From assembly GCA_002163155.1 (NCBI GenBank), contig MAAO01000006.1, positions 930,001-994,000 of the forward strand: a stretch of DNA of 64,000 bases. Direction: 5' to 3'. This stretch comes from Halobacteriovorax marinus (lineage in GTDB: Bacteria; Bdellovibrionota; Bacteriovoracia; Bacteriovoracales; Bacteriovoracaceae). The notes under the pieces were generated by a model, which was not told where the DNA came from, did no database searches, and was given only the letters and a program-made list of their open reading frames with translations. The position numbers and the translations under genes were made by a program. Numbering within the stretch: position 1 is the first letter of the stretch; each line of letters begins with the position of its first letter. Positions 1-64,000 of the stretch are shown piece after piece.

Positions 1-265
1 TAATTTCAAAATCATTCTTGGCGTTTATGAAGTTCTGGATAGACTTTCTTGTCTCTTCATACTTCATTGTTCCTGCTTCACTTAGGTAATGAACACCTCT
101 ATGAATATTTGCAGCTTCTAGCGAATAGTGAAGGTTGAGTGCATCGATAACGGGTTGGCACTTTAATGTGCTGGCAGCATTATCTAAGTAAATAAGAGGC
201 TTTCCATGAACTGTTCTATCTAGCTCTGGAAAGTCTTTTCTAATTTTCTCTATATCGTAGCTCAT
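1..265 (-). CDS. sufS: SufS cysteine desulfurase, N-terminal part (cut by window edge)
   Basis: The first 88 residues of a group II PLP-dependent cysteine desulfurase, which takes sulfur from cysteine for iron-sulfur cluster assembly. The visible part has the family opening: FPELDR, the YLDNAASTLK motif and the ANIHRGVHYLSEAG segment that lines the PLP pocket. The PLP lysine and active-site cysteine lie beyond the window. It is the last visible gene of the SUF operon, starting 5 bases after sufD, and uses ATG at 263-265. No SufE or SufU partner is visible. Identification rests on the N-terminus plus operon position and is strong. Confidence 0.93.
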   Translation of the reverse strand, partial: MSYDIEKIRKDFPELDRTVHGKPLIYLDNAASTLKCQPVIDALNLHYSLEAANIHRGVHYLSEAGTMKYEETRKSIQNFINAKNDFEI

Positions 266-270
266 AGTAA

Positions 271-1524
271 TTACTTGCCTTGTTCTAATTGCTGAAAAGT
301 TTTCTTTTCAAATGATTCAAATAAAACCTCTGAAAGGTATTTTTGAATGCTTTCATTTTCAACTTTATAAATAGCGTCACTACAAAAAGCGTGAATAAGT
401 AACTTTTGTGCTCTTATCACTGAGAGACCTCGTGAGCGTAAATAGAACTCTTCTTCTTCACTCATTTGACCAATAGTTGCTCCGTGAGAACACTTAACAT
501 CATCAGCGTTAACTTCTAGCTGTGGTCTAGTGTCAATATGAGCCTTCTTACTAAGAAGAAGGTTCTTATTCAATTGTTCTGAATAAACTTTTTGGGCATC
601 TTGGAATATTTTTATTTTTCCAGTGAAGACAGCTCTAGATTCACCATCTAGTACACCTTTAAAGAGTTGATCACTTTCTGTATGTTCAACGAGGTGGTTT
701 ATTATAGAAAAGTTATCGCAGTGTTGAACATCTGTTAGGGCGTACAATCCATGAACATTTCCTTTTGAACCTACACCTTTGAGTGCGACTTCAATATTAT
801 TTCGTGACTTCTTAGCTCCTGTAGAAAAAGAGAAACTTGAAAAAGTTGCATTCTTTTCAACATCAGCATAAACACTGGCCACATGAAATGATTCCATTCC
901 TTCTATCTGAACTTTAGTATGACTTACTTTGGCATTCTCTTTTACGAGAAAAGATGTCACTGCATTTGTATTGTAACTTGAGTTTTCAACACCTGTGAAA
1001 ATCTCAACAAAGTCGATCTCACTGAACATTTCTGCTTCTATAATAACTCTTGGAGAAGAGAAGGAATCTTTAAAGTCACTTACATGAACAATACTAATAG
1101 AATCTTCTAACTTTAGGTTTTTTGGAACATGAATTTTAATCACTTCATGACAAGTAATAGCATTCACATGAGCAAAAATGTCTTTTTGATCTTCTCTGAA
1201 ATCAGTCTCATCAAGTAGATCTGAATTAACAATCTCCACAGAGATTTCATCTGGTATGAATGAATCAACTTTTGAATACTGACCGTTGAGTAAAACTATT
1301 TGAAACTTTCCAGGAACTTTTACGTTAGTTAGAGTCGCACTTGACTCTACTTTTGCAAAGTTTGAAGGTAGTACATCAGTTAGTTTTGTATATAACCAAT
1401 CTTCCATTTTAGTATGAGGAAGACCTACTTTCTTAAAATGAGCGAGACTCATTCTCTTTGCTTTAGTTGTCGCAAATTTCTCAAGATCATTAATGTAATT
1501 TTCTGATAATTGTTCTATTTTCAT
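271..1524 (-). CDS. sufD: SufD, Fe-S scaffold complex subunit
   Basis: A 417-residue SufD that forms the SufBC2D scaffold with SufB and SufC in the cytoplasm. The C-terminal half carries the family signature: KCSHGATIGQ, then EEFYLRSRGLS, then a terminal AHAFCSDAI-like stretch. The histidine in KCSHGAT matches the SufD histidine needed at the SufB-SufD interface. The N-terminal half is poorly conserved, as is usual for SufD. It sits between sufC (8 bases) and sufS (5 bases) in one minus-strand operon. Length is normal (about 420). Confidence 0.95.
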   Translation of the reverse strand: MKIEQLSENYINDLEKFATTKAKRMSLAHFKKVGLPHTKMEDWLYTKLTDVLPSNFAKVESSATLTNVKVPGKFQIVLLNGQYSKVDSFIPDEISVEIVNSDLLDETDFREDQKDIFAHVNAITCHEVIKIHVPKNLKLEDSISIVHVSDFKDSFSSPRVIIEAEMFSEIDFVEIFTGVENSSYNTNAVTSFLVKENAKVSHTKVQIEGMESFHVASVYADVEKNATFSSFSFSTGAKKSRNNIEVALKGVGSKGNVHGLYALTDVQHCDNFSIINHLVEHTESDQLFKGVLDGESRAVFTGKIKIFQDAQKVYSEQLNKNLLLSKKAHIDTRPQLEVNADDVKCSHGATIGQMSEEEEFYLRSRGLSVIRAQKLLIHAFCSDAIYKVENESIQKYLSEVLFESFEKKTFQQLEQGK

Positions 1525-1532
1525 ATTTGTCT

Positions 1533-2288
1533 CTACTTAATTAACCAGTCGTAACCTTTCGCTTCTAACTCTAGGGCCAACTCTTTTCCACCAGATTTAA
1601 TAATTTTCCCTTCATAGAGAACGTGAACATGATCAGGTACTATGTAATCTAGAAGCCTTTGATAATGAGTCACAAGAATTATGGCATTAAATCTACTTTT
1701 TAGAGTGTTCACACCCTTCGCTACAATTTTTAAGGCATCAATATCAAGTCCTGAATCTGTCTCATCAAGTAGAGCAAGTCTTGGGTTTAATACGGCCATT
1801 TGTAAAATTTCATTTTTCTTCTTTTCTCCACCAGAAAATCCAGTGTTCACAGGTCTGTCTAGAAACTCTTCTCTCATTTCAAGAAGTTCAAGTTTTGGTA
1901 TTAGAAAAGATCTAAAGTCTTTATCACTCATTTCTCCAGCACCTTGAGACTTGCTCACTTCATTAAATGCTTCGTGAAGAAAGTTAAAATTTGTAACTCC
2001 AGGAATTTCAATAGGGTACTGAAAGCCAAGAAAAATTCCATTCTTTGCTCTCTCGTCTGGCTCTAGCGTAAATAAATCAGTATCCTTACCATTGATAGAA
2101 TACTCAATAGAACCTTGAGTCACTTCAAAAGCAGGATGTCCTGCAATGACTTTAGAGAGTGTACTCTTACCAGAACCGTTCGGTCCCATGATGGCGTGTA
2201 CTTCTCCGGCCTTGACCGTGAGATCAATTCCCTTTAAAATATCTTTACCTTCTACTTTTGCATGTAAATTCTTTATTTCAATCATCAT
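1533..2288 (-). CDS. sufC: SufC, Fe-S assembly ATPase
   Basis: A 251-residue ABC-type ATPase of the SUF system. Visible motifs are Walker A GPNGSGKST near residue 36, the Q-loop in FLGFQYP, the SufC form of the ABC signature SGGEKKKNE, Walker B LALLDETDSGLD and the switch histidine in ILVTHYQR. It powers conformational change of SufB-SufD during cluster assembly. Two ATGs stand in tandem at the start. The second has the better distance from the AAGGA ribosome site, so the real protein may lack the first Met. It lies 11 bases after sufB. Confidence 0.97.
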   Translation of the reverse strand: MMIEIKNLHAKVEGKDILKGIDLTVKAGEVHAIMGPNGSGKSTLSKVIAGHPAFEVTQGSIEYSINGKDTDLFTLEPDERAKNGIFLGFQYPIEIPGVTNFNFLHEAFNEVSKSQGAGEMSDKDFRSFLIPKLELLEMREEFLDRPVNTGFSGGEKKKNEILQMAVLNPRLALLDETDSGLDIDALKIVAKGVNTLKSRFNAIILVTHYQRLLDYIVPDHVHVLYEGKIIKSGGKELALELEAKGYDWLIK

Positions 2289-2299
2289 TATTCCTTATA

Positions 2300-3727
2300 T
2301 TAACCAATAGAATTTTCTAATTTCATTTCAATGAGCTTTACTGCTTCTACAGCGAATTCAAGGGGAAGTTCCTTAAAAACATCAGCGCAAAATCCATTAA
2401 CAATCATTGAGATACACTTCTCCATATCCATTCCACGTTGTTGGAGATAGAAGAGTTGATCTTCACTTATTTTTGAAGTCGAAGCCTCGTGCTCAACAGT
2501 TGCTGAATTATTTTTAACGTCAATGTAGGGGAATGTATTGGCAGCACTTCTGTCGCCAACTAGCATCGAATCACATTGTGAATAATTCCTAGCGCCTCTA
2601 GCTGAAGGCATAACTTTTACAAGACCTCTATAATTATTTATTGATTGCTCAGCTGAAATACCTTTAGAGATAATTGTACTCTTGGTGTTCTTACCGATGT
2701 GAACCATTTTAGTTCCGGTATCAGCTTGCATTTTATTATTTGTAAGTGCCACTGAGTAGAAGGCACCTTGTGAATTGTCACCAATTAAATTGCAACTAGG
2801 ATACTTCCAAGTGATTGAAGATCCAGCTTCAACTTGCGTCCAAGAGATCTTTGAATTCACTCCAAGACAATTTCCTCTCTTAGTTACAAAGTTATAAATT
2901 CCTCCAACACCATTCTTATCTCCGGCGTACCAGTTTTGAACTGTTGAGTATTTAATCTCTGCGTTGTCAAAGGCCACAAGTTCTACAATCGCTGCGTGAA
3001 GTTGATTTTCATCTCTTTGAGGAGCTGTACAACCTTCAAGGTAGTTCACATAACTTCCTTCTTCTGCAATGATGAGTGTTCTCTCAAATTGTCCTGTTTC
3101 CTTTGCATTGATTCTAAAGTAAGTCGATAGATCCATTGGACAAGTTACATTCTTTGGAATGTAGACAAATGATCCATCAGAGAATACTGCCGAGTTGAGA
3201 GCGGCATAGTAGTTATCAGAAGGAGGAACAACTGTTCCTAGGTATCTTTTTACAAGGTCTGGATAATCTTTCACAGCTTCAGAAATAGAACAGAAAATAA
3301 CTCCTACTTTCTCAAGCTCTTCTTTGTAAGTCGTTCCTACAGAGACACTATCAAATACTGCATCAACTGCGACTCCAGATATTCTCTTTTGTTCTGATAG
3401 AGGAATCCCAAGTTTTTCAAAAGTAGCTAAAATTTCTGGATCGATTTCATCTAAACTATCGACACTTTTCTTTTGCTTAGGAGCTGAGTAATAATATAAA
3501 TCCTCGAAATCGATAGGGGGGACGTCAAGCTTAGCCCAATTAGGTGCTTTCATCGTTTTCCAAAGCCTAAACGCCTTAAGTCTACTTTCAAGGAGCCATT
3601 CAGGTTCATCTTTCTTAGCAGAAATGAGTCTTACAATATTTTCATCTAGACCTTTTGGAAACTCTTCTGTTTCGATATCGGTATAGAATCCATACTTATA
3701 TTCATCGTTTATAATTTCTTTGCTCAT
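2300..3727 (-). CDS. sufB: SufB, Fe-S scaffold
   Basis: A 475-residue SufB, the scaffold on which the cluster is built together with SufC and SufD. It contains [11 protein letters not shown], the [17 protein letters not shown] block, [10 protein letters not shown] with the conserved acceptor cysteine, and the C-terminal [21 protein letters not shown] with the conserved glutamate. Length and order match the family closely. It begins 3 bases after the Rrf2 regulator gene, so the regulator is co-transcribed with its likely targets. Confidence 0.97.
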
Positions 3728-3730
3728 ATC

Positions 3731-4192
3731 TTATCCGTTTATTTGTCTATATTTTTCAGTTGTTGTTTCTTTACTTATGCAAAACTCTTCCCCAAAGAGA
3801 AGTTCTTGAATGGAGAGTGAGTCTAGGAAGTTGTTGAGCTTTTCACCTAAGTTAAACATTGGGTTAGCAATATTACATTGGTGTACAAGATCACAAATTC
3901 CCTTACTTGTTTGGCAGATTGATCCAAGCTCTTTTCCTTCAATCATTTTTGTGAGAGCAAGGTAGCTCACTTTTGAAAGGTCTATTGAGATGGAATATCC
4001 ACCTTTAATCCCTTTTACAGAATTTAAAATATTGCCAGAGTTCATGATCTGCATCACTTTTGCAGTAGTATCAAAAGGTGTTTTAAAATGATCACAAATT
4101 TCTCTAGCACTCGTTAAATCATCACTCTCTTTCTGCGCCATAAATTTAAGCGCCATGAGAGCATATTCAACTTTCTTGTTAACCTTCAACAT
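3731..4192 (-). CDS. Rrf2-family regulator with Fe-S type cysteines (SufR/IscR-like)
   Basis: A 153-residue Rrf2 regulator: an N-terminal winged helix (VEYALMALKFMAQ, then a wing with GIKGGYSI) followed by a dimerisation helix. Near residue 92 three cysteines are spaced C-x6-C-x5-C. IscR uses C-x5-C-x5-C to hold a 2Fe-2S cluster, so this protein is probably a cluster sensor (inference). As first gene of the suf operon it probably controls its own operon in response to Fe-S demand. The gene name iscR or sufR cannot be decided from sequence. Confidence 0.88.
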   Translation of the reverse strand: MLKVNKKVEYALMALKFMAQKESDDLTSAREICDHFKTPFDTTAKVMQIMNSGNILNSVKGIKGGYSISIDLSKVSYLALTKMIEGKELGSICQTSKGICDLVHQCNIANPMFNLGEKLNNFLDSLSIQELLFGEEFCISKETTTEKYRQING

Positions 4193-4471
4193 GGTCTTCC
4201 ACCGGTAATAGATGTTAAATTCTTATAATTTCAAATAATTATATTTAAATACTCCTAAATAGGCTAAAAAGAAACCTATTTTCTCCATTATATAACATTA
4301 TATAGGGTAAAATTTGTCTTATTTAACTAAAGCATAGCTTGAAGCAGGGATCTTGCCGATTTTATTGGTTTTTTAGCAATGCCTTTTGTTTAGATGAGAT
4401 GGTATTTGTAGAACGTTTTTGGGACAGGGTGCCAAACGGACAACTCATGAAATATATAGTAAATTGTAATT
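4193..4471. promoter_or_regulatory. Divergent intergenic region upstream of the suf operon
   Basis: This 279-base AT-rich gap between the divergent Rrf2 and hydroxylase genes must hold both promoters. Within 4220-4330 there are several short symmetric elements: TATAAT and ATTATA separated by 8 bases, the palindrome CCTAAATAGG, and CATTATATA repeated with a short gap. These are candidate Rrf2 operators, but none matches the IscR type 1 or type 2 consensus well. No RNA gene or ORF of note is seen. Confidence 0.35.
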
Positions 4472-5251
4472 ATGGAAAATAGGGCCTTAGTTTTTATCAT
4501 TGTTTTCATTCTCTTCTTTATTCTAGAACGAGTTTTTCCTCGTTATAAAGAACCTTTGAGTGGAGTGGATTCAAGGTTTCGTAAGGCCACAAATCTTACT
4601 CTGATTGCTCTTGGAAATATTTTAGTTCGTATCGTTCTTCCCATGGGTGGAGTAGGCTTTGCTATTTTTTGTCATGAAAACTCCTACGGCATTTTAAATA
4701 TTCTTACAATTTCAGATAATGTGAATATGATTTTTTCAGTGATTACATTGGACTTCATTATCTACTGGCAACATCGACTCTTTCATATTGTTCCTTTTTT
4801 ATGGAGAATTCATCGTGTTCACCATGTAGACATTTTCTTGGACACAACAAGTGGTTTGAGGTTTCACCCTTTTGAAATCTTACTTTCAATGTTCATAAAA
4901 TTTTTCTTCATATTTATCTTAGGAGCGAATCCTATTGGAGTTCTTATTTTTGAAGTGATCTTAAATGGAATGGCCATTTTTAATCACTCAAACCTTGCAA
5001 TTAAAAGTGGTTTTGATCGGGCACTACAGCTATTGGTTGTAACGCCTAATTTTCATGTTATTCACCACTCAAAAAAGAGTCAGTTACATAATACCAATTA
5101 CGGGTTTAATCTGAGTATATGGGATAAGTTATTTGACAGTTTTACTTCTTCAGAAAAATACCTACAAAGTGATTTCGAAGTTGGTCTGGACTCTCATTCA
5201 AAGAAAGAGAGCTTTAATCTCATCAAAATCTTAATGCTTCCTTTTAAATAG
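4472..5251 (+). CDS. Sterol desaturase / fatty acid hydroxylase family protein
   Basis: A 259-residue integral membrane di-iron hydroxylase. The family's histidine clusters are present in order: HRLFH near residue 101, HRVHHVD near 113, and HVIHHS near 194. Hydrophobic segments before and between them would bring the histidines together at the cytoplasmic face. Bacterial relatives hydroxylate lipids such as fatty acids, sterol-like lipids or lipid A acyl chains; the substrate here is unknown. It stands alone, divergent from the suf operon, and is followed by a good terminator. Confidence 0.85.
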   Translation: MENRALVFIIVFILFFILERVFPRYKEPLSGVDSRFRKATNLTLIALGNILVRIVLPMGGVGFAIFCHENSYGILNILTISDNVNMIFSVITLDFIIYWQHRLFHIVPFLWRIHRVHHVDIFLDTTSGLRFHPFEILLSMFIKFFFIFILGANPIGVLIFEVILNGMAIFNHSNLAIKSGFDRALQLLVVTPNFHVIHHSKKSQLHNTNYGFNLSIWDKLFDSFTSSEKYLQSDFEVGLDSHSKKESFNLIKILMLPFK

Positions 5252-5351
5252 TAAGTTTTCATGCAGACTTTCATCAATTTTTTTGTGTTTTATCTCTATT
5301 AGTGTTAGATTAGACGTATCTATAAAACTTTTTTCGACCTAAAGGAATTCT

Positions 5352-5380
5352 CGTGCCGAATGGCACGTATTTTATTTTTT
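5352..5380 (+). terminator. Rho-independent terminator after the hydroxylase gene
   Basis: A perfect 6-bp stem CGTGCC/GGCACG with loop GAAT (5352-5367) is followed by a T-rich tract (TATTTTATTTTTT). It runs up to the stop of the convergent small gene. Confidence 0.85.
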
Positions 5381-5628
5381 TAAGCGGCCGTTTTTTCTAG
5401 ACCTTCTTCACGCATTGTTTCCATATATTCACAGAGCATAAAGTCTAAGTCATCGTCCTGGTAGAGTTTTGCTATACCTTGAATAACAGATACTTCTACT
5501 AAGTCCTTTGACAACCAAGGGGCCTGTTCTCTTTGAAGTTGAATAAGAAAAGAATAATCATTACTTATACTTTCTGAATGGATGTGCTTATCTATTTGAT
5601 TTAAAATTTGAGTCTTGATTGGTGACAT
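5380..5628 (-). CDS. Small hypothetical protein (82 aa)
   Basis: Unrecognised soluble protein of 82 residues, begins MSPIKTQILNQ and ends GLEKTAA. The frame stays open to an ATG at 5724, but the start at 5626-5628 is preferred because AGGAGA stands 8-9 bases before it, while the upstream ATG has no ribosome site and its extra 32 residues look non-protein-like. The sequence is mostly predicted helix with acidic runs (QDDDLDF) and no signal peptide. It is monocistronic and convergent with the hydroxylase gene. Function unknown. Confidence 0.6.
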   Translation of the reverse strand: MSPIKTQILNQIDKHIHSESISNDYSFLIQLQREQAPWLSKDLVEVSVIQGIAKLYQDDDLDFMLCEYMETMREEGLEKTAA

Positions 5629-5808
5629 GTATTCTCCTATGCTTCTTGCACATTTTGTTTTTGGCTCCTGCCTACTTATCGGATGATAAAAAAGAAAATC
5701 AACTGGTGACGTTACTTGAATCATTTACATTGTGTATTATAGAGAAAAATGAATTTAAATCACGTATAATTTATAAATACTTAGAATAACATTATTAGAT
5801 AGGTAAAT

Positions 5809-6717
5809 ATGATACCCTTTGCACAACTCGCAGACCCCAAAATGGCCGAACGGATCACTCAAGAACTAAACAAACAAGGTATACAATCTAGTTACAGCTA
5901 TGATGAAGCCGCTTCAATTTACACTTTAGTTGTTGAAGATCAAGCGAATTTTGAGCAGGCACAGGATATATTCAGAGTAATGATGGGCCTTCCAAAGAAG
6001 TTTGAACCTTCTAAAGAATGGGAGGAAATCCAATCAATTCCTATGGGGATTGTGACTAAGGTTACTATAGGTTTCTGTATCTTAGTTTATGTCTTAAATG
6101 CATTCAAAATATTGCCTGAACTCTATTCTGTTATGAAAATTTCAAGCTCATCTAATGGTCTACCAGAGATTGTGAGCCAGGGACAGTTTTGGCGACTCTT
6201 AACTCCTGCCTTCCTTCACTTTAACTTCATGCATATTCTCTTTAATATGATGTGGATGAAAGACTTGGGAAAAATTATAGAACATGAAAAGAAGTCAAAC
6301 TTTCTCATGCTCTTCATTGTTATAGTGGGGATCGGTTCAAACTTTTCTCAGTTCTTAATTTCAGGACCTAACTTTGGAGGAATGAGTGGGGTCGTATATG
6401 GACTACTTGGTTACTTATGGATGTATAAGAAGTTTAATTCTAACGCCCAGTTCTCTCTACCAAAAAGTGACGTCATGTTGATGATAGGTTGGTTCTTTCT
6501 GTGTCTTATAGGCGTCTTCTCGTTTTCCATTGCAAATATGGCCCATGCTATGGGTTTAACTCTCGGAATGCTCGGAGGTATCTTCTATGGCCTTAAGGAT
6601 GCGAGTGGTTCCTATTCATTAAAGAAATCTCTGCTCTATGTCTTTTTATCTCTTTCGTTACCTGTACTCACTTATGGTGTTGAGATTTTTAAAGTTATAT
6701 TAAAAACAAAGACTTAG
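5809..6717 (+). CDS. glpG: GlpG-type rhomboid intramembrane serine protease
   Basis: A 302-residue rhomboid protease. A cytoplasmic N-terminal domain (about residues 1-70) resembles that of GlpG. It is followed by six membrane segments. The catalytic serine is S193 in GMSG and the catalytic histidine is H246 in AHAMG; H137, H142 and N146 in the second segment match the oxyanion-side residues of E. coli GlpG. All catalytic residues are intact, unlike the second rhomboid-like protein at 50326-51069. It precedes the giant exported protein by 89 bases on the same strand, but a common transcript is uncertain. Confidence 0.9.
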   Translation: MIPFAQLADPKMAERITQELNKQGIQSSYSYDEAASIYTLVVEDQANFEQAQDIFRVMMGLPKKFEPSKEWEEIQSIPMGIVTKVTIGFCILVYVLNAFKILPELYSVMKISSSSNGLPEIVSQGQFWRLLTPAFLHFNFMHILFNMMWMKDLGKIIEHEKKSNFLMLFIVIVGIGSNFSQFLISGPNFGGMSGVVYGLLGYLWMYKKFNSNAQFSLPKSDVMLMIGWFFLCLIGVFSFSIANMAHAMGLTLGMLGGIFYGLKDASGSYSLKKSLLYVFLSLSLPVLTYGVEIFKVILKTKT

Positions 6718-6726
6718 CTCTCTTGA

Positions 6727-6803
6727 TTCTCTCTCAAGTAAAACACTCAGGTAACCGATAAGTGACTGAGGAATAGATTGATTCAAGTTCAATCTAGAGA
6801 GAA
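6727..6803 (+). promoter_or_regulatory. Structured leader before the giant gene (candidate)
   Basis: TTCTCTCT at 6727-6734 can pair with AGAGAGAA at 6796-6803, which includes the only purine-rich stretch that could serve as ribosome site for the TTG start at 6807. Between them GATTGA/TCAATC with 7 bases between (6776-6794) forms a second hairpin. Sequestration of the ribosome site is inferred from complementarity only. Confidence 0.3.
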
Positions 6804-6806
6804 AAA

Positions 6807-9800
6807 TTGAGAGATAATCGCCTAGTTACAACATTCTTTTTAAGTTTGATGCTTATATTTTTAAGCAGTCGAACATTTGCGCACAAACTCCTCTATGAAA
6901 ATAGTAATTCTAAATCACGGGTTGCTACAGCTGTTTACCTTGACGAAGAGTCTGGTCAAATTGTTGTAAAAAAATACTCATGGGATGCTGACTTTGAAAG
7001 AAGTAGAACTTCAAAAGTTCAAATAAAGTTTCCACAGAATGTAAAATCTTTTTCTAGCATGTATAGCTCATTAAGTGAAGACTATGCGGGACTGAGAAGT
7101 TCACAAAAATTTATTAATTTAAATCAGAGATCTAAAGATCTTAAAAAAGAGCTCTCAAGAACAGTTGATGACAAGTCTTCGAAGTTTTCTTCAAGTAGTA
7201 CAGTGGATCTTATTGCCAAGCAAATTCTAAAAACTTCTCCCTATAAAGTGATTGCTCATAGAAAGAAAGGGTTTAACCACAATATCTTCCTACTCAATTC
7301 TGTGACTGGCGAATTCTATATGAAGTCGGGTCGTAAAACAGATTTAAACTTAGGGTCTAGTATTGCTTTTCCAAAAGATCTAGATAGAAGGTTGTATCAG
7401 AGTGATTCAGATAAGTATGACTTATCTAGCCCTTCTAAAATCAAAAATAACCTCTCTCGTATAAAAAGTTCTTTAAAGAAATCAGGTCTAGATTTACGAG
7501 AAGTGAATATTGCTCTCAATCAAATACACGATCTAAGAAGAGAACAACAAAAGAAAATAGAAAAAATGAAAGTTATTCGGTCTATTAAAGATGGCGATGA
7601 AACAACAGAGTTGTTGTTTAACTTTGAAACAGGTGAGTTCTACTATAGAAGAATCGAAGATGGAAAAGTTCAAGATGATCAATTTTTTGATATTAATAAT
7701 GATAAGAACTTAGGTGATTTAAAAGAGAAACTTCGACGTGCAGATCTCTATGATGAAGGTGAATTTAACGATACATTTCAAGAAACTTTTATTAGGCACT
7801 GTGCCGGCAGCTCCTCATTGGATGATCTTCTACCTAATATTGATGGAAAGATTGAGGACATTTTAAAGGTCAATGACGCTATTTGGGATCAATATCTAAG
7901 AAATTCTTTAGCTAAGAAACCAGTTGTTCTAAATGATGGATCCATGGTGCTTGGAATTAATGCTCTTGGTAGAGATCATAATGTGCAAATTGAGTTAGAT
8001 GCTTTAGGTAATATAAAAAATCTAAAATTTCTAAATGAGGACTCTGCAACTAGTGGTGGTGTAGAAATAGTGAAAGTTATCGAGAATGGTAAAGCACTTT
8101 TCAAAATTATTTCATCTGAAACAAATGAAGACCTCTTCTTCTTTGATATGGAAAATAAAAGCGTTATTACGAAACCAAATACTGCGAACTTAGCTGTGTA
8201 TGTGAAGGGTAAGAAAGGGATGTCTAAAGTCTCTAGAAATATGTTTGATAAGAATGTTTTTCAATTAGAGTTTTCCGGTGAAAAATTTAATAGTGTTGGA
8301 AGTCGAATACAATTGTCCTCAGAGAGAGAAAGTCCTTATGTATCTGATATTAAAAAAGGGGATAGTTCGGGCTTTACGTCATTTGTTTTTAGTAACTTCT
8401 TTAGTTTAAGCAGTAAGAGAAATAAAATATCAAAAGAAATTAAAGCAGCTATTAAGCAGCAGAAAAGTACCATTAATAAAGATGGAAAAATACTTTTAAA
8501 AGATAATGAAATTCACTCTACTGTATTACAAATTGTAAGCGATGTTGAGGCTGAGTACCCAAAACTTGATGCTAATGTATCTAAATTAACAGCTAAAACT
8601 TATGAACATTCCTATAAGAGGTTTATCTCAATAATTGTTCCTAGAATGATTAATGATTTAATGCCTGGTGAAGCTGATCAATTTTATAAGGACATAGCAA
8701 AGAAATCTATGAATGGTTTAAATGACTGTTTGCTTAGGGCCTCTAAGAAATCCAACACTGAGGCCTCTACAAAGTGTGTTGATACTTATATGGTGGAAGC
8801 TCCAGTACTAATTGGAGAAGAGCTATTAAAGTTTCAACTTGAGTCAAATAATCAAAGTATCCTAACTGGGAATGCCGTCTTAGAATATAATAAGTGTATT
8901 AAAGAGTTCTATGATAAGTCGAAAGAATTAGACTTTGTAAAAGGATGTCTCTACAGAGCAACTCTACAGTCTATTGATAATAAATTAGAAGACGTAGTTG
9001 GACTCACGCTTAAAGCGATGGAAAAAGAGTACGAAACGCAAGGTAAGGATGTCTCATTCAAGCTCTCAACAGCTTCCATAGACTTAGCGAGGAAGTCTCT
9101 TAGAGGTTGTTATAAGAAAAAAGGATTTATAAAACCCACAGTTTTTTCTGATAAGTATCAATTAGAGAAATTAAATCCTCTTGAAACTGAGAAATTTAAA
9201 CAGGAAATTTTTAGCTGTGTTTCTGAAATAGAAGCAGTAGTGGGAAGAGATGTTTCGGCCACCTTAGTCTCTAATGAATTAAAAGAGATGGCGATAGATA
9301 CTGATGTTAAAAAACAAATTAAACAAAGTGTACTCGTTAGTGGCTATGACAAATGTGTGAATGCTCAGAAAAAGAAAATTGCTATCTTGGAGAAATCTGG
9401 AATTTGGCAAAAAATTGACGTTCAAAAATGCGCAAACTTTGTCACAGTAGTCGCCACTTCAAAAGTTATTGATGAAATGCTTAAAGATAAACTTGGTAGT
9501 GAGCAGTGGGATAAATTACTCGTGAGTGATAAGTCTCCCCATCATGGCTGTTTTAAAGAACTAGAGAACCTAAGTCTTAAAAATTCATTAAAAGAGAAAC
9601 CAAGTAAACTAGATCTTGAGGGAGAGTCTACAAAATGCCTAAAGCAGGGAATCGTTTGGGCATCTTACTATCTAGGAGTACAAGAGTTAGAAAAAACATT
9701 TCAAAGCGACAAACTCTATCGAAAGATAAACCTTTCGAAAGAAAAGAAAGATCTCTTTGCTAAGAAACTTCAGAGTTGTTTCAAAGAAGAAATGAAAGAC

Positions 9801-12440
9801 TTCAAGTCTGTTGCACAAGTGACAGACTCTCTGGCAAAGGTGCAGGACAAATGTACTGTAGCTCTGATCATGGGAAAAGAAGCACAAGTTGATATCTTAG
9901 GTCCTGTGGTAGAGGGAATGCTAGAAGACCAGAATGTAAGTGAAGAAATCATTGCTAAAACAAAAGGTGGAATCATTTCTGCCATGAAAGCTAGGGTTAC
10001 AGATAGACTAAAGAGTGAATCTCTTAGTTTAGATCAAGTGGTAGATGAATTTAAAAAAGTTCAAGGAACTGCTAGTTACTTTGTTGCAGATGCTACAGTA
10101 GATAAATATGTAAGAGATATGGTGAAAGATGAAGCTAAATCTAAAGTTCTTTCTCTATCTCTTCGTAAAAAATTATTTGATGGGGACAGGGGTTATAGAA
10201 ATCAATTACTAAAAGCGAAGGGACCTGCAGAGCTAAAAGTTGTTATTAATAACTTAACAAAAGATGCGGCAGTTGATCTTACCGAAGCAGTAACAAGAGA
10301 AGAGATTACAAAGTTAAAAGAAGAAGGAATTGTAAAAAGCCAAGAAAGAGTAGATGAAATAGCTAAAGATGCTAGAAATTTCATGAAGAATTGTCTTGAT
10401 GCCTTTAGTGATATTGGGACCTTTACTGATCATGTACAAAAGTGTGTCTTAACTACAAAGACTGAAGTGACTTATGATGTCTTTGACAATCAATTACACA
10501 CTATTCTCTTTGAAAGTGAATACGCACACCTAATTTCAGAAGAAGAGAAGAAGTCACTATTAAAGAAGTTTTTAAATAAAGACTTTAAAGACAATATTGC
10601 AAAAGCCTATGAGATTGGTTCTCTTGCAAACCTAAAAGACAACTTTGTCTTAGATGCTACTAGCGCCATTGCTTCTAAAGTTATCGGAGGTTCAATCTCA
10701 GATATAGTATTAAAAGGAAAAGGAGCTGATCATCCTAAGTATCAAGAGAAACTACAGCTTGTTAAAGATATTTCAACTGCGGCCATAAGTTCCTTAGATG
10801 AGTGTCTAGTTATTCAAAAAATTGCTTTGAAAGATAGTAAGAAAGCTATCGACACAAATACATGTATTAATAAATCAAGACTAAAAGCGACTGAGTTAGT
10901 CTTTGAAGATATCTTAGGGAATTTTACTGGTTACTTTGAATTTAGTAACAAGAAGAAAGCGCTCTTAGTTAAAGAGCAGTCAAATGCTCTTAAAAAATGC
11001 GCACAAGTAAATGGTTTGAATATCAAAGGCGCAAAATTCGCTGATGACTTAAATTCTTGTTTAATCGAATCCATATTTGATTATGTAAGAAATAGTGTTG
11101 AGCATGTAACTGCTAATAGTTCTAATATTGATGATATTAAAAATATTGACCTGGTGGCCTATGATCGTTGTATTGAAGACTCTAAACGTGAGCTTGTAAA
11201 AGATCTAAAAAATCAAGGTGTAGCCAGTATTCAGAGAACAGCTCTCTATTCAAAAATAGATAAGGGTGTTGAATTTTGGAACCAGCTCTTTAGTGGGAAG
11301 CACGCAAGCAGCAGTAGTGTCCATGTTCAAAAGGCGATCAAAGTAGTTGAGATCTGTGCTCTAACGAAAGTAGTTCCCTTAGCGATAGATAGCCTCTTAA
11401 CACAAAATACTCTCTCTACTAAAATGAGCTTAAATAGGTCTGAGATCAATTTTGCTAATGATCTCATTGGTAAATTAAAATCCTTCTCTTCAGAGTCTTT
11501 TAAAACAGGATTGTGGATTGATCTTACAGCAAAGGCAAGTGCAACTTCTGCTAGTGCTAAACCCTCTGAAAAAGTGTCTTCGGGTTCTACAGCTGTAAAA
11601 GAGGTTGAAGAAGAATCAATTGATTCCTACTTAAATAAATTTCTACCCATGGTAGGAGATTATCTTAAGAAGATTCATGCTTACGATCCAACAGGTGCTA
11701 AAATTGCAATGAATAGCTTAATTGCAGATATTCAAAAAGCACTTAAGAAGAAAGAAAAGTTAACGCTAGATGATTTAAAAGATATTCTCATGCAATCAGA
11801 TCTTATTGATGTGGTAATTATGTCTGAAATTGCTTCATTTATTAAAAAAGAAGCTAAGGCCCCTTTGACTAAAGAAGGAGTTCCTTTAAGTGTAATTAAT
11901 ATACTCTCTTCTAAGAAAATCCTAGGGCCTATCTTCTCTACATCTAACCCAAGAGGTAAGAAGGCGCTGGAAGATATTAAAAAAGGTTTTGTACGACCTC
12001 TATTAGATGGCAAGAAGCTAAAAGGTATTCCAAAGAATCTGATTAAAGAAGTGAAGATTGTTCTCTCCAATGACACCAAAGTGGGTGGGTTTGTTGAAAC
12101 AATTGCAGGCTCTATCGTACAGAATAAGCTAGATGATAAGAGGCCTGGTAATATTGCCTCGAAAGGTGTTGCAGGACTTATGGGCTACAATCATCGCGAC
12201 TTTGATTGGAAGAATTTAAGAAGAAGAACTCAGTCTGGCGTCAGTAAGAAAAATCAACCAGTGCAAAAAGCAATCGATTATTTTGGGAGTAGTGTTCTAA
12301 GACCTATTCTCTTAAATCAAAAGCTGGGAACTTACACTAAGTATGGATTTTTCTCTAACAAGAAAATTGATATTATGGAAGAGAGAAAAGAAAAATTTGC
12401 AGAAAAGGTTGAAGAATTAATGGAGCTAGATAGAAAATAG
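6807..12440 (+). CDS. Giant exported protein with ten cysteine-pair helical units (1877 aa)
   Basis: Not recognised. The N-terminus is a good signal peptide ending near TFA-HK, so the protein is periplasmic or secreted. Residues 30-600 are mixed and basic, with two stretches that read as poorly conserved repeats (phrases like ...GEFYYR, ...GEFYM). From about residue 640 to 1520 a pattern recurs: a cysteine followed by a hydrophobic residue at the end of a helix, then 15-61 residues, then a second cysteine (often K-C) starting another helix. The pairs fall at C641/C657, C697/C714, C768/C804, C850/C875, C915/C944, C991/C1016, C1196/C1213, C1333/C1353, C1398/C1418 and C1455/C1517. This suggests disulfide-stapled helical hairpins in tandem. 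A Ser/Ala-rich linker (about 1575-1595) precedes a basic C-terminal region. The start is TTG with a weak ribosome site; the first in-frame ATG would leave a very short signal peptide. Confidence 0.8.
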   Translation: MRDNRLVTTFFLSLMLIFLSSRTFAHKLLYENSNSKSRVATAVYLDEESGQIVVKKYSWDADFERSRTSKVQIKFPQNVKSFSSMYSSLSEDYAGLRSSQKFINLNQRSKDLKKELSRTVDDKSSKFSSSSTVDLIAKQILKTSPYKVIAHRKKGFNHNIFLLNSVTGEFYMKSGRKTDLNLGSSIAFPKDLDRRLYQSDSDKYDLSSPSKIKNNLSRIKSSLKKSGLDLREVNIALNQIHDLRREQQKKIEKMKVIRSIKDGDETTELLFNFETGEFYYRRIEDGKVQDDQFFDINNDKNLGDLKEKLRRADLYDEGEFNDTFQETFIRHCAGSSSLDDLLPNIDGKIEDILKVNDAIWDQYLRNSLAKKPVVLNDGSMVLGINALGRDHNVQIELDALGNIKNLKFLNEDSATSGGVEIVKVIENGKALFKIISSETNEDLFFFDMENKSVITKPNTANLAVYVKGKKGMSKVSRNMFDKNVFQLEFSGEKFNSVGSRIQLSSERESPYVSDIKKGDSSGFTSFVFSNFFSLSSKRNKISKEIKAAIKQQKSTINKDGKILLKDNEIHSTVLQIVSDVEAEYPKLDANVSKLTAKTYEHSYKRFISIIVPRMINDLMPGEADQFYKDIAKKSMNGLNDCLLRASKKSNTEASTKCVDTYMVEAPVLIGEELLKFQLESNNQSILTGNAVLEYNKCIKEFYDKSKELDFVKGCLYRATLQSIDNKLEDVVGLTLKAMEKEYETQGKDVSFKLSTASIDLARKSLRGCYKKKGFIKPTVFSDKYQLEKLNPLETEKFKQEIFSCVSEIEAVVGRDVSATLVSNELKEMAIDTDVKKQIKQSVLVSGYDKCVNAQKKKIAILEKSGIWQKIDVQKCANFVTVVATSKVIDEMLKDKLGSEQWDKLLVSDKSPHHGCFKELENLSLKNSLKEKPSKLDLEGESTKCLKQGIVWASYYLGVQELEKTFQSDKLYRKINLSKEKKDLFAKKLQSCFKEEMKDFKSVAQVTDSLAKVQDKCTVALIMGKEAQVDILGPVVEGMLEDQNVSEEIIAKTKGGIISAMKARVTDRLKSESLSLDQVVDEFKKVQGTASYFVADATVDKYVRDMVKDEAKSKVLSLSLRKKLFDGDRGYRNQLLKAKGPAELKVVINNLTKDAAVDLTEAVTREEITKLKEEGIVKSQERVDEIAKDARNFMKNCLDAFSDIGTFTDHVQKCVLTTKTEVTYDVFDNQLHTILFESEYAHLISEEEKKSLLKKFLNKDFKDNIAKAYEIGSLANLKDNFVLDATSAIASKVIGGSISDIVLKGKGADHPKYQEKLQLVKDISTAAISSLDECLVIQKIALKDSKKAIDTNTCINKSRLKATELVFEDILGNFTGYFEFSNKKKALLVKEQSNALKKCAQVNGLNIKGAKFADDLNSCLIESIFDYVRNSVEHVTANSSNIDDIKNIDLVAYDRCIEDSKRELVKDLKNQGVASIQRTALYSKIDKGVEFWNQLFSGKHASSSSVHVQKAIKVVEICALTKVVPLAIDSLLTQNTLSTKMSLNRSEINFANDLIGKLKSFSSESFKTGLWIDLTAKASATSASAKPSEKVSSGSTAVKEVEEESIDSYLNKFLPMVGDYLKKIHAYDPTGAKIAMNSLIADIQKALKKKEKLTLDDLKDILMQSDLIDVVIMSEIASFIKKEAKAPLTKEGVPLSVINILSSKKILGPIFSTSNPRGKKALEDIKKGFVRPLLDGKKLKGIPKNLIKEVKIVLSNDTKVGGFVETIAGSIVQNKLDDKRPGNIASKGVAGLMGYNHRDFDWKNLRRRTQSGVSKKNQPVQKAIDYFGSSVLRPILLNQKLGTYTKYGFFSNKKIDIMEERKEKFAEKVEELMELDRK

Positions 12441-12466
12441 TCTATATGGATATTTATCCATATAGA
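12441..12466. terminator. Perfect 12-bp hairpin between convergent genes
   Basis: TCTATATGGATA and its exact complement are separated by two bases, directly after the stop codon of the giant gene and 8 bases from the argS stop. There is no T tract, so it may act as a two-way transcript end or RNA-stabilising hairpin rather than a classic terminator. Confidence 0.55.
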
Positions 12467-12474
12467 CACATATT

Positions 12475-14232
12475 CTACATTCTCTCTGGAGCTTCAATTC
12501 CAAGTAATTCAAGTCCTTGTTTCATCACAAGACTTACACACTTAGAAAGAATCAAACGAGATTTTTTTAGATCTTCACTTTCAGCTTTTGCAATAGGGCA
12601 ATCAGCATAGAAGCTATTAAATAATTTCCCTAATTCAAATAAGTAAGAACAAAGAGCTGTAGGGGAATTCTTCTCATGACATAGAATAACTATATCATTG
12701 AAGCTTGAGCATTTAAGGAGTAGCGCCATTTCACTATCTTTTACAAGAGTACTGAAGTCACAAGTTATACTGTCGTTATAATCAAGCTTGTTACAAATAG
12801 AATTTATTCTAGCAAAAACATACTGTAAGTATGGCCCTGTTTCACCATCAAGCTTGAGCCACTCTTTCATATCAAAAACAATCTTTCGATTATTATCAAA
12901 TCGAGTCATTCCGTAATTGATAGCACCTTTAGCAATAATAGAAGAAGTTTTTTTAATTTCTTCTTTTGTCCATTCGTCATTGTACTTTTGTAAGTATTCA
13001 GTTTCTATGTGGGATTCCATTTGATTAATGAGGTCACTGAGAGGGACGATATTTCCCTTTCTAGAACTCATGGCACCATCTGGTAATTCTACAAAGTTAT
13101 ATTGTAAATGGTGACAATTTTTCGCTTGTTCAAAACCAATTTTTTCTAATACTTTGAATACTTGGTTAAAGTGATAAGACTGTCTTGTATCTACAATGTA
13201 GATATTATTTTCAATTCCAAATTCTTCAAACTTTTTAACGGCTAAGGCAACGTCTTTTGTGGCGTAGAGGCCTGTTCCATCAGACTTAATAAGAAGACAA
13301 AAACCAAGTTTTTCTTCTTCTAAGTTCATCCCAATAGCGCCTTCAGACTTTACGAGTTTTCCTTCGGCATAGAGCTTCTTTGCTAACTCTAGAGACGGAG
13401 TATCAACTTCTGATTCGAAGAACCAACGGTCAAATTCAACGTCTGCCCACTTATATGTTTCTTTCATCATATCAAGTGACCACTGACGAGTTTCTCTCCA
13501 AAGATCAAAGAATTCTCCTTTTCCACTCTCAAGTTCTTTGAGAATTTTAGTTAGGAGAGTTCTATTTTCGTCTTCTTTATCTGTTCCAAGTTCATCTTCA
13601 AGTTTTAAGTTGGCCTTAGTATAGATTTTACCAAGCCAAGGTCCTTGGTTTTCCTTTGGGATTTCTTCTTCGTTATGATATTTCAAAAACCATAGGCATT
13701 TCGCAACGTGAGTTCCACTGTCCCCAGGGTAGGTTACTGCCACAACTTCTTGATCTGAATATCTCTTAATCCGTACTAGGGAGTTTCCTAAACAAAGATT
13801 ACGCATATGTCCTACGTGTAATTCTTTGTGTGTATTAGGTTGAGAATACTCAATCATGGTCTTTGGTCTATGTGAGTAAATTTCTTTAGTAAAAAACTGT
13901 TTAGATGTAATTTCTTTAGTGAGGTTTGTAGCCAAGTCATTAGTATCTACAAAGAAGTTTAAATAAGGGCCAACTCCTTTTGCACTAGAAATCAATCCTT
14001 TAGCTTCAATCGCCTCACTTAATTTAGTGGCAATTAAGTTTGGTGCCGACTTCGCTGTTTTTGCTAGTGGAAAACAAGGAAAGGCAATATGACCCATTTT
14101 AAAATTAGGTGCCATAGATAGAAGTTTATATATTTCCTCTAAAGACATTTCAACGTCGCTAAAAGTCGCTTTAATCGCTGATTGAATTTCTAAGGCCAAG
14201 TGTTTCTTAATTGAATTGTGTAAAATTGTCAT
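12475..14232 (-). CDS. argS: Arginyl-tRNA synthetase
   Basis: A 585-residue class I synthetase charging tRNA-Arg. It has the ArgRS N-terminal additional domain (residues 1-110), the HIGH-type motif HVGHMRN near 139, the KMSKS equivalent MSSRKGN near 395, and the DALR-type anticodon-binding C-terminus ending LELLGIEAPERM, typical of the family. Length and order are normal. It is monocistronic and flanked by copies of the 11-mer TATCCATATAG (12455-12465 and 14278-14288). Confidence 0.96.
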   Translation of the reverse strand: MTILHNSIKKHLALEIQSAIKATFSDVEMSLEEIYKLLSMAPNFKMGHIAFPCFPLAKTAKSAPNLIATKLSEAIEAKGLISSAKGVGPYLNFFVDTNDLATNLTKEITSKQFFTKEIYSHRPKTMIEYSQPNTHKELHVGHMRNLCLGNSLVRIKRYSDQEVVAVTYPGDSGTHVAKCLWFLKYHNEEEIPKENQGPWLGKIYTKANLKLEDELGTDKEDENRTLLTKILKELESGKGEFFDLWRETRQWSLDMMKETYKWADVEFDRWFFESEVDTPSLELAKKLYAEGKLVKSEGAIGMNLEEEKLGFCLLIKSDGTGLYATKDVALAVKKFEEFGIENNIYIVDTRQSYHFNQVFKVLEKIGFEQAKNCHHLQYNFVELPDGAMSSRKGNIVPLSDLINQMESHIETEYLQKYNDEWTKEEIKKTSSIIAKGAINYGMTRFDNNRKIVFDMKEWLKLDGETGPYLQYVFARINSICNKLDYNDSITCDFSTLVKDSEMALLLKCSSFNDIVILCHEKNSPTALCSYLFELGKLFNSFYADCPIAKAESEDLKKSRLILSKCVSLVMKQGLELLGIEAPERM

Positions 14233-14304
14233 AGTTAGCTCACGTAATATCTTAAAATAACTATGATATACTTATTCTATCCATATAGGAATGCAAAGGT
14301 TTTA

Positions 14305-14685
14305 ATGAGCAATATATGTCTAATCATTTTATTCACTCTCTTGAATGTTTCAGTAAAAGCTCAAGTACTCGACAAAGATAATCTACTCAATCGTGAAGAG
14401 AAGAACTCGACACTTAGACGAAGATTAGAACCTCGCTTGAGTAATAAGTACTACCGTGGTCGCTATCTCGTTTATGATTGTATAGATCGCCACTATGTCT
14501 GTGTAAACCTTCCCAGTTTTTATAACTGCAGAGAGACCCGGGTAAAAGAAATTGAAAATAAGGAAGTCTTACTAAGCTGTGCACCTTTGAAGCTGTTTAA
14601 GACGCAAAAAGAGTGCTTTGACGCCAACTATAAACTTATTCATAGAGTGACCAACAAAGCTTTTTGTGTGAATAGAATTTTCTAG
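14305..14685 (+). CDS. Small secreted cysteine-rich protein (126 aa)
   Basis: Unrecognised. Starting at 14305 gives a clean signal peptide (MSNICLIILFTLLNVSVKA, cleavage before QVL) and AAAGG five bases before the ATG; the longer frame from 14263 has no ribosome site. The mature part is about 105 residues, basic, with six cysteines (CIDRHYVC, NC, SC, EC, FC), enough for three disulfides. This suggests a compact periplasmic or exported protein. Its 3' end overlaps the convergent acetyltransferase gene by 4 bases. Confidence 0.65.
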   Translation: MSNICLIILFTLLNVSVKAQVLDKDNLLNREEKNSTLRRRLEPRLSNKYYRGRYLVYDCIDRHYVCVNLPSFYNCRETRVKEIENKEVLLSCAPLKLFKTQKECFDANYKLIHRVTNKAFCVNRIF

Positions 14686-15119
14686 TCGATTTTCTTGTAC
14701 ATTAAGACGTGGGGACCAATTCCTTCTATTTGGAATTCGCTTTCAACTTTTTCGAATCCGACTTTTTGATAAAAGCCCTGTGCCGTAGTTCTGGCATTAC
14801 ACCATAGCAATTGACAAAAATTCTGTTTAATAATTGGAAAAGCTGTCTTCAGCAGAGCGGAGCTAAGTCCTTTACCTTGGTGCTCTTGAAGTGTGGCCAT
14901 TCCTCTTAAACGGTATTGATATTCTTCTGTGAGTGAATTGCTCTTTTCGAAATAAAAAGAGGCAACACTTACTAATTGCTTATCTATGAAGGCCCCAAGG
15001 TGAAAAGTTTGCTCATCTTCATCGTGAGAGAAGTGGCAATCTTCCAGGGGTCTTCCTGACCTTAGGATTAAATTTCTGATCTGATATGTGTCAGAGGCAT
15101 TGATTCTTAATACATTCAT
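14682..15119 (-). CDS. GNAT-family N-acetyltransferase
   Basis: A 145-residue Gcn5-related acetyltransferase. The acetyl-CoA binding motif A is visible as LRGMATLQEHQGKGLSSALL (residues 74-93; Q-G-K-G-L-S binds the pyrophosphate), and motif B as NARTTAQGFYQKVGFEKV. The beta strand before motif A carries the usual hydrophobic pattern. The substrate cannot be told: relatives acetylate amines, amino acids or ribosomal proteins. The gene stands alone between two secreted unknowns. Confidence 0.85.
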   Translation of the reverse strand: MNVLRINASDTYQIRNLILRSGRPLEDCHFSHDEDEQTFHLGAFIDKQLVSVASFYFEKSNSLTEEYQYRLRGMATLQEHQGKGLSSALLKTAFPIIKQNFCQLLWCNARTTAQGFYQKVGFEKVESEFQIEGIGPHVLMYKKID

Positions 15120-15206
15120 ATAGTAGTGCAGGTGTTTGTGGGTGATAAAAGTGTGTGAGTCTTTATAGGATTAGCAGGGGTAAAAGTCACTAAAATAATA
15201 ATTCAA

Positions 15207-15839
15207 CTAGTAAGTGCTTGAAATTCTGAATAGGTTCTCCATTGCTAGCTGGGCCAATGCTTTAGAGAAAAACTCGAAGACAGTATTTGGTATATCGCTA
15301 TGGGGACCTTCCCAGGAAGCTGTGGTGTAGAAGAGACAGCGGTTTTTGTAATTTATAGTGACGATATTTCCATGCAGACCACTAAGAAACCCTTGATCAA
15401 ATTTAAAGGGGTATATGCCGGGTGATTTTATCCTTGGAATTTTAAAGTTTAAGCTCATGTCATAAGGAAGTAAGAGGGAAGATAGGAGGAAGTTTACTCT
15501 TTGCGATTTTTCGTCATATGAACTGTTCTTTATAAACCCTAAATGTTTAGAATAACTTTCATAATGGGCCAATTTTCGCAACGCGAAGCGACAATCTTTG
15601 GGATGCAGCCCCGCAATATAAAAAAATAATTTTTGATTTTTTATTTTTTTTATTTCGTAGTCTGAAACTTGCGATTTTACGTAGACATCATTTCGTAAAA
15701 CTTTTCTCCATGCGGAGATTCCAATAGATTTTTCAATACTTACTTGATCAAAAATGTTGTTCTCCAGCACCAAAGTTTTGGCCTGAATTGGAGCCGAGAA
15801 GGCTAATATAGTGAAAATATATTGTTTTATGTGACGCAT
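15207..15839 (-). CDS. Secreted protein of unknown function (210 aa)
   Basis: Not recognised. The frame extends up to 15938, which would overlap the divergent topoisomerase gene, but the ATG at 15837-15839 has AAAGG 4 bases upstream and begins a proper signal peptide (MRHIKQYIFTILAFSAPIQA, then KTL). The mature protein is about 190 residues with two cysteines (KDCRF and NRCLF) that may pair, and a C-terminal WEGPHSDIPNTVFEFF stretch. Divergent from the topoisomerase operon. Confidence 0.6.
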   Translation of the reverse strand: MRHIKQYIFTILAFSAPIQAKTLVLENNIFDQVSIEKSIGISAWRKVLRNDVYVKSQVSDYEIKKIKNQKLFFYIAGLHPKDCRFALRKLAHYESYSKHLGFIKNSSYDEKSQRVNFLLSSLLLPYDMSLNFKIPRIKSPGIYPFKFDQGFLSGLHGNIVTINYKNRCLFYTTASWEGPHSDIPNTVFEFFSKALAQLAMENLFRISSTY

Positions 15840-15924
15840 TGTACCTTTTCTTGGATAATATGGCCTATTAATCTCTTTAATATACCAAAATATACCATAA
15901 CCTAAAGCATAGGAAAAATGACGC

Positions 15925-18027
15925 ATGGGCAAGAGCATTGAAGCTGTAAAAAGAAAGGGAAAGGCAAAAGAAGCTGCGATCGAGAGTAAGGATCAAAGGT
16001 GGCATTGTCGCAATAGAATTACCCTGGTATTTGGTTCAAACGATGTCGAGGAATTAGACACATATACGTACGATAACGATAAGTTGAACTTTCAAACAGT
16101 TAAATTTCACCAGGCCAAGAGTAAGGCCATTGAGGAAATTTTAGATAACTGTATTGATGAGTACTACCGTGGTCATGTGACAGAAATTCACTGTGAACTA
16201 TCCTCTGATGGAAAGACAGTTATTGTTGAAGATAATGGAATAGGCTTTCCTGTTGGAAAAGTTCCCCAAGTTTATAGTGAGTTTAGAACAGGTTCTAAAT
16301 TCAAAGACGAAGAGACTGATAAGAAGGGCTTCTTACACAGAACTCTTGGACAAAATGGTCTTGGTGCTGCTGCAACTTGTCTTACTAGTGATGAATTTAA
16401 AGTAAGGGTTCGCCACTATAATACAAAGAAAGAACAAACTTATACATTTATTGATGGTGCTCTTAAAATAAAGAAGACCAAACCGAAGCCTTTTAAAGGT
16501 CACTCCGGAGTAAGAATAGAGTTAGTTCTTTCTAAGGAAGTATATAAGAATAATAAAATTGATTCTCATCTACTTAGAAAGAGAGTCATTGATTTAGCTT
16601 ATAATAATCCTGGTTTGACCTTCTATTTTAACAAAGAAAAATACCACTTTAAAAAAGGTCTATTTGAACTAGCACAAAGAGTAGACTCGAGTACGGCACA
16701 AGAGTTTGGAACTAGTGCTTATATATTTGAATCAACTACTGCTAGAGGCAAGAAAGTTAAGGGGAAAATCGATATGTCGATTGCCCTTAATATAAATAGA
16801 GCTTCTGAAGAACGAGAAAAATTCATTTCTTTTGTTAATTCTACTCCCACTTTTGACGGTGGTTTTCACCACGATAGAGTGAAGCGTATCTTCGTAAATT
16901 CTTTAAAAGAAAAGCTTGCAAGAACTGCTAAAAAAGAAAAAGTTACTTTGATTGATAACGATATTTTGACAGGAATGACTTTCACAATTGGTATTACTAT
17001 GCCAAATCCAAGGTTTGAATCACAAACTAAGAGAAAGCTTGTTCGCGATGCCTTTTTAGATAAGGGTATTGAAGATATCATGAGTAAGAATATTGATAAG
17101 TTCTTTAGAAAAAATAAAGAGTACTTAGAAAATATTATGGAGAGAGCGAAAGCTCGTAGTCGTTTCCAAGAATTAAAAGACGCTTCAAAAGTTGGTCGTA
17201 AGCAGAAAAGACAAAGAGTTGAAAAACTTCTTGATGCTAACGAAAGAAAGAAAAGAGAGCTTTGTTCACTTTTTATTTGTGAAGGGGACTCGGCGATTGG
17301 TGGACTTCGTTCTGCTAGGGATAAACTGTATCAAGGTGGAATTGCCCTAAAAGGTAAACCTATGAACGTTGCCCAAGCTGCCATAAAAGATATTTTAAAT
17401 AATCAGGAATTTGCAGATATTATGGCCTCTATTGGTCTTGTTATTGGTGTCCCAGCAGAAGTTCAGAATTTACGTTATTCAAAAGTTATTTTCTTAGCGG
17501 ATTCTGATGTTGATGGTGGTCATATCAATACACTGCTAGCGAACTTTTTCTACCAGTTTTGGCCAGAGTTGTTCGAACAGGAAGTTATCTGTATTGCAAA
17601 AGCTCCACTTTTTGAGGTTATTACTGATAAGGGAACTAAGTATATTGAAACTCCACCGGAGTTAGAAACATTCCGTGAAACAACCAAACTAAAAATAAAA
17701 GAGATTCAAAGAAACAAAGGACTAGGGGAAATGTCACCTGAAGCCTGGAAACATGTTCTCTCTAGAGACTCATTCACTATTATTTCAGCAGACGATATAG
17801 CTAAAGCCAAAGAAATGCTCAATGTTTGTTTTGGTAAAGACACCAGTCTAAGAAAAAATCTTCTTATGGATGAAGACTCCGCTGGAGAAAGTGTTTCAGT
17901 TTCTATTTCAGGTAAGGCGAAGAAAGCTACAAAAAAAGCTGCGACTAAAAAGAAAGTAGTTAAGAAGAAAGTGGCTAAAAAGAAAACAGCAAAGAAAAAA
18001 ACAACTAAGAAAAAAACAAAGAAGTAA
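15925..18027 (+). CDS. Type IIA DNA topoisomerase, ATPase/TOPRIM subunit (ParE/GyrB-like, divergent)
   Basis: A 700-residue B subunit. The GHKL ATPase is visible: EEILDNCIDE, VEDNGIGFP, and GQNGLGAAAT. Then the transducer with QTKRKL, and the TOPRIM domain with CEGDSAIGG and DSDVDGGH. It differs from ordinary GyrB/ParE: the R-x-RPGMYIG segment is missing, and the ATP-lid motif reads G-x-NG-x-GA, as in T4 and eukaryotic topoisomerase II, rather than GLHGVGA. The last 45 residues are a lysine-rich tail of KK[AKT] repeats. It is co-transcribed with the A subunit, 14 bases downstream. Confidence 0.88.
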   Translation: MGKSIEAVKRKGKAKEAAIESKDQRWHCRNRITLVFGSNDVEELDTYTYDNDKLNFQTVKFHQAKSKAIEEILDNCIDEYYRGHVTEIHCELSSDGKTVIVEDNGIGFPVGKVPQVYSEFRTGSKFKDEETDKKGFLHRTLGQNGLGAAATCLTSDEFKVRVRHYNTKKEQTYTFIDGALKIKKTKPKPFKGHSGVRIELVLSKEVYKNNKIDSHLLRKRVIDLAYNNPGLTFYFNKEKYHFKKGLFELAQRVDSSTAQEFGTSAYIFESTTARGKKVKGKIDMSIALNINRASEEREKFISFVNSTPTFDGGFHHDRVKRIFVNSLKEKLARTAKKEKVTLIDNDILTGMTFTIGITMPNPRFESQTKRKLVRDAFLDKGIEDIMSKNIDKFFRKNKEYLENIMERAKARSRFQELKDASKVGRKQKRQRVEKLLDANERKKRELCSLFICEGDSAIGGLRSARDKLYQGGIALKGKPMNVAQAAIKDILNNQEFADIMASIGLVIGVPAEVQNLRYSKVIFLADSDVDGGHINTLLANFFYQFWPELFEQEVICIAKAPLFEVITDKGTKYIETPPELETFRETTKLKIKEIQRNKGLGEMSPEAWKHVLSRDSFTIISADDIAKAKEMLNVCFGKDTSLRKNLLMDEDSAGESVSVSISGKAKKATKKAATKKKVVKKKVAKKKTAKKKTTKKKTKK

Positions 18028-18041
18028 GGATCAAATAAGTT

Positions 18042-19502
18042 ATGGAAGAAAGTTACCTGCACGCAATGGCCAGCATTCCTCTTGAAGATATAGTTAAAGA
18101 GGAATACAGAATCTATCAAATTTATACGCTTATGGATCGTGCTATTCCTTATTTAAAGGATGGTCTAAAGCCAGGGCAAAGAAGAATTCTTTTTACACTT
18201 TGGAAAAATCAATCCAAAGGGCTTATGAAAGTTTCCTCTGCCACAGGTTTGGTTTTAACTCTTCATCCACATGGTCCAGCCTCTGTTGAGTCTGCCATTG
18301 TTAATATGGCGCAAGATTATACCTTTTCAAATAACTATCCCCTGATTGATAAGAAGGGATACTTTGGAGAGAGAATGGAAACTTCTCCTGCGGCTTCAAG
18401 GTATATTGAGTGTAAGCTTGGAAAGATTTCTCAAATTTTACTCTTCGATGATATGAACCAAGTCGAAATGGTCCCTAACTACGATGAAAAAGTTATGGAG
18501 CCAGTGAATCTTCTTCCAAAACTTCCAATCATGCTAATGAACGGTGCTGAAGGAATTGGAACTGGATTTTCTTCTGTAATTCCTAGTTTTGGTCATAAAG
18601 AAATTATCGCTTCGATGATCAATTTTCTGGAGACTGGTAAAACTAAGAAATTAAAGCCTTTTAATAATGGTTACACTCTTCCAATTGAACGTGATGAAAG
18701 AGGACGTCTTCTTTTTAGAATGGGATTCGAGAAAAAAGGTGATAAAATTTTTATTACTGAATTACCTAGAGGTTACGACGCCGCTAAAACGTATAAATTC
18801 TTAGCTAAGCATATTGAAGCAGATTTTATTAAAGATTATATCGATTCGTCTGTTGATAACACTGTAAATATTGAACTGATCTTTAAAAGGGGAGTCGAAA
18901 GAACCCTTAAAGAAGTTATCAGTACAATGGGTACTATGGCGTCACAAGTTCCAAACTACACTCTTATTTCTGAGCGTGGAGTTAGGATTTTTGAAAAACC
19001 AGAAGAGATCATTGAAATTTTCTCAGGTCAAAGACTAGTTGTTGTAAGAAAGCGCTACGAATTAAGATGTAGTGATTTAGAACAGAAAATTATTCAAAAC
19101 AATGAAATTATAAAGTTCATTAAAAAGAAAGAATACGAAGTTGCCACCAAATCAAAGAACAGAAAAACTTTTGTAGAGTATCTAGGAAAGAAGAAATATG
19201 TTTTTTCTGACTACCTTGCAGATATGCCAATTTATAGAATGACTAAAGAAGAAGTGGCAAAACGTGTCCTTATGGTTAAGGACGATAAGAAACTCTTTGC
19301 TGAATATTCTAAGGTTGCTAAATCTCCAAAAATTATTAAGAAGAAATTGATCGAAGAGCTCAAAGACGTTGGTGAACAATTATCAAGCTGGCTAAGAGCA
19401 AAAGATAGAGAGCAAATTGAGCTTAGAAAGAAGATAGATAAGAAAACAGCAAAAGCAGCTGGTAAGAAAACTAAGAAGAAAGCAGTAAAAAAGAAAAGAT
19501 AA
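18042..19502 (+). CDS. Type IIA DNA topoisomerase, cleavage subunit without pinwheel domain (ParC/GyrA-like, divergent)
   Basis: A 486-residue A subunit: winged helix, tower and coiled coil, but no C-terminal beta-pinwheel domain (GyrA and ParC are 750-900). The catalytic tyrosine is Y121 in ASRYIE, preceded by R120. The segment NNYPLIDKKGYFGER resembles the NN-x-x-LL-x-x-x-G-x-FG-x-R block of eukaryotic and T4 enzymes more than the bacterial form. Ends in a short lysine-rich tail like its partner. The pair could be a decatenase or a predator-specific enzyme; whether normal gyrase and topoisomerase IV also exist cannot be seen here. Confidence 0.88.
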   Translation: MEESYLHAMASIPLEDIVKEEYRIYQIYTLMDRAIPYLKDGLKPGQRRILFTLWKNQSKGLMKVSSATGLVLTLHPHGPASVESAIVNMAQDYTFSNNYPLIDKKGYFGERMETSPAASRYIECKLGKISQILLFDDMNQVEMVPNYDEKVMEPVNLLPKLPIMLMNGAEGIGTGFSSVIPSFGHKEIIASMINFLETGKTKKLKPFNNGYTLPIERDERGRLLFRMGFEKKGDKIFITELPRGYDAAKTYKFLAKHIEADFIKDYIDSSVDNTVNIELIFKRGVERTLKEVISTMGTMASQVPNYTLISERGVRIFEKPEEIIEIFSGQRLVVVRKRYELRCSDLEQKIIQNNEIIKFIKKKEYEVATKSKNRKTFVEYLGKKKYVFSDYLADMPIYRMTKEEVAKRVLMVKDDKKLFAEYSKVAKSPKIIKKKLIEELKDVGEQLSSWLRAKDREQIELRKKIDKKTAKAAGKKTKKKAVKKKR

Positions 19503-19507
19503 TAAAG

Positions 19508-19533
19508 AAAGGAGCCTTAGAGCTCCTTTTTTT
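19508..19533 (+). terminator. Rho-independent terminator of the topoisomerase operon
   Basis: An 8-bp perfect stem AAAGGAGC/GCTCCTTT with a 6-base loop, followed by a run of T. Confidence 0.92.
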
Positions 19534-20200
19534 ATATTGCTTTTAGATGATTATTTTTAGTTCCATTTTCTAGCAAGCATTTATTATAGAGGTATGCTTG
19601 ATAGTTGAAGCATAAGTTTCTCGCTTCATTTACTCGGAACATCTTATTTTCTATTCTCTTAAAAAGTTCTTCCTTAGTTTCATCTCTTTGTTCAGTAGTG
19701 TAGTGATAATCAATGGCCTTCTCAAGACTTGAGAGGAACATAGGTCCATACATTCTGTGACCCCATAGATCCATGGCAATTAATTGATTCGTAAAATTAA
19801 TGGCCATTAAGTCTGCACTCAGAGAATTGCCTGTAGTGTACTCCTTAATTACCTCATTATATAAGCTTGAGGCGTATTGGCATTTAGAAGTAAAGTTAGA
19901 ATACATATTCCAATAACCAACGATTGAAAATGTTGTAAATATAAGAAAAGGTTCAACATCAATTCCAAAGAGAATTAGGTTAAAACTTGAAAAAATACTA
20001 TAGTAAATTGAAAAAATTGCAGCAGTAGTTAATGTGGCCCTAACCAAAAGAAAACTATTTCTTGGTCTGTTTTTAAAAAACATAAATCTAAAGAGAGCGA
20101 AGTTTTCTATTCCCCAGTGAAACCAGTCACTGACGTTTTGATGTCCACTTTCTTTTAAATATATTCGTTCAGGTATTTTCATTCGTAATCCATTGTTCAT
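19532..20200 (-). CDS. Hypothetical protein with two membrane segments
   Basis: Not recognised. 222 residues with an N-terminal cytoplasmic part, two adjacent hydrophobic helices (about 52-72 and 76-96) and a mostly helical soluble C-terminus. Two close Met codons (20200 and 20182) are possible starts; neither has a clear ribosome site, so the start is uncertain. Its stop lies at the base of the convergent topoisomerase terminator. No motif suggests a function. Confidence 0.6.
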   Translation of the reverse strand: MNNGLRMKIPERIYLKESGHQNVSDWFHWGIENFALFRFMFFKNRPRNSFLLVRATLTTAAIFSIYYSIFSSFNLILFGIDVEPFLIFTTFSIVGYWNMYSNFTSKCQYASSLYNEVIKEYTTGNSLSADLMAINFTNQLIAMDLWGHRMYGPMFLSSLEKAIDYHYTTEQRDETKEELFKRIENKMFRVNEARNLCFNYQAYLYNKCLLENGTKNNHLKAI

Positions 20201-20281
20201 CAGTTCAATGGTTTATCGGCTTTAAACTAAGTTTACTGAACATAATTTATGTTATTTTACTATTCTTCCGATTGGTAAGTT

Positions 20282-21715
20282 ATGAAATTTACTAAAACTA
20301 TACTTCTATTTTTACTTCTTCTTTTAATCTCCAGCTGTGAAGAGGGAGATGAATTAATTATAACTGTAACTGAAAACTCTGACTCAGTAGATATTTCTGT
20401 GGTAAATCCAGAAGACGTTACTCACATTGTAGATAGAAAATTATTTTTAAAAAAGTTTAAAGTCAAAGATCCACTTTACTTAGAAAATTTTGAAACCAGG
20501 TTTGAGCACTTTTCAAATGGAAAAGAATATTTCTTTGATGTAATTTCAGGTAAATGTTTTAATAAGTACGGAGAGTCGACTAGGGGAATTTCTAATTCTC
20601 TTGAGTGTAATGTTCCGGATACTGTAGATAGTGAAAACCATAATTTTTCAAAGTACGATTTTTTTGGAGCTGATGCTAGGAGTGCAAATTTAGATAATGT
20701 TGATGTTTCTCTTTATGACATGCTTTTTGCTGAAGTGAAGATGGATCAGCAAACACTTTTAAAAGATGACAAATCACCCTTTTATAAAATGTTTCAAAAT
20801 CATAAGAAGATATTCTTTCAACAGAAAAAATCGAGTAATTCATTTACAAAAAAATTGTCAAAAGCCTTTCTTAAAAAGAAGAGACTAAAGAAGCAATTTA
20901 AAAAAGCTAAGAATGATAAATCAAGACTGAAAATTACACTTATAATTGAACAGGTAAATAAATCTATTCGCTTGATGAAATTAAACCATAAAATTGCCCG
21001 TAAGAAATCGTCTAGACATTTAAAAGAATTGAAATGGATTTCTAAAGTGGATGAAATGTATGAGAGAAAAGACAGATTTATTTCTAGAAATAGAAGTTCA
21101 TATATATATGATGGAAGTTCTGCCCATAAGACTATAGCTTCAAACGAACTTATTGGTAATGCTAGATTTTCAATTTCTCTTTGGTTTAAGACTGACCTAA
21201 ACCAAGGGGATAAGAGATTGTTTAATTTGCACCGAGGAAGTCAGCCAGGAAGTGCCCTGAACTTGTCGTTAAAGACCGATAGAGTAGTTATGGGAGTTCA
21301 TGATGGAACAAGGTATGTTTCAAATGAATTAAACTTTAGTTACGACGATGATTTATGGCATCACTTTGCTGTGGTGAAATCAAATAATAAAATTACTTTA
21401 TATCTTGATGGAGAAAGACGCCTTGAATATTCAGGTAGTTTCTCTGGCCTTGGAAGTTATCCTGCAGTTTTTGGATCTTATGATGGAAGAGGTTACTTCT
21501 TTCAAGGAGAGTTGGATGAAGTCAGTCTTTGGTCAAAAGATCTAAATAAGAAAGATATCTCAGCTATCTTTAATTACGGGGAAGCCACAGATCTAAAGAT
21601 TCACTCAAAGGTTCCATATTTAAAAAATTGGTGGCGAATGGGGGATCATAAAAGGGATTCTGAAATTTCTTTATTTGATATGGTATCTAAAAAAATTGCT
21701 ACGAGTCTGAAATAG
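20282..21715 (+). CDS. Lipoprotein with C-terminal LamG-like domain
   Basis: A 477-residue lipoprotein: signal peptide with lipobox ISSC (C19). Residues 180-260 are very lysine-rich and helical. Residues about 265-450 form a LamG/concanavalin-like domain: FSISLWFKTD, then DDLWHHFAVV, KITLYLDGE and GELDEVSLWSKDL are its hallmark strands. Such domains bind carbohydrate or protein ligands at the cell surface; the ligand here is unknown. Its end overlaps the convergent TetR gene by 17 bases. Confidence 0.82.
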   Translation: MKFTKTILLFLLLLLISSCEEGDELIITVTENSDSVDISVVNPEDVTHIVDRKLFLKKFKVKDPLYLENFETRFEHFSNGKEYFFDVISGKCFNKYGESTRGISNSLECNVPDTVDSENHNFSKYDFFGADARSANLDNVDVSLYDMLFAEVKMDQQTLLKDDKSPFYKMFQNHKKIFFQQKKSSNSFTKKLSKAFLKKKRLKKQFKKAKNDKSRLKITLIIEQVNKSIRLMKLNHKIARKKSSRHLKELKWISKVDEMYERKDRFISRNRSSYIYDGSSAHKTIASNELIGNARFSISLWFKTDLNQGDKRLFNLHRGSQPGSALNLSLKTDRVVMGVHDGTRYVSNELNFSYDDDLWHHFAVVKSNNKITLYLDGERRLEYSGSFSGLGSYPAVFGSYDGRGYFFQGELDEVSLWSKDLNKKDISAIFNYGEATDLKIHSKVPYLKNWWRMGDHKRDSEISLFDMVSKKIATSLK

Positions 21716-22235
21716 TTTTTTGTTTGGACTCATAATAGTTAAAAACATCTGAAACATCATTTTGGTCAAGATTAAATGCAATAGAGCCTAATTCCAAAAT
21801 GTAGAGTTGTTTGACCTCTTTCTCTGTGAGCTCAGGGAAATCCCTTTTGAGAATGACAAAGAGCTCTTCCTCGGCCTTCCTAACGATTCTACCTAGCTCA
21901 CTGTCCTCTCTTTTTTTCAAGAAGAAGAGAACGAAGATAAAGGGCATAGAGTTTATTCTTTCTAAAACAAATTTCATTCTGTTAACAAGACCAAGTCTTT
22001 CAGAATTTCCAGTGTTAAATAAAACTTCAGTCACATAACGGAAAGCTTCTTCAAGAATAGTTTTCTTCTCTTTACCAAAGTAATAATAAATAAGAGATCT
22101 CGTCACATCTGCTTCTCTAGAAATATCCGATAGTGTCCATTTCAAATGGCCTTTGGAGATTTCCATCTTTAAAACTGCATGACAAATTTTGTGATAAACA
22201 TCTTCTTTTGTATTCATTAAGTCAGATTCTAACAT
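21699..22235 (-). CDS. TetR-family transcriptional regulator
   Basis: A 178-residue TetR regulator. The helix-turn-helix is SDISREADVTRSLIYYYFGK (about residues 38-57), typical of the family's N-terminal DNA-binding domain. The C-terminal ligand domain is not informative. Start uncertain between 22235 and 22217, neither with a clear ribosome site. It faces away from ihfA; the 180-base gap between them is the likely site of its own promoter. No neighbouring efflux or degradation gene suggests a target. Confidence 0.82.
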   Translation of the reverse strand: MLESDLMNTKEDVYHKICHAVLKMEISKGHLKWTLSDISREADVTRSLIYYYFGKEKKTILEEAFRYVTEVLFNTGNSERLGLVNRMKFVLERINSMPFIFVLFFLKKREDSELGRIVRKAEEELFVILKRDFPELTEKEVKQLYILELGSIAFNLDQNDVSDVFNYYESKQKTISDS

Positions 22236-22415
22236 ATGAATATTAGGTTTTTGGAAAAATATGCCGGAGTATTCTGGTAGGGTAATGACGATTTACTAAA
22301 CAAAATGGGAAAAAACGTATCTTATTAATATTTATATAGTAATCCATTTGCTTCTTTGTTAACCTATTAATATATTAGGATTTTTAAGTACCAGACTTTA
22401 ATTCACGGAGGAAGT

Positions 22416-22829
22416 ATGAGTCTTACTAAAGCCGACATTGTTGAGCGTGTATATAAGGAAGCTGGATTTTCCAAGAAGGAAGCAGCCGATCTTGTTGATC
22501 TTGTATTCAAGGTTATTAAAGATACGTTAGCAAGAGGCGAAAAAGTGAAGATTTCGGGTTTCGGAAATTTTTCAATCAGAGACAAGGCAACGAGAGTAGG
22601 TCGTAACCCCCAAACGGGTAGCGCTATGGAGATCTCAGCTAGACGAGTTTTAACTTTTAAACCTTCACAGGTTTTGAAAGAGGACGTGACAGCTAGATTT
22701 TCTCATAGGCTAGACGACAAAGGAAATGAAGATACATCTCTTCCTGCAAAGGAAGGAACTTCACGAGCTCTCAGTTCATTTATGAATAATACTGAGGACA
22801 TCAATGGCGATGACCTCGACTTTGATTAG
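22416..22829 (+). CDS. ihfA: Integration host factor alpha-type DNA-bending protein with acidic tail
   Basis: A 137-residue HU/IHF protein. Residues 1-95 are canonical IhfA: TKADIVERVY, GEKVKISGFGNF and GRNPQTG in the DNA-intercalating arm, where the proline sits. A further 40 residues, Ser/Asp-rich and ending DINGDDLDFD, exceed the usual length of about 95-100. A strong ribosome site (GGAGGAAG) stands 5 bases upstream. Followed by a MerR gene, the arrangement ihfA-merR seen in many Proteobacteria. Confidence 0.92.
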   Translation: MSLTKADIVERVYKEAGFSKKEAADLVDLVFKVIKDTLARGEKVKISGFGNFSIRDKATRVGRNPQTGSAMEISARRVLTFKPSQVLKEDVTARFSHRLDDKGNEDTSLPAKEGTSRALSSFMNNTEDINGDDLDFD

Positions 22830-22834
22830 ATACT

Positions 22835-22862
22835 AGCTCCTCAGGGAGCTTGTGATCTTTTA
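22835..22862 (+). terminator. Hairpin between ihfA and merR (attenuator or weak terminator)
   Basis: Stem AGCTCC/GGAGCT with loop TCAG at 22835-22850, followed by only a short T tract before the AGGAG ribosome site of the next gene. It may reduce read-through rather than stop it. Confidence 0.45.
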
Positions 22863-22871
22863 GGAGAGATT

Positions 22872-23303
22872 ATGGGTGCTCAGATAGAGATTCCAAATAA
22901 ATCGCATTTTAAATTAAATGAGGTGTGTTCTTTGACTGGCGTAAAACCCTATGTTCTTAGATTTTGGGAATCTGAATTTGATCATATCTCTCCAATTTTA
23001 TCTTCTTCTGGTCAAAAGCTTTTTGAACATAAAGATATCGAAGCCATTGCTTACATTAAGAAATTATTATTTGATGATAAGTTGACTATTGAAAAAGCAA
23101 AAATGGAATTAGATTTACATATGTTTTCAGAAGCTGGAAATGATTTTTCTACTGAAGAGATAGTTGAAGCTCAAGTTTCAAGTGAACGATTTGTTAGAAA
23201 TTTATCTGATTCTGATATTCAAAAATTAGTTATGGCAAAAGCTAAACTAAGTTCTTTGATTTCAAGTGTTGATTCTCTCAAGCAAAGAAACGATTGGCAT
23301 TAA
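22872..23303 (+). CDS. MerR-family regulator (ihfA-linked type)
   Basis: A 143-residue protein with the MerR helix-turn-helix: FKLNEVCSLTGVKPYVLRFWE (residues about 12-32; the VLRFWE stretch marks the IHF-linked subfamily), then the wing and the recognition FEHKDIEAIAYIKKLL. The C-terminal part is short and has no metal-binding cysteine cluster, so a metal sensor is unlikely. Ribosome site AGGAG lies just upstream. Its last 42 bases overlap the convergent ispA gene. Confidence 0.85.
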   Translation: MGAQIEIPNKSHFKLNEVCSLTGVKPYVLRFWESEFDHISPILSSSGQKLFEHKDIEAIAYIKKLLFDDKLTIEKAKMELDLHMFSEAGNDFSTEEIVEAQVSSERFVRNLSDSDIQKLVMAKAKLSSLISSVDSLKQRNDWH

Positions 23304-24209
23304 ATTATTATTTGAATGCCTTTCTATGTTTGTTTTTCCTGAAACCACCATTGTTTCTATCTTTTTGAAGTAATTCTTTAGGACCGATTTAGTTGTTGTA
23401 AGCTCTTCTTTGTTTAAAGTCGTATCTATAATAGATAGGTTTGTAACAAGAGACTCAAAACAATTTTTTCCGAATTTTCCTAACCATGGGTTTACTGCGC
23501 TTTCGTGACTCGAGAGTTCATCATCAACTAGTTCAGTTAGATCGTCGAGTAGTTGAAAGACTATTCCAATTGCGTGTCCTAATTTGAATAATGTCTTAGA
23601 AGTTTCATAAATATTTTCACGATTCTCTGCATGAGAGCTGGACCAGTAGCCAAGTAGCAGAGATGTTTGTATGAGTCTTGCTGTTTTTAGTTGATGTGTG
23701 AGAATCAGGCTTTCAAAAGACTTTGTCATTTCTTCACTTAGGTCGAGAAACTGTCCTTGGATTAGTCCTTTTGGACCGAGTGCCCAGCTGAAAAATTTTA
23801 ACATTATGGATAGGTTCTTTCCCGAGTACTTAGAGAGAAGTGCAAAAGAAGCAGTTTGTAGTCCATCTCCTGCTAGTAGCGCCTTCCATTCTGAAAATGC
23901 TTTATGTGTTGCGGGTTTTCCTCGTCTTATGTCATCATCATCCATGCAGGGGAGATCGTCGTGAAGTAGTGTGTAGGCGTGATGAAGCTCAACTGCTGAG
24001 CTTAGGTAGTTGACTTCATTTTTTGGATTGTTTAAAAAATCTAGGTCATGTGAGTTATTATAATCAGCAAAGATTGAGCTAACAAGCTGTGGCCTAAAGG
24101 CTTTACCTGGGGGAAGAACTCCATAGAGGTAAACTTCCTTAAACTGTTGTTTTGGTAGAACGCTATTTAAGTGAATTTCGATATTATTTACTATTGTTTC
24201 GATGTTCAT
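23262..24209 (-). CDS. ispA: Polyprenyl synthase (farnesyl/geranyl diphosphate synthase type)
   Basis: A 315-residue short-chain trans-prenyl synthase making isoprenoid diphosphates from IPP and DMAPP. The first aspartate-rich motif is DDLPCMDDDDIRRG (about 98) with two residues between the first and second DD groups, the bacterial FPP-synthase form; the second is LLDDLTELVDD (about 218). The conserved GKxxRP motif appears as GKAFRPQL (about 34). It follows the type II secretion genes by 57 bases on the same strand, probably read partly by the same transcript, without functional link. Confidence 0.9.
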   Translation of the reverse strand: MNIETIVNNIEIHLNSVLPKQQFKEVYLYGVLPPGKAFRPQLVSSIFADYNNSHDLDFLNNPKNEVNYLSSAVELHHAYTLLHDDLPCMDDDDIRRGKPATHKAFSEWKALLAGDGLQTASFALLSKYSGKNLSIMLKFFSWALGPKGLIQGQFLDLSEEMTKSFESLILTHQLKTARLIQTSLLLGYWSSSHAENRENIYETSKTLFKLGHAIGIVFQLLDDLTELVDDELSSHESAVNPWLGKFGKNCFESLVTNLSIIDTTLNKEELTTTKSVLKNYFKKIETMVVSGKTNIERHSNNNLMPIVSLLERINT

Positions 24210-24266
24210 TCTTGGCCCTTGTTATTTTAACAACCTAGCAAAAGGACCACTTAATGAAAAGGTGAG

Positions 24267-25199
24267 TTATTGGAAACTAGGTCTTGGAGCAGAGAGTTTA
24301 CCTTTTAGGTTAAACTTATAAAATCCTTTGTCAGAAGGCTTTTTGCCACCCAGCAGCATGTTTAGTATTCCAAAATTTTCTAGAAACTCAGGAGAGAATT
24401 TGATATCTCCATTCAGATCGAGAGCAGAATTTCTTATATTGTGTGGGTTGAGTTTAATTTTTCCATCGATTTCAGCTAGAATAGGTGCATCAGCATTACC
24501 AATTCTAATGTCTTGAATATCAAGCAAGTTTTTAGCATTTATAGAGGCCTTAATTTGTATCACTGATATTGGAAGATTTGGTAGATCAAACCCACCAAGG
24601 TTTTGCGGTGGAATGTTTAAATTTTGTGAATTTACGAATAGGTCTCCAGAAATAATATTATTTCCTTTAAATTTTAAGACAGATTCTATTTCTATATCTC
24701 CAGTGAACTTTAATGATTTAGAACCAAGAACTTTTACTAGAGTATCGTGTGAGATAGAAGACTTTTCTATTTTTACGGCATGACTTGTTAGACCAATTGT
24801 AGGGTATATATTTAAAACACTAAACTTGTGTTTAATTTTTGCATGAAGTTTAACTCCAAGGGGCCAAAAACTAGGAGACTGAACTTTTACAATAAGATCT
24901 TTAAGTTTTAATGACGCAGCAGGATTATTAAAGCAAATTCCACTAACAACTGGTTTCTTAATAATTATTTTTGGAAAAAACCATTCAAACTTTAATTCAT
25001 CATAGGTAATGGGACAGGCCCTATTCGAAGAAAGAGCTTTTGCCACATGAGATTTAATAATATTGTCTAGTGGAAAGTTAAAACAAAAGGCTAGAAAAAA
25101 TAAAGCTAACGCTCCAATAATGACCTTCGAAAAGAACATTTTTTTTTGAGAATAGATTTCATCAGGAAGTTCGTTGGGTTGAACTTTTAACTTCACCAT
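24267..25199 (-). CDS. gspN: Type II secretion protein GspN
   Basis: A 310-residue inner-membrane protein with one N-terminal membrane helix (about 27-48) and a periplasmic part. The part reads as the AsmA-like beta-rich GspN fold (e.g. GDIEIESVLKFKGN, then DLNGDIKFSPEFL). Assigned GspN from its position directly after gspM, whose stop overlaps its ATG by 1 base, and from overall architecture. GspN is missing from many type II systems and is thought to be an accessory of the inner-membrane platform. Ends 57 bases before ispA. Confidence 0.8.
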   Translation of the reverse strand: MVKLKVQPNELPDEIYSQKKMFFSKVIIGALALFFLAFCFNFPLDNIIKSHVAKALSSNRACPITYDELKFEWFFPKIIIKKPVVSGICFNNPAASLKLKDLIVKVQSPSFWPLGVKLHAKIKHKFSVLNIYPTIGLTSHAVKIEKSSISHDTLVKVLGSKSLKFTGDIEIESVLKFKGNNIISGDLFVNSQNLNIPPQNLGGFDLPNLPISVIQIKASINAKNLLDIQDIRIGNADAPILAEIDGKIKLNPHNIRNSALDLNGDIKFSPEFLENFGILNMLLGGKKPSDKGFYKFNLKGKLSAPRPSFQ

Positions 25200-25816
25200 T
25201 ATTTACCGGCCTTTCCATAATGAGTGAATTTTACTACTCCACTGATAAGTTCTTTCTTATTGTCACGCTTTAAACTAATTTCAAAAATTTTTACTTTCTC
25301 TGACTGAAGTAGTCCTAAAATATAATCTGACAAATTCTTCGAAGTAAACTTTGAAATTTTAATGGTAGCTTCTGATTTTGATATATTTCCAGATTTTTCA
25401 AGTGCTTCAAAACTGAGAACATTAATAGAATTAGTATCAATGCTCTTTCTTTGTGCGAGCCTTTTAAGTCTAGTTATGAGTGCTCCCTTATTGTTAATTT
25501 GATGGGGAGAAATGATTCTTCTTCCAACAGTTTCAACTTCACTCTTCTTTGAAGTGTAATACTCTACTTCTGTTAAAATTTGTTCCTTAAGTTCTATTTT
25601 AGATCTTAGTATTGAGTTTGAAATACTCATGATCATGAGAGCGAATAGGGGAAGCGCAATAAATACATAGGATGATGTTTGACTAAGGATTTTTAATTGA
25701 TGTTCACTTAAAGAATTAAGTGTCTCATTTATCTTTAATCTAAGTTGACTCTCTTTAGCAGCATCTAGTTGTCTAAAAATGAAGTCATCAAATTGTTTAA
25801 TTAGTATCTTTCTCAT
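25199..25816 (-). CDS. gspM: Type II secretion protein GspM
   Basis: A 205-residue protein with one membrane helix at about 50-70, a short coiled segment, and a C-terminal domain (about 105-200) of ferredoxin-like pattern typical of GspM, which pairs with GspL in the inner-membrane platform. Sequence similarity across this family is low, so the call depends on membrane topology and on gene order between gspL (3 bases) and gspN (1-base overlap). Confidence 0.8.
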   Translation of the reverse strand: MRKILIKQFDDFIFRQLDAAKESQLRLKINETLNSLSEHQLKILSQTSSYVFIALPLFALMIMSISNSILRSKIELKEQILTEVEYYTSKKSEVETVGRRIISPHQINNKGALITRLKRLAQRKSIDTNSINVLSFEALEKSGNISKSEATIKISKFTSKNLSDYILGLLQSEKVKIFEISLKRDNKKELISGVVKFTHYGKAGK

Positions 25817-25819
25817 CTC

Positions 25820-27391
25820 TTATTCCGAAAAAGTCATTGTCATGATTTTTGATTTACTTTTATAGTCGATTTTTAAATTATCAAATGGTCCAGAAGTTAC
25901 ATGAGTTTTTAAGGCCTCAAGCTCTTTTGGTTCTTTTGAAGAAAAGTGAACACGTACGTTTCCATCAATATTTTCAAAAAGCTCCATATTTACAAGCTCA
26001 TTTCTAGAAATATATTTACTAAGTTCAATCAGTGGAGCTGAAGCGTTAATTTCAGTGGCCGATTGAATAGTTCTCACTTCTTGTTTTACTACTCTATTTT
26101 TCTTTTTAAGCAGTTTTAAAATACTTTCAGGATTTCTCTTGTACTTTCTTTGATCTTTTCTTGAGATCTCTAGAGAGTCTTTCTTAATAACTTTTTTAAT
26201 TTTTGAATCTAATCTTCTATCCATTGAATTAAGAAAATAGAAACGATCAAAGAGCATAAAAGACATTAGCACAACGAAAACAGCTAAGGATCTTGAGAAA
26301 ATAAATGAAACAGAATGCAATGATATAGTGTCAGAGAAGCCACTGGTATAATTTCCTGTTAAGAAATTTGGCATTTGAGTGGATGATCTTTGTGAAGCTG
26401 CCATCATATGCGAAAGAAGAAAATTTTGTTTTGATTCTTCTGGAACACCTGATATTTTTGAACCATCAAATTTTTCAACTTTTATCTTTAATTGAGCACC
26501 AATGAAGTTTTCTATATTACTTATGTTGGAGCAACCACCACTAATAATAATTTTGGTAATAGGATTTCCAAATTTTACTCTATAACCCAATTCCCATCTC
26601 TTTAAATCTGAAACTAGAGGCATGAAGGCTTGATGCATAAGTTTAGCAAAATCTCTTTGCTCTTTTGTGACATCATCTAATTGGTCGTCTGTGAGAAAGA
26701 AGCAATTATCATGTTTATAAATAACAGCTTCATCTAAGGGAATTTGATAAGTTTGAGAAATGATATCATCCAAAACCTTTCCACCCAGATGAGTTAGGTG
26801 AGATGATATGACTTCACGATTATGGATAAAGTAGGCCTTAGTTGAATCATGTCCAATATCTACAAAGCAAAAAGAGCCCGAGAAATGTTTTTGATCAATA
26901 AAGCTTTGAACAACTCCCATCTCTGTTGTCAGAATTGCAGGAAGTGTTCCTGTTTCCTCAAGATAGGAATAGTAATTATCAAAGTATTCAAGCTGAGCAA
27001 TACTTACAAGGGCTGAATAATTTTCACCATTCTTCACTAAGGTGGAAGTATAGTGAATATCTTTTAAAGAGTAGGGAATATTCTCTTCCATTAAGAAAGG
27101 GATCATCAGTTCCGCTTTCTTTCTTGAATTCACTGGAAGTTCTAGGTATCTGGAGGTGGTAAAATTATCTTGGATTTGATAGATTATTTTTCCTTCAAAC
27201 TCCGTTTTTTTCAAATAACTTCTTATAATTTCGTTGTGAATTTCATTTATAGTAGTGTCTGGTTCAAACTGTGAACGTATCTTTGAGATAATGATTTCTC
27301 TGTGGCCCAAATACTTGAGCTGCTTTCTTTCTAATCGGCATTCATAGAACTTTACCGAATAACTACCTAAATCAATTGCGAGTATATTCAT
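25820..27391 (-). CDS. gspL: GspL, type II secretion platform protein with a PilM-like actin fold
   Basis: A 523-residue GspL. Residues 1-330 form an actin-like ATPase fold with both phosphate motifs readable: AIDLGSYSVKF at the start and FVDIGHDSTKA near 176, plus the adenosine motif IISGGCSNISN near 288. This is closer to PilM of type IV pili than to classical GspL, whose motifs are degenerate. One membrane helix follows (about 365-385), then a periplasmic part ending in the ferredoxin-like domain used to bind GspM. A 91-base gap separates it from gspK, possibly with its own promoter. Confidence 0.85.
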   Translation of the reverse strand: MNILAIDLGSYSVKFYECRLERKQLKYLGHREIIISKIRSQFEPDTTINEIHNEIIRSYLKKTEFEGKIIYQIQDNFTTSRYLELPVNSRKKAELMIPFLMEENIPYSLKDIHYTSTLVKNGENYSALVSIAQLEYFDNYYSYLEETGTLPAILTTEMGVVQSFIDQKHFSGSFCFVDIGHDSTKAYFIHNREVISSHLTHLGGKVLDDIISQTYQIPLDEAVIYKHDNCFFLTDDQLDDVTKEQRDFAKLMHQAFMPLVSDLKRWELGYRVKFGNPITKIIISGGCSNISNIENFIGAQLKIKVEKFDGSKISGVPEESKQNFLLSHMMAASQRSSTQMPNFLTGNYTSGFSDTISLHSVSFIFSRSLAVFVVLMSFMLFDRFYFLNSMDRRLDSKIKKVIKKDSLEISRKDQRKYKRNPESILKLLKKKNRVVKQEVRTIQSATEINASAPLIELSKYISRNELVNMELFENIDGNVRVHFSSKEPKELEALKTHVTSGPFDNLKIDYKSKSKIMTMTFSE

Positions 27392-27482
27392 ATGTAATAT
27401 ATTACCAGAATCATTAGGATAATGTGTTGAAAATTTAAGGGCAAATACGATCTTTTTTAGAAAGCCCGACCAATGGGGTCAG

Positions 27483-28850
27483 TTACTCGATACGAACTTC
27501 AATAATTCTTGGAGAGAGCAACTCAATTGGTTTCTCTTCCTCTTTATCTTCCTTATCATCGTCTGGATCTGTATTAGTATTCGTAGTGTCTGTCTTGTCT
27601 ATATTATTCGGGTCTGTATTTGGATCATTTTTATTTTTTTCTTCTTCTTCAGGTTCTGGTTCAGGCTTAATGGGAAGATCTGCAAATGCTGTAATACTAT
27701 ATTCTGCTCTCCCAAAGAACCCCTTAGAAGAGATTTTATAGAGTTTTCCAGCAACAGCTATTCTAAGTCCTGCTTGCTCATATTCTTTCTTCCTGTCGTC
27801 GTAGGTTTGATTATCGACAATGGCCAGTTTATTAACCACCAATTCTTTAAAGTCTTTTTCGCTTTTAAATTCTTGCGCCTTAATTTTAAGTTCTTCATCG
27901 CCATCTCTATGTTTGAAAAATTCTTCAATTTGCACAGGAGTGATAGAGGGGAATAAGAGTTTTAACTGTTCTTCTGTGAGTTCATTTACAGCGATAATAC
28001 TCACCTCATGAACAGTGAGTTTATCTTTAAAAAGTTTTACAATTGAGTCGTTCCAACCAAGTAATAGATGAAGCTCGTCAATAGAGTTTAGTGGTGCATG
28101 TTTTGGAATTATATCTGCAGCGAGGTAGGTTGCCTCAATTTCAGCTCTTTCAGAATCATTGAAATTCTTAGGATCGTTGACAAAGAATTTTAGCTCTTTA
28201 ATCAGCAATTCCGCATTAACATTGCCATAAATTTCATCAAACTCTTCATTTTTCTCTTTTTCTTTTTCGAGCGCTTGGTTTAAGGTTTCTAGCAATTTCT
28301 TTTCTATATAGTCATGAGGACTCGTAGACTCCTCATCTTCTGAATTATCTGGATCGTTACTCTTCTTGGATTTTTCCTGAGAAACTCTTAGATTGTTTGG
28401 ATTTAAAAAACCTGAAACAGTTGAAATAGATAGATTGAGTCGTCCTCGGATAAGGCTGTTTTTTTCAAATTCATTTATAGCCGTTTTTTGAAGAATATTG
28501 GCCCCTGGAGGAAGAATAATAGGGAACATATTGTCCATAGTAATTACGGACTCAATCATTGAAGGTTGAATAAATTCTTTGAGTTGTTTATTTTTCTCAA
28601 TGAGATTTCGACCCTCTTGATAGAGTTTTAGTTTTGCTAGCGCCAAGTTAAGACCTGCTTCTGCATTGAGTCTCGCTTGTAACTTATCTTGCTGGTTATA
28701 AACCTTAATTTTATTTATTTTAGATTCAAATGTGAAGTCAGCTAAGAGAAAGGCCAGGATTGCAATAACTGACATCACCATCATTATTGCCATTCCGGAA
28801 TCATTTTTTAAGATACTGTTATTTTTCACCACTAGCTCCAGAATCTCCAT
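27483..28850 (-). CDS. gspK: GspK, large minor pseudopilin
   Basis: A 455-residue pseudopilin that caps the type II pseudopilus tip. It has a prepilin cleavage site (DSG-MAIMMV near residue 19) without glutamate at position 5, as is normal for GspK, a membrane helix, and the GspK body with the domain NELTEEQLKLLFPSITP (about 275-291). Two low-complexity insertions stand out: an acidic stretch near 165-185 and an Asp/Asn/Glu-Pro stretch near 395-440. It overlaps gspJ by 32 bases. Confidence 0.88.
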   Translation of the reverse strand: MEILELVVKNNSILKNDSGMAIMMVMSVIAILAFLLADFTFESKINKIKVYNQQDKLQARLNAEAGLNLALAKLKLYQEGRNLIEKNKQLKEFIQPSMIESVITMDNMFPIILPPGANILQKTAINEFEKNSLIRGRLNLSISTVSGFLNPNNLRVSQEKSKKSNDPDNSEDEESTSPHDYIEKKLLETLNQALEKEKEKNEEFDEIYGNVNAELLIKELKFFVNDPKNFNDSERAEIEATYLAADIIPKHAPLNSIDELHLLLGWNDSIVKLFKDKLTVHEVSIIAVNELTEEQLKLLFPSITPVQIEEFFKHRDGDEELKIKAQEFKSEKDFKELVVNKLAIVDNQTYDDRKKEYEQAGLRIAVAGKLYKISSKGFFGRAEYSITAFADLPIKPEPEPEEEEKNKNDPNTDPNNIDKTDTTNTNTDPDDDKEDKEEEKPIELLSPRIIEVRIE

Positions 28851-29724
28851 CGGTTTTAGATTTTAATTTCTTTTCTTTCTCATCTTTTACAGTGTCAAAG
28901 AAGGGGAAGAGTGGTCTATAAGTTCTTTCTATTTCTATTTCATTATTATCTGTATTAATCCAAACCATTTTAACTTTGATTAATCTCGGAGTGAATTGAT
29001 CATTACCAATCTCAGTAAGAGTGTCGACAAATTTCTTAGTTTCAGCATTCCAAAATTGAAATTGAAAGCTCTTGATATGGGTTAAAAGAATATGTTCTTT
29101 TACTTTATCCCAATTAAAATCTTTTCTATAAATATTCTTGCTTTGCGTGGCCCTTGTAAGCTCATAACCACCATCTCGTTCGGTTTTTTCTCCTCTAGAA
29201 GATCGAATATTGTACTTTATCCAAGAGAATCTTGATTGCTTAGAGTCTTCTAAAATTCTTCTATTAGAAGTAGATAAGAAGATTAACTCATTCTTATTTT
29301 CATTAAGTATGGCCGGAGTAATATCGCCACTTACACTAATAAAGGGGAACCTTTCGCTTGGGACAAAGACCATTCGAGGATCTTGAATTTGCTCACCGTC
29401 ACTGTCATCTTGATTATCTAAGCTATCTGCCGAATTATTTTCAAAATCTGAGTCGGACTGCTTATCTTTTGAAAATGGAGCGCTAAAATAGAGGGGGGAG
29501 TAAATTTGAGAAATATCTAACTCTAATCTCTCAAGGGCGGTTACTATTTGTAGAGCTTCTCTATCTTCTGAAATGACTCTATCTTTCGTCTCTGTACTAT
29601 CACTAACTATCGAGTACATGGTTGCCATGAGCATAGAAAGGATTGTGATGGCGACTAAAACTTCGATTAAAGTAAAACCGGAATTTGTAGTCAGAATATG
29701 TGGCTTTCTTTTTAAATTTATCAC
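28819..29724 (-). CDS. gspJ: GspJ, minor pseudopilin
   Basis: A 301-residue prepilin: leader then G-FTLIEVLVAITILSMLM, with cleavage after the glycine and Glu at position 5. The globular part has the GspJ pattern (strands with WIKYNIRS and FQFQFWN). Two additions lengthen it beyond the usual about 200-240: an Asp/Ser/Gln-rich insertion (about 80-115) and a lysine-rich C-terminal tail. Overlaps gspI by 4 bases and gspK by 32. Confidence 0.87.
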   Translation of the reverse strand: MINLKRKPHILTTNSGFTLIEVLVAITILSMLMATMYSIVSDSTETKDRVISEDREALQIVTALERLELDISQIYSPLYFSAPFSKDKQSDSDFENNSADSLDNQDDSDGEQIQDPRMVFVPSERFPFISVSGDITPAILNENKNELIFLSTSNRRILEDSKQSRFSWIKYNIRSSRGEKTERDGGYELTRATQSKNIYRKDFNWDKVKEHILLTHIKSFQFQFWNAETKKFVDTLTEIGNDQFTPRLIKVKMVWINTDNNEIEIERTYRPLFPFFDTVKDEKEKKLKSKTDGDSGASGEK

Positions 29725-30233
29725 AGTTGTTCAAACACCACTTGCGCTTGTTGGTTGTAGATCCAGGTGCTTACAGAGTAAGTTCTCTCGCTCGTTTCAT
29801 TTTTTACAGTGACTTCTACCTGCCAAATAATTTTTTCTAGATTCTTCTTCACATTTTCTAATATCTTTTTCTCTTGGGGATTTTGCCCACCTTCTTCATC
29901 ACCACCTGAAATGGCATTTAAGTCTGGCATTACAAACTTCTGATAAATCACTGAGTAAGTAAAATTATCATCCTGTTTAAATTTTCCTGAATCAGCTTTC
30001 AATGTTATCGAGAGTTTTAACTCAGGAGGAGAGACTATAATTTCATTAATTTTCTTTTCAGCATATCTCTTTAAAATGAGCTCATCTCTCATTATAGAGC
30101 TGTCTCTAATATTATAACCTTGTGCAGTTAAGTAGGCTGAAACAAATACAGCAAAAATGGCGAGTGAAATCATCACTTCGACTAGTGTAAAACCATTTTT
30201 ATTTTGAATAAGAGTTCTTAGTTTTTTAACCAT
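29721..30233 (-). CDS. gspI: GspI, minor pseudopilin
   Basis: A 170-residue prepilin: NKNG-FTLVEVMISLAIFAVF, with Glu at position 5 after cleavage, and the typical GspI body with DELILKRYAEKKINEI. A glycine/glutamate-rich insertion (SGGDEEGGQNPQEKK) sits near residue 110. It forms the pseudopilus tip with H, J and K. Start overlaps gspH by 16 bases; end overlaps gspJ by 4. Confidence 0.87.
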   Translation of the reverse strand: MVKKLRTLIQNKNGFTLVEVMISLAIFAVFVSAYLTAQGYNIRDSSIMRDELILKRYAEKKINEIIVSPPELKLSITLKADSGKFKQDDNFTYSVIYQKFVMPDLNAISGGDEEGGQNPQEKKILENVKKNLEKIIWQVEVTVKNETSERTYSVSTWIYNQQAQVVFEQL

Positions 30234-30892
30234 TTTTGATAAATTTCTTCTGCTAATTCTATTTGTTTTTCGCTTATGTCACCATCGGAATCTTCGTCGA
30301 TCGAATAGTAAGCTCTCTTCATTTCCAAAGTAAAAGGAGAGACTTCTAATGAGGCGATTTCATCATCAGTTGCTAAAACTATTATAGCACTATCTTTTTC
30401 TCCAGTGGGATAAATGTATATGGCATTTTTTCCATCGAGAACCATTACTTGTGTGAGAGAGGTGGCAAGAGCAATAATTCTTACACCTCCAGGAAGAGAC
30501 TTGTCTTCTTCTTGAAATTCCTTAACACGAGAGAACTTTTTATCAATTTTCTTTTGCTTATTCTTCTCTTTATCCTCATCAGACTTACTCTTTGAGGCCG
30601 AGACTTGAGTTGCGGGCAACACAAAGTTGCCATCTGGTCCAAACTCTACGGACCAAGTTTGCGGCTCATCGTCAAAATTCATTTTTAGACGAATCATAGT
30701 ATTTCTAAGGGCCGCTTCATCGGTAGAGAACCTAATTCCGCGTTCAAAATTATTGAGGGCCTCGTCTAGACTTCTTCTGGAGGAGAAGCTTGTTCCGGCA
30801 ACGAGAGTGAGGACTATAGTCACAAGTAAAAGGGCCACTAACATTTCTATTAGAGTAAAACCCTTTTGATTACTTGTTTCTATCTTATTCAT
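30218..30892 (-). CDS. gspH: GspH-type minor pseudopilin
   Basis: A 224-residue prepilin: NQKG-FTLIEMLVALLLVTIV with Glu at position 5. Later strands such as PGGVRIIALATSL and IYIYPTGEKDSAII match the GspH fold. A lysine/aspartate-rich insertion (about 100-130) makes it longer than the usual 160-200. Assigned GspH by order after gspG and by fold pattern; confusion with GspI or GspJ is unlikely because those follow in frame order. Confidence 0.82.
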   Translation of the reverse strand: MNKIETSNQKGFTLIEMLVALLLVTIVLTLVAGTSFSSRRSLDEALNNFERGIRFSTDEAALRNTMIRLKMNFDDEPQTWSVEFGPDGNFVLPATQVSASKSKSDEDKEKNKQKKIDKKFSRVKEFQEEDKSLPGGVRIIALATSLTQVMVLDGKNAIYIYPTGEKDSAIIVLATDDEIASLEVSPFTLEMKRAYYSIDEDSDGDISEKQIELAEEIYQKWLKN

Positions 30893-30898
30893 TTAAAA

Positions 30899-31354
30899 CT
30901 AGTTTTTCTTCTTTTTTAGGTAAATATCTGCGTCAGATCCTTCTCCACCTTCTTCGCGGTCAGGTCCATAACTCCAAATATTGAATTTCTTACCATCTGA
31001 CTCATAGAAATATTCTTCATCCCATGGATCTCTTGGCACTTCATCAGCTTCCATAAATGCATCTGGTGGATAGTTCTTACATTCTTTTCCAGCTGTAGGC
31101 TTTGCAATAAGTGCTTCTAGGCCTTGATCAGTTGTAGGATATCTTCCACACTTTCTTCTAAAGTCTTGTAGAATACTCTTATAATTACCCATCTGAATAT
31201 TAGTGGCCTTAATTTGACCTTCTGTGAGTTGCTTGAAGATTTGACCAGCAACGAAAGTACCGGCGATTCCAAGTAGAGTAAGTGCGATTAAAATTTCAAT
31301 TAGTGAAAAACCACCAGACTGTCTAAGCAAGTGGAGCATGCTTTTCTTCTTCAT
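30899..31354 (-). CDS. gspG: GspG, major pseudopilin
   Basis: A 151-residue major pseudopilin: GG-FSLIEILIALTLLGIAG. The C-terminus shows the calcium-site region of GspG (DPWDEEYFYES, GPDREEGGEGSDADI) and the YPTTDQGLEALI helix. It polymerises under GspE-GspF to push proteins through the GspD secretin. Ribosome site and 24-base gap after gspF. Confidence 0.96.
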   Translation of the reverse strand: MKKKSMLHLLRQSGGFSLIEILIALTLLGIAGTFVAGQIFKQLTEGQIKATNIQMGNYKSILQDFRRKCGRYPTTDQGLEALIAKPTAGKECKNYPPDAFMEADEVPRDPWDEEYFYESDGKKFNIWSYGPDREEGGEGSDADIYLKKKKN

Positions 31355-31378
31355 TATATCTCCTTAATTAATTCTCTT

Positions 31379-32593
31379 TTAGTGGATGCTGTTGAGCTCC
31401 ATCATTGGTACTACTACCGAAAATATGATAAAGGCCACGGCCATTCCCATTCCAACTAACATTATAGGCTCTAAGATAGAGGTTAGTCCATTAAGTTTTG
31501 AATCTACTTGGTCTTCGTAATTTTCTGCAATAATCTTTAGCATTTCTTCAAGTTCCCCAGACTTTTCTCCTAGTGTCATCATGTGTGTCACCATGGTGGG
31601 AAAAAGTCCTGAACGAACGAGGGGGGCTGCCAGAGAAGCACCTTCTGAAACATTGATTCTGGCGGCATCTACAGCTTTTTGCATATGAACATTGCTAATG
31701 AGATTTTTTACAATTTTTAGAGCTGCTAGAATGGGCACTCCTGAATTTAGGAGAGTGGCCAAGGTAGAGCAAAAACGACTGACATTAATCATAGTGACGA
31801 GGTTTCCAATCACAGGGAGCTTCAAGAGAAAAGAGTCCCATCTACTTTTTCCCTTCTTTGTCGTAATATATTTGTTAAAGAAGATTACAGATCCAAAGCC
31901 GGCTAGAATAACTGCCCACCAATAACTTTTTAGAAACTCTGAAATCCAGATACAAACTTGAGTTTGTAGAGGCAACTCTTTTTTCATCGTTTCAAAAATC
32001 TTAGTGATTTTTGGAATTACGAAAATGAAAATTATTCCCATCATAAGCGATCCAACTATCATCATAATAAGAGGGTAGGTCATAGCGCCTTTGACTTTAT
32101 TTTTAAGCTTTACGTGGGCTTCTGTGAAATCTGCTAGTCTAAGTAAAACAACTTCTAGTGTTCCTGAGGATTCTCCTGCTTCGACCATATTCACAAAGAC
32201 ATTATCAAATACTTTTGGATAATCACTTAGAGCTTTGGCGAGGGAAGACCCTTCATTAATTTTTTGTTTTACTTCAGCTAAAATTGTTTTAAGTTTCTCA
32301 TTTTCAGTTTGATCAACCAGAGCGCTGAAGGCCTCTACAATTTGTATTTTCGCTTTAATCAGAGTTGCTAATTGTCTCGTCATAAGTGAGAGATCTTGAA
32401 TGCTCACAGCTTGACCGAAAGTAAAACCACTACCTCCCTTCGCTTTCTTGTGAGCTTTTTGTTCTGTGATTTCGATGAGCATTATACCCATTGCACGTAT
32501 CTTAGTCTTCGCAGCGATTAAGCTTTCCGAATCAATAGATTTTTTAATTTCTTTGCCTGCTTTATCCAGACCTTTATAGCTAAATATTGCCAT
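31379..32593 (-). CDS. gspF: GspF, inner-membrane platform protein
   Basis: A 404-residue platform protein of the GspF/PilC family. Two homologous helical cytoplasmic domains each contain the ARTL-type segment (LMTRQLATLIKAKIQIVEAF near 68 and the second-half equivalent RFCSTLATLLNSGVPILAAL) and are separated by a membrane helix near 175-195; two further helices follow. It couples GspE to pseudopilus growth. Length normal (about 405). Confidence 0.96.
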   Translation of the reverse strand: MAIFSYKGLDKAGKEIKKSIDSESLIAAKTKIRAMGIMLIEITEQKAHKKAKGGSGFTFGQAVSIQDLSLMTRQLATLIKAKIQIVEAFSALVDQTENEKLKTILAEVKQKINEGSSLAKALSDYPKVFDNVFVNMVEAGESSGTLEVVLLRLADFTEAHVKLKNKVKGAMTYPLIMMIVGSLMMGIIFIFVIPKITKIFETMKKELPLQTQVCIWISEFLKSYWWAVILAGFGSVIFFNKYITTKKGKSRWDSFLLKLPVIGNLVTMINVSRFCSTLATLLNSGVPILAALKIVKNLISNVHMQKAVDAARINVSEGASLAAPLVRSGLFPTMVTHMMTLGEKSGELEEMLKIIAENYEDQVDSKLNGLTSILEPIMLVGMGMAVAFIIFSVVVPMMELNSIH

Positions 32594-32604
32594 TCAATAA
32601 AACC

Positions 32605-34335
32605 TTATTCTTCATTATCTTCGTCGTTAATAGCTCTAACCATTTCATCAATAGAAGTGATTCCTTTAAATACTTTCTCAAGAGCATCACCCCTAAGTGT
32701 AGTCATTCCACCTCTAACAGCTGCTTTTTTTATGGCCCCAGAGTCTGACTTTTTTAAGATAAGTGGTTTTATCACATCATCAATCACTAATAACTCTGAA
32801 ACTACTGTCATTCCACTAAAACCATCGTAACTACACTTTGGACACCCTTTAGGAATGAAAATAGTGGCATCTTGCGGCACTGAATGTACACCCATCATTT
32901 CCATATCGTATGGAGTTATTACATGAGGAGCTTTACAGTGGGAACAGAGAGTTCTTAAAAGTCTTTGTGCCAAAATAGCTGCAAGTGAAGAAGCGATTAA
33001 AAATGGTTGAACTCCCATGTCGATCAATCGACCAGGAGCTGAGAAAGAATCATTGGTGTGAATCGTTGAGAGAACAAAGTGACCTGTGAGTGAAGCTTGA
33101 ATGGCCATCTCCGCAGTTTCTTTATCTCTTGTTTCCCCAACCATAATCACATCGGGGTTTTGTCTTAGAATTGATCGAAGGGCAATAGCAAATGAAAGAT
33201 CAATCTTACTATTCACTTGAATTTGAGAAATCCCTTGAATTTCATATTCCACTGGATCTTCAACGGTGATAATCATCTTGTCTGGAGTATTAATCTCATC
33301 CAACATAGCAAATAGGGTAGTCGTTTTCCCATGTCCTGTTGGACCTGAAACATAGACAACCCCATGTTTTCTACTTCCAAGTTCTTTTAGTTGTTTTAAA
33401 ACTTTCCCATGAAAGCCAAGATTCTCTAACTTTAAAATAGTCGAATTCTTTTCTAGAATCCTCATAACTATTCTTTCTCCACACTGAATAGGAACAGTCG
33501 AGAGACGAATATCAATGTCCTTTCCGGCCATTTTTATGGGGATACGTCCATCTTGGGGGAGTCTTTTTTCGGCAATATCAAGTTTTGCCATAACTTTAAT
33601 ACGTGAACTTACAGCAGAGTGAGTCTTGATTGGTTGCCTAAGAATTTCTTTCATCACTCTATTAATTCTAAATCTATAAATGGTCTCTTTTTCGTAGGGC
33701 TCAATATGTATATCGGAGGCCCCTTCTTTTACTGCACGAAAAATAATTGAGTTCACAAATCTGATAACCGGTGCTTCATCGGCACCTGCATCGAGAATAT
33801 CGATGGGTCCGTCTAAATCAAGGTTCTCTTCAAACTCGTCTTCAAGAGAGTCAACAATATTTGTATTAGCTTTTTCATAGACTCTGTTAATTGCCTCTGA
33901 AACTTTCATAGGATGGGCAACTACGAGCTTTATTTCTTTTTTAAATAATTCTCTTAGATCATTAATGGCATCAAAGTTAAAAGGGTCAGTGATAGCAACT
34001 GTCACAGTGAAGTCAGTTTCTAAAATAGGAATAATCTCATGTGTCTTTGCGTAATTGATGGGAATATTCATTGTGATATTAGCATCGATCTCTTCAATAT
34101 TAATATCTGTAATATAAGGGATATTCACTTGATGGCAAATCACTTTAATGATGTCATGAGGGTGAATATAATTCTTCTTTAGAAGAATTTCACCAATTAA
34201 CATCCCAGATTCTTCTTGAATGTGAAGAGCTTCTGTTAATTGTTCATCGGTTAAAGTGGTGTGTTGCAAAAGGAGCTGACCAATCATCTCCTTTTGTCCT
34301 TCAACTTTTTCTAACATATGTTCTGAAATTTTCAA
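32605..34335 (-). CDS. gspE: GspE, type II secretion ATPase
   Basis: A 576-residue secretion ATPase. N1E/N2E domains (residues about 1-160), then the RecA-like domain with Walker A GPTGHGKTTT (about 333), Asp box, Walker B and IMVGETRDKETAEMA, and the His box HTNDSF. A four-cysteine zinc site (CSHC and CPKC, about 35 residues apart) lies near 455-495 as in most GspE proteins. It drives pseudopilus assembly in the cytoplasm. Confidence 0.97.
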   Translation of the reverse strand: MKISEHMLEKVEGQKEMIGQLLLQHTTLTDEQLTEALHIQEESGMLIGEILLKKNYIHPHDIIKVICHQVNIPYITDINIEEIDANITMNIPINYAKTHEIIPILETDFTVTVAITDPFNFDAINDLRELFKKEIKLVVAHPMKVSEAINRVYEKANTNIVDSLEDEFEENLDLDGPIDILDAGADEAPVIRFVNSIIFRAVKEGASDIHIEPYEKETIYRFRINRVMKEILRQPIKTHSAVSSRIKVMAKLDIAEKRLPQDGRIPIKMAGKDIDIRLSTVPIQCGERIVMRILEKNSTILKLENLGFHGKVLKQLKELGSRKHGVVYVSGPTGHGKTTTLFAMLDEINTPDKMIITVEDPVEYEIQGISQIQVNSKIDLSFAIALRSILRQNPDVIMVGETRDKETAEMAIQASLTGHFVLSTIHTNDSFSAPGRLIDMGVQPFLIASSLAAILAQRLLRTLCSHCKAPHVITPYDMEMMGVHSVPQDATIFIPKGCPKCSYDGFSGMTVVSELLVIDDVIKPLILKKSDSGAIKKAAVRGGMTTLRGDALEKVFKGITSIDEMVRAINDEDNEE

Positions 34336-34344
34336 AACGGCCCC

Positions 34345-36699
34345 TTATTTCTTTGTCGCCGAAGCTTTAGATTTAATTTTTTGAACAAAAACTTTTTGTT
34401 TTTCCATGTTTTTAAAGCCTAGAAGAGGGTCATTCAGATCCTCTTCTTTTTCATCTCCAATACCTGGAGCTTCATTTTCTTTTCTATACTTACTGGCCTC
34501 TTCTTCATTGTAGAGAGGTCCTTTCTCTTGTCTTTTCGCTTTGTCATAAAGTCCTTTAGCCGTAGTTGCAAATGGATCATCTTCTCCAAGAGCATCTTTA
34601 AGGTGAGTACTTCTTCTATTTAGCTGATCTTGTAGGTTTTTAGCGTTAGCTGTACTTTGAACATCAATAATCTTTGGTGTTAAGAAGAATAGAAGATTTA
34701 TTTTTTCAACACTAGTGATCGTATTTTTAAATAACCAACCAAGTACTGGAATATCTCCAAGTAGTGGAACTTTACTCACTACATCCGTTTGCTTATCTCG
34801 CATCAGCCCTCCCATGGCCACTGTGTCTCTGTCTCTTACAACAACTGAAGTGATAGCACTTCTAGTCGTTGTGGCAACACCAACACTCTCAACACCAGAA
34901 GGAAGAGAACGACTTGAGAAATCATCGATTTTCTGATCAATCTTAAGTTTTATGAATCTTGTCACTTTATTAATTTGTGGTGTTATTTTTAGAGTCAGAG
35001 CAACTTTTTGTTGTTTAACTGAAGTTGAAGATGAGCCGTTAGCGGCATCTGTTTTTTCTGGAGTAGGGACACTTTCCCCAACTTCAAAAATGGCTTCTTC
35101 GTTATCTAGACACATGATTTGTGGTGTTGCTAAAACATTCGTTGAAGCATTTGCAGCAACTGCAGTAATGAGTGCTGAAATTGATTTAATTTGAACTTCT
35201 GTTCCACCAATTGTTTGTGTGACAGATTTTCCAGCTCCTCCTCCTACGAAGAGTCCTCCCAGAGAGGTAATATTATTTGTCATAACATTAACTAAATCTC
35301 CGCCGTTTCCAATGAACCCGGCCTTATCAGTAGCACCATTTCCATAGGCTCCAATAATATTAATTCCAAAACCTCTATCTTTAGTAACTGAAGTTTCCAT
35401 GATCATCCCTTCTACGAAGACTTGAGATCTTGGTCTGTCTAACTTTCTAATAACTTCTTTAATAGTTAAATAATCAGTAGGAGATGCTGTCACTACAATG
35501 GCATTATTTTCTTTGTCTGAAGTGATCTTTACTGCAGCATTAAATAGGGAGCCACTATCATTTGAAGACAGAGACTTAGAGAATCTAGACTTTGATTTAG
35601 AAGCTGGTTTTGAAGAAGAAACTAAAGTAGATAAAGTCTTGGCCAGAGTTTCACTCGTACCATGATTTAAATAATAAACGTGGATTTGACCAGAACTAGA
35701 GTTTACAAGTTTTACATCTAATTTTCTAATTAAGGCACTTAACTGTTTTGCACCTTCAGCATTAGTCATGGCAATAATAGAGTTTGTTCTAGGTTCTGCG
35801 ATGAGTTTAATATTTGAAATTAAACTTGAACTCTTACTCTTAGATCTAACCTTTGAAGATTTTGTTCCTTTAAAAATCTTATCTAGAAGCTTCGCAATTT
35901 CTTGAGCTGAAGAGTTTTTTACAGGCATAATTTGAAGTGACTCTTCGTGACCAGGTACATCGATAAATTTAATCAGTCTTGTAAGTCTATTAATATTCGA
36001 CCCAGTATCTTGAACTATAATTGTATTTGTTTGTTTAATATCGATAATTCTTCCGTACCTAGACATAAAAGGTCTAAAAGAACGAGTAACTTCAGTAGAG
36101 TTGATATTCTTTAAAGGTAAAATCTTCATGACATAGTTGTCAGTATTTGGAGTGTAGTTACCGGTATAGATTTTTGTTGGCGTATATCTAATATCTCTAG
36201 CGTTTACAATTTTATAAAATGAACCAGACTTAACTAGAGTGTATCCGTTTAAATTTAGAGCTGTTAAGTAAGCTCTCCAAGCGTCACCAACTGTAATTGC
36301 GGTTGGTGCCATGATTGAGACTTTACCTTTTAGATCCTTATCTAAAATTAAATTGATCCCAGTTAATTTCTGCATATGTTTTGTGAGATCAGTTAGGGAA
36401 GTACTAGGAAAGTCAAAACTAGTTATAACTTCCGGACCAAAAGCTGTTTCAGGGTTTAAATTTACATATTTCTTGTCTTTAGAAGCACTAATCGCTGCAT
36501 TTGTACTACTAGATCTTCCAAAGAAATCTGATGAACCTTTTTTCTTTTTCAAGAGATTCGCTGCAGATTTGCCTGAAGTGTTGTACTTCGTTTTAGATTT
36601 GTACTTACTACCTTTGAATTGTGCTAAGGCATCACTTGGACTAAGAGTTAGAACTAGTGCGGCTAAAAGGGTAGTGACTGCGACTTTTTTGATTTTCAT
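34345..36699 (-). CDS. gspD: GspD, type II secretin
   Basis: A 784-residue outer-membrane secretin. A signal peptide ends near DALA-Q; periplasmic N0-N3 domains (about 80-430) follow, with the serine-rich loops of N2 and N3. The secretin core has VATPQIMCLDNEEA and the C-terminal gate VPLLGDIPVLGWLF motif with LLFFLTPKII at the end. An unusual lysine/glutamate-rich tail (about 700-784) follows. No S-domain pilotin motif is obvious. Confidence 0.96.
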   Translation of the reverse strand: MKIKKVAVTTLLAALVLTLSPSDALAQFKGSKYKSKTKYNTSGKSAANLLKKKKGSSDFFGRSSSTNAAISASKDKKYVNLNPETAFGPEVITSFDFPSTSLTDLTKHMQKLTGINLILDKDLKGKVSIMAPTAITVGDAWRAYLTALNLNGYTLVKSGSFYKIVNARDIRYTPTKIYTGNYTPNTDNYVMKILPLKNINSTEVTRSFRPFMSRYGRIIDIKQTNTIIVQDTGSNINRLTRLIKFIDVPGHEESLQIMPVKNSSAQEIAKLLDKIFKGTKSSKVRSKSKSSSLISNIKLIAEPRTNSIIAMTNAEGAKQLSALIRKLDVKLVNSSSGQIHVYYLNHGTSETLAKTLSTLVSSSKPASKSKSRFSKSLSSNDSGSLFNAAVKITSDKENNAIVVTASPTDYLTIKEVIRKLDRPRSQVFVEGMIMETSVTKDRGFGINIIGAYGNGATDKAGFIGNGGDLVNVMTNNITSLGGLFVGGGAGKSVTQTIGGTEVQIKSISALITAVAANASTNVLATPQIMCLDNEEAIFEVGESVPTPEKTDAANGSSSTSVKQQKVALTLKITPQINKVTRFIKLKIDQKIDDFSSRSLPSGVESVGVATTTRSAITSVVVRDRDTVAMGGLMRDKQTDVVSKVPLLGDIPVLGWLFKNTITSVEKINLLFFLTPKIIDVQSTANAKNLQDQLNRRSTHLKDALGEDDPFATTAKGLYDKAKRQEKGPLYNEEEASKYRKENEAPGIGDEKEEDLNDPLLGFKNMEKQKVFVQKIKSKASATKK

Positions 36700-36719
36700 A
36701 AATTCCGATCCCTGGAGTT

Positions 36720-38372
36720 TTATTCAAAGTTATATTCTAGTGATTGCGTTGAACCATCGCGTTTTAGTGAAATTTCAAAGTTATCTATTTCTTTGATTTT
36801 TCCAAATAGGTTCATTATGTCATTTAAATTATTAAATTTCTTACCATTAATTCCCGTGATGATATCGCCATCTTGGATATTCAACTTGCTGTAGATTGAT
36901 CCAGGAACAATTTCAGTCATTTTAAAGGCGAGAGATCCATCAGGATTCTTTATCTGAATGGCCTTAGCTTGAGTTAAGACTTCACTGATATTACCCAACA
37001 TTTCATCTCTAACTTTCTTTTTAATTTTAAAGCTGTTTCCAACATTTTTAATTCTAGAATCTTTATACTTATTAAGTAGGACTTTTCCTTTCTTGGCACT
37101 AATCACCTTTATAGGACTTCTTCTTGGTTGCTTAGTCTTAGTTTCAACATATTCACAGTCACCAGTCTTTAAATTCTTAACAACCAGTCTTAAGCGATCA
37201 ATTCTTCCCACTTCAGCTGAATTATTAATCTTTTCACCTTCTCTAATATTGAGAACTTTCTTACTACCTCGAACCTGAACTGAAGCAATGGACTTTATGG
37301 AATCTTGTAAAACAATTGTATTGATGAGTTTTATTCCTAAATTTGATTTCTTCTTAGCTGTTAAGCAGACCAAACTTTCATCTAGTTTAGGTTTATCAAT
37401 TGGTTTTACAATTCCAACTTCTTGCGGGTCTTTTGTATTAAAGAGGTTGGACTTGGAGATGAACTTCATTTGAGATCTGTAGTTACTTTTTATATAAGGA
37501 GCTACTTTTCCACGTTTAGAAACTTTCTTAGGGGCAACACTGGAAGAGAGACCAGTTGCAACGAGTTTTCCTCCATAGTAAGAAGATCCTAAAATTAAGC
37601 ATGCTATAAAAGATTTGTGTATGGCCTGCCTTGAATCTGGTGAAAAAGTTTTTTCTACAAATCCTTGCCAATTCATTTGGCTCAAACTTCCGACTGAGAG
37701 GTTTAACTTTTCTTTAAGAGATGTTTCAGACTGAGTAGGAGAGTCAACATCATCAAAAGAAATTTCTTTTCTAGAAGAGACTTTTTCTTTTAAGTTTGAA
37801 AGAATATTTTGAAATCGTTGCCCGACACTTGGTTTTGGGACCTCATAGAAATCGTCTTCATAACCTTCCTCATCTTCAAATTCATCTTCTTCATGGTCTT
37901 CTGGTAGAGTGTCAAATTGAACGGGAGGAATATCTAATTGTTCAAGTTCTTCTTTTGCCGAATCAGAAACTTTAAATTCTTGTGCAACAAACTCTTCTTC
38001 CTCATCTTCTTCTTCAATTGCGGAAGGCATATCTTCAGAGGAGTCTTCTCTATTATTTAAGAGGTCTTCTACTTCATCTTCTTCACTTTCTAATGAGTCA
38101 AAAGTAATATTGTGATTGGTTCCTTCACTGGCCTTTGGAAGAGCAGGCTCTTCAAAATTTTCTTCATCTTCAGAAGTACTTAGTAGGTTAGGATCAACAT
38201 TGACTTCTCCTGTGGATTCTTCGAATTCACTTTCTTCAAATTCTTCATCGTCAAAATCTTCAGAAGTTTCTTCTTCATATTCCTCATATTCTTGATCATC
38301 AAAATCATCCTCCACTTTTTTGGAGAATTTACTTTTGATCTTTGAGAAAATTCCGTTTTTCTTTTTAGTCAT
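36720..38372 (-). CDS. gspC: GspC-like protein with long acidic cytoplasmic extension
   Basis: A 550-residue GspC, normally about 270-320. The last part is standard: membrane helix (about 258-278), HR domain (about 325-400), and a C-terminal PDZ domain with IVPGSIYSKLNIQDGDIITGINGK. Before the helix stand about 250 residues: KKKNG/KIKSKFSKK, then about 160 very acidic residues with EEYEE and DEEFEESEFEES runs, and a basic region near 200. This would lie in the cytoplasm. Position first in the operon and C-terminal domains make the assignment firm. Confidence 0.85.
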   Translation of the reverse strand: MTKKKNGIFSKIKSKFSKKVEDDFDDQEYEEYEEETSEDFDDEEFEESEFEESTGEVNVDPNLLSTSEDEENFEEPALPKASEGTNHNITFDSLESEEDEVEDLLNNREDSSEDMPSAIEEEDEEEEFVAQEFKVSDSAKEELEQLDIPPVQFDTLPEDHEEDEFEDEEGYEDDFYEVPKPSVGQRFQNILSNLKEKVSSRKEISFDDVDSPTQSETSLKEKLNLSVGSLSQMNWQGFVEKTFSPDSRQAIHKSFIACLILGSSYYGGKLVATGLSSSVAPKKVSKRGKVAPYIKSNYRSQMKFISKSNLFNTKDPQEVGIVKPIDKPKLDESLVCLTAKKKSNLGIKLINTIVLQDSIKSIASVQVRGSKKVLNIREGEKINNSAEVGRIDRLRLVVKNLKTGDCEYVETKTKQPRRSPIKVISAKKGKVLLNKYKDSRIKNVGNSFKIKKKVRDEMLGNISEVLTQAKAIQIKNPDGSLAFKMTEIVPGSIYSKLNIQDGDIITGINGKKFNNLNDIMNLFGKIKEIDNFEISLKRDGSTQSLEYNFE

Positions 38373-38609
38373 TAAAGATCCAGCTTTTTTGTAAGGTAAT
38401 AAATATCATTATACCCGTAATACATATTTCATAAAGTATTAGTATTATTTTAAGGTGTTAGACTACATGCTTCAAGTAACTTCTTTCGGTTATTTTTGCC
38501 TATGATTGAGTGTTTTTGTCGGATACATTTCTTTGTTGTCACATTCAAGATTTAGGAGTTAAAATTTTGTTGAAAAATTTTTAACCGATTTTATGAAAGG
38601 ATTTTCGAA
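38373..38609. promoter_or_regulatory. Divergent intergenic region between gspC and acyl-CoA dehydrogenase
   Basis: A 237-base gap holding promoters for the 14-kb gsp operon (minus) and the acyl-CoA dehydrogenase (plus). It is AT-rich and I see no clear operator, repeat or RNA gene. A purine-rich AAAGGA stretch just upstream of the ATG at 38610 is the dehydrogenase ribosome site. Confidence 0.3.
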
Positions 38610-40406
38610 ATGAGTGATAGCACTAATGCTAAGTATAATGTGGATAAAGATAGTGGAGCGTTTGACTCGGTTGTAGGTAGCCTCTTTTTCGGTGAGGTTA
38701 ACGAGGATGCTATTTTTCCTTTTCCACATTTTAGCGAAGAGCAAGTTGAAATGGCCAAAGAGATGTGCTCTGCAGTCTCAAAGTTTGGTGAAGACAACAT
38801 AGATGGTGAAAAATTTGATGAAGATGCAGAACTTCCAAAAGAAGTGATCCAAGGACTGGCTGAATTAGGCCTTTGTGGACTCGCTGTTCCCGAAGAATAC
38901 GGGGGAATGGAGTTGGATTACTCTTTATACTCAAGAGTATTTGCTGAGATTGCTTCAATTGATGGGTCTACTGCTACAATGCTAGGAGCGCATCAATCAA
39001 TTGGTTATCGCGCCCTTCTAAATGAAGGAACGGATGCACAAAAAGCTAAATGGCTGCCGGCCTTAGCCTCTGGTGAACAATTAGCTTCTTTTTGTTTAAC
39101 AGAACCAGGATCCGGTTCAGATGCTTATTCTATTAAAACAAAAGCTACAAAGAATACTGATGGCTCTTATACAATTACTGGTCAAAAGCTTTGGATAACA
39201 AATGCTGGAACAGCAGAGTTCTATTCAGTATTTTGTAAAACTGATCATGAGAAAGATGGAAAGACTGTCGAGAAAATTTCTTGTTTCATTATTGAAAAAA
39301 GCATGGAAGGTGTCAGCTTTGGTGAAAAAGAAAATAAAATGGGAATCAGAGCTTCTGAAACTCGTGCCGTCTATTTCGATAAAGTTCAAGTACCAGCTGA
39401 AAACATTTTAGGAGAGTTGGGTAAAGGCTTTAAAATCGCCATGAATGTTTTAAATTCAGGACGTCTCTCTCTTGGTGCTGGTTGTGTCGGAGGAATGAGA
39501 ACGATCTTAAAAATGGCCACAGAACATGCAAAAGGAAGAAAGCAGTTTGGTGTACCCATTAGTGATTTTGGAATGATTCAAGAAAAGTTAGCCTATATGG
39601 CGTCTCGCTGTTATGCCACAGAGAGTATCGTCTATATGACTACTGGAAATATGATTAAGGGAATGGACGATTACTATCTCGAGACTGCCATTTGTAAAAT
39701 CTATGGTTCTGAATCTCTATGGTCTGTCGTTGATACAGCTCTTCAAATCGCCGCCGGAAATGGTTATATGAAAGAGTATCCTTATGAGAGGATTATGCGA
39801 GATTCAAGAATAAATCTTATTTTTGAAGGGACAAATGAAATTCTTAGATGCTTCTTGGCCCTTTCTGGAATAAAAGGTCCTTCAGAAAACCTAAAAGATC
39901 TTGGTAAAGTCTCAGATATTTCTTCAGCATTAAAAGATCCAATTAAATCTCTTGGTGTACTTTCTGATTTTGCTAAGAATAGAATTTCAAAAATGATTGC
40001 CTCTAAGGCATTAACTAAGGCCCACCCTGAGCTTGAAGAGTATGCCAGTCATTTTTCTTCAATGATGGCCTCATTTGGTATTCAAGTTGAGAATACTCTG
40101 ATCAAACACGGTAAGAAAATTATCGGAAATGAGTACCCGCAAGATAGATTGTCTAATATGGCCACAAATCTTTACGTAATGCTTTGTGTGATTTCAAGAA
40201 CAACATCAATTCTAAACAATGATAAGATACCTCAGGATAAGAAAGATTATGTTCTAGGTCTTACTAAATTAGTGATTAAGGAATCTAGACAAGATTTTAT
40301 AGCTAATTTAAAAGGTATGACTAAGAATTATGATAAACTAACTAAAGAGGTTTCTGATGCCGTCTGTAAGTTTGATGGTTACGGGTTAGATATTATTGAT
40401 TATTAA
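38610..40406 (+). CDS. Acyl-CoA dehydrogenase
   Basis: A 598-residue flavin acyl-CoA dehydrogenase, longer than the usual 380-400, like the VLCAD/ACAD9 group with a C-terminal helical extension (about residues 430-598). FAD/substrate signature CLTEPGSGSDA (about 163) and the catalytic-glutamate loop IFEGTNEILR (about 410) are present. It likely begins beta-oxidation of long acyl chains in the cytoplasm or at the membrane. It is followed after 3 bases by a lipoprotein gene. Confidence 0.9.
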   Translation: MSDSTNAKYNVDKDSGAFDSVVGSLFFGEVNEDAIFPFPHFSEEQVEMAKEMCSAVSKFGEDNIDGEKFDEDAELPKEVIQGLAELGLCGLAVPEEYGGMELDYSLYSRVFAEIASIDGSTATMLGAHQSIGYRALLNEGTDAQKAKWLPALASGEQLASFCLTEPGSGSDAYSIKTKATKNTDGSYTITGQKLWITNAGTAEFYSVFCKTDHEKDGKTVEKISCFIIEKSMEGVSFGEKENKMGIRASETRAVYFDKVQVPAENILGELGKGFKIAMNVLNSGRLSLGAGCVGGMRTILKMATEHAKGRKQFGVPISDFGMIQEKLAYMASRCYATESIVYMTTGNMIKGMDDYYLETAICKIYGSESLWSVVDTALQIAAGNGYMKEYPYERIMRDSRINLIFEGTNEILRCFLALSGIKGPSENLKDLGKVSDISSALKDPIKSLGVLSDFAKNRISKMIASKALTKAHPELEEYASHFSSMMASFGIQVENTLIKHGKKIIGNEYPQDRLSNMATNLYVMLCVISRTTSILNNDKIPQDKKDYVLGLTKLVIKESRQDFIANLKGMTKNYDKLTKEVSDAVCKFDGYGLDIIDY

Positions 40407-40409
40407 ATT

Positions 40410-42176
40410 ATGCTAAGAAAATCGATTTTTATTTTTTTATTACTTATGACAAGTTGTGGAACTCTTGAAAAGATTCCACGACTGTTTAAGAAAACTAAAG
40501 TAGCACCTAAGAGGAAAGTTGTAGAGATCCCATCAGGTCCTACTGTTTCTGGTTCAAGCTCCTACTTTGAAGATATTACTGAGCAAGTAGGCTTGGGCGG
40601 AGTTTCTGCAACTCATATTTACGCTATTGATTTTGATCTTGATGGTTACACTGATATTGTGACTCTTCCTTCGTTCTATTCACAGCCTGCTTTCTTTATA
40701 TATGTCCCCGAAACAAGAAAGTATAAGTTACTTGGCTACAATCCATTTAATAAAGTTCTGCGAGCAAGTTATCTCGCTTTCTTTGATCTCAATAAAGATG
40801 GAATTCTTGATGTCATTACCGGAACTTTAAATCAAAAAACTTCACTTTCAAAAGATACCCTTAGAGTTTTTGAAGGTTATAAGAAAGAAGGGCGTATTTA
40901 TTATGGAGAAAAATTTTCTAAAAAGAAAATGACCCCTAAACCAACATCTTCCATTTCATTTCTAGATTATAACTTAGATGGATATATTGATCTGTTTGAA
41001 GCGAATTGGTTGGATAACTCTAAGTCTTCACCTAGGGCCATTCCTGATAGACTCTATATGGGAAAGGGATTTGAATATAGGGAAGTTAGTTATCTCTTAG
41101 AAAAGGAAGGACGCTTTAGCCGCGCTAACAATGCTTATGTAAATGCCATGCCTACTTTTTCTTCAAGTACTTGTGACATAGACCAAAATGGTTTTCCAGA
41201 TATTTTAACTTCTTCCTCTGGAGGTCATGACAATAAATTGTGGCTTAATCTCTACGATTCAAAAAATAAGGATCGTAATTTTAAAAACTACGCACTTGAG
41301 GCAAATTTTCACAGAGATGGTTTTGGATTACTAGAGTCTAGAGGTGGTGGAAATACACTTTTCTCAATTTGTACTGACTACAATAACGATGGAATTATGG
41401 ATGTGCTCGTTGGTGAAGCTTCACATTCCTATGATTCTGAAATGAAAGATAAGTCTTCCTTTCTTACTGGAAGTACTAGGGGCTTTCCTCCAAAGTTTCT
41501 TCGTTCCGAATATGTTGAAGATGATGGACTTGAACTTTGGTCAAGAAATGATCGAAGAGCAGTCTTCGCTGATTTTAATAATGATGGACTCATAGATATC
41601 TTAGTGGAGAACTCAGGTCACCCTCCTTACACTCGTTTGGTTTACTTTGAACAAGATCCTGATCACGGTTTTGAAGGCGTAGCTAAAGAGGCAAAAATAG
41701 ATATTTTGAATCCCTCTGGTGTGGTTACTTTGGATATTGATAGGGATGGTAATTTAGACTTTATCACTGGACAGAGTAATATTAGAAAATCAAATATTAA
41801 AAGACGTCTCTACGTGTATAGAAATATCATTCCCCGCGAAGGAAGAAAATCTCTTCGAATTTATCTAGAGGGGAAACGCTCCAATATTCATGGATGGGGA
41901 GCTATGGTTGAAGTTAGAACATCAAACTTTAATCAAAAGAGATGGGTCGACTACTTAGGTGGTCCGCAAGGTTCACAGAGTGAATTTGGTATTCACGTGG
42001 GGTTGGATATAAAGAATGTCTTACAATCCATTCAAGTGACATGGCCTATCTTGGCAAAGAGACAAATTCCCCTAAAAAGAGTTTATAATCTTAGAAAGCT
42101 AAAGTTTAAAGGTCATCAGGAGATCACTCTCTGTGAAAGTGGTAGCTATATTCTTGGTAAGAAGAGTTGTAAGTAA
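40410..42176 (+). CDS. Lipoprotein with VCBS/FG-GAP repeats and ASPIC/UnbV domain
   Basis: A 588-residue surface lipoprotein: lipobox MTSC (C16). It holds about seven calcium-binding FG-GAP/VCBS repeats of form D-x-[DN]-x-DG-x-x-D-[IL], for example DFDLDGYTDIV, DLNKDGILDVI, DYNLDGYIDLF, DYNNDGIMDVL, DFNNDGLIDIL and DIDRDGNLDFI, predicting a beta-propeller. Near the end the ASPIC/UnbV module (NIHGWGAMVEV ... WP) follows. Such proteins bind ligands or carbohydrate at the cell surface. It begins 3 bases after the dehydrogenase stop, so the two are one transcript. Confidence 0.88.
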   Translation: MLRKSIFIFLLLMTSCGTLEKIPRLFKKTKVAPKRKVVEIPSGPTVSGSSSYFEDITEQVGLGGVSATHIYAIDFDLDGYTDIVTLPSFYSQPAFFIYVPETRKYKLLGYNPFNKVLRASYLAFFDLNKDGILDVITGTLNQKTSLSKDTLRVFEGYKKEGRIYYGEKFSKKKMTPKPTSSISFLDYNLDGYIDLFEANWLDNSKSSPRAIPDRLYMGKGFEYREVSYLLEKEGRFSRANNAYVNAMPTFSSSTCDIDQNGFPDILTSSSGGHDNKLWLNLYDSKNKDRNFKNYALEANFHRDGFGLLESRGGGNTLFSICTDYNNDGIMDVLVGEASHSYDSEMKDKSSFLTGSTRGFPPKFLRSEYVEDDGLELWSRNDRRAVFADFNNDGLIDILVENSGHPPYTRLVYFEQDPDHGFEGVAKEAKIDILNPSGVVTLDIDRDGNLDFITGQSNIRKSNIKRRLYVYRNIIPREGRKSLRIYLEGKRSNIHGWGAMVEVRTSNFNQKRWVDYLGGPQGSQSEFGIHVGLDIKNVLQSIQVTWPILAKRQIPLKRVYNLRKLKFKGHQEITLCESGSYILGKKSCK

Positions 42177-42229
42177 GTTTACTTTATTCTCTCTAACTCA
42201 CTAATAATTCAAATAAAACAAATCTAGTT

Positions 42230-42250
42230 GGAGCTATTTTGCTCCTTTTC
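42230..42250 (+). terminator. Terminator after the VCBS lipoprotein
   Basis: Stem GGAGC/GCTCC with loop TATTTT at 42230-42245, then TTTT. Short but well placed. Confidence 0.65.
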
Positions 42251-42338
42251 CAGTATCAAAATGTCTTAAATTCCCTTTTTGACCCCGGGTGTCACTCCAT
42301 TTTAGCCTAAAATCTTGGCATGAAACTTGGAATAAGCC

Positions 42339-42425
42339 ATGACAACAAGAGATCACCAGGATGGAGATTATCTTGAAGGGCCAATCAGGATGATAGCTCA
42401 AGAAGCACTACTAGGATGGAACTAA
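42339..42425 (+). CDS. Possible 28-aa leader peptide upstream of the DksA-like gene
   Basis: An ATG-started frame of 28 codons ends 21 bases before the next gene's ATG. It has a weak GGA-containing ribosome site and contains three AGGATG elements. It could be a translated leader or only a by-product of those elements. No known family; the peptide is mixed charged with a hydrophobic end. Confidence 0.25.
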   Translation: MTTRDHQDGDYLEGPIRMIAQEALLGWN

Positions 42426-42440
42426 TAAATACGATAGGAG
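42355..42440 (+). promoter_or_regulatory. Leader with three AGGATG elements (candidate CsrA sites)
   Basis: AGGATG stands at 42358-42363, 42387-42392 and 42413-42418, spaced 26-29 bases, and the AGGAG ribosome site follows at 42436-42440. CsrA binds RNA with a core ANGGA and prefers GGAUG. The repeated spacing suggests multi-site binding (inference). Confidence 0.5.
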
Positions 42441-42446
42441 AAAATC

Positions 42447-42953
42447 ATGGACAGCAAAACTCTAGATCAGTTTAAAAACCTATTTATCGAAATTAAAAGA
42501 AACAGTGCACTCGAAACTCTAGGAAGAGAAATGGATGAAACTCTCTCACTGGCAGCGGGAGATGAAATTGATCTTTCCACTCGTGATAGAGAGAATCAAC
42601 TAATTAGAAAACTTCAGGGCAGACAAAGCTTTTATTTAAAGAAAGTTGATCATGCTCTAGAAAAAATAGCCAAGGGAACTTTTGGTGAATGTATCGACTG
42701 TGGTGCAGACATCTCAGAGAGTAGACTCATGGCAAGACCTACGGCAACTCTTTGTATCTGTTGTAAAGAAGATCAAGAAAGAGGAGAGGGACACCTTCTC
42801 TATGAAAAGAAGAGTCATACTCATGGTAAAGAAATTTTAAATGGTAATGTAAACCCAAGTCTAGTGGCGATAAATGCAGGGGATGACAATGTGGTTTCGC
42901 TTAAAAAAACCAATGGCCTTAATGGAAACGGGCTAAGCCAAACGTTTGGATAA
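42447..42953 (+). CDS. DksA/TraR-type zinc-finger protein
   Basis: A 168-residue protein: N-terminal coiled coil (about 1-75), then the four-cysteine zinc finger with CIDC (C82, C85) and CICC (C103, C106), the DksA/TraR signature. The coiled-coil tip lacks the obvious DxxDxA catalytic tip of DksA, so it may be a non-DksA regulator of RNA polymerase. A polar C-terminal tail of 35 residues follows. Its leader carries the AGGATG elements. Confidence 0.85.
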   Translation: MDSKTLDQFKNLFIEIKRNSALETLGREMDETLSLAAGDEIDLSTRDRENQLIRKLQGRQSFYLKKVDHALEKIAKGTFGECIDCGADISESRLMARPTATLCICCKEDQERGEGHLLYEKKSHTHGKEILNGNVNPSLVAINAGDDNVVSLKKTNGLNGNGLSQTFG

Positions 42954-42971
42954 AATTAAATACATTAATAG

Positions 42972-43010
42972 AGGCCTCTTTACTTCACAGCTTTGTGAGT
43001 GAAGAGGCCT
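42972..43010 (+). terminator. Strong terminator after the DksA-like gene
   Basis: A long imperfect stem with AGGCCTCTT and AAGAGGCCT ends, followed by a short T-rich tract. Loop AGCTTT. Confidence 0.8.
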
Positions 43011-43090
43011 TATCTCTTTGAAATAATATATATCACTAAATAAAAATCTCTATACCAAAATTAATAAAACCTCAATAAAGCCTCTTCCCC

Positions 43091-43117
43091 TAAATTCATT
43101 TGCTGAAATGTCGTAAG
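43091..43117 (+). promoter_or_regulatory. Sigma-28 (FliA)-like promoter for flagellin
   Basis: TAAA at 43091-43094, 15 bases, then GTCGTAAG at 43110-43117, close to the TAAA-N15-GCCGATAA consensus. It would start a leader of about 60 bases, which would then carry the downstream hairpin at 43137. Confidence 0.55.
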
Positions 43118-43136
43118 AGTAGATAGCGAAAGCAAT

Positions 43137-43179
43137 GGCAGGATGCCCTATATTTCCAGTACGGAATTTTAAGGAGGAT
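43137..43179 (+). promoter_or_regulatory. Flagellin leader with CsrA-like double site
   Basis: GGCA-GGA-TGCC at 43137-43147 is a 4-bp stem presenting GGA in a triloop, with the core CAGGATG, as in high-affinity CsrA sites. A second AGGAGGAT at 43172-43179 overlaps the ribosome site. The two-site arrangement mirrors the known repression of Bacillus hag by CsrA. No csrA gene is visible in this window. Confidence 0.55.
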
Positions 43180-43184
43180 TATAT

Positions 43185-44018
43185 ATGGGCTTACGGATTA
43201 ACACTAATGTAACGTCACTTTCTGCTCAGCGAACTCTTGGAGTTTCAAATCAAGAGCAAGCGAAAGTTTTAAATCAACTTTCTTCTGGTACAAGAATTGT
43301 TCGTGCAGCAGATGATGCTGCCGGTTTAGCTATCTCTGAAAAAATGAAAGCTAATATCAGGTCTACTAATCAAGCGGAAAGAAATGCAAATGATGGGATT
43401 TCTCTAATTCAAACTGCTGAAGGTGGTTTGTCAGAAATTGGTAATATTTTAATAAGGATGCGAGAGCTATCGGTTCAGTCTGCTTCAGATACAGTTGGAG
43501 ACTCTGAAAGAAAATTTACTAACCTTGAATACCAAAACTTAAAACAAGAAATAGAGCGTATTTCACAAGTGACAGAGTTTAACGGTAAGAAGTTATTAAA
43601 TGGCGAGGGAGATAAACTAGATTTTCAAATTGGTATTAATAATAACGACTTTGAAGATCGAATTAGTTATGCCTCAGACTTTACAGTCTCGACAATGGCA
43701 GGGCTAGGGGTCGCATCGTTAGATGTTTCGTCAAAGGATAGCTCCCAAAATGCTTTAATGACATTAGACGATGCCATTGAAAATGTTTCGGGACAAAGGG
43801 CCTTTTTAGGAGCGACCCAGAACAGACTAACTTCTACTGTGAATAACCTTCAGGTTACATCAGAGAATTTATCAGCTGCTAATTCTAGAATTAGAGACAC
43901 GGATTTTGCGGCATCAACCGCTAAAAATACCAAATTAAATATTTTAAAAAATGCAGGTACATCAGTATTAGCGCAAGCAAACTCACAAGGACAAGCAGCA
44001 CTTAAGCTGATTGGTTAA
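43185..44018 (+). CDS. fliC: Flagellin
   Basis: A 277-residue flagellin, the filament subunit exported by the flagellar type III apparatus. Conserved D0/D1 ends are visible: MGLRINTNVTSLSAQRTL at the N-terminus and ANSQGQAALKLIG at the C-terminus, plus ERNANDGISLIQTAEGGL. The variable middle is very short, giving a simple filament; predators with sheathed flagella often have such flagellins. Monocistronic with its own promoter, leader and terminator. Several flagellins exist in related genomes; only this one lies here. Confidence 0.96.
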   Translation: MGLRINTNVTSLSAQRTLGVSNQEQAKVLNQLSSGTRIVRAADDAAGLAISEKMKANIRSTNQAERNANDGISLIQTAEGGLSEIGNILIRMRELSVQSASDTVGDSERKFTNLEYQNLKQEIERISQVTEFNGKKLLNGEGDKLDFQIGINNNDFEDRISYASDFTVSTMAGLGVASLDVSSKDSSQNALMTLDDAIENVSGQRAFLGATQNRLTSTVNNLQVTSENLSAANSRIRDTDFAASTAKNTKLNILKNAGTSVLAQANSQGQAALKLIG

Positions 44019-44023
44019 AACAA

Positions 44024-44066
44024 AGCCCCCCCTCTTTCTTGGGCTTAAGAGAGGGGGCTTTTCTTA
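44024..44066 (+). terminator. Strong terminator after flagellin
   Basis: A GC-rich stem (AAGCCCCCCCTCTT against AAGAGAGGGGGCTT) at 44024-44060 followed by TTCTTAT. Its right arm reaches within 4 bases of the convergent htpG stop. Confidence 0.92.
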
Positions 44067-45995
44067 TAAAGCAAACGTAGTTAATTCTTGCATTAAGTCT
44101 TGAGTTCTTTGGATGAAAATTTCTTTTTCATCTGCTTTTAAACCTTCACTTGAAATAAGAGCTAGGTCTTCAACGTGATGACAAAGCTTCTTTACAAGAG
44201 CATCATTTCCACCTTTCTCATGAATTTTTAAAGCATTCTGAATCAGCGGGTTAGAAGGATTAATGACGAGAGTTTTCTTTGTTGGGAACATTGAGTTTTG
44301 TCCCATACCCTGTGCCATCTTAGCAAAACGTTTCATCTGCTCATCAACTTTGAAGTAAGCTGGAGTCGTTGCATTTGCTAACTTTGAAATCTCCACTTCA
44401 CCTTCAGGAGAAGTTTCTTCGCCTTCTTTCTTAGGAGAAAGAATAGTATTAAATAGATCTTTGATCTTCATATCTTCTTCTGTTGTATTCTCCGACTCAA
44501 GAATATTTCCAATTTCAGAATCAACAGAAACAAATTGAAGTGTTTCATCACCAACTTTCTTCGTTTCTACATGTTGGAAGAAATGAGGATCTATGTGATC
44601 ATCAGTTTCAATTGTTTGAATTCCTTCAGCAAGAAGTTGTCTTCTAAGAGAGACATCAGACTTATCTTTTTCAAAGTAAATAACCTTACCTTTTAATTTC
44701 TCTTTGTACTTCTCTGGATAAGATGCCACGTACTCAGAAAGTGTTACAAATTTCTTTTCTGAATTTGTAAAGAGTACTCTCTCTCTCATTAGCTCATCAA
44801 ACTTAGCATCACTTACGCAACCATATTTAATGAAGAGTTGAATATCTTGCCAAATTTCTTCGTACTTAGTTCTATCTTTTTTAAAGAGAATTTTAAGAGA
44901 CTCTGCAACTTTCTTAACAATATAGTTCGAAATCTTTCCTACATTTGGATCTCCTTGAAGAGAAGATCTTGAAACGTTTAATGGAATATCTACTGAATCG
45001 ATGCTTCCTTTTAATAGAGATAAGAAATCTGGAATGATATTTTTCACATTATCAGAAACAAAAACTTGTTTACAGTAGAGTCTTATATTGTTCTCATTTT
45101 GAGGTTTCATTGGATTAATTTTTGGAAAGAATAAAATCCCTTCAAGTGTGAATGGATGATCTACTTTTAAGTGAATCCAAAATAGTGGGTCACCGTCCAT
45201 TGGGAATTGTTTACGGTAGAACTCTTTGTAGTCTTCGTCTTTTAATTCTTTAGGGTCTCTCTTCCAAATAGGAGTAGTCTCATTGATAATTGTCGGAGTC
45301 ACAGCAATTGCTGGAGCATCCTCATCAACTGAACCGTCTTCTTTTAAAGGTTTTTGAGCAGGCTTTAATTCATCTAGGATACCAATTGAATAAGGCATGA
45401 AGTCACAATGATTTCTTAAAGTTTCAGAAAGTTTCCACTCATTTAAAAAATCTTCACTCTCTTCATTTATGTGAAGATAGATTGTTGTACCAACTGTCTT
45501 CTTATCAGAATCTGAAAAAGTATAATCAGTTTCACCTTCACAAGACCATTTTGTAGCAACAGCTCCTTCATTCATAGAGAGAGATTCAACTACAACTTTA
45601 TTGGCGACCATAAAGGCTGAGTAGAATCCAAGACCAAATTTTCCGATGATATCTTTTCCATCATCAGCACCTTCGTCTTTTAGGTTTTTTACAAATTCTT
45701 CTGCTCCTGAGAATGCAAGTTGAGCAAGATATTTTTCAACTTCTTCTTCAGTCATTCCAATTCCGTTATCAGAAATAGTCACAACTTTTTCATCTTTATT
45801 CACAGTGATTGAAATACTTCCAGAAGGAATCTCAACATTCAAACTTCTTGAAAGAGTGTTTCTCTTTGTGATGGCATCTGTTGCGTTGGCGACTAATTCT
45901 CTGATGAAAATGTCGTGCTCTGAGTAAAGCCATTTTTTGATAATAGGGAAGATATCAGATGTGTTTACTTTGATATTTCCTGTTTTTTCAGTCAT
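44064..45995 (-). CDS. htpG: Heat-shock chaperone HtpG (Hsp90)
   Basis: A 643-residue Hsp90 homolog, cytoplasmic ATP-dependent chaperone. The N-terminal GHKL ATPase is clear: ELVANATDAI, ISDNGIGMT and IGKFGLGFYSAFMV. The middle domain (e.g. LNVSRSSLQGD) and C-terminal dimerisation domain follow. Length is slightly above E. coli HtpG (624). The ribosome site is AAAGGAG 5 bases upstream and a sigma-32-like promoter precedes it. Confidence 0.97.
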   Translation of the reverse strand: MTEKTGNIKVNTSDIFPIIKKWLYSEHDIFIRELVANATDAITKRNTLSRSLNVEIPSGSISITVNKDEKVVTISDNGIGMTEEEVEKYLAQLAFSGAEEFVKNLKDEGADDGKDIIGKFGLGFYSAFMVANKVVVESLSMNEGAVATKWSCEGETDYTFSDSDKKTVGTTIYLHINEESEDFLNEWKLSETLRNHCDFMPYSIGILDELKPAQKPLKEDGSVDEDAPAIAVTPTIINETTPIWKRDPKELKDEDYKEFYRKQFPMDGDPLFWIHLKVDHPFTLEGILFFPKINPMKPQNENNIRLYCKQVFVSDNVKNIIPDFLSLLKGSIDSVDIPLNVSRSSLQGDPNVGKISNYIVKKVAESLKILFKKDRTKYEEIWQDIQLFIKYGCVSDAKFDELMRERVLFTNSEKKFVTLSEYVASYPEKYKEKLKGKVIYFEKDKSDVSLRRQLLAEGIQTIETDDHIDPHFFQHVETKKVGDETLQFVSVDSEIGNILESENTTEEDMKIKDLFNTILSPKKEGEETSPEGEVEISKLANATTPAYFKVDEQMKRFAKMAQGMGQNSMFPTKKTLVINPSNPLIQNALKIHEKGGNDALVKKLCHHVEDLALISSEGLKADEKEIFIQRTQDLMQELTTFAL

Positions 45996-46043
45996 ATCGA
46001 CTCCTTTATATGTGTTGGTTTAGGTTCAATAAATCTAGCCTTA

Positions 46044-46071
46044 ATATGGGTGTAAAATCTCCAGCGTCAAG
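46044..46071 (-). promoter_or_regulatory. Sigma-32-like heat-shock promoter for htpG
   Basis: Reading on the minus strand, CTTGACG (46065-46071) is followed after 13 bases by ACCCATAT (46044-46051), close to CTTGAAA-N11-16-CCCCATNT. It is 49 bases upstream of the htpG ATG. A perfect 6-bp hairpin GCGTCA-AGGG-TGACGC (46064-46079) overlaps the -35 element. Confidence 0.65.
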
Positions 46072-46172
46072 GGTGACGCCTTTACAAAATGTCACTTTTT
46101 AGGAGATATAGAAGAATAAAAAAATGTAAAAGTTTTCGACGCGTTAAGTGTCTGTAATTTAAATGGGTAAAC

Positions 46173-46721
46173 ATGACTAATGACATGGTAAACGATGTTT
46201 TAAATACTCCTCAAGATGTAATTGTTTTGACGACTGGCGGTACAATTGAGAAATCCTACGATGAGTATGATGGATCGCTAGAGAATAAAGATAGTATTAT
46301 TAAACACATCATTCTAAAACGATTGAGAATGCCTTACACCAAGCTTCATGTTTTCTCACTACTCGCCAAAGATTCACTTAATTTTACTGATTATGATAGA
46401 GCGTTCGTTTCTAAGAATATTGAAGTTCAGCTAGATAAGAATTGGCCTATTATTGTTCTACACGGGACAGATACTATGGCCAAGACTGCTGAACACTGTG
46501 CTAATACCTTGAAAGATTTAGCTCAACCGGTGGTTTTCACAGGTGCTATGAAACCCATGGGATTCGATGATAGTGATGCCACTCAGAATGTTACTGAGGC
46601 GATTCTTGCTTCAAAACTTTTAAAACCTGGTGTCTATATTTCTTTTCATAATAAAATATTTACTGTTCCTGGTGTCAGAAAGAATAGAGAGAAGAGAACT
46701 TTTGAGGCCTATAAATGTTAG
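46173..46721 (+). CDS. Asparaginase-like protein, N-terminal domain only
   Basis: A 182-residue protein matching only the N-terminal domain of L-asparaginase I/II (full enzymes are about 330). The catalytic residues are present: TTGGTIEK (nucleophile T24), HGTDTM (T99, D100) and FTGAMKP (K127). It ends after VPGVRKNREKRTFE, where the C-terminal domain would start. That domain is not found in other frames downstream, so this is not a frameshift. It may act as an amidase of unknown substrate. Its 3' end overlaps the next gene by 7 bases. Confidence 0.8.
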   Translation: MTNDMVNDVLNTPQDVIVLTTGGTIEKSYDEYDGSLENKDSIIKHIILKRLRMPYTKLHVFSLLAKDSLNFTDYDRAFVSKNIEVQLDKNWPIIVLHGTDTMAKTAEHCANTLKDLAQPVVFTGAMKPMGFDDSDATQNVTEAILASKLLKPGVYISFHNKIFTVPGVRKNREKRTFEAYKC

Positions 46722-47356
46722 GGAAGTCTTTAAAATTTTCAAAGGAAAATATACTAGCTTTTTCTAAAAACTCATACTTGTATATAATTTCGCTCTTTGC
46801 AGTTTCCTTTCTTGCTGACTATGTGAGAATTATTCTTGGTGAAGCGAATCAAAATGCCTCCCTTGTTCTGACTCTCATAGAAGTGGTATTTACCTACTTT
46901 GTTTACGCCGTTTTAATTAAGGCGATTTTTATTTTTCAAAGTGGAGTTACTGAGCAGAATGCCCTTAGACAAATTGGCATTAAGTTCTTTATTTATCTAC
47001 GAGTGAATATTGTTTACACGATCGTTTTCTTTATAGGATCAATGCTGCTTGTAGTTCCCGGTTTACTGGCGCTCACATTCTTTTATTTTGCACCCATTCT
47101 TGTGATTCAAAAAGACCTTTATCAAAAGAGTTATTTTAGAGAGAGTATTAAGCTAGTGAAAAAAGCTCCTTGGTCAGTTTTCACTATTTCTCTTTTCAGT
47201 ATGATTGTCATGAGTTTAGACTTTGCCATTATGCCTTTAATTAAGGAGAGTGGTTTTGAATTTCTTGGACTATTCTTCTCCACTAGTGTGGTTGTTGCTC
47301 TAGATATTTTTCTGTTACTCGCTGGAGTCAGACTCTTAGAGTTCACTCAAGAATAG
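46715..47356 (+). CDS. Six-helix membrane protein of unknown function
   Basis: A 213-residue integral membrane protein with about six hydrophobic segments. The central part (VPGLLALTFFYFAPILVI ... SIKLVKKAPW) resembles the membrane domain found with some glycerophosphodiesterases and in YciC-like proteins; that similarity is weak. It starts inside the end of the asparaginase-like gene, suggesting coupled translation and perhaps a common role at the membrane. Followed by a strong hairpin terminator. Confidence 0.7.
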   Translation: MLGKSLKFSKENILAFSKNSYLYIISLFAVSFLADYVRIILGEANQNASLVLTLIEVVFTYFVYAVLIKAIFIFQSGVTEQNALRQIGIKFFIYLRVNIVYTIVFFIGSMLLVVPGLLALTFFYFAPILVIQKDLYQKSYFRESIKLVKKAPWSVFTISLFSMIVMSLDFAIMPLIKESGFEFLGLFFSTSVVVALDIFLLLAGVRLLEFTQE

Positions 47357-47383
47357 TTTTCAAAATATATTAAGTGCCCATAA

Positions 47384-47428
47384 TGTGTGCCTTTTCCCTA
47401 AGGAAAAAGTAGGGCACTTCCTTTTTTA
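47384..47428 (+). terminator. Terminator after the membrane protein gene
   Basis: Hairpin core CTTTTCC-cta-AGGAAAAAG extended outward by GTGCC/GGGCAC-type pairing, ending with CTTTTTT. A second left arm AAGTGCCC (47372-47379) could pair with the same right arm GGGCACTT, giving an alternative fold. Confidence 0.8.
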
Positions 47429-47587
47429 AATCCCTCTAAGTTATTGAAAATATGAATTATCTAAAGTTGACCTAAATTCTTTATAAGGTCTCTTTTGCCT
47501 AGGGCTAAAATAGAGTGAACCACTTTAAGATTTATCCATAAATAGTCGATAAGTCCTAGAGAACTCGAAGATCTTAGGGATAAAATT

Positions 47588-49528
47588 ATGGATTGTTTCA
47601 TGGGTGAGGCAAAGAAATTTACAGCATTACTAGTAACAAGTGTCTTGCTTCTTACTTCATGTGTGGGCGAAGGCGGAGCTGGCAAGAAGTCCAGGTTCTC
47701 TGAAAACAGTAGCTCAACAGCACAGGGTGGATCCACAGGTGGTTCTGCTGGAGGTAATGGTTCTGGTGCAACTCCTAGTACTGGTGGAACAATTGGCGGG
47801 AGTGGGGGATCATCCATTGGCTCGCAAGTTGAACTCATGCACTTTGTTGATCCTTTCGACGGAACTTATAAGAAGAAATTAACTATTCCAAAGAACTTCA
47901 CCGGATTACTCTACCTATCCGGTTTAAATATTTCATCTCTTTCAGATAAAATCGTCTACGCACGCTTTGTATTTGGGAAAGAGTATGAGCCTGTCACCAT
48001 TCAGGGAACAATTGCTAGAGCTCCAGGAATCACTCCACAAACAGATGTGGAAGTACTTATTCTAGATATGGCCTCACATCCTTTTGAAAATTTAAAACTT
48101 AGTTATAATCTCTTTGACTACAATGATTATGTAGACGAGGGAAGAGTTGGTGGACTCAGTGACATCGTTTCTAATCCCCGTGATCCAGGACTTTACTGTC
48201 GTGGACTGCACTCTAAAGATGATAAGACTTTTGTAAGTGGAGTGGGGAATCCTCTCTGTGATGATGCAGGAGAAGTCTGTAAGTATACTTATGCTAGAAT
48301 TGAAGATGTTGGTCTTTCATTCTTATCAGGAGTTTCACTCCTGCCATTTTTTCCTTCTGAACCACATGTGGCCTTGGCCAGTAATAGTTATACAGGGGAT
48401 CCCATTGCAACAGCAGTTAAAAGGTGTCTACCTGACTCACTTAATAAGGCCTTAGCCCAAACGGTTTTAAATCTCGATACAACAGCTTTTAACACTTCAG
48501 GTACGAGTTTAGTTGCTGGTACTCAAGTGGATAGTGTTAACGGAGACTCTTGTCTTGTTGGTGAAGACTGCTACAGCTATTTTGGTCCTTACAGAGATAT
48601 CGATAAGGGCGCTTGGCAAATCACTAGTGCAGCTGTTTATTCAGATGTTAATGTAACAACTGCTCCTACGGGAATTTTTAAAAAGTCATTTGGAACTACT
48701 GGTTATGAATCGCTCATGTTTCCTCGGTTTGGAAAAATGGATATAAATTCAAATATTGAATACATTGGTTCATCAACTCCTTTTACTGGAACTTCTTTTG
48801 CTAAGACGTTTCTTGCAAGCGCTGGAAACACTGAATACATGAACGGATGTAATATTCGTGCAACTAATTACGATAGCAATACGCAGGAAGGAATTAGCTC
48901 TTGTAATGTAACTGCAAGAGTTGAATTATTTTATAAAGATATAAATGGTAATGAAACAATTATTACAGCTTCAAATAATATTGTCCTACAACTTATTAGA
49001 TCAAGCCTTACTGATTATAAAGGTGAAGAGGTTCTCTACACTTCTATGAAAACTTGTTCTTCAAGCCAAACTTGTGGTGTGAGTGAATGTTGTTTTAACA
49101 ATAGATGTTGGTCAAAAGAACTTGTGAGTCAATGTTTAGAAGACGTTCCAGTTGTGGGAAACAAGGGAATTGGAATTAGTTGTGCAACAGATTATGAATG
49201 TTCAAGTCTTTGTTGTAATCAAACTACGGGAACTTGTGCTGTTCACATAAATACGGCCACTGATCAGGTTTTCTGCTCTAAATCTCCAGGACAAGCTTGT
49301 GTCGCCAAAGAGTGGTGTAGACAAGAGAATATTCCAAATTGTTTTAAAGTGAAAACAGGTTCTGATAATATGGGACAACCAACCTGTGCGCTACGTTGTT
49401 ATAATGTCCCAACTTTTGGAAACTGTACCAGTGGAACTTGTACGCCTCCGGCGATTCCAGCTGTTCCCGCATTTGATCCAGCCAATCCTGACTGTTCAGA
49501 TGCTATCGATCCTCCGACATTTAATTAG
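47588..49528 (+). CDS. Lipoprotein with glycine-rich linker and cysteine-rich C-terminal module
   Basis: A 646-residue lipoprotein: signal peptide and lipobox LTSC (C25), a Gly/Ser/Thr linker (about 28-76), a beta-rich core (about 80-480) with few known features, and a C-terminal cysteine-rich region (about 490-640) with C-x5-C-x4-CC-type spacing: ECCFNNRCW and SSLCCNQTTGTC. These resemble the Dickkopf-type cysteine-rich modules annotated in related predators. Surface adhesion or prey contact is possible but not shown by sequence. An alternative start at 47600 is equally plausible. Confidence 0.75.
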   Translation: MDCFMGEAKKFTALLVTSVLLLTSCVGEGGAGKKSRFSENSSSTAQGGSTGGSAGGNGSGATPSTGGTIGGSGGSSIGSQVELMHFVDPFDGTYKKKLTIPKNFTGLLYLSGLNISSLSDKIVYARFVFGKEYEPVTIQGTIARAPGITPQTDVEVLILDMASHPFENLKLSYNLFDYNDYVDEGRVGGLSDIVSNPRDPGLYCRGLHSKDDKTFVSGVGNPLCDDAGEVCKYTYARIEDVGLSFLSGVSLLPFFPSEPHVALASNSYTGDPIATAVKRCLPDSLNKALAQTVLNLDTTAFNTSGTSLVAGTQVDSVNGDSCLVGEDCYSYFGPYRDIDKGAWQITSAAVYSDVNVTTAPTGIFKKSFGTTGYESLMFPRFGKMDINSNIEYIGSSTPFTGTSFAKTFLASAGNTEYMNGCNIRATNYDSNTQEGISSCNVTARVELFYKDINGNETIITASNNIVLQLIRSSLTDYKGEEVLYTSMKTCSSSQTCGVSECCFNNRCWSKELVSQCLEDVPVVGNKGIGISCATDYECSSLCCNQTTGTCAVHINTATDQVFCSKSPGQACVAKEWCRQENIPNCFKVKTGSDNMGQPTCALRCYNVPTFGNCTSGTCTPPAIPAVPAFDPANPDCSDAIDPPTFN

Positions 49529-49560
49529 GAAAATCCAACTAAATTAGCTAAAATACCACA

Positions 49561-49917
49561 ATGAAGTTTATCATTGTGGTGATTTGGTCTTTTTTCGTTC
49601 TAGATTTAGCAAGCTCAGTTTGTGCTAGCGAACCTCTATTTAGTGAAAAAGAACTGCAATTTATTGAATATCTGAGAAGCCCTGAGTATCTTAGGCAACA
49701 GAGAAGGCATGAATTAAAGTTAGGTGCGAAGAAGAGTATGGACTTCCTGTTAAAGAATATGAGTAAGTGGGAAATGAAAACTTTGTCCACAAAATATCAT
49801 AAGAAGTTCTGGACTAACTTTGACAAAAAGTCTGATGGAAAATTAAGAAAGAAAATAATGTTCGAATTAATATTTAATGATCTCTATAAATATGAGGGAG
49901 TAGAAGATGATAGGTAA
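49561..49917 (+). CDS. Small secreted protein (118 aa)
   Basis: Not recognised. A signal peptide (MKFIIVVIWSFFVLDLASSVCA) precedes a basic, helical mature part of about 95 residues, rich in Lys, Arg and Glu. No cysteine remains in the mature part. Its stop overlaps the start of the VOC epimerase gene by 11 bases, so the two are translated from one transcript. Confidence 0.6.
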   Translation: MKFIIVVIWSFFVLDLASSVCASEPLFSEKELQFIEYLRSPEYLRQQRRHELKLGAKKSMDFLLKNMSKWEMKTLSTKYHKKFWTNFDKKSDGKLRKKIMFELIFNDLYKYEGVEDDR

Positions 49918-50323
49918 AGATTGTGTATTAGATCATGTGGCCATTGCTGTAAGAGATTTAGATAAGTCTCAAAAAATTTGGGAAGATATGGGACTCAAAT
50001 TTTCTAGTGAAAGAGAAGTCGTCGAGTCTCAGGGAGTTGTAACTTCTTTTGCCCAAATGGATGAGAATGCTCATCTTGAACTTCTCTGTCCCCACGGAGA
50101 GTCAGGACCTATACATAAATATCTAGAAAAGAAAGGAGAGGGAATACATCACCTCTGTTTCAAAGTTTTAGATATTGAGGCAAAATGTAATGAGCTAAAA
50201 GAGAAGGGATATGTCCTATTGAACGAGGCTCCTATTGCAGGTGCCAATAATTGTTTGGTCAACTTTATCCATCCAAAATCAACTGGCGGAGTTCTAATAG
50301 AGGTCTCCCAGAAAAAAGGTTAA
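49907..50323 (+). CDS. Methylmalonyl-CoA epimerase-type VOC protein
   Basis: A 138-residue vicinal-oxygen-chelate protein. The start LDHVAIAVRDLDKSQKIW, the middle HLELL and EGIHHLCFKV, and the end LIEVSQKKG match methylmalonyl-CoA epimerase, including the metal ligands H13, H93 region and the final glutamate. It interconverts the two stereoisomers of methylmalonyl-CoA in propionate and branched-chain acid use. No methylmalonyl-CoA mutase or propionyl-CoA carboxylase is in the window, so the pathway is an inference. Confidence 0.82.
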   Translation: MIGKDCVLDHVAIAVRDLDKSQKIWEDMGLKFSSEREVVESQGVVTSFAQMDENAHLELLCPHGESGPIHKYLEKKGEGIHHLCFKVLDIEAKCNELKEKGYVLLNEAPIAGANNCLVNFIHPKSTGGVLIEVSQKKG

Positions 50324-50325
50324 TC

Positions 50326-51069
50326 ATGAATCAATCTCAAATTCAGGTCCCCACATTAACAAAGGTTAATAAGTACATTCTGATTATCATGGGTGTTCTC
50401 TTTCTCCTTTCTAATGTTTTAAAAGCATCTGTTGGAGTAGGTTTAGTTGGCCACCTTGGTCTCTCTCCAATGATGTTCTTTTCGGGACATATTTATGAGA
50501 TTGTGACTTATCCACTAATAGCTAATGGTATATTTGATATTCTCTTCAATGGCCTACTCTTATGGTTTATTGGAAGTGAACTTGAAAACCAATGGGGAGT
50601 TAAGAGATATATTTCTTTTCTTCTGACTTCAACTATTGGTTCTGGATTAATCTACTTACTCTTTTCCAGTCTCTTTTTGTCTGGCAATGGACTATTTAGT
50701 TATCCTCTTTATGGAATGCATGGAGCTGGAGCAGCTCTTTGTCTAGCTTACGCGATTTTAAACCCTCATCGTATTTTCACTTTCATGCTCATTTTTCCCA
50801 TGAAGGCCAAGTACTTCTGTATGATTATGATCGGTATGCTGCTCTTTAATGGTTTCTTCACTCCGGCGAAAGTTCTGGCCTGGGGTCATCTGGGTGCCAT
50901 GGCCTTTGGTTATGGTTGGATGTTTGTCATCTCTTCAGATACTTGGAAAAAGAGACTGTCTAAGCAGAGTTTTACTAAAAAGAAGCCCCGCAGCAAAGCT
51001 AAGCTTAAGATTGTGAAAAATGATGATGACCACGACGATGATGAAAAGCCGCCTAAATACTGGCAATAG
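50326..51069 (+). CDS. Rhomboid-like membrane protein lacking the catalytic serine
   Basis: A 247-residue rhomboid-fold protein. The start at 50326 follows AAAGG; the longer frame from 50251 lies within the epimerase gene. Membrane segments and the loop LFNGLLLWFIGSELENQWG match rhomboids. In the motif aligned with GASG the protein reads GMHG (residues 130-133), so histidine replaces the catalytic serine; the later H188 (WGHLGAM) is kept. It should be a pseudoprotease. The C-terminus is a Lys/Asp-rich cytoplasmic tail. Probably co-transcribed with the two genes before it. Confidence 0.75.
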   Translation: MNQSQIQVPTLTKVNKYILIIMGVLFLLSNVLKASVGVGLVGHLGLSPMMFFSGHIYEIVTYPLIANGIFDILFNGLLLWFIGSELENQWGVKRYISFLLTSTIGSGLIYLLFSSLFLSGNGLFSYPLYGMHGAGAALCLAYAILNPHRIFTFMLIFPMKAKYFCMIMIGMLLFNGFFTPAKVLAWGHLGAMAFGYGWMFVISSDTWKKRLSKQSFTKKKPRSKAKLKIVKNDDDHDDDEKPPKYWQ

Positions 51070-51141
51070 GCTTTACGAATTGTTTCAAAAAGTGTTAGAT
51101 TCCTTATGATTTGCATTAATTAACTACTTTATGAGGTAAAA

Positions 51142-51336
51142 ATGAGACTTAACAAGGCCTTAAACGATAAATTATTAGATAAGAGATTAAGAGATAAGCT
51201 TGTTTCTGAAGGTAAACTTCCTAAAGCTGACGTAGAGAAGTTTCTTAATGATCTTCCTGACGATGCAGCAAACATGACGACAACTGATGAAGTTGATGAA
51301 AAACTTCGTGCATCTCAGTCTGTTACTGTTGAATAA
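51142..51336 (+). CDS. Small acidic-basic protein (64 aa)
   Basis: Unrecognised small soluble protein with GAGG ribosome site and a strong terminator after it, which both support a real gene. The sequence is helical, with K/R/D/E alternation (LRDKLVSEGKLPKADVEKFL) and no signal peptide. Monocistronic. Confidence 0.65.
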   Translation: MRLNKALNDKLLDKRLRDKLVSEGKLPKADVEKFLNDLPDDAANMTTTDEVDEKLRASQSVTVE

Positions 51337-51364
51337 GCACTAATTAAAAACTAAATAAGATAAG

Positions 51365-51393
51365 AGGCCTTCTTTTGAAGGCCTTTTTTTTTA
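51365..51393 (+). terminator. Strong terminator after the 64-aa gene
   Basis: Perfect 8-bp stem AGGCCTTC/GAAGGCCT with loop TTTT, followed by eight T. Confidence 0.95.
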
Positions 51394-51396
51394 GGT

Positions 51397-52620
51397 TTAA
51401 ATCTTGTGTGGAAGATTGATAGTGAAGAGAGTCCCATTTAGATTTTCTTCTTCCGAGCTCTCTACTAGCACATGTCCTTCTAGCAGGTTTACAAAGTGCT
51501 TCATGATAGGCATTCCATATCCAGTTCCAAATTCACCATCAGTCCCTTTTCTAGAGGTTGTAGCATCTAATCTGAAAAGATTATTCTGAATTTCTTGTGG
51601 AATACCAATTCCAAAATCACGAATAGAGAATTGAATATCAGACTCTATCATTCTAATACTAAAGTTGATGACACCATCTGGGTAAGAAAACTTAATAGCG
51701 TTGGAGATAACATTTCCAAGTATCTGAGTCTTTAGAACTGTAAAATTTGTTTTAATAGTTTTATGTTCATCCAGTTCGTTTTCAATATTTAAGGTAATAG
51801 ATTTCTCTTCTAGGCTCAATTCATGCTCATCATGTAGGGAAGCTACAAGATCCTTGAGGGGAAAGACTTCCACTGATTTTGAAAAGGAAGGTTTATCTAA
51901 TTTCTGCAGAAGCCGCACGCTTTGAATGATTTCAATTGATCTCTCAGAAGATTTCTTAAGTTTCACAAAGTAGGGATCATCTCTCTTTAACTTTTTTAAT
52001 CGATGGTTAATAGCGGTCAGTTGATTGGCAAGATCGTGTAAGACAACTCTTAAGAGAGTGTCTACCCGTAGATTAGCCTCTCTTAAACTTACTGAGGCTT
52101 GGCCATATGTTTTTGTGTAGGTGATGAGGTAACCGCTTAGAAGGGTTCCGAACAAGTAGAGATTCATTATCTTATCAAACTTATAATCTGCGATTTCCAC
52201 TTGGTAGTAGTACAGGCCATATTTGTCCACAACCAGAAAGAAGAAAAGAGCGATGAAGGAAACAAAAGTTCCTACAATCGAGCCTTTCATGTCAAAGAAG
52301 ACCCCGTAGAAGAGTGGTAGGAGAAAGAGCCAAAAAGGAGCTGGAGCATTAATTCCACCTGCTTGGTAAATGATGAGTACTAAATTTATGGAGCCAGGGA
52401 TAAGTATAAGTAGTGTGGCCACTAAGTATTTACCTTTAAAGGAAAAGACGAACGAGAGTGCGCCTAGAGTAATCAAGGTAAAGAGAACAACATTTGTTTC
52501 ACTTGAGTGGTGCGTATAATTAAAGCGCAGCATGTAGAATATCTGAATGAAGATAGTAAGGGCGTTACCAAAAATTAGAGTCTTAAATTTTCTCTTGTTT
52601 TCAACTAAATCAATTTCCAT
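51397..52620 (-). CDS. Membrane sensor histidine kinase
   Basis: A 407-residue histidine kinase with six membrane helices in residues 12-170, a dimerisation helix with the phosphorylated H195 in VVLHDLANQLTA, and a HATPase domain: N-box NVISNAIKFS, G1 DFGIGIP and the GTGYGMPIMKHF lid/G2. There is no large extracellular sensor, so the membrane domain probably senses a small or lipid signal. No response regulator lies next to it, so its partner is elsewhere. Upstream of fliL on the same strand but with a 55-base gap. Confidence 0.85.
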   Translation of the reverse strand: MEIDLVENKRKFKTLIFGNALTIFIQIFYMLRFNYTHHSSETNVVLFTLITLGALSFVFSFKGKYLVATLLILIPGSINLVLIIYQAGGINAPAPFWLFLLPLFYGVFFDMKGSIVGTFVSFIALFFFLVVDKYGLYYYQVEIADYKFDKIMNLYLFGTLLSGYLITYTKTYGQASVSLREANLRVDTLLRVVLHDLANQLTAINHRLKKLKRDDPYFVKLKKSSERSIEIIQSVRLLQKLDKPSFSKSVEVFPLKDLVASLHDEHELSLEEKSITLNIENELDEHKTIKTNFTVLKTQILGNVISNAIKFSYPDGVINFSIRMIESDIQFSIRDFGIGIPQEIQNNLFRLDATTSRKGTDGEFGTGYGMPIMKHFVNLLEGHVLVESSEEENLNGTLFTINLPHKI

Positions 52621-52675
52621 AAATATTTCTATCAGAAAGCATTGAGTATATGAAGGCGTTTCATTTCAATTGTAA

Positions 52676-53152
52676 TTATTGTACAACAAACTTTGTGAAC
52701 AGAAGGCCTTTGACTGTTTGCTTTTTAGTGATGCGATTGATGGCCTTTTTTAGGCGATCCTCTAAGAGAATTTTGCCCGAAATACTATTGAGTTCATCTG
52801 CCGCCATACGACTGGTGATATCAATAATAGAATCGTTGATGATGGCCCTAGATTTTTCAAAGAGATCATCATACTTATTATGAAAGGGGACAATGTAGAC
52901 TTGTAGATTGAGAAAGCGTAAACGAGTCTTGCGTGACTTCAAATTGATGATTAGCTTGTCTAGTTTAAAGGGAGCAGGGAAGACTTTCTCTTTACTGTCT
53001 GTAAGTAGGCTGGCCTTTTCAATCTCTTCGTTCGGAAGTGGTCTTTGGTAGAGCATCTCTGTGAAGACAAATACTCCTACGCAAGCAGCAGTCATTACAA
53101 AAGTAAGAATTAGGATAATATTGTCTATTGATTTATTTCCAGTCACCGTCAA
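52676..53152 (-). CDS. fliL: Flagellar basal-body protein FliL
   Basis: A 158-residue FliL: a single membrane helix (about 11-32) and a periplasmic domain with the family pattern (LDKLIINLKSRKTRLRFLNLQVYIVP and a C-terminal KGLLFTKFVVQ ending like other FliL proteins). FliL surrounds the stator and supports motor torque. In many genomes it lies in a fli operon; here it stands alone. Length is normal. Confidence 0.88.
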   Translation of the reverse strand: MTVTGNKSIDNIILILTFVMTAACVGVFVFTEMLYQRPLPNEEIEKASLLTDSKEKVFPAPFKLDKLIINLKSRKTRLRFLNLQVYIVPFHNKYDDLFEKSRAIINDSIIDITSRMAADELNSISGKILLEDRLKKAINRITKKQTVKGLLFTKFVVQ

Positions 53153-53345
53153 GTTCCCCTTATCAATAGTTTAGCAGGTCTAAGGCAAAGCTAAAAGCCC
53201 TCAAAGTCTTCCCTATGTTGCGCAGTGTCTATGTAAGCCTTGAATATCATTGTTAAAAGTAAGAAGTTGTTAGAACTGACACTTTGAACCTTCGCGTCTA
53301 GTGCGATACACCATATAAAAAATACAAGTACAAGCTGGAGAAAAG

Positions 53346-54254
53346 ATGAAGTTGTTAATGTTGTTATGTGTTGTTTACTCCTCCCTAATAAATGCCCAAG
53401 TAAAAGTTGTTTACGGTACTGACGGAAGACAGGAAGTTCAAACAGCAAATAGAAAATGGCAAAGTCTCGCAAAATCTACAGCAGCTCTCATTCCAATTGA
53501 AAACCTAGAATATGATTCAGCTAGAAGAGTTTATAAACTCTCGGCCAAGGGACAAAAGTCACTAGGTGAGAGTATGAACCTTTGCTCTGGGGAAAAATTC
53601 TCTGAGCAACCAAACGCCGCTATCTGTTCAGGATTTCTTACTAAGAATAATGTCCTCATCACTGCCGGTCACTGTGCAAAAGATTCTATGGCCAATGTGT
53701 GCTCTTCAAAGAAATACGTTTGGGTTTTTGATTACAAAACTAGTGGTGGTAGTAACCCAATGAATATGGAATTTCCTGCTAAGAATGTTACAGGTTGTGA
53801 CAGAGTTCTTAAGGCCGATTTGGACGATGTCACTGACTATGCAGCTCTAAAACTTACAAAGAAAATTAAGAGATCACCTTTAGCACTTAGAACTTCTGGA
53901 GCGATTAAAAAAGGTGAGAAACTTGTAGTGATTGGAGTTCCTTGGGGAATTCCTACTAAGGTGACTACTGGTGGTAGAGTTCTTCATAATAGAAATGGAG
54001 TCTTCTTCAGTGCTAGCGTTGATACTTTTCAAGGAAATTCTGGATCTGCAGTTTTTAATGAGAGAACAGGACTAGTTGAAGGAATTCTTGTAAGAGGAAA
54101 AGCAGATTCTTACCAAGATCAAGACTACTATTGCGCTAGAGTTAACACTTGTGATGAGAATGGAAATAATTGTCAAAGCTTTATGGATAATCAAAAGGCG
54201 GAAGACATAACGAGAATGCCTTTTGTTTATAAGAAGATAAAACACTTATTATAA
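53346..54254 (+). CDS. Secreted trypsin-like serine protease
   Basis: A 302-residue chymotrypsin-fold protease with a signal peptide (cleaved after NA, before QV). The catalytic triad is H109 (TAGHC), D164 (DYAALKL) and S232 (GNSGS). Cysteines at 80, 94, 110, 119 and 151 could form disulfides. The fold and the TAGHC-DxA-GNSGS pattern place it near the V8/glutamyl endopeptidase group of S1. It is a candidate export substrate of the type II system and could digest prey protein; both are inferences. Confidence 0.9.
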   Translation: MKLLMLLCVVYSSLINAQVKVVYGTDGRQEVQTANRKWQSLAKSTAALIPIENLEYDSARRVYKLSAKGQKSLGESMNLCSGEKFSEQPNAAICSGFLTKNNVLITAGHCAKDSMANVCSSKKYVWVFDYKTSGGSNPMNMEFPAKNVTGCDRVLKADLDDVTDYAALKLTKKIKRSPLALRTSGAIKKGEKLVVIGVPWGIPTKVTTGGRVLHNRNGVFFSASVDTFQGNSGSAVFNERTGLVEGILVRGKADSYQDQDYYCARVNTCDENGNNCQSFMDNQKAEDITRMPFVYKKIKHLL

Positions 54255-54256
54255 AA

Positions 54257-55288
54257 TTACTTTTCAAACTCTAATATTTTTTCAATAACCTTCCGCTTAG
54301 ATTGGCAACGACTCTGTTGCCAGCAAGAGTTGAAGGTTTCTACAATTTTTCCCTGATTTTTAATGTCTACAGAAAATGGTTTATCTAAAACCACCGTGTG
54401 CATATAGTTAGCAATACTTTCTATGAAGTCTTTCGAACTACTAGATAGGGCAAAGAGGTTGGGGAAGTTTGTTCCAAGAAGAGAAGAGTAGAACTCTGGC
54501 ATATCCTTAGTGGTAAATAATTTATCATCGAGTGTGTAATATCTAATATAATTTAAATCCTCAGGAAAACTTGCAAACTTTGGGGAAATAATCTCATTAT
54601 CAAGTTTCCAAGATTCTTTTATAAGCTCAAATGAATCAAACTTTGTAATGAGTTCTCCACCAGTTTCTGGGTAGTACTTAGGGTCCCAGTTTAGGGTAAT
54701 CGCAAAGAGATGGGCCATGGTGTAGTGAATGGTATCAACGACATTATTTTCATGGGAGAGGTAGGGATTGAAGCTGTAGTCAGCATCAATTTTAAACGCA
54801 GTTAATTCGCGCCATCTATACCAGTCGTTAATTTTCTGATTGAGTACTTCTTGATCTAGGAAGGCAATGAATTGCCCAGTGTGTTTTGTTTGCGATGACT
54901 TTAATTCCACCATGATAGTGGAGACACCTAAGCCTTTCACAAGAAAGATTGCTTTAAGTCGTTTATTCAATCGTATTTTATGCATTCTAGGATAACTTAA
55001 AATGGCGTAGCGAAAGACATGTTCAAAATTCTCATTTGAAATTTGGCTAGGGTAGAGATTAGTTGCAGGAGTTAAGTCATAAGACTCTTTCCATAGATTT
55101 AAATATTCTGTCACTTCATCGGTGAGTTTCGTGTGTATTTTTGTTTCAAGATTAAACTTCTTAACCCAAGACCAATAAGATAGATAACCCACAGGGTGGT
55201 GCTCTAACTTCTTAGCTATCAATTCTGGTTGCTTATGTGAACAAGCACTTAGAAAAAGGAAAATGAATATAAATGGAAAGAGTCTCAT
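54257..55288 (-). CDS. Lipoprotein of unknown function, coupled to phospholipase D
   Basis: A 343-residue lipoprotein: lipobox LSAC (C16). No known domain is clear; the sequence is helix-rich with many aromatic residues (e.g. WYRWRELTAF, HYTMAHLFAI). Near the end two cysteines (SCWQQSRC) may pair. Its ATG overlaps the phospholipase D stop by one base, so translation is coupled and a shared job at the envelope is likely. No HExxH motif, so a metalloprotease is not supported. Confidence 0.7.
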   Translation of the reverse strand: MRLFPFIFIFLFLSACSHKQPELIAKKLEHHPVGYLSYWSWVKKFNLETKIHTKLTDEVTEYLNLWKESYDLTPATNLYPSQISNENFEHVFRYAILSYPRMHKIRLNKRLKAIFLVKGLGVSTIMVELKSSQTKHTGQFIAFLDQEVLNQKINDWYRWRELTAFKIDADYSFNPYLSHENNVVDTIHYTMAHLFAITLNWDPKYYPETGGELITKFDSFELIKESWKLDNEIISPKFASFPEDLNYIRYYTLDDKLFTTKDMPEFYSSLLGTNFPNLFALSSSSKDFIESIANYMHTVVLDKPFSVDIKNQGKIVETFNSCWQQSRCQSKRKVIEKILEFEK

Positions 55289-57105
55289 TAAATATTTCTT
55301 TCTAGGTTAAATGTATCTACAATCAGAAAGATTATATCAGAAAAAAGTTTCTTCCACTTTAAATCTGGATGATCAACAATTTCTTTCCACTCCTCAGATC
55401 CGTAGCGGTGACTTAAGTACTTTAAATAGTCGACTCTTTCTATTAACTCATCTGCTGTTTTAGAGACTTCTTCAGTCGCTTCTATGGAGACACCAATTTC
55501 CGAATTAAGAGACCTAGAGCGTGGATCTAGATTAGAAGTCATGACTAAACTTCTCTTTCGATCAATGACAGCAAACTTTGCATGTAATTTTCCGTATTCT
55601 TTATCCCCACCTAGCACTACATCATCGGCCTTGCCATAGAGGTAAACTTGCACTTGATCTGGGAGAATACCTTTGTCTGTTAAGTTAGTCAGTCTTGGAA
55701 GTAGACTGTGGTCTATGAGTGACTGAGAGGCGACAGTATCATTTGTCGCCATAGAGCTGGTCACTAGTCTAAATCTTCTCTTAGGGTCAGCAGCAAGCCA
55801 TTTGTGAATCATTTCTATCTCTTTATTACTAAAGTGCGCATAGGGAGTGACTATATCAATAGTGTCCTCTGCTGAATTGATCATATCCAGTACTTCTTTA
55901 GAAATTGAATTGGGATTGAGTTCACTTAACTTATTGTACTTTATGCGACCCCAAGGAGAGTTGATATTCTGGATTTCGTTTACGATTCTAACTAGACCGT
56001 TGTCAAAACCTTCAGTGAAGAAATTATTCCTTTCCATGTCTTTTAATTTTATGACAAAGTTAGGATTTTTCTTAAAAGTCGTGCGACTCACACGACTCAT
56101 TCGAGCCATTTCTTTTCTATAAATTTTCCTCTTTAATCTCACAATGGCATTGGCCAGATGATTATTGCCAATGTGATAGAAAATCTTATCGTAATAAGAT
56201 TGAATATTTGTGGCCAAGGAAATTTCTGAGGAACGACGTTTAATATCTTTTGTATCTCTTATGAGCACATCCATATCTTCAAATTCAAAACTGTTTCCTT
56301 TGAAAGAATCTAGTGTGTGATATTCATTGGCAATATTTCTACCGCCAATTATCGCCATGGAATTTGTAGAGCTTTCAGCATCCATGAGAATGATTTTATC
56401 ATGAAGACGACGATTAATATTTGAGGCACTTATAGGAATCTTATAACCATCTGGCCTAAAGAGATTTCTGACTTTATTAATAAATGTTTGTACGATTTTT
56501 CTTGGATTAAAAATATTATTAAAAATTACAACTTCGGCCCTTCCCTTTATTTTTATCTTTCTATGGGAAACTATTCCAGGAGTATAACTCTTAAGTGCCA
56601 TGAGGGATTTGAATTGATCAGAAAAGAATCGTGCTTTTAGAGCGGTGGTCGAATCAACTAACACTCGCACATGTACTCCTCGCTTAACTGCGAGTCTAAG
56701 TTCGTTTAAAATTATATTTCCAACTTCATCATCTTCAAAAATGTAGTAGGAGATATCTAACGTTTTCTTTGCATTTCTGATGAGATGAATCTTCGCAGCA
56801 AGAGAGACATCGCCATCTTTTAAGAGTTTTACCTTGGCGTGAATCGCTTCATTTTTAATTCTTTTAAAATCATCAATGGAGCTTTTAAAATCTGTATAAT
56901 ACTCTTTTAACTCTAATCTTTCTCTAATGAGTTTATCTAGATTTCTCGTATACCAACGATCTCCCATCACCAAAATATTGGCGTGATCAAAACAACTCAT
57001 TCCTAAAATTGAGGAAATTTCACGTTTGTTCTTAGAACCATCTGGCAAAATGGTGGAGAAACTAATGAAAAGGATTAAAAAATAGATAAAAGAGATTATT
57101 CTCAT
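55288..57105 (-). CDS. Exported phospholipase D family protein
   Basis: A 605-residue PLD-superfamily enzyme with a signal peptide or membrane anchor. Both HKD motifs are present: HDKIILMD (about 239) and HAKFAVID (about 511), each with downstream GGRNIANEYH and TSNLDPRSRSLNSE. Cardiolipin synthases share this arrangement, but the N-terminal signal points to the periplasm or outside. It could cleave or remodel prey or own phospholipid. Divergent from the lytic transglycosylase, with a coupled lipoprotein after it. Confidence 0.85.
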   Translation of the reverse strand: MRIISFIYFLILFISFSTILPDGSKNKREISSILGMSCFDHANILVMGDRWYTRNLDKLIRERLELKEYYTDFKSSIDDFKRIKNEAIHAKVKLLKDGDVSLAAKIHLIRNAKKTLDISYYIFEDDEVGNIILNELRLAVKRGVHVRVLVDSTTALKARFFSDQFKSLMALKSYTPGIVSHRKIKIKGRAEVVIFNNIFNPRKIVQTFINKVRNLFRPDGYKIPISASNINRRLHDKIILMDAESSTNSMAIIGGRNIANEYHTLDSFKGNSFEFEDMDVLIRDTKDIKRRSSEISLATNIQSYYDKIFYHIGNNHLANAIVRLKRKIYRKEMARMSRVSRTTFKKNPNFVIKLKDMERNNFFTEGFDNGLVRIVNEIQNINSPWGRIKYNKLSELNPNSISKEVLDMINSAEDTIDIVTPYAHFSNKEIEMIHKWLAADPKRRFRLVTSSMATNDTVASQSLIDHSLLPRLTNLTDKGILPDQVQVYLYGKADDVVLGGDKEYGKLHAKFAVIDRKRSLVMTSNLDPRSRSLNSEIGVSIEATEEVSKTADELIERVDYLKYLSHRYGSEEWKEIVDHPDLKWKKLFSDIIFLIVDTFNLERNI

Positions 57106-57200
57106 AGTTAAGTTATCGGAATTAAAGTCGAAAATCTTAACTCTTTTTGTCTGCTAATTAGCTGTTCGAGAGAAGTTATTGAGAGTGAAATAGTTCGTTA

Positions 57201-57218
57201 TACTAGCAAAAACTAGTA
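57201..57218. promoter_or_regulatory. Operator-like inverted repeat upstream of the transglycosylase
   Basis: TACTAG at 57201-57206 and CTAGTA at 57213-57218, separated by six bases, form a perfect repeat 7 bases before the annotated TTG. It overlaps a TATACT -10 candidate, so it could bind a regulator, or fold near the ribosome site. Confidence 0.35.
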
Positions 57219-57224
57219 CAGTAT

Positions 57225-59840
57225 TTGACGAATAATTCCGATAAGTTAAACGTGAGAGTCTATTTACATATATTTCTATTCTTAATTTTCTCGATTTTTC
57301 GAGTTGAAGCTTTTACTAGTAGTGGATTTGTTTCAATTAAAGAGTCCGATACTGTACGAGTCATTCAAGATGGCGAAGAACACTTCTTAAAAGAGGGTGA
57401 TCTTATTCAAGTTAAGACACAGGAATCATGGAAGAGAAATATAGAAATTATCACTACCATCAATCCAAAATTAAAATCAGGTAAAGCTCATATAGGAGAA
57501 GTCACTTTCAAGGAACATACGGCCTTAGGAAGACTTCAAAAAGTCCTTAGTAGCAATAGGGTCGTGAAAAAACAAATTGACGTTATAGTTGCTGGAGGAC
57601 AAAAAGTTACACTTTATCCTGGCGATAAAATTCAAGTGAATAATAGAGTTGGGTGGAAGAGAGAAGTTGAAATTATTTCTTCAAAAGATGGGAAGATTGG
57701 TCCTGCCTATTTAGGAGATGTGACTTTTCTCGAATATGAAAGATCGGGTGTACTTGCCAAAAATACTAACAAAGATGATCCGCTTGAACCTTTTGGAACT
57801 AACGATCCGTCTTTAGACTCACTCATTAAAAAACTCATGGTTGATTATGATATGAATGCCGCTGAAGTTAGTGAAGTTGAAAGCGGTAAAGAAGTGGAAA
57901 AGATTGAAGAAACTTGTCCTGAAGTGGGGAAGGTCTATAAACTAGAGCGATATATTGGTGTCGTTGGTGATAGCAGTTTAATAGGTCCACATATAGGGAT
58001 ACCAAGAGAGAGTATTGTCAAAATTGTTAAAAGTGATAAAGCTTGTGGATTAGAAATATTAAAATTCCCTAAGGGTTCTACCTTAAGAAGAAGTCACTTC
58101 CCAAAAGTAGTCTTAACTTATCCTTCAAATTTAACTATTGATAATTTGAATGAAGTAAATGATCCCACAAAAACTATAAATTTAAGTAAAGGCGTTTCTT
58201 TCAAACTCGAGGATGGTGCCTCTGTTCACGCCTATGGTAGAAGGACTGGGAAGAGATACTCTTTTGACAGTAAAGATAAAGTTAAAATCGTAGGTATTCA
58301 TAAAAATGGTGACTACATTATTAAAAGAAATGATCAAAGGTATGAGTATCGCATTCCGGCAGATGATTTAGAAGAGCTAAATTCAGAGGGTGGACTTGTT
58401 ATTAACGTAAGTGAATCTGCACAGAATGTATTAAAAGAAGATCTTATAAATGAAGCGGTAAAGATTGTTGCACCAAAGCCTGATTGTAGAGATGTGGTCA
58501 CGGCGACAAGTAGTCCTTATACCCAGATTAGTTTTCAAAAATGTAAGAATAAAAGTTATAAGAATAGTAAAGGTAAGACAGTTCTTGCAAATGACTATAT
58601 GGAAAAAGAAATTCCTTTATCTTCAAAAGAAGTGAATAAAGTTCTCGTTGATCCAGACAAGAAGAGATTTGCCAACTGTATCTCTAAAAGTTTAAGACAT
58701 GGTACCAATCGTAATTCTAGTCCAAGTTGTAAGAAAGATAGTAAGGGTAAAGTTATTCCTGCGAGGATTAGGCAGGCTAAGTACGTGACTAGTGGTGGAA
58801 AGAAGAAGTTTAAAGGTTGGCGTCTATTAAATAGAAAACCACGAGCTTGTGCCTCTAAGAAGCTTTCTACTTATCTCTCAGATCGTTACGTTGATATGTC
58901 TAGATGTCTAGGAATTGATCCTAAAGAATTATTTCCCATAATAAACCATGAGTCTCACTTTCAACCAAAAACTATTAGTCCTTCATATGCCATGGGAGTG
59001 GGGCAAATAGTTACAGTGAATTATCTCGATTTTTACAATAAATTAAATATGGCAAAGAGACTTATTAAGAAGAAGTCTAGTGTTATGAACTATGCCAAAG
59101 ATTTTCATACTGAATCAGGTTATGCAAAATATGAAAATAGTCCAAGTAAGAGTAAGAAAGTCGATCGTTTAACGGCATTCTTTTTGTCGGATTTAAAAGA
59201 TAAAATGAATTCAAACAAAAAGGAATGTCAGGGGTTAAAGTCCATTGCAGACGATGCGCTCGTTGTTCCGAAGAGTGCTAAGGCCAGTACTAAGAAATTA
59301 AAAAGTTACCTTAGAGAACGAGAAAATCAAAGATTATGTGCTCCCAAAAATCCTGATGAAGGCTTCTATATGGCAGCAGTATATTACATGTATAATAAGA
59401 AATTCTTTAAATATAAATTAGATAAACTAAATAAATTAAAAAGTCTTGGTTTATCTAAAAAACAAATTAATGATTTCTCGATAATACTCACTAGATGGTC
59501 TTATAATGCAGGTCTTTCTGGAATCTCTGGTCCCTTTGAAAGATTGTTAGAGAAATTAAAAAATGGATCAATTGAGAAACTAGATTCTTCTGGAAACCCC
59601 ATAAAGAATAAAGATGGTTCTTTAAAACAAATGAAAGTCGCAGGTCTTTCTGGTTTCTCTTCAAATCAGTTCAAAAACTATATGAGTTACATAATTAAGC
59701 ATCGCTATAAATCTAAAAGTGCAAAGAGAAGAAATGAAGTCGCTAGGTACGTTACTGGTTTTAGAGGAACTGGTGGTATTGATGGTGATTTAAAGCAAAT
59801 TGAAAAGAATGAGGAGAGTTCATGCGGTATTTCTTACTAG
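57225..59840 (+). CDS. Lytic transglycosylase with SH3-like repeats
   Basis: An 871-residue secreted protein. After the signal peptide come two SH3-like repeats (about 45-100 and 135-175) sharing GDxIQV..WKR..EI....GK...GEVTF; a third SH3-like stretch lies near 370. The C-terminal catalytic region (about 555-800) has the SLT motif NHESHFQP (catalytic glutamate near residue 575) with SYAMGVGQI and later WSYNAGLSG. It cleaves peptidoglycan, plausible for prey-wall remodelling. The TTG start gives MTNNSDKLN before the signal peptide; the GTG at 57252 is an alternative start. Followed by an overlapping small gene. Confidence 0.85.
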   Translation: MTNNSDKLNVRVYLHIFLFLIFSIFRVEAFTSSGFVSIKESDTVRVIQDGEEHFLKEGDLIQVKTQESWKRNIEIITTINPKLKSGKAHIGEVTFKEHTALGRLQKVLSSNRVVKKQIDVIVAGGQKVTLYPGDKIQVNNRVGWKREVEIISSKDGKIGPAYLGDVTFLEYERSGVLAKNTNKDDPLEPFGTNDPSLDSLIKKLMVDYDMNAAEVSEVESGKEVEKIEETCPEVGKVYKLERYIGVVGDSSLIGPHIGIPRESIVKIVKSDKACGLEILKFPKGSTLRRSHFPKVVLTYPSNLTIDNLNEVNDPTKTINLSKGVSFKLEDGASVHAYGRRTGKRYSFDSKDKVKIVGIHKNGDYIIKRNDQRYEYRIPADDLEELNSEGGLVINVSESAQNVLKEDLINEAVKIVAPKPDCRDVVTATSSPYTQISFQKCKNKSYKNSKGKTVLANDYMEKEIPLSSKEVNKVLVDPDKKRFANCISKSLRHGTNRNSSPSCKKDSKGKVIPARIRQAKYVTSGGKKKFKGWRLLNRKPRACASKKLSTYLSDRYVDMSRCLGIDPKELFPIINHESHFQPKTISPSYAMGVGQIVTVNYLDFYNKLNMAKRLIKKKSSVMNYAKDFHTESGYAKYENSPSKSKKVDRLTAFFLSDLKDKMNSNKKECQGLKSIADDALVVPKSAKASTKKLKSYLRERENQRLCAPKNPDEGFYMAAVYYMYNKKFFKYKLDKLNKLKSLGLSKKQINDFSIILTRWSYNAGLSGISGPFERLLEKLKNGSIEKLDSSGNPIKNKDGSLKQMKVAGLSGFSSNQFKNYMSYIIKHRYKSKSAKRRNEVARYVTGFRGTGGIDGDLKQIEKNEESSCGISY

Positions 59841-60202
59841 TTTATTTATTCTCATTTCAAATCGAAGCCAGTGAGTTGATCACTTCGCTGAGTACTAAAG
59901 TAGATAGCATTAGAGACACTTCTAATAAGACTACTTATATGAATTTTGTTTCTGAATTACAAAGAGAAGCACGGGCCTTGAAGAGTAAGAGTAAGGGTGA
60001 CCGTGAGTTTTACTTTCTTTATGACTTTGATAAGTCCCTAGATATTGTTCTTCGTTTAAAGAAATTTAATGTGGACGAATGTTATAGGGCCAAGATTGAA
60101 CACTTTAGTGCTTACGGTGTACGATCTGATAATTTTAAACGAAGTGATCTTCCCGACGGGGCGAAACTTTCTTATGATATTCTCTTAAAACTGTGTCAAT
60201 AA
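59822..60202 (+). CDS. Small secreted companion of the transglycosylase (126 aa)
   Basis: Not recognised. Signal peptide (MRYFLLVYLFSFQIEA, cleaved before SEL) and a helical mature part of about 110 residues with two cysteines (ECYRAK and the last CQ). It starts 19 bases inside the transglycosylase gene, behind GAGGAGAG, so the two are translationally linked. It could be a partner or modulator of the enzyme; that is an inference from coupling. Confidence 0.7.
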   Translation: MRYFLLVYLFSFQIEASELITSLSTKVDSIRDTSNKTTYMNFVSELQREARALKSKSKGDREFYFLYDFDKSLDIVLRLKKFNVDECYRAKIEHFSAYGVRSDNFKRSDLPDGAKLSYDILLKLCQ

Positions 60203-60236
60203 AAAAGGCCTCTTTCGAGGCCTTATTATATTTTCA
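60201..60236. terminator. Bidirectional terminator
   Basis: Perfect 8-bp stem AAGGCCTC/GAGGCCTT with loop TTTC at 60205-60224, with A-rich sequence on its left and T-rich on its right, so it serves both the plus-strand pair and the convergent ald gene. Confidence 0.9.
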
Positions 60237-60245
60237 ATATGTTAA

Positions 60246-61352
60246 TTATAATTTTAATTCTGTGTAAGTAAGATCTAAATCTTCAGCAACTTGTTTGTAA
60301 ACCAGGTCTCCGTGGTAAACATTGATTCCTTTTTTGAAGGCCTCATCTCTCTTTGCAGCTTCATCAACACCAATATTCGCAATCATTCTCGCGTACTTCA
60401 TTGTAACGTTAGTGAGAGCGTAAGTAGAAGTTCTAGCAACTGCTCCTGGCATATTAGCTACACAGTAATGAACAACTCCATCTACTTCGAAAGTTGGATC
60501 TTTGTGAGTCGTTGGTCTACAAGTTTCAATACATCCACCTTGATCAACAGCGATATCAACAACAACAGAACCTTTTTCCATTTTTGAAATCATATCTCTT
60601 GTCACAAGCTTTGGTGCTTTCGCTCCAGGAATTAAAACCGCTCCAATGACAAGGTCAGAAGCGATGACTGTTTTTTCAATATTATCCATATTTGAAAAGA
60701 GTGTAGTTATTCTATTATCAAAAAGGTCATCAAGCTCAGCTAGTCTTCTAGTTGAAAGATCAATTGCAGTTACATCTGCTCCCATACCCATGGCCATCTT
60801 GATAGCGTTAGTTCCAGCAATCCCACAACCGATAACTGTTACTTTTGCTCTTCTTGTTCCTGGTACACCACCAAGAAGAATCCCTTTTCCACCGTGATCT
60901 TTTTGAAGATAAGCGGCACCAATTTGAGTGGCCATCCTTCCTGCAACTTCTGACATAGGAGTTAAAAGAGGTAGTGAGTTATCTTCGGGTTGAATTGTTT
61001 CATAAGCGATACAAGTTGAACCAGAGGCCATTAGACCTTTTGTTTGTTCAGGATCTGCAGCAAGGTGAAGGTAAGTGTAAAGAATATGCTTAGGTCTCAA
61101 ACAAGCAATTTCTCTTGCTTGAGGTTCTTTAACTTTAATAATCATTTCTGATTTTTCAAAAACTTCTTCAAGTGTTGGAAGCATAGTTGCTCCAACTTTT
61201 ATATACTCTTCGTCTTCGATTCCAATTCCAACACCGGCATTAGTTTCAACAAAAACTTCATGACCATCATGAACTAATTGTCTTACTCCACCAGGAACTA
61301 GACCCACGCGATTTTCGTTATTTTTGATTTCTTTAGGGACTCCGATTTTCAT
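60246..61352 (-). CDS. ald: Alanine dehydrogenase
   Basis: A 368-residue NAD-dependent alanine dehydrogenase, which interconverts alanine with pyruvate and ammonia. It begins MKIGVPKEIKNNENRV, the family's N-terminus with the R15-type residue, and has the nucleotide-binding VTVIGCGIAGTNA motif and VVDIAVDQGGCIETCRPT. The substrate-binding residues of Ald are in usual places (K75-type KVKEP, H96-type LHLAAD). Ribosome site GGAG. Probably used to feed amino acids from prey into central metabolism. Confidence 0.96.
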   Translation of the reverse strand: MKIGVPKEIKNNENRVGLVPGGVRQLVHDGHEVFVETNAGVGIGIEDEEYIKVGATMLPTLEEVFEKSEMIIKVKEPQAREIACLRPKHILYTYLHLAADPEQTKGLMASGSTCIAYETIQPEDNSLPLLTPMSEVAGRMATQIGAAYLQKDHGGKGILLGGVPGTRRAKVTVIGCGIAGTNAIKMAMGMGADVTAIDLSTRRLAELDDLFDNRITTLFSNMDNIEKTVIASDLVIGAVLIPGAKAPKLVTRDMISKMEKGSVVVDIAVDQGGCIETCRPTTHKDPTFEVDGVVHYCVANMPGAVARTSTYALTNVTMKYARMIANIGVDEAAKRDEAFKKGINVYHGDLVYKQVAEDLDLTYTELKL

Positions 61353-61445
61353 CCTTAACTCCTACATGTAAAATATTTGTAAATTCTCAGAAAATATAAT
61401 CAAATCGTTACATTATTGGAACTAAAAAAAACGTAGAGTGAAAAC

Positions 61446-62273
61446 TTAATATGTTATGTGCTGCGTGTCAAAAACAGGAAAAACAGGAAAGGAGAAGTGA
61501 TCTTGAGCATCCTGAAGAAGTTTTTCATGCTCAAGATTGTGATTCATATGAATAAGACCTGCCTTTTTAGGGGAAATTCTCTCAATATATCCAAATGCTT
61601 TGTCTCTAGATAGGTGAGTTTTGTGTTCCTGATCGGTGACACAGTCTATAATCAATAAATCTAATTCTTTTTCCCTCAGTCTATCAATTTGAGCATCTGA
61701 GATTTCGTGACAATCAATGATGTATGCGAAGTTCTCGTGAATAATCCCTAGTGTCTTAGTATATCCATGCTCTAGAAGTAGAAATTCAAACTCTTCCCCT
61801 AGATACTTGATTTTTGAGGATATATCCACAGTGTGGAGGGTGAGTTTGGGAATTCCTCCCCCGAGAGGAGGTCTCTCCTTATTGAAGAGCTCATGGGCCT
61901 TGAAAATATAAGGAAATTTAAGTGCTAAGCTCTTGGCACATTGCTGATGGGTGAAGATCGGAATAGAGGTGGCGGGAGGTCCAAAACATAGTGGTCGCAA
62001 GTCATCAATACCATGGCAGTGGTCAGCATGGTCATGGGTGATAAAGGCCATATCTACTCGAGTAATATTATTGTTTAAGAACTGAGTTCTCAGATCAACT
62101 GAAGTGTCGATGAGAATATGCATATCTTTCTTAGTCTTAATTAAGATGCTGGTTCTTAATCGTCGGTTTTTAACTTCTTGGGATTGACACACAGAGCACT
62201 GGCATCCAAGCATGGGAATTCCAGTGCTTGTACCCGATCCTAAAATAGTTATTTCATTCTTCAGATTTGCCAT
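61446..62273 (-). CDS. MBL-fold metal hydrolase (PhnP/RNase Z-like)
   Basis: A 275-residue metallo-beta-lactamase fold enzyme. The metal motif THDHADH (H80, H82, D84, H85) is intact. An N-terminal LGCQCSVCQSQ gives a CxCxxC element near residue 24, as in PhnP-type phosphodiesterases. The later LLEHG and HMNHNLEH match the other metal ligands. It is probably a cyclic phosphodiesterase, but the substrate is unknown. It stands alone, divergent from the M16 peptidase pair. Confidence 0.85.
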   Translation of the reverse strand: MANLKNEITILGSGTSTGIPMLGCQCSVCQSQEVKNRRLRTSILIKTKKDMHILIDTSVDLRTQFLNNNITRVDMAFITHDHADHCHGIDDLRPLCFGPPATSIPIFTHQQCAKSLALKFPYIFKAHELFNKERPPLGGGIPKLTLHTVDISSKIKYLGEEFEFLLLEHGYTKTLGIIHENFAYIIDCHEISDAQIDRLREKELDLLIIDCVTDQEHKTHLSRDKAFGYIERISPKKAGLIHMNHNLEHEKLLQDAQDHFSFPVFPVFDTQHITY

Positions 62274-62318
62274 ATTTCTACTGTTGTCATTGCAGTTTCA
62301 AGTGTTTAAGCTATATCT

Positions 62319-62336
62319 TTGATACAATTATATCAA
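62319..62336. promoter_or_regulatory. Operator-like inverted repeat before the M16 peptidase operon
   Basis: TTGATA (62319-62324) and TATCAA (62331-62336) with a six-base spacer, in the 95-base divergent gap. Candidate binding site or promoter overlap; AT-rich chance symmetry cannot be excluded. Confidence 0.3.
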
Positions 62337-62368
62337 TATTTCAGACAATAAAATAGGAAGAAAATTCA

Positions 62369-63766
62369 ATGACAAAACTATTAGCGCTCATGCTTATTTT
62401 AGCTACAGGAACCATGCTTTCGTGCTCCTCAAGTTCAACAAGTGATTCACAGAATCATGGTATTTCTAAGAATGGAACACTTAAGCTCGATGTAAAAAAG
62501 TACACTCTCTCCAATGGATTAAGACTACTCGTTGTCGAAAACCCACAACTGCCTATTTATACCTACAACACTTTCTTTGATGTAGGCGGAAGATACGAAG
62601 AGGCGGGAACTACTGGTGCTACTCACTTCTTAGAACATATGATGTTTAAAGGGGCCAAGAAGTATGGACCTCATAAGTTTGATACGTTCATTGAAAGCAA
62701 TGGTGGATCAACAAATGCTTATACAACTTTTGATTCAACTGTTTACTACCAAAATATGCCAAGTCATACCCTTGCAACAATTATCGATATGGAAGCAGAT
62801 CGATTACAACATATTCTCTTAGATCCTAAAGCTTTTGAAAAAGAAAGAGCGGTGGTTTTAGAAGAGAGAAAGTATCGCTATGAAAATAGTCCAAAGGGTC
62901 AACTCTTCTTGGCCATGATGCAATCAGTTTTTGATAAGACTCCCTACGGAGGATCAGTTATTGGTGACGAAAAGGATGTTAAAAATCTTGATAGGGCCAG
63001 AATGAGGAAATTCTTTGATCGCTTCTACACACCTGACAATGCCATCGTGGTAGTTGTCGGTGATGTTAAGGCTTCAGAAGTTTATTCTATGGTTAAAGAA
63101 AAATATGGAAATATACCTTCTTCAAAAGGACTTAAGGCCTTTAAAGAAAAAATGGACTCAAAAGAGCGTTATGCTTTTAAGGGAAAGTTTAAGAGAGAAA
63201 TTAAAATTAAGGGACAGAGTCCTAGTCCTATTTTCACAATCGGTTATAAAGGTATTAAAATCGGTGAGGAAGAGTCTTTTGTTTTAGATATTTTAAGTTC
63301 AGTTCTTGGAGATGGAGACAGCTCTTACTTTAATCAACTCTATGTGAAAAATAAGAAACCTCTGCTTAGTGGAATTTCTGTCGCAAATTACACTCTCAAA
63401 AATAATGGAGTTTTCTTTTTCTCAGGAGACCTTTTAAAGAGAACTAACTTAAAGAGATTTAAGAGGAAAATTCTAAGAGATATTAAGAAATCTTGTGATA
63501 TCGGAATTACCGATAGAAGTGTTCAGAAAACTAAGAATCAGTATATGATTCAGTACTTTCATGAATTGCAGTCAAATAGTGGAGTGGCCAGCTTCCTAGG
63601 TCTTAGAGAAAACTTCTTTAATGATTATGCTTACTACAAAAAAGAATTAGAAATTTATAAATCTATTACAACTGATCAAGTAAAGACTGCATGTAAGAAA
63701 TTATTTGCTAAAAATGATTACATTTTTCTCTCTGTATGGGGAAAACATCCTAAAGGAAAGAAATAA
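62369..63766 (+). CDS. M16 zinc peptidase lipoprotein
   Basis: A 465-residue M16-family peptidase with a lipobox (C19 in MLSC), so probably anchored in the periplasm or on the surface. The inverted zinc motif is H86-F-L-E89-H90 (HFLEH), and the third ligand is the glutamate in VVLEERKYRYE about 75 residues later. The second domain is partly present, as in the two-subunit M16B type. Its stop overlaps the next gene start by one base. Confidence 0.92.
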   Translation: MTKLLALMLILATGTMLSCSSSSTSDSQNHGISKNGTLKLDVKKYTLSNGLRLLVVENPQLPIYTYNTFFDVGGRYEEAGTTGATHFLEHMMFKGAKKYGPHKFDTFIESNGGSTNAYTTFDSTVYYQNMPSHTLATIIDMEADRLQHILLDPKAFEKERAVVLEERKYRYENSPKGQLFLAMMQSVFDKTPYGGSVIGDEKDVKNLDRARMRKFFDRFYTPDNAIVVVVGDVKASEVYSMVKEKYGNIPSSKGLKAFKEKMDSKERYAFKGKFKREIKIKGQSPSPIFTIGYKGIKIGEEESFVLDILSSVLGDGDSSYFNQLYVKNKKPLLSGISVANYTLKNNGVFFFSGDLLKRTNLKRFKRKILRDIKKSCDIGITDRSVQKTKNQYMIQYFHELQSNSGVASFLGLRENFFNDYAYYKKELEIYKSITTDQVKTACKKLFAKNDYIFLSVWGKHPKGKK

Positions 63767-64000
63767 TGAATTTTAAATCAGTAAAATTATTTTCACTTGC
63801 CCTTATCATTGGCCTACAAACAAATGTCTTTGGTTTTGGAAAAGACAGGATCAAGAAGTTTGATTGGAATGGAATTGAAGTTACTTATTTAGAGGACAAT
63901 AGATTTCCTATTTATCAGGCAATGATTCATTTTTCCGATGGTTCTCTTTCGGATCATCCTAAAAGACGTGGTGAAACATCTATGATGTTTGATCTTATTG
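63766..64000 (+). CDS. Second M16-family protein, start only (cut by window end)
   Basis: The first 78 residues: a signal peptide (MNFKSVKLFSLALIIGLQTNVFG) and the start of an M16-like domain (NGIEVTYLEDNRFPIYQAMIHF, GSLSD). At the position where the first protein has HFLEH, this one reads ETSMMFDL, so it lacks the zinc motif and is probably the non-catalytic partner. It is coupled to the first gene by a TAATG overlap. Confidence 0.8.
   Translation, partial: MNFKSVKLFSLALIIGLQTNVFGFGKDRIKKFDWNGIEVTYLEDNRFPIYQAMIHFSDGSLSDHPKRRGETSMMFDLI

What the first reader, a model, noticed from the sequence alone, without database searches (positions are those of the whole stretch)
6807..12440. Giant exported protein with ten tandem cysteine-pair units
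The protein matches no family I know. Between residues 640 and 1520 ten cysteine pairs recur in similar contexts (C plus hydrophobic after a helix; later K-C starting a helix), 15-61 residues apart. This is a readable repeat that looks like disulfide-stapled helical hairpins. A signal peptide puts it in the periplasm or outside. A 5.6-kb exported gene in a predator is a good candidate for a new structural or prey-contact protein.
Basis: partly seen in the sequence, partly recalled or inferred. Interest (0 to 1): 0.75.

Follow-up and report, generated by a model that had tools for sequence, protein, structure and literature searches.

The report
Giant exported protein, ten conserved cysteine pairs
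A predatory marine bacterium makes a very large exported protein built as a chain of paired helices, probably pinned together by ten disulfide bonds; it belongs to a hitherto unnamed family of such proteins in Bdellovibrio-like bacteria, whose job is unknown but looks structural.

Summary
The ORF at 6807-12440 (1877 aa, TTG start, signal peptide) has 21 cysteines: C332 plus ten pairs between residues 641 and 1517. In 17 full-length orthologs all 21 are invariant (21 of only 47 invariant columns), although distant orthologs share just 21-24% identity. Pfam, NCBIfam, PHROGs, PDB sequences and Foldseek give no known relative. AlphaFold models (mean pLDDT 79.6) show a beta-rich head, then an all-helical array in which each cysteine pair spans an inter-helix loop. 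Most between-pair hairpins are nearly constant in length, while several within-pair loops vary widely. One relative lost both cysteines of pair 3 together, supporting bonds within pairs. The protein belongs to an unnamed superfamily (signal peptide, variable N-terminus, cysteine-pair array, conserved C-terminal domain) found in 49 of 129 genomes of its family and 6 of 240 others in the phylum. Beyond cysteines and flanking hydrophobics its units share no detectable sequence. The neighbouring rhomboid gene is an ancestral neighbour, not a partner. Best reading: a stiff, extracytoplasmic, disulfide-tethered helical-repeat scaffold, analogous to Helicobacter Hcp and CagY repeats but unrelated in sequence. 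A prey-contact role is untested.

The parts
6807..12440 (+). Gene of the giant exported protein, 1877 aa, TTG start
   Evidence: 16 further full-length orthologs
6807..6881 (+). Signal peptide, residues 1-25 (positively charged start, hydrophobic core, TFA|H)
   Evidence: sequence; the orthologs' N-termini look alike, cleavage not tested
6882..8327 (+). N-terminal head, residues 26-507: antiparallel beta modules with some helices; fast-evolving
   Evidence: AlphaFold model; identity by region
7800..7802 (+). C332, invariant in family A but with no partner
   Evidence: low-confidence loop in the model; counterpart lost alone in relatives
8727..8777 (+). Cys pair 1 (C641-C657)
8895..8948 (+). 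Cys pair 2 (C697-C714)
9108..9218 (+). Cys pair 3 (C768-C804); both Cys lost together in relative L016
9354..9431 (+). Cys pair 4 (C850-C875)
9549..9638 (+). Cys pair 5 (C915-C944)
9777..9854 (+). Cys pair 6 (C991-C1016)
9855..10391 (+). Cys-free helical stretch, residues 1017-1195
10392..10445 (+). Cys pair 7 (C1196-C1213)
10803..10865 (+). Cys pair 8 (C1333-C1353)
10998..11060 (+). Cys pair 9 (C1398-C1418)
11169..11357 (+). Cys pair 10 (C1455-C1517)
11604..12356 (+). C-terminal domain of the superfamily, residues 1600-1850, all helical, best conserved part between genera
5809..6717 (+). Neighbouring rhomboid protease gene (GlpG-like); ancestral neighbour, not shown to be part of the system

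Best explanation
It is an extracytoplasmic structural or scaffold protein: Sec-exported, oxidised by the cell's DsbA/DsbB system, and folded as a long array of two-helix hairpins. Each disulfide joins the helix that ends one hairpin to the helix that starts the next, closing the loop between them and fixing the stacking angle, so that the roughly 900-residue array becomes stiff and protease-resistant. The array carries a beta-rich N-terminal head (likely the specific contact part, fast-evolving) and a conserved C-terminal domain (likely the docking or capping part common to the superfamily). Shown by computation: export signal, cysteine invariance, predicted hairpins, a superfamily with a common C-terminal domain, one whole-pair loss. 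Inferred: that the disulfides form, the rod or superhelix shape, the scaffold role, the place of action. The confidence given is for scaffold role plus architecture; the architecture alone I hold at about 0.8.
For: Signal peptide and no further transmembrane segment. 21 of 21 Cys invariant in 17 orthologs at down to 21% identity. Predicted fold: every paired Cys in a helix, each pair across a loop. Most hairpins between pairs of nearly fixed length, several loops within pairs variable. Both Cys of pair 3 lost together in L016; subfamilies differ by whole pairs. Two DsbB genes, each beside a DsbA-like gene, and further DsbA-like genes in the own genome. Superfamily always combines an array with export signals, and its C-terminal domain occurs only there. 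No enzyme family and no catalytic motif recognised.
Against: No localisation, expression or redox data. One relative (L082/L136, fragmented assembly) lost a single Cys. A scaffold role is inferred by exclusion and analogy.
Confidence: 0.5

Rival explanations
1. Surface or secreted prey-contact protein: the head binds prey envelope components and the stiff array holds it away from the predator cell. A special case of the scaffold reading.
For: Genus of obligate predators (G001 matches the H. marinus SJ chromosome size exactly); exported; fast evolution, 39-42% within the genus against 75-80% for argS next door; head is the fastest-evolving large domain within the genus.
Against: Found in only 8 of 48 genera of the family; no outer-membrane anchor or secretion signal recognised; no expression data.
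Confidence: 0.2
2. Disulfides run from the second Cys of one pair to the first of the next, closing each constant-length hairpin at its base, and the ends of the series stay free or bond with C332.
For: The between-pair spacing is the most constant one; in the models both kinds of neighbours sit in consecutive helices; subfamily G ends with an extra first-type Cys.
Against: L016 lost both members of pair 3 while keeping their would-be partners 714 and 850; would leave terminal Cys unpaired in most subfamilies.
Confidence: 0.2
3. Protease-resistant inhibitor or buffer protein that protects the predator from hydrolases released into the prey or the medium.
For: Many disulfides and variable loops suit multi-headed inhibitors (general knowledge); the paralog in the own genome is next to a probable exported EEP-type phosphodiesterase.
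Against: No inhibitor family detected; long helical hairpins are unlike known inhibitor repeats (general knowledge).
Confidence: 0.07
4. Substrate or partner of the rhomboid protease encoded just upstream.
For: Adjacent, same strand, in nearly all orthologous loci.
Against: The rhomboid occupies the same place in genera that lack the giant gene, and G023 keeps the giant gene without it; the protein has no transmembrane segment past the signal peptide.
Confidence: 0.03

Closest known systems
Helicobacter cysteine-rich proteins HcpB/HcpC (Sel1-like repeats)
   Same: Exported tandem two-helix repeats in which a disulfide ties the end of one repeat to the start of the next (PMC3851747, PMC2581425)
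   Different: 36-aa Sel1 repeats with a short fixed loop and 138-267 aa in total; no Sel1 match here, period 60-110 aa, loops 11-69 aa, beta head and own C-terminal domain, 1877 aa
CagY middle repeat region (Helicobacter Cag type IV secretion)
   Same: Very large exported protein with helical repeats bearing regularly placed Cys; sheath role proposed (PMC2581425)
   Different: Near-identical 38-39 aa repeat motifs with Lys/Glu runs; part of a secretion system; units here share no sequence beyond Cys and no secretion genes adjoin
HEAT/importin-type and other helical solenoids
   Same: Stacked helical hairpins; appear among the weak Foldseek rows (importin 13, CAND1)
   Different: E above 0.1 and TM-score about 0.1; cytoplasmic and without disulfides (general knowledge)

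Membership tests
Hcp / Sel1-like repeat proteins | Sel1 repeat signature (36-38 aa; Pfam Sel1) | tested here: not met
   No Sel1 or TPR match in Pfam for this protein or six relatives at E up to 1
[quoted passage not shown]
   Cys register and one co-loss fit; bonds themselves not measured
Hcp / Sel1-like repeat proteins | Export signal | tested here: met
CagY / VirB10-type sheath protein | VirB10-like or other type IV secretion domain | tested here: not met
   No such Pfam or NCBIfam match
CagY / VirB10-type sheath protein | High-identity tandem repeats | tested here: not met
   Units indistinguishable from controls once Cys are masked
Unnamed superfamily described here | Export signal, cysteine-pair helical array and conserved C-terminal domain in one chain | tested here: met
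   subfamily C lacks the C-terminal domain

The most novel reading that the evidence does not exclude
A new class of bacterial disulfide-tethered helical array whose strictly conserved odd cysteine (C332) links chains covalently, so that these giant proteins form a cross-linked sheath or fibre in or outside the predator's envelope.
Probability: 0.15. Interest if true: 0.85.

Novelty: new variant of a known kind. Interest (0 to 1): 0.6.

Why it matters
Repeat proteins with intramolecular disulfides are rare (a 2008 paper knew of only three repeat proteins, PMC2581425), so it offers a testable case of how strongly oxidised giant scaffolds are made, and a candidate structural component of a predator's envelope.

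Tried and rejected
Rhomboid-giant module: rejected by co-occurrence and lack of a transmembrane segment. C-terminal domain as a general sorting tag on other cargo: not supported, seen only in large open frames of this kind. Known family: Pfam, NCBIfam, PHROGs, PDB sequence, Foldseek on PDB and viral models, and VIA-align gave no credible match; the VIA rows are all Z 7.1 or less, which for helical models may mean only a common arrangement, so a known fold is not excluded. Sequence repeat beyond cysteines in this protein: not found with Cys masked; a weak remainder exists in subfamily G. Two genome-contig scans for named relatives found nothing; that test needs short conserved peptides and is weak, so presence outside the phylum was not really tested. 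No paper on this protein turned up in the held library.

Full report
What was checked. The ORF at 6807-12440 (+) is intact, 1877 aa, TTG start, with a signal peptide of about 25 residues. The array is not fully continuous: Cys-free stretches of about 180 and 120 residues lie between pairs 6/7 and 7/8.

Chance. Seventeen full-length sequences (this protein and 16 orthologs) from seven genera were aligned; an eighth genus, g58, has a contig-end fragment next to argS (L071). Identity to the window protein is 39-42% within the genus and 21-24% outside. Only 47 columns are invariant and 21 of them are cysteines; every cysteine of the window protein is invariant, and 10 of the 17 have no other cysteine. 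The first Cys of a pair has a hydrophobic residue at -3 (9/10) and +1 (10/10), the second at +1 (9/10), against 40% background. Seven of nine between-pair gaps lie within 35-55 aa, P = 5e-5 for random placement.

Anatomy. AlphaFold2 models with 17-18 sequences reach mean pLDDT 79.6 for residues 26-720 (pTM 0.59) and for 678-1877 (pTM 0.43). The head (26-507) is made of antiparallel beta modules with some helices; from about 520 on nearly everything is helical. All twenty paired Cys lie in helices and each pair spans an inter-helix loop, with small extra elements inside the loops of pairs 2, 3 and 10. Across orthologs the loop within a pair is fixed for some pairs (16, 36 and 25 for pairs 1, 3 and 6) and varies widely for others (17-39, 16-50, 28-65, 11-35, 26-69 for pairs 2, 4, 5, 8, 10), whereas seven hairpins between pairs are nearly fixed (40; 49-54; 45-55; 38-42; 47-48; 45; 34-37). 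So the natural repeat runs from the second Cys of one pair to the first of the next, and a bond within a pair tethers successive hairpins.

Pairing. In relative L016 both Cys of pair 3 are replaced (E and I) in an otherwise alignable stretch; the other array positions are kept, except the second Cys of pair 7 and the first of pair 8, which are absent together with the segment between them. Other subfamilies also differ by whole pairs (8 pairs in the 1290-1430 aa paralogs, 7 in L067, 10 or 12 plus one Cys in subfamily G). This favours bonds within pairs, but rests on one clean event. One counter-example, L082/L136 from a fragmented assembly, lost a single Cys. C332 has no partner; its counterpart is lost alone in L127, L135 and L084 and is also missing in L016. 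S-S distances could not be read because coordinates were not supplied.

Relatives. The protein belongs to a superfamily: signal peptide, variable N-terminus, cysteine-pair array and a C-terminal domain of about 250 aa (residues 1600-1850 here). The domain, searched as profile A8, is in 49 of 129 genomes of the family and 6 of 240 others of the phylum, nearly always in open frames of 960-2060 aa unless a contig ends. Subfamily C (1086-1094 aa, L066, L067, L069) matches the first part of the array and lacks the C-terminal domain; in subfamily F the domain is not convincingly detected. The own genome has one detected paralog (1336 aa, C1 near 170 kb, L017), next to a probable exported EEP-type phosphodiesterase: invariant E, D.N and DH positions, Exo_endo_phos in 2 of 7 members at E 0.002, below the curated standard. 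In subfamily G (for example L123) the repeat is cleanest: ten to twelve pairs with a period near 62. An HMM of the L123 units scores members of this protein's family (L065 3e-5, L058 1.5e-4) and the related L075 (2e-8), while no reversed control is better than 0.4; part of that signal is the cysteines themselves.

How much repeat is there? Profile-profile comparison of seven hairpins of this family gives a mean score of 15.1 with Cys and 10.3 without, the latter no better than controls (10.5). In subfamily G a small remainder survives without Cys (12.4 against 10.2). The units are thus either very old repeats or hairpins that converged on one register; subfamily G mildly favours the former.

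Known families. No credible match in Pfam, NCBIfam, PHROGs, PDB sequences (single and profile), Foldseek on PDB and viral models, or VIA-align. The nearest working analogy is HcpB/HcpC of Helicobacter, where a disulfide ties the end of one helical repeat to the start of the next (PMC3851747), and the Cys-bearing helical repeats of CagY, a filament sheath (PMC2581425). It is not a member of either: the Sel1 signature was tested and is absent, and CagY's near-identical repeats and secretion domains are absent too.

Organism. Genome G001 of the same genus has a contig of 3,435,933 bp, the exact size given for the H. marinus SJ chromosome, so the genus is most likely Halobacteriovorax, and strain SJ carries an ortholog at about 1.214-1.220 Mb (inference from size identity).

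Surroundings. The gene sits between a rhomboid protease gene and a convergent argS, near the SUF cluster, in almost all orthologous loci. The rhomboid is ancestral at this place: it is there in genera without the giant gene, and G023 has the giant gene but no rhomboid at the locus. The protein diverges fast (39-42% within the genus, argS 75-80%, sufB 88-90%). Two DsbB genes, each beside a DsbA-like gene, and further DsbA-like genes show the means to oxidise it.

Verdict. The most likely role is a stiff extracytoplasmic scaffold; prey contact is possible but rests on the organism's way of life only.

Noticed in passing
window 6807-6809 and orthologs L015, L020-L025, L056-L058, L061, L062, L065: The giant gene appears to start with TTG in 14 of 17 orthologs (first start codon after the stop, directly before a signal peptide). 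A conserved weak start may hold expression low.
   Followed up: partly
L017:4192-10020 (own genome C1 near 167-173 kb); also L018, L019, L077, L080, L084, L085: The shorter paralog is followed by a probable exported EEP-type nuclease or phosphodiesterase in several genera, a conserved pair that may act together.
   Followed up: partly
L072, L073, L074, L076, L118: Subfamily E has 29-32 cysteines, with nine or so more in the N-terminal part, nearly all conserved among its five members.
   Followed up: no
window residues 44-507 (about 6936-8327): The head seems to hold several copies of a beta-hairpin motif (AVYLDEESGQIVVKKY, FLLNSVTGEFYMKSG, LLFNFETGEFYYRRI, IELDALGNIKNLKF); not tested statistically.
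   Followed up: no
window 4472-5251: The fatty acid hydroxylase gene two places upstream diverges as fast as the giant gene (39-43% within the genus) beside very conserved SUF genes.
   Followed up: no
G000:C11 near 166-168 kb and G000:C7 near 146-148 kb: Two separate DsbB genes, each beside a DsbA-like gene, in the own genome.
   Followed up: no

Follow-up and report, generated by a model that had tools for sequence, protein, structure and literature searches.

A putative type IIA topoisomerase pair resident in Bacteriovoracaceae, on the phage/eukaryotic side of the type IIA tree

Quinolones and anticancer drugs act on type IIA topoisomerases, a class of enzymes whose phage and eukaryotic forms are of disputed origin. 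The topoisomerase II of phage T4 (gp39/gp60 + gp52) has a short A subunit (446-aa ORF), an NG-type ATP lid, an EGDSAIG motif in its TOPRIM domain and, as noted in its record, a large subunit split by an insertion; no Lys tails are apparent from its ORF lengths. Eukaryotic Top2, exemplified by the yeast enzyme, is one fused chain with the A motifs SNN...G-x-FG-x-R and NGAEGIGTG, and bacterial topoisomerase IV (ParE/ParC) is made of two subunits. TopoNM of Mycobacterium smegmatis is an extra, divergent type IIA pair in a bacterium, for which passages of a review suggest a viral origin and mention its absence even from related bacteria (PMC8084294). Lastly, the type I enzyme TopA of Streptomyces ends in H1-like Lys repeats that, according to excerpts of its description, increase processivity (PMC7398561).

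We analysed a 64-kb stretch of Halobacteriovorax marinus DNA (hereafter the window), for which an initial annotation had proposed a T4/eukaryote-like type IIA topoisomerase pair at positions 15925-19502. Two ORFs, B first and A second, lie exactly there, separated by 14 bp, and Pfam domains and catalytic residues confirm their nature. The features of the locus are the following:

15925-18027, + strand: topoisomerase B subunit (ATPase, transducer, TOPRIM), 700 aa; ORF list, Pfam and invariant residues
16126-16416, + strand: GHKL ATPase match (residues 68-164) with N-box and NG-type lid; HATPase_c
16738-17178, + strand: transducer match (residues 272-418) with QTK loop; DNA_gyraseB
17269-17559, + strand: TOPRIM match (residues 449-545); Toprim, EGDSA and DSDVDG motifs
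17872-18024, + strand: C-terminal Lys-rich tail of B (residues 650-700, 22 Lys in 51); composition, variable across the family
18042-19502, + strand: topoisomerase A subunit (DNA cleavage core, without pinwheel), 486 aa; ORF list and Pfam
18270-18293, + strand: equivalent of the quinolone pocket (residues H77-S84); A80 at the GyrA S83 position, S84 at the D87 position
18402-18404, + strand: predicted catalytic tyrosine Y121; invariant in 27/27 aligned A proteins
19410-19499, + strand: C-terminal Lys-rich end of A (last 30 residues, 15 Lys + Arg); composition
19502-19535, + strand: terminator-like hairpin directly 3' of A; consensus match, with 2 such sites in the window for 2.3 expected by chance

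The Pfam matches of B are HATPase_c, DNA_gyraseB and Toprim, with DNA_gyraseB_C below threshold. Its catalytic residues were assigned by matching to the alignment columns of E. coli GyrB, and E71, N75, Q367-T368-K369, E453, D526, D528 and D530 are invariant in all 24 aligned B proteins of the family. Hallmarks of type IIA enzymes are present in the pair, namely a GHKL ATPase with a QTK loop, the Glu and DxDxD of TOPRIM, the catalytic Tyr and the intercalating Ile; these residues presumably play the same roles as in E. coli gyrase. As initially annotated, RPGMYIG is absent from B, whose N-terminal stretch reads RNRITLVFGS, and the ATP lid is of the G-x-NG-x-GA type (TLGQNGLGA versus SGGLHGVGV in E. 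coli GyrB). However, NG instead of HG in the lid is not exclusive to T4 and eukaryotes, being shared by bac_L165, which was taken for a Bacteroidota-type topoisomerase IV.

The sole Pfam match of A is DNA_topoisoIV (residues 33-441), and the NN-x-P-L-I...G-x-FG-x-R block announced for it is present (NNYPLIDKKGYFGERM). The pinwheel family PF03989 was not found in A by Pfam, in contrast with the GyrA protein of the same genome, which served as a positive control, in agreement with the proposal that A stops before the pinwheel. We conclude from these sequence features that B and A are a type IIA topoisomerase pair whose catalytic residues are intact and whose A subunit has no pinwheel.

PF00204 and PF00521 each match two genes of the host genome. 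Of these, one set codes for a normal gyrase of 828 and 835 aa, so that the pair is not the sole type IIA enzyme of this bacterium, an outcome that the annotation had named as speaking against it, but a second one beside gyrase; no third type IIA pair was found in the genome. Among 280 genomes of the phylum, orthologues of A are found in 83 of 92 Bacteriovoracaceae and in none of the 188 others. For 20 genomes selected from other families, PF00521 gave a single match in 18, the exceptions being G002, with apparently one gene split by contig ends, and G022, with two genes. The genetic environments of 39 A loci, some of them too short to contain the whole neighbourhood, include B in 36 cases, a neighbouring gene of unknown function in 35, a GNAT gene in 30 and an argS-like gene in 26. 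Because this gene order is conserved, the pair is resident in Bacteriovoracaceae, a family known for its predatory members. A 'Bacteroidia' locus (L035) was considered as a case of transfer and set aside: the title of its contig gives a coverage of 0.8, its A gene is partial and no B gene was found upstream. The bin that holds it has two further A genes.

Outside the family, the best matches in the collections searched are pairs with the same short A on phage contigs, at 28-35% identity. We called v1 the group formed by IMG/VR contigs L077-L092, L097, L112, L123, L129 and L131. Like Agrobacterium phage Atu_ph04 (Pootjesviridae), these contigs code for B proteins that align with ours nearly full length, mostly including part of the stretch that precedes the N-box, and for short A proteins (435-494 aa, as stop-to-stop ORFs); the two v1 A proteins that were scanned have no pinwheel match. 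Nevertheless, identity between v1 proteins and the pair is just 28-32% for B and 30-35% for A, and the v1 B ORFs of 625-652 aa (that of L129 is split) are too short to include a long tail. In contrast with the v1 and Atu_ph04 genes, the Bacteriovoracaceae pair is chromosomal and appears to be vertically inherited. With family HMMs, v1 relatives score 285-355 bits for B (199 for the split L129) versus at most 254 for the fetched non-family bacterial rows, and 197-243 bits for A versus at most 156. A terminase match was detected on 2 of the 13 pair-bearing phage contigs tested; both have primase and ClpP-like protease families as neighbours, and L084 also has an RNA ligase and a MazG-like protein.

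By similarity scores in the PDB, B matches ParE and GyrB (177 and 169 bits) ahead of the T6 phage (145) and human Top2 (127) proteins, and the nearest match of A is yeast Top2 (132 bits). Foldseek placed T6/T4 first, by a small margin, for the A model and gyrase/topoisomerase IV models first for the B model; these AlphaFold models, built from 27 and 24 close sequences with pLDDT values of 74 and 68, are of modest confidence and too weak to settle kinship. PHROG 543 (T4 gp39 type) was rejected as evidence of T4 affinity, as the GyrB of the host scores higher (509 bits) than B (464 bits). Gyrases ranked first when the N-terminal 160 residues were compared with the PDB in search of eukaryotic sequence, and a yeast Top2 fragment used to seek giant-virus relatives found nothing among the viral contigs. 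We found no description of the pair in the titles and abstract openings of the open-licence PubMed Central literature.

Concatenated trees of 63, 47 and 51 rows all separate the pair, the phages and yeast from the gyrase and topoisomerase IV rows by a branch with a support of 100 or 100/100. Near-copies (L080, L087, L091, L092 and L131) and loci without a full pair were kept out of all trees, and of 30 Bdellovibrionota gyrase loci L044, L047 and L048 were used. The long rows vo_L111, ph_MA9V1, vo_L116 and ph_Bue1, whose place was unsure, were dropped after the 63-row tree, and the 47-row tree leaves out a further 12, either because they were near-copies or to reduce computing time. The trees of A alone and of B alone (58 and 59 rows), which omit just those four long rows, each separate the pair from the bacterial rows as well (SH-aLRT 99 and 100). 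In the best concatenated trees, the pair is sister to all sampled phages and yeast (94/92 and 98/96), and the 63-row tree gives the same placement (SH-aLRT 93). Bacterial rows were sampled thinly outside two phyla, eukaryotes are represented by yeast Top2 alone, beside one huge-phage fused Top2, and the trees are unrooted. Among the rows sampled, the sequences thus place the pair as a deeply branching lineage on that side of the type IIA tree where phages (T4 superfamily) and eukaryotic Top2 are found.

One alternative is that the pair is an ordinary, fast-evolving ParEC that lost its C-terminal domain and was drawn to the phages by long-branch attraction. It does occupy the slot that topoisomerase IV has elsewhere, its stem branch is long (1.1-1.2 changes per column), and ParE and GyrB are the top PDB matches of B. 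Nevertheless, AU tests performed after the tree was seen rejected forcing the pair, under a site-heterogeneous model, with the gyrase/ParEC core (p = 1.23e-05) and with a set made up of ParEC from E. coli and a single ParEC-like row, L168 (p = 4.8e-05); they also rejected forcing it with the Bacteroidota-type topoisomerase IV rows (p = 1.46e-05), and the single-subunit trees argue the same way. Nesting within ordinary ParEC, which the annotation had named as the outcome that would speak against it, was thus not observed. The pair also falls far below the NCBIfam cut-offs for ParE and ParC (TIGR01055, 207.6/723.35; TIGR01062, 142.1/628.9), for other topoisomerase IV families (TIGR01058, 230.9/899.95; TIGR01061, 123.3/813.25), and for short topoisomerase IV A subunits (NF007208, 479 positions, 104.5/598 bits; NF007209, 635 positions, 168.5/644 bits). 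NF007208 is, we assume, the chlamydial short A subunit. The pair has the FG-x-R, SNN and NGAEGIGTG motifs in common with yeast Top2 and, in part, with phages. We therefore consider this alternative very unlikely and regard the pair, by its sequence, as neither ParEC nor gyrase, in line with the distinct lineage first proposed. It differs from T4 topoisomerase II by its place outside the T4 clade, and from eukaryotic Top2 by its two ORFs.

The suggestion that the pair is 'perhaps phage-derived' is compatible with the data: its best distant matches are on phage contigs and it sits on the phage/eukaryote side, but as a sister to phages and yeast rather than inside a phage clade. We see an even chance that an ancestral Bacteriovoracaceae captured its topoisomerase genes from a phage resembling the T4 superfamily, of the v1/Atu_ph04 kind, and retained them as its decatenase. 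The same layout of B and short A in the phage relatives, the phage-like neighbours of the two terminase contigs, and the restriction of the pair to one family of the phylum all fit such a capture. A clade of the Bacteriovoracaceae pair, v1 and Atu_ph04 was not rejected (AU p = 0.119); the pair joins v1 in the B-only tree, weakly (SH-aLRT 69), and not in the A-only tree. Against it, the best concatenated trees set the pair outside all sampled phages, and the viral contigs searched yielded no close copy of it.

Conversely, the pair might be a surviving cellular branch of the stock that supplied phages, and eukaryotes, with their type IIA enzymes, the phages having taken theirs from such bacteria. 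In its favour, the pair branches as the sister group of the sampled phages and yeast taken together, but that position is not significantly better than a sister group with v1 (AU test), and the tree is unrooted. This scenario also requires loss in most other bacteria, with close relatives found in Bacteriovoracaceae only, and we hold it to be quite unlikely. A broader proposal, that the family keeps a resident cellular lineage of the phage/eukaryote branch, split before the sampled phages and yeast Top2, whatever its route into the family, as a chromosomal decatenase replacing topoisomerase IV, is tentative and rather doubtful; if true, the pair would be a cellular reference for rooting the disputed origin of the T4 and eukaryotic enzymes. 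In any event, a whole bacterial family with a chromosomal phage/eukaryote-type enzyme provides a cellular lineage to be placed in the dispute over origins.

Our preferred reading, with a probability of about 0.72, is that B and A form a complete A2B2 type IIA enzyme of the phage/eukaryote side, resident in Bacteriovoracaceae, vertically inherited and acting as a decatenase and relaxase in the role of topoisomerase IV. A phage-capture history can hold together with it: the pair would be an ancient gain of the family, perhaps from a phage. ATP-dependent strand passage would yield decatenation and relaxation; no gyrase-type supercoiling is expected, because there is no wrapping domain. Like topoisomerase IV, from which it differs by the missing C-terminal domain, the enzyme would probably work beside an ordinary gyrase. 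The pair offers a natural test of whether a phage/eukaryote-type enzyme can replace topoisomerase IV. It might instead be a specialized enzyme that serves in defence, in maintaining plasmids or prophages or, like TopoNM, in positive supercoiling. By its description in passages of the review, TopoNM sets a precedent for an additional type IIA enzyme of divergent sequence (PMC8084294). Divergent type IIA genes do occur on plasmids, but the plasmid 'toprim' topoisomerases that we tried fall on the bacterial side of the 51-row tree, and the pair is kept in one chromosomal setting across most genomes of the family, which makes a specialized role unlikely. The mycobacterial plasmid pair L180, whose relation to TopoNM is not established, also falls on the bacterial side of that tree.

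Both proteins end in Lys-rich regions, as first noted, and no other ORF of at least 100 aa in the window reaches 12 Lys + Arg in its last 30 residues. The proposal that these tails replace the pinwheel as wrapping elements fared less well. By thresholds of our own, and counting the window pair, Lys-rich ends are present in 22 of 36 B and 29 of 37 A members; tail lengths range from 2 to 140 residues, some B proteins ending at most 3 residues past the core. The AlphaFold model of B has pLDDT values below 50 from residue 637 on, with no fold in the tail. Because Lys-rich ends vary among family members, DNA wrapping by the tails is unlikely. Tethering is the likelier role: in members that have them, the tails most likely keep the enzyme attached to DNA, enhancing affinity or processivity, for which the Lys repeats of Streptomyces TopA provide an analogy only.

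Finally, the quinolone-pocket equivalent was compared across 27 A members. Because position 80 (GyrA S83) is Ala in 26 of them and Val in one, and position 84 (GyrA D87) is Ser in 14, Thr in 7, Gln in 5 and Ala in one, and hence acidic in none, we predict the quinolone sensitivity of these enzymes to be low.

The two genes encode a real and unusual topoisomerase of the phage/eukaryote side that is resident in bacteria. They are spaced by 14 bp, and both ORFs lie where the initial annotation had placed them:

15925-18027, + strand, B subunit, 700 aa: GHKL ATPase, transducer and TOPRIM domains
18042-19502, + strand, A subunit, 486 aa: cleavage core as sole domain

The pinwheel family had no match in A; it matched the genome's own GyrA, used as control. 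The catalytic positions, matched by alignment to the E. coli columns, are conserved. Y121 of A is the same in 27 of 27 aligned members, and E71, N75, Q367-T368-K369, E453, D526, D528 and D530 of B are the same in 24 of 24. The motifs previously listed for the pair are correct in the sequence. The NG lid motif of B is present as noted, but it is not exclusive, being found also in the tree row bac_L165, which we took for a topo IV of the Bacteroidota type. A Phe/Val-rich antisense ORF (17706-18119, - strand, 137 aa) overlies the Lys tail and probably arises as a side effect of the Lys codon repeats.

Concatenated trees were built with 63 rows, 47 rows (1062 columns, LG+C20+F+G4 PMSF) and 51 rows. 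In all three, a branch supported at 100 or 100/100 places the pair together with most phages and yeast, apart from the gyrase/ParEC side. The latter also holds Bacteroidota-type rows (label inferred) and the gyrase-type virus-contig enzymes L095 and L102, together with L111 in the 63-row tree. The pair is sister to all same-side phages and yeast, with support of 93 (63 rows), 94/92 (47 rows) and 98/96 (51 rows). Four plasmid entries were added in the 51-row tree, namely three 'toprim' topoisomerases and a Deferribacter GyrB (two of the four represented by B alone), and each was placed on the bacterial side. The split is kept at 99 by A only and at 100 by B only; the B-only tree joins the pair to Agrobacterium phage Atu_ph04 and the v1 group of IMG/VR phage-contig enzymes (69), whereas the A-only tree differs. 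AU tests, run after the first trees had been inspected, gave p values of 1.23e-05 for the pair with the gyrase/ParEC core, 1.46e-05 with the Bacteroidota-type rows, 4.8e-05 with ParEC and L168, and 0.119 with v1 and Atu_ph04. Thus, in this comparison with T4, yeast Top2, gyrase and ParEC, the pair stands outside both ParEC and the gyrase/ParEC core, as the initial annotation had proposed. Beyond the phyla of the window and of bin G290, bacterial sampling in the trees was limited to E. coli and the four plasmids, with no row for TopoNM or the short ParC of chlamydiae. As the trees are unrooted, they tell nothing of the direction of gene movement.

The 'toprim domain' GyrB-like proteins of Mycobacterium, Bacillus and Ruminococcus plasmids (L180, L181 and L182) form a divergent group of their own on the bacterial side, and a GyrA-like partner was found on L180 and L181. 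A 735 kb uncultured phage (L177, LR756501.1) encodes B and A fused in a single 1103-aa chain, the A part of which is 40% identical to yeast Top2; it groups with yeast at 100/99 in the 47-row tree.

HMMs built from the family alignments of B and A were scored against the fetched loci, including 30 gyrase loci of the phylum and the plasmid loci. The B HMM gave 285-355 bits for v1 (199 for the larger piece of the split B of L129), 267 for Atu_ph04 and 262 for another virus contig, L093. Bacterial rows outside the family reached at most 254 bits (E. coli GyrB 226, ParE 166), and T4 gp39 reached 119. With the A HMM, v1 scored 197-243 bits, X1 200 and the fused huge-phage Top2 193; bacterial rows scored at most 156, T4 gp52 143, and E. 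coli ParC and GyrA 141 and 123. In the PDB, the closest match to A was yeast Top2 (132 bits), and a fold search with a modest-confidence model of A placed T6/T4 first by a small margin. Nevertheless, several results for B speak against a phage/eukaryote-side placement: ParE/GyrB (177/169 bits) precede T6 phage (145) and human Top2 (127) in the PDB, gyrase outscores B on PHROG 543 (509 versus 464 bits), and the fold search, also with a modest-confidence model, ranked gyrase and topo IV first, human Top2 third and T6 fourth. The long stem branch of the pair counts in the same direction.

The window genome (estimated as 99.99% complete) has two PF00204 and two PF00521 matches and no more. One set is the pair itself and the other is a standard gyrase on a different contig, so that the separate gyrase sought beside the pair does exist. 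A contig scan, which detects only close relatives and so leaves room for distant cellular ones elsewhere, yielded 39 loci. Most are labelled Bacteriovoracaceae, Halobacteriovoraceae, Bacteriovorax, Halobacteriovorax, Bacteriovoracales or Bacteriovoracia, and a few more loosely as Oligoflexia, Bdellovibrio, Bdellovibrionales, Deltaproteobacteria, Proteobacteria or 'bacterium'. Because of these labels (best A match L005, 85% identical), we assigned the window to Bacteriovoracaceae, a family within Bdellovibrionota.

We searched 280 Bdellovibrionota genomes with the A core and counted orthologues (best E < 1e-110) by hand; in some genomes, part of the first-look candidates were left unscored. Within the family, 83 of 92 genomes had an orthologue, two of these (G176, G201) with A in two pieces on separate contigs; none of the 188 genomes outside the family had one. 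Of the nine family genomes with no orthologue in this search (G192, G214, G220, G222, G237, G253, G271, G277, G279), eight are at most 91% complete and G277 is 98% complete. The non-family genomes had one A-core match in 175 cases, two in 7 and none in 6, with a top score of 124 bits versus at least 621 for full-length orthologues. A PF00521 check of 20 chosen genomes of other families found a single match in 18; G002 apparently has one gene broken across two contigs, and G022 carries a second gene. Thus, gyrase appears to be the sole enzyme of this type in most of the phylum, and the family possesses another. A partial Bacteriovoracaceae-type A gene (L035) in the 'Bacteroidia' bin G290 lies on a contig with a coverage of 0.8, and no B was found upstream. 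We rejected it as likely contamination; no further orthologue was found among the 41 genomes searched (G290 and others of its phylum).

The setting of the pair is chromosomal synteny, not a prophage. Among the 39 loci, some too short for the whole neighbourhood, homologues were found for A in 39, B in 36, an unknown gene (15210-15992) in 35, a GNAT gene in 30, a small ORF (14248-14682) in 28 and a presumably argS-like gene, named from its sequence, in 26. A 1877-aa ORF (6807-12440, + strand) with no Pfam match has homologous pieces in 3 of the 39 loci, many of which end short of this region.

Searches of viral contigs found no close copy of the bacterial pair. The v1 contigs come from the IMG/VR collection, and terminase (PF03237) matched above cut-off in two of the 13 tested, those of 117 kb and 244 kb, the other 11 being 15-92 kb long. 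Both terminase-bearing contigs have primase and ClpP-like protease genes near the topoisomerase; neighbours in L084 further include RNA ligase, MazG-like and phosphoesterase families. The neighbourhood scan covered 10 adjoining ORFs, three of them without match. In the 244 kb contig (L129), B is split near residue 454 by a 408-aa ORF (5881-7104) with no PHROG or Pfam match. This recalls the T4 gp39/gp60 split, but the site differs. L128 likewise has a B split near residue 454.

The initial annotation had suggested that the Lys-rich tails may replace the pinwheel as wrapping elements. Among 36 B ORFs with an end found (window included), 22 carry a tail of ≥15 residues with ≥30% K+R, and 29 of 37 A ends have at least 12 K+R among the last 30 residues. 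B tails range from 2 to 140 residues: three ORFs (L007, L008, L010) narrowly miss the threshold, seven have a weakly basic end of 25-28 residues, and four (L028, L031, L032, L034) stop at most three residues past the core. The v1 B ORFs (625-652 aa) end approximately at the core end, leaving no room for a long tail, and the window's B tail lacks structure in the predicted model. An accessory DNA tether would therefore suit the tails better than wrapping, by analogy with Streptomyces TopA, where loss of the Lys repeats lowers processivity (PMC7398561). A GNAT acetyltransferase gene (14682-15119, - strand) lies two genes upstream of B. Acetylation of the Lys tail by its product is thinkable; GNAT homologues also occur at loci without a Lys-rich B tail (L018, L022, L028).

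Titles and abstract openings of the openly licensed PubMed Central literature yielded no description of this lineage. TopoNM of M. smegmatis is described in the review PMC8084294 as a divergent additional type IIA topoisomerase that may have come from a virus. Guglielmini et al. 2022, as cited in PMC12198294, proposed that eukaryotic Top2 is of viral origin.

Two A and two B subunits would form the usual three-gate enzyme. ATP would close B on the T-segment, the two Y121 residues and the TOPRIM metals would open the G-segment, and the T-segment would exit via the A coiled-coil gate. Since the pinwheel is absent, the pair would be expected to relax and decatenate, leaving supercoiling to gyrase; it is probably the family's decatenase. 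The quinolone-binding serine position (A residue 80) is A in 26 members and V in one, and the acid position (residue 84) is S, T, Q or A. These changes predict a low quinolone sensitivity of the pair.
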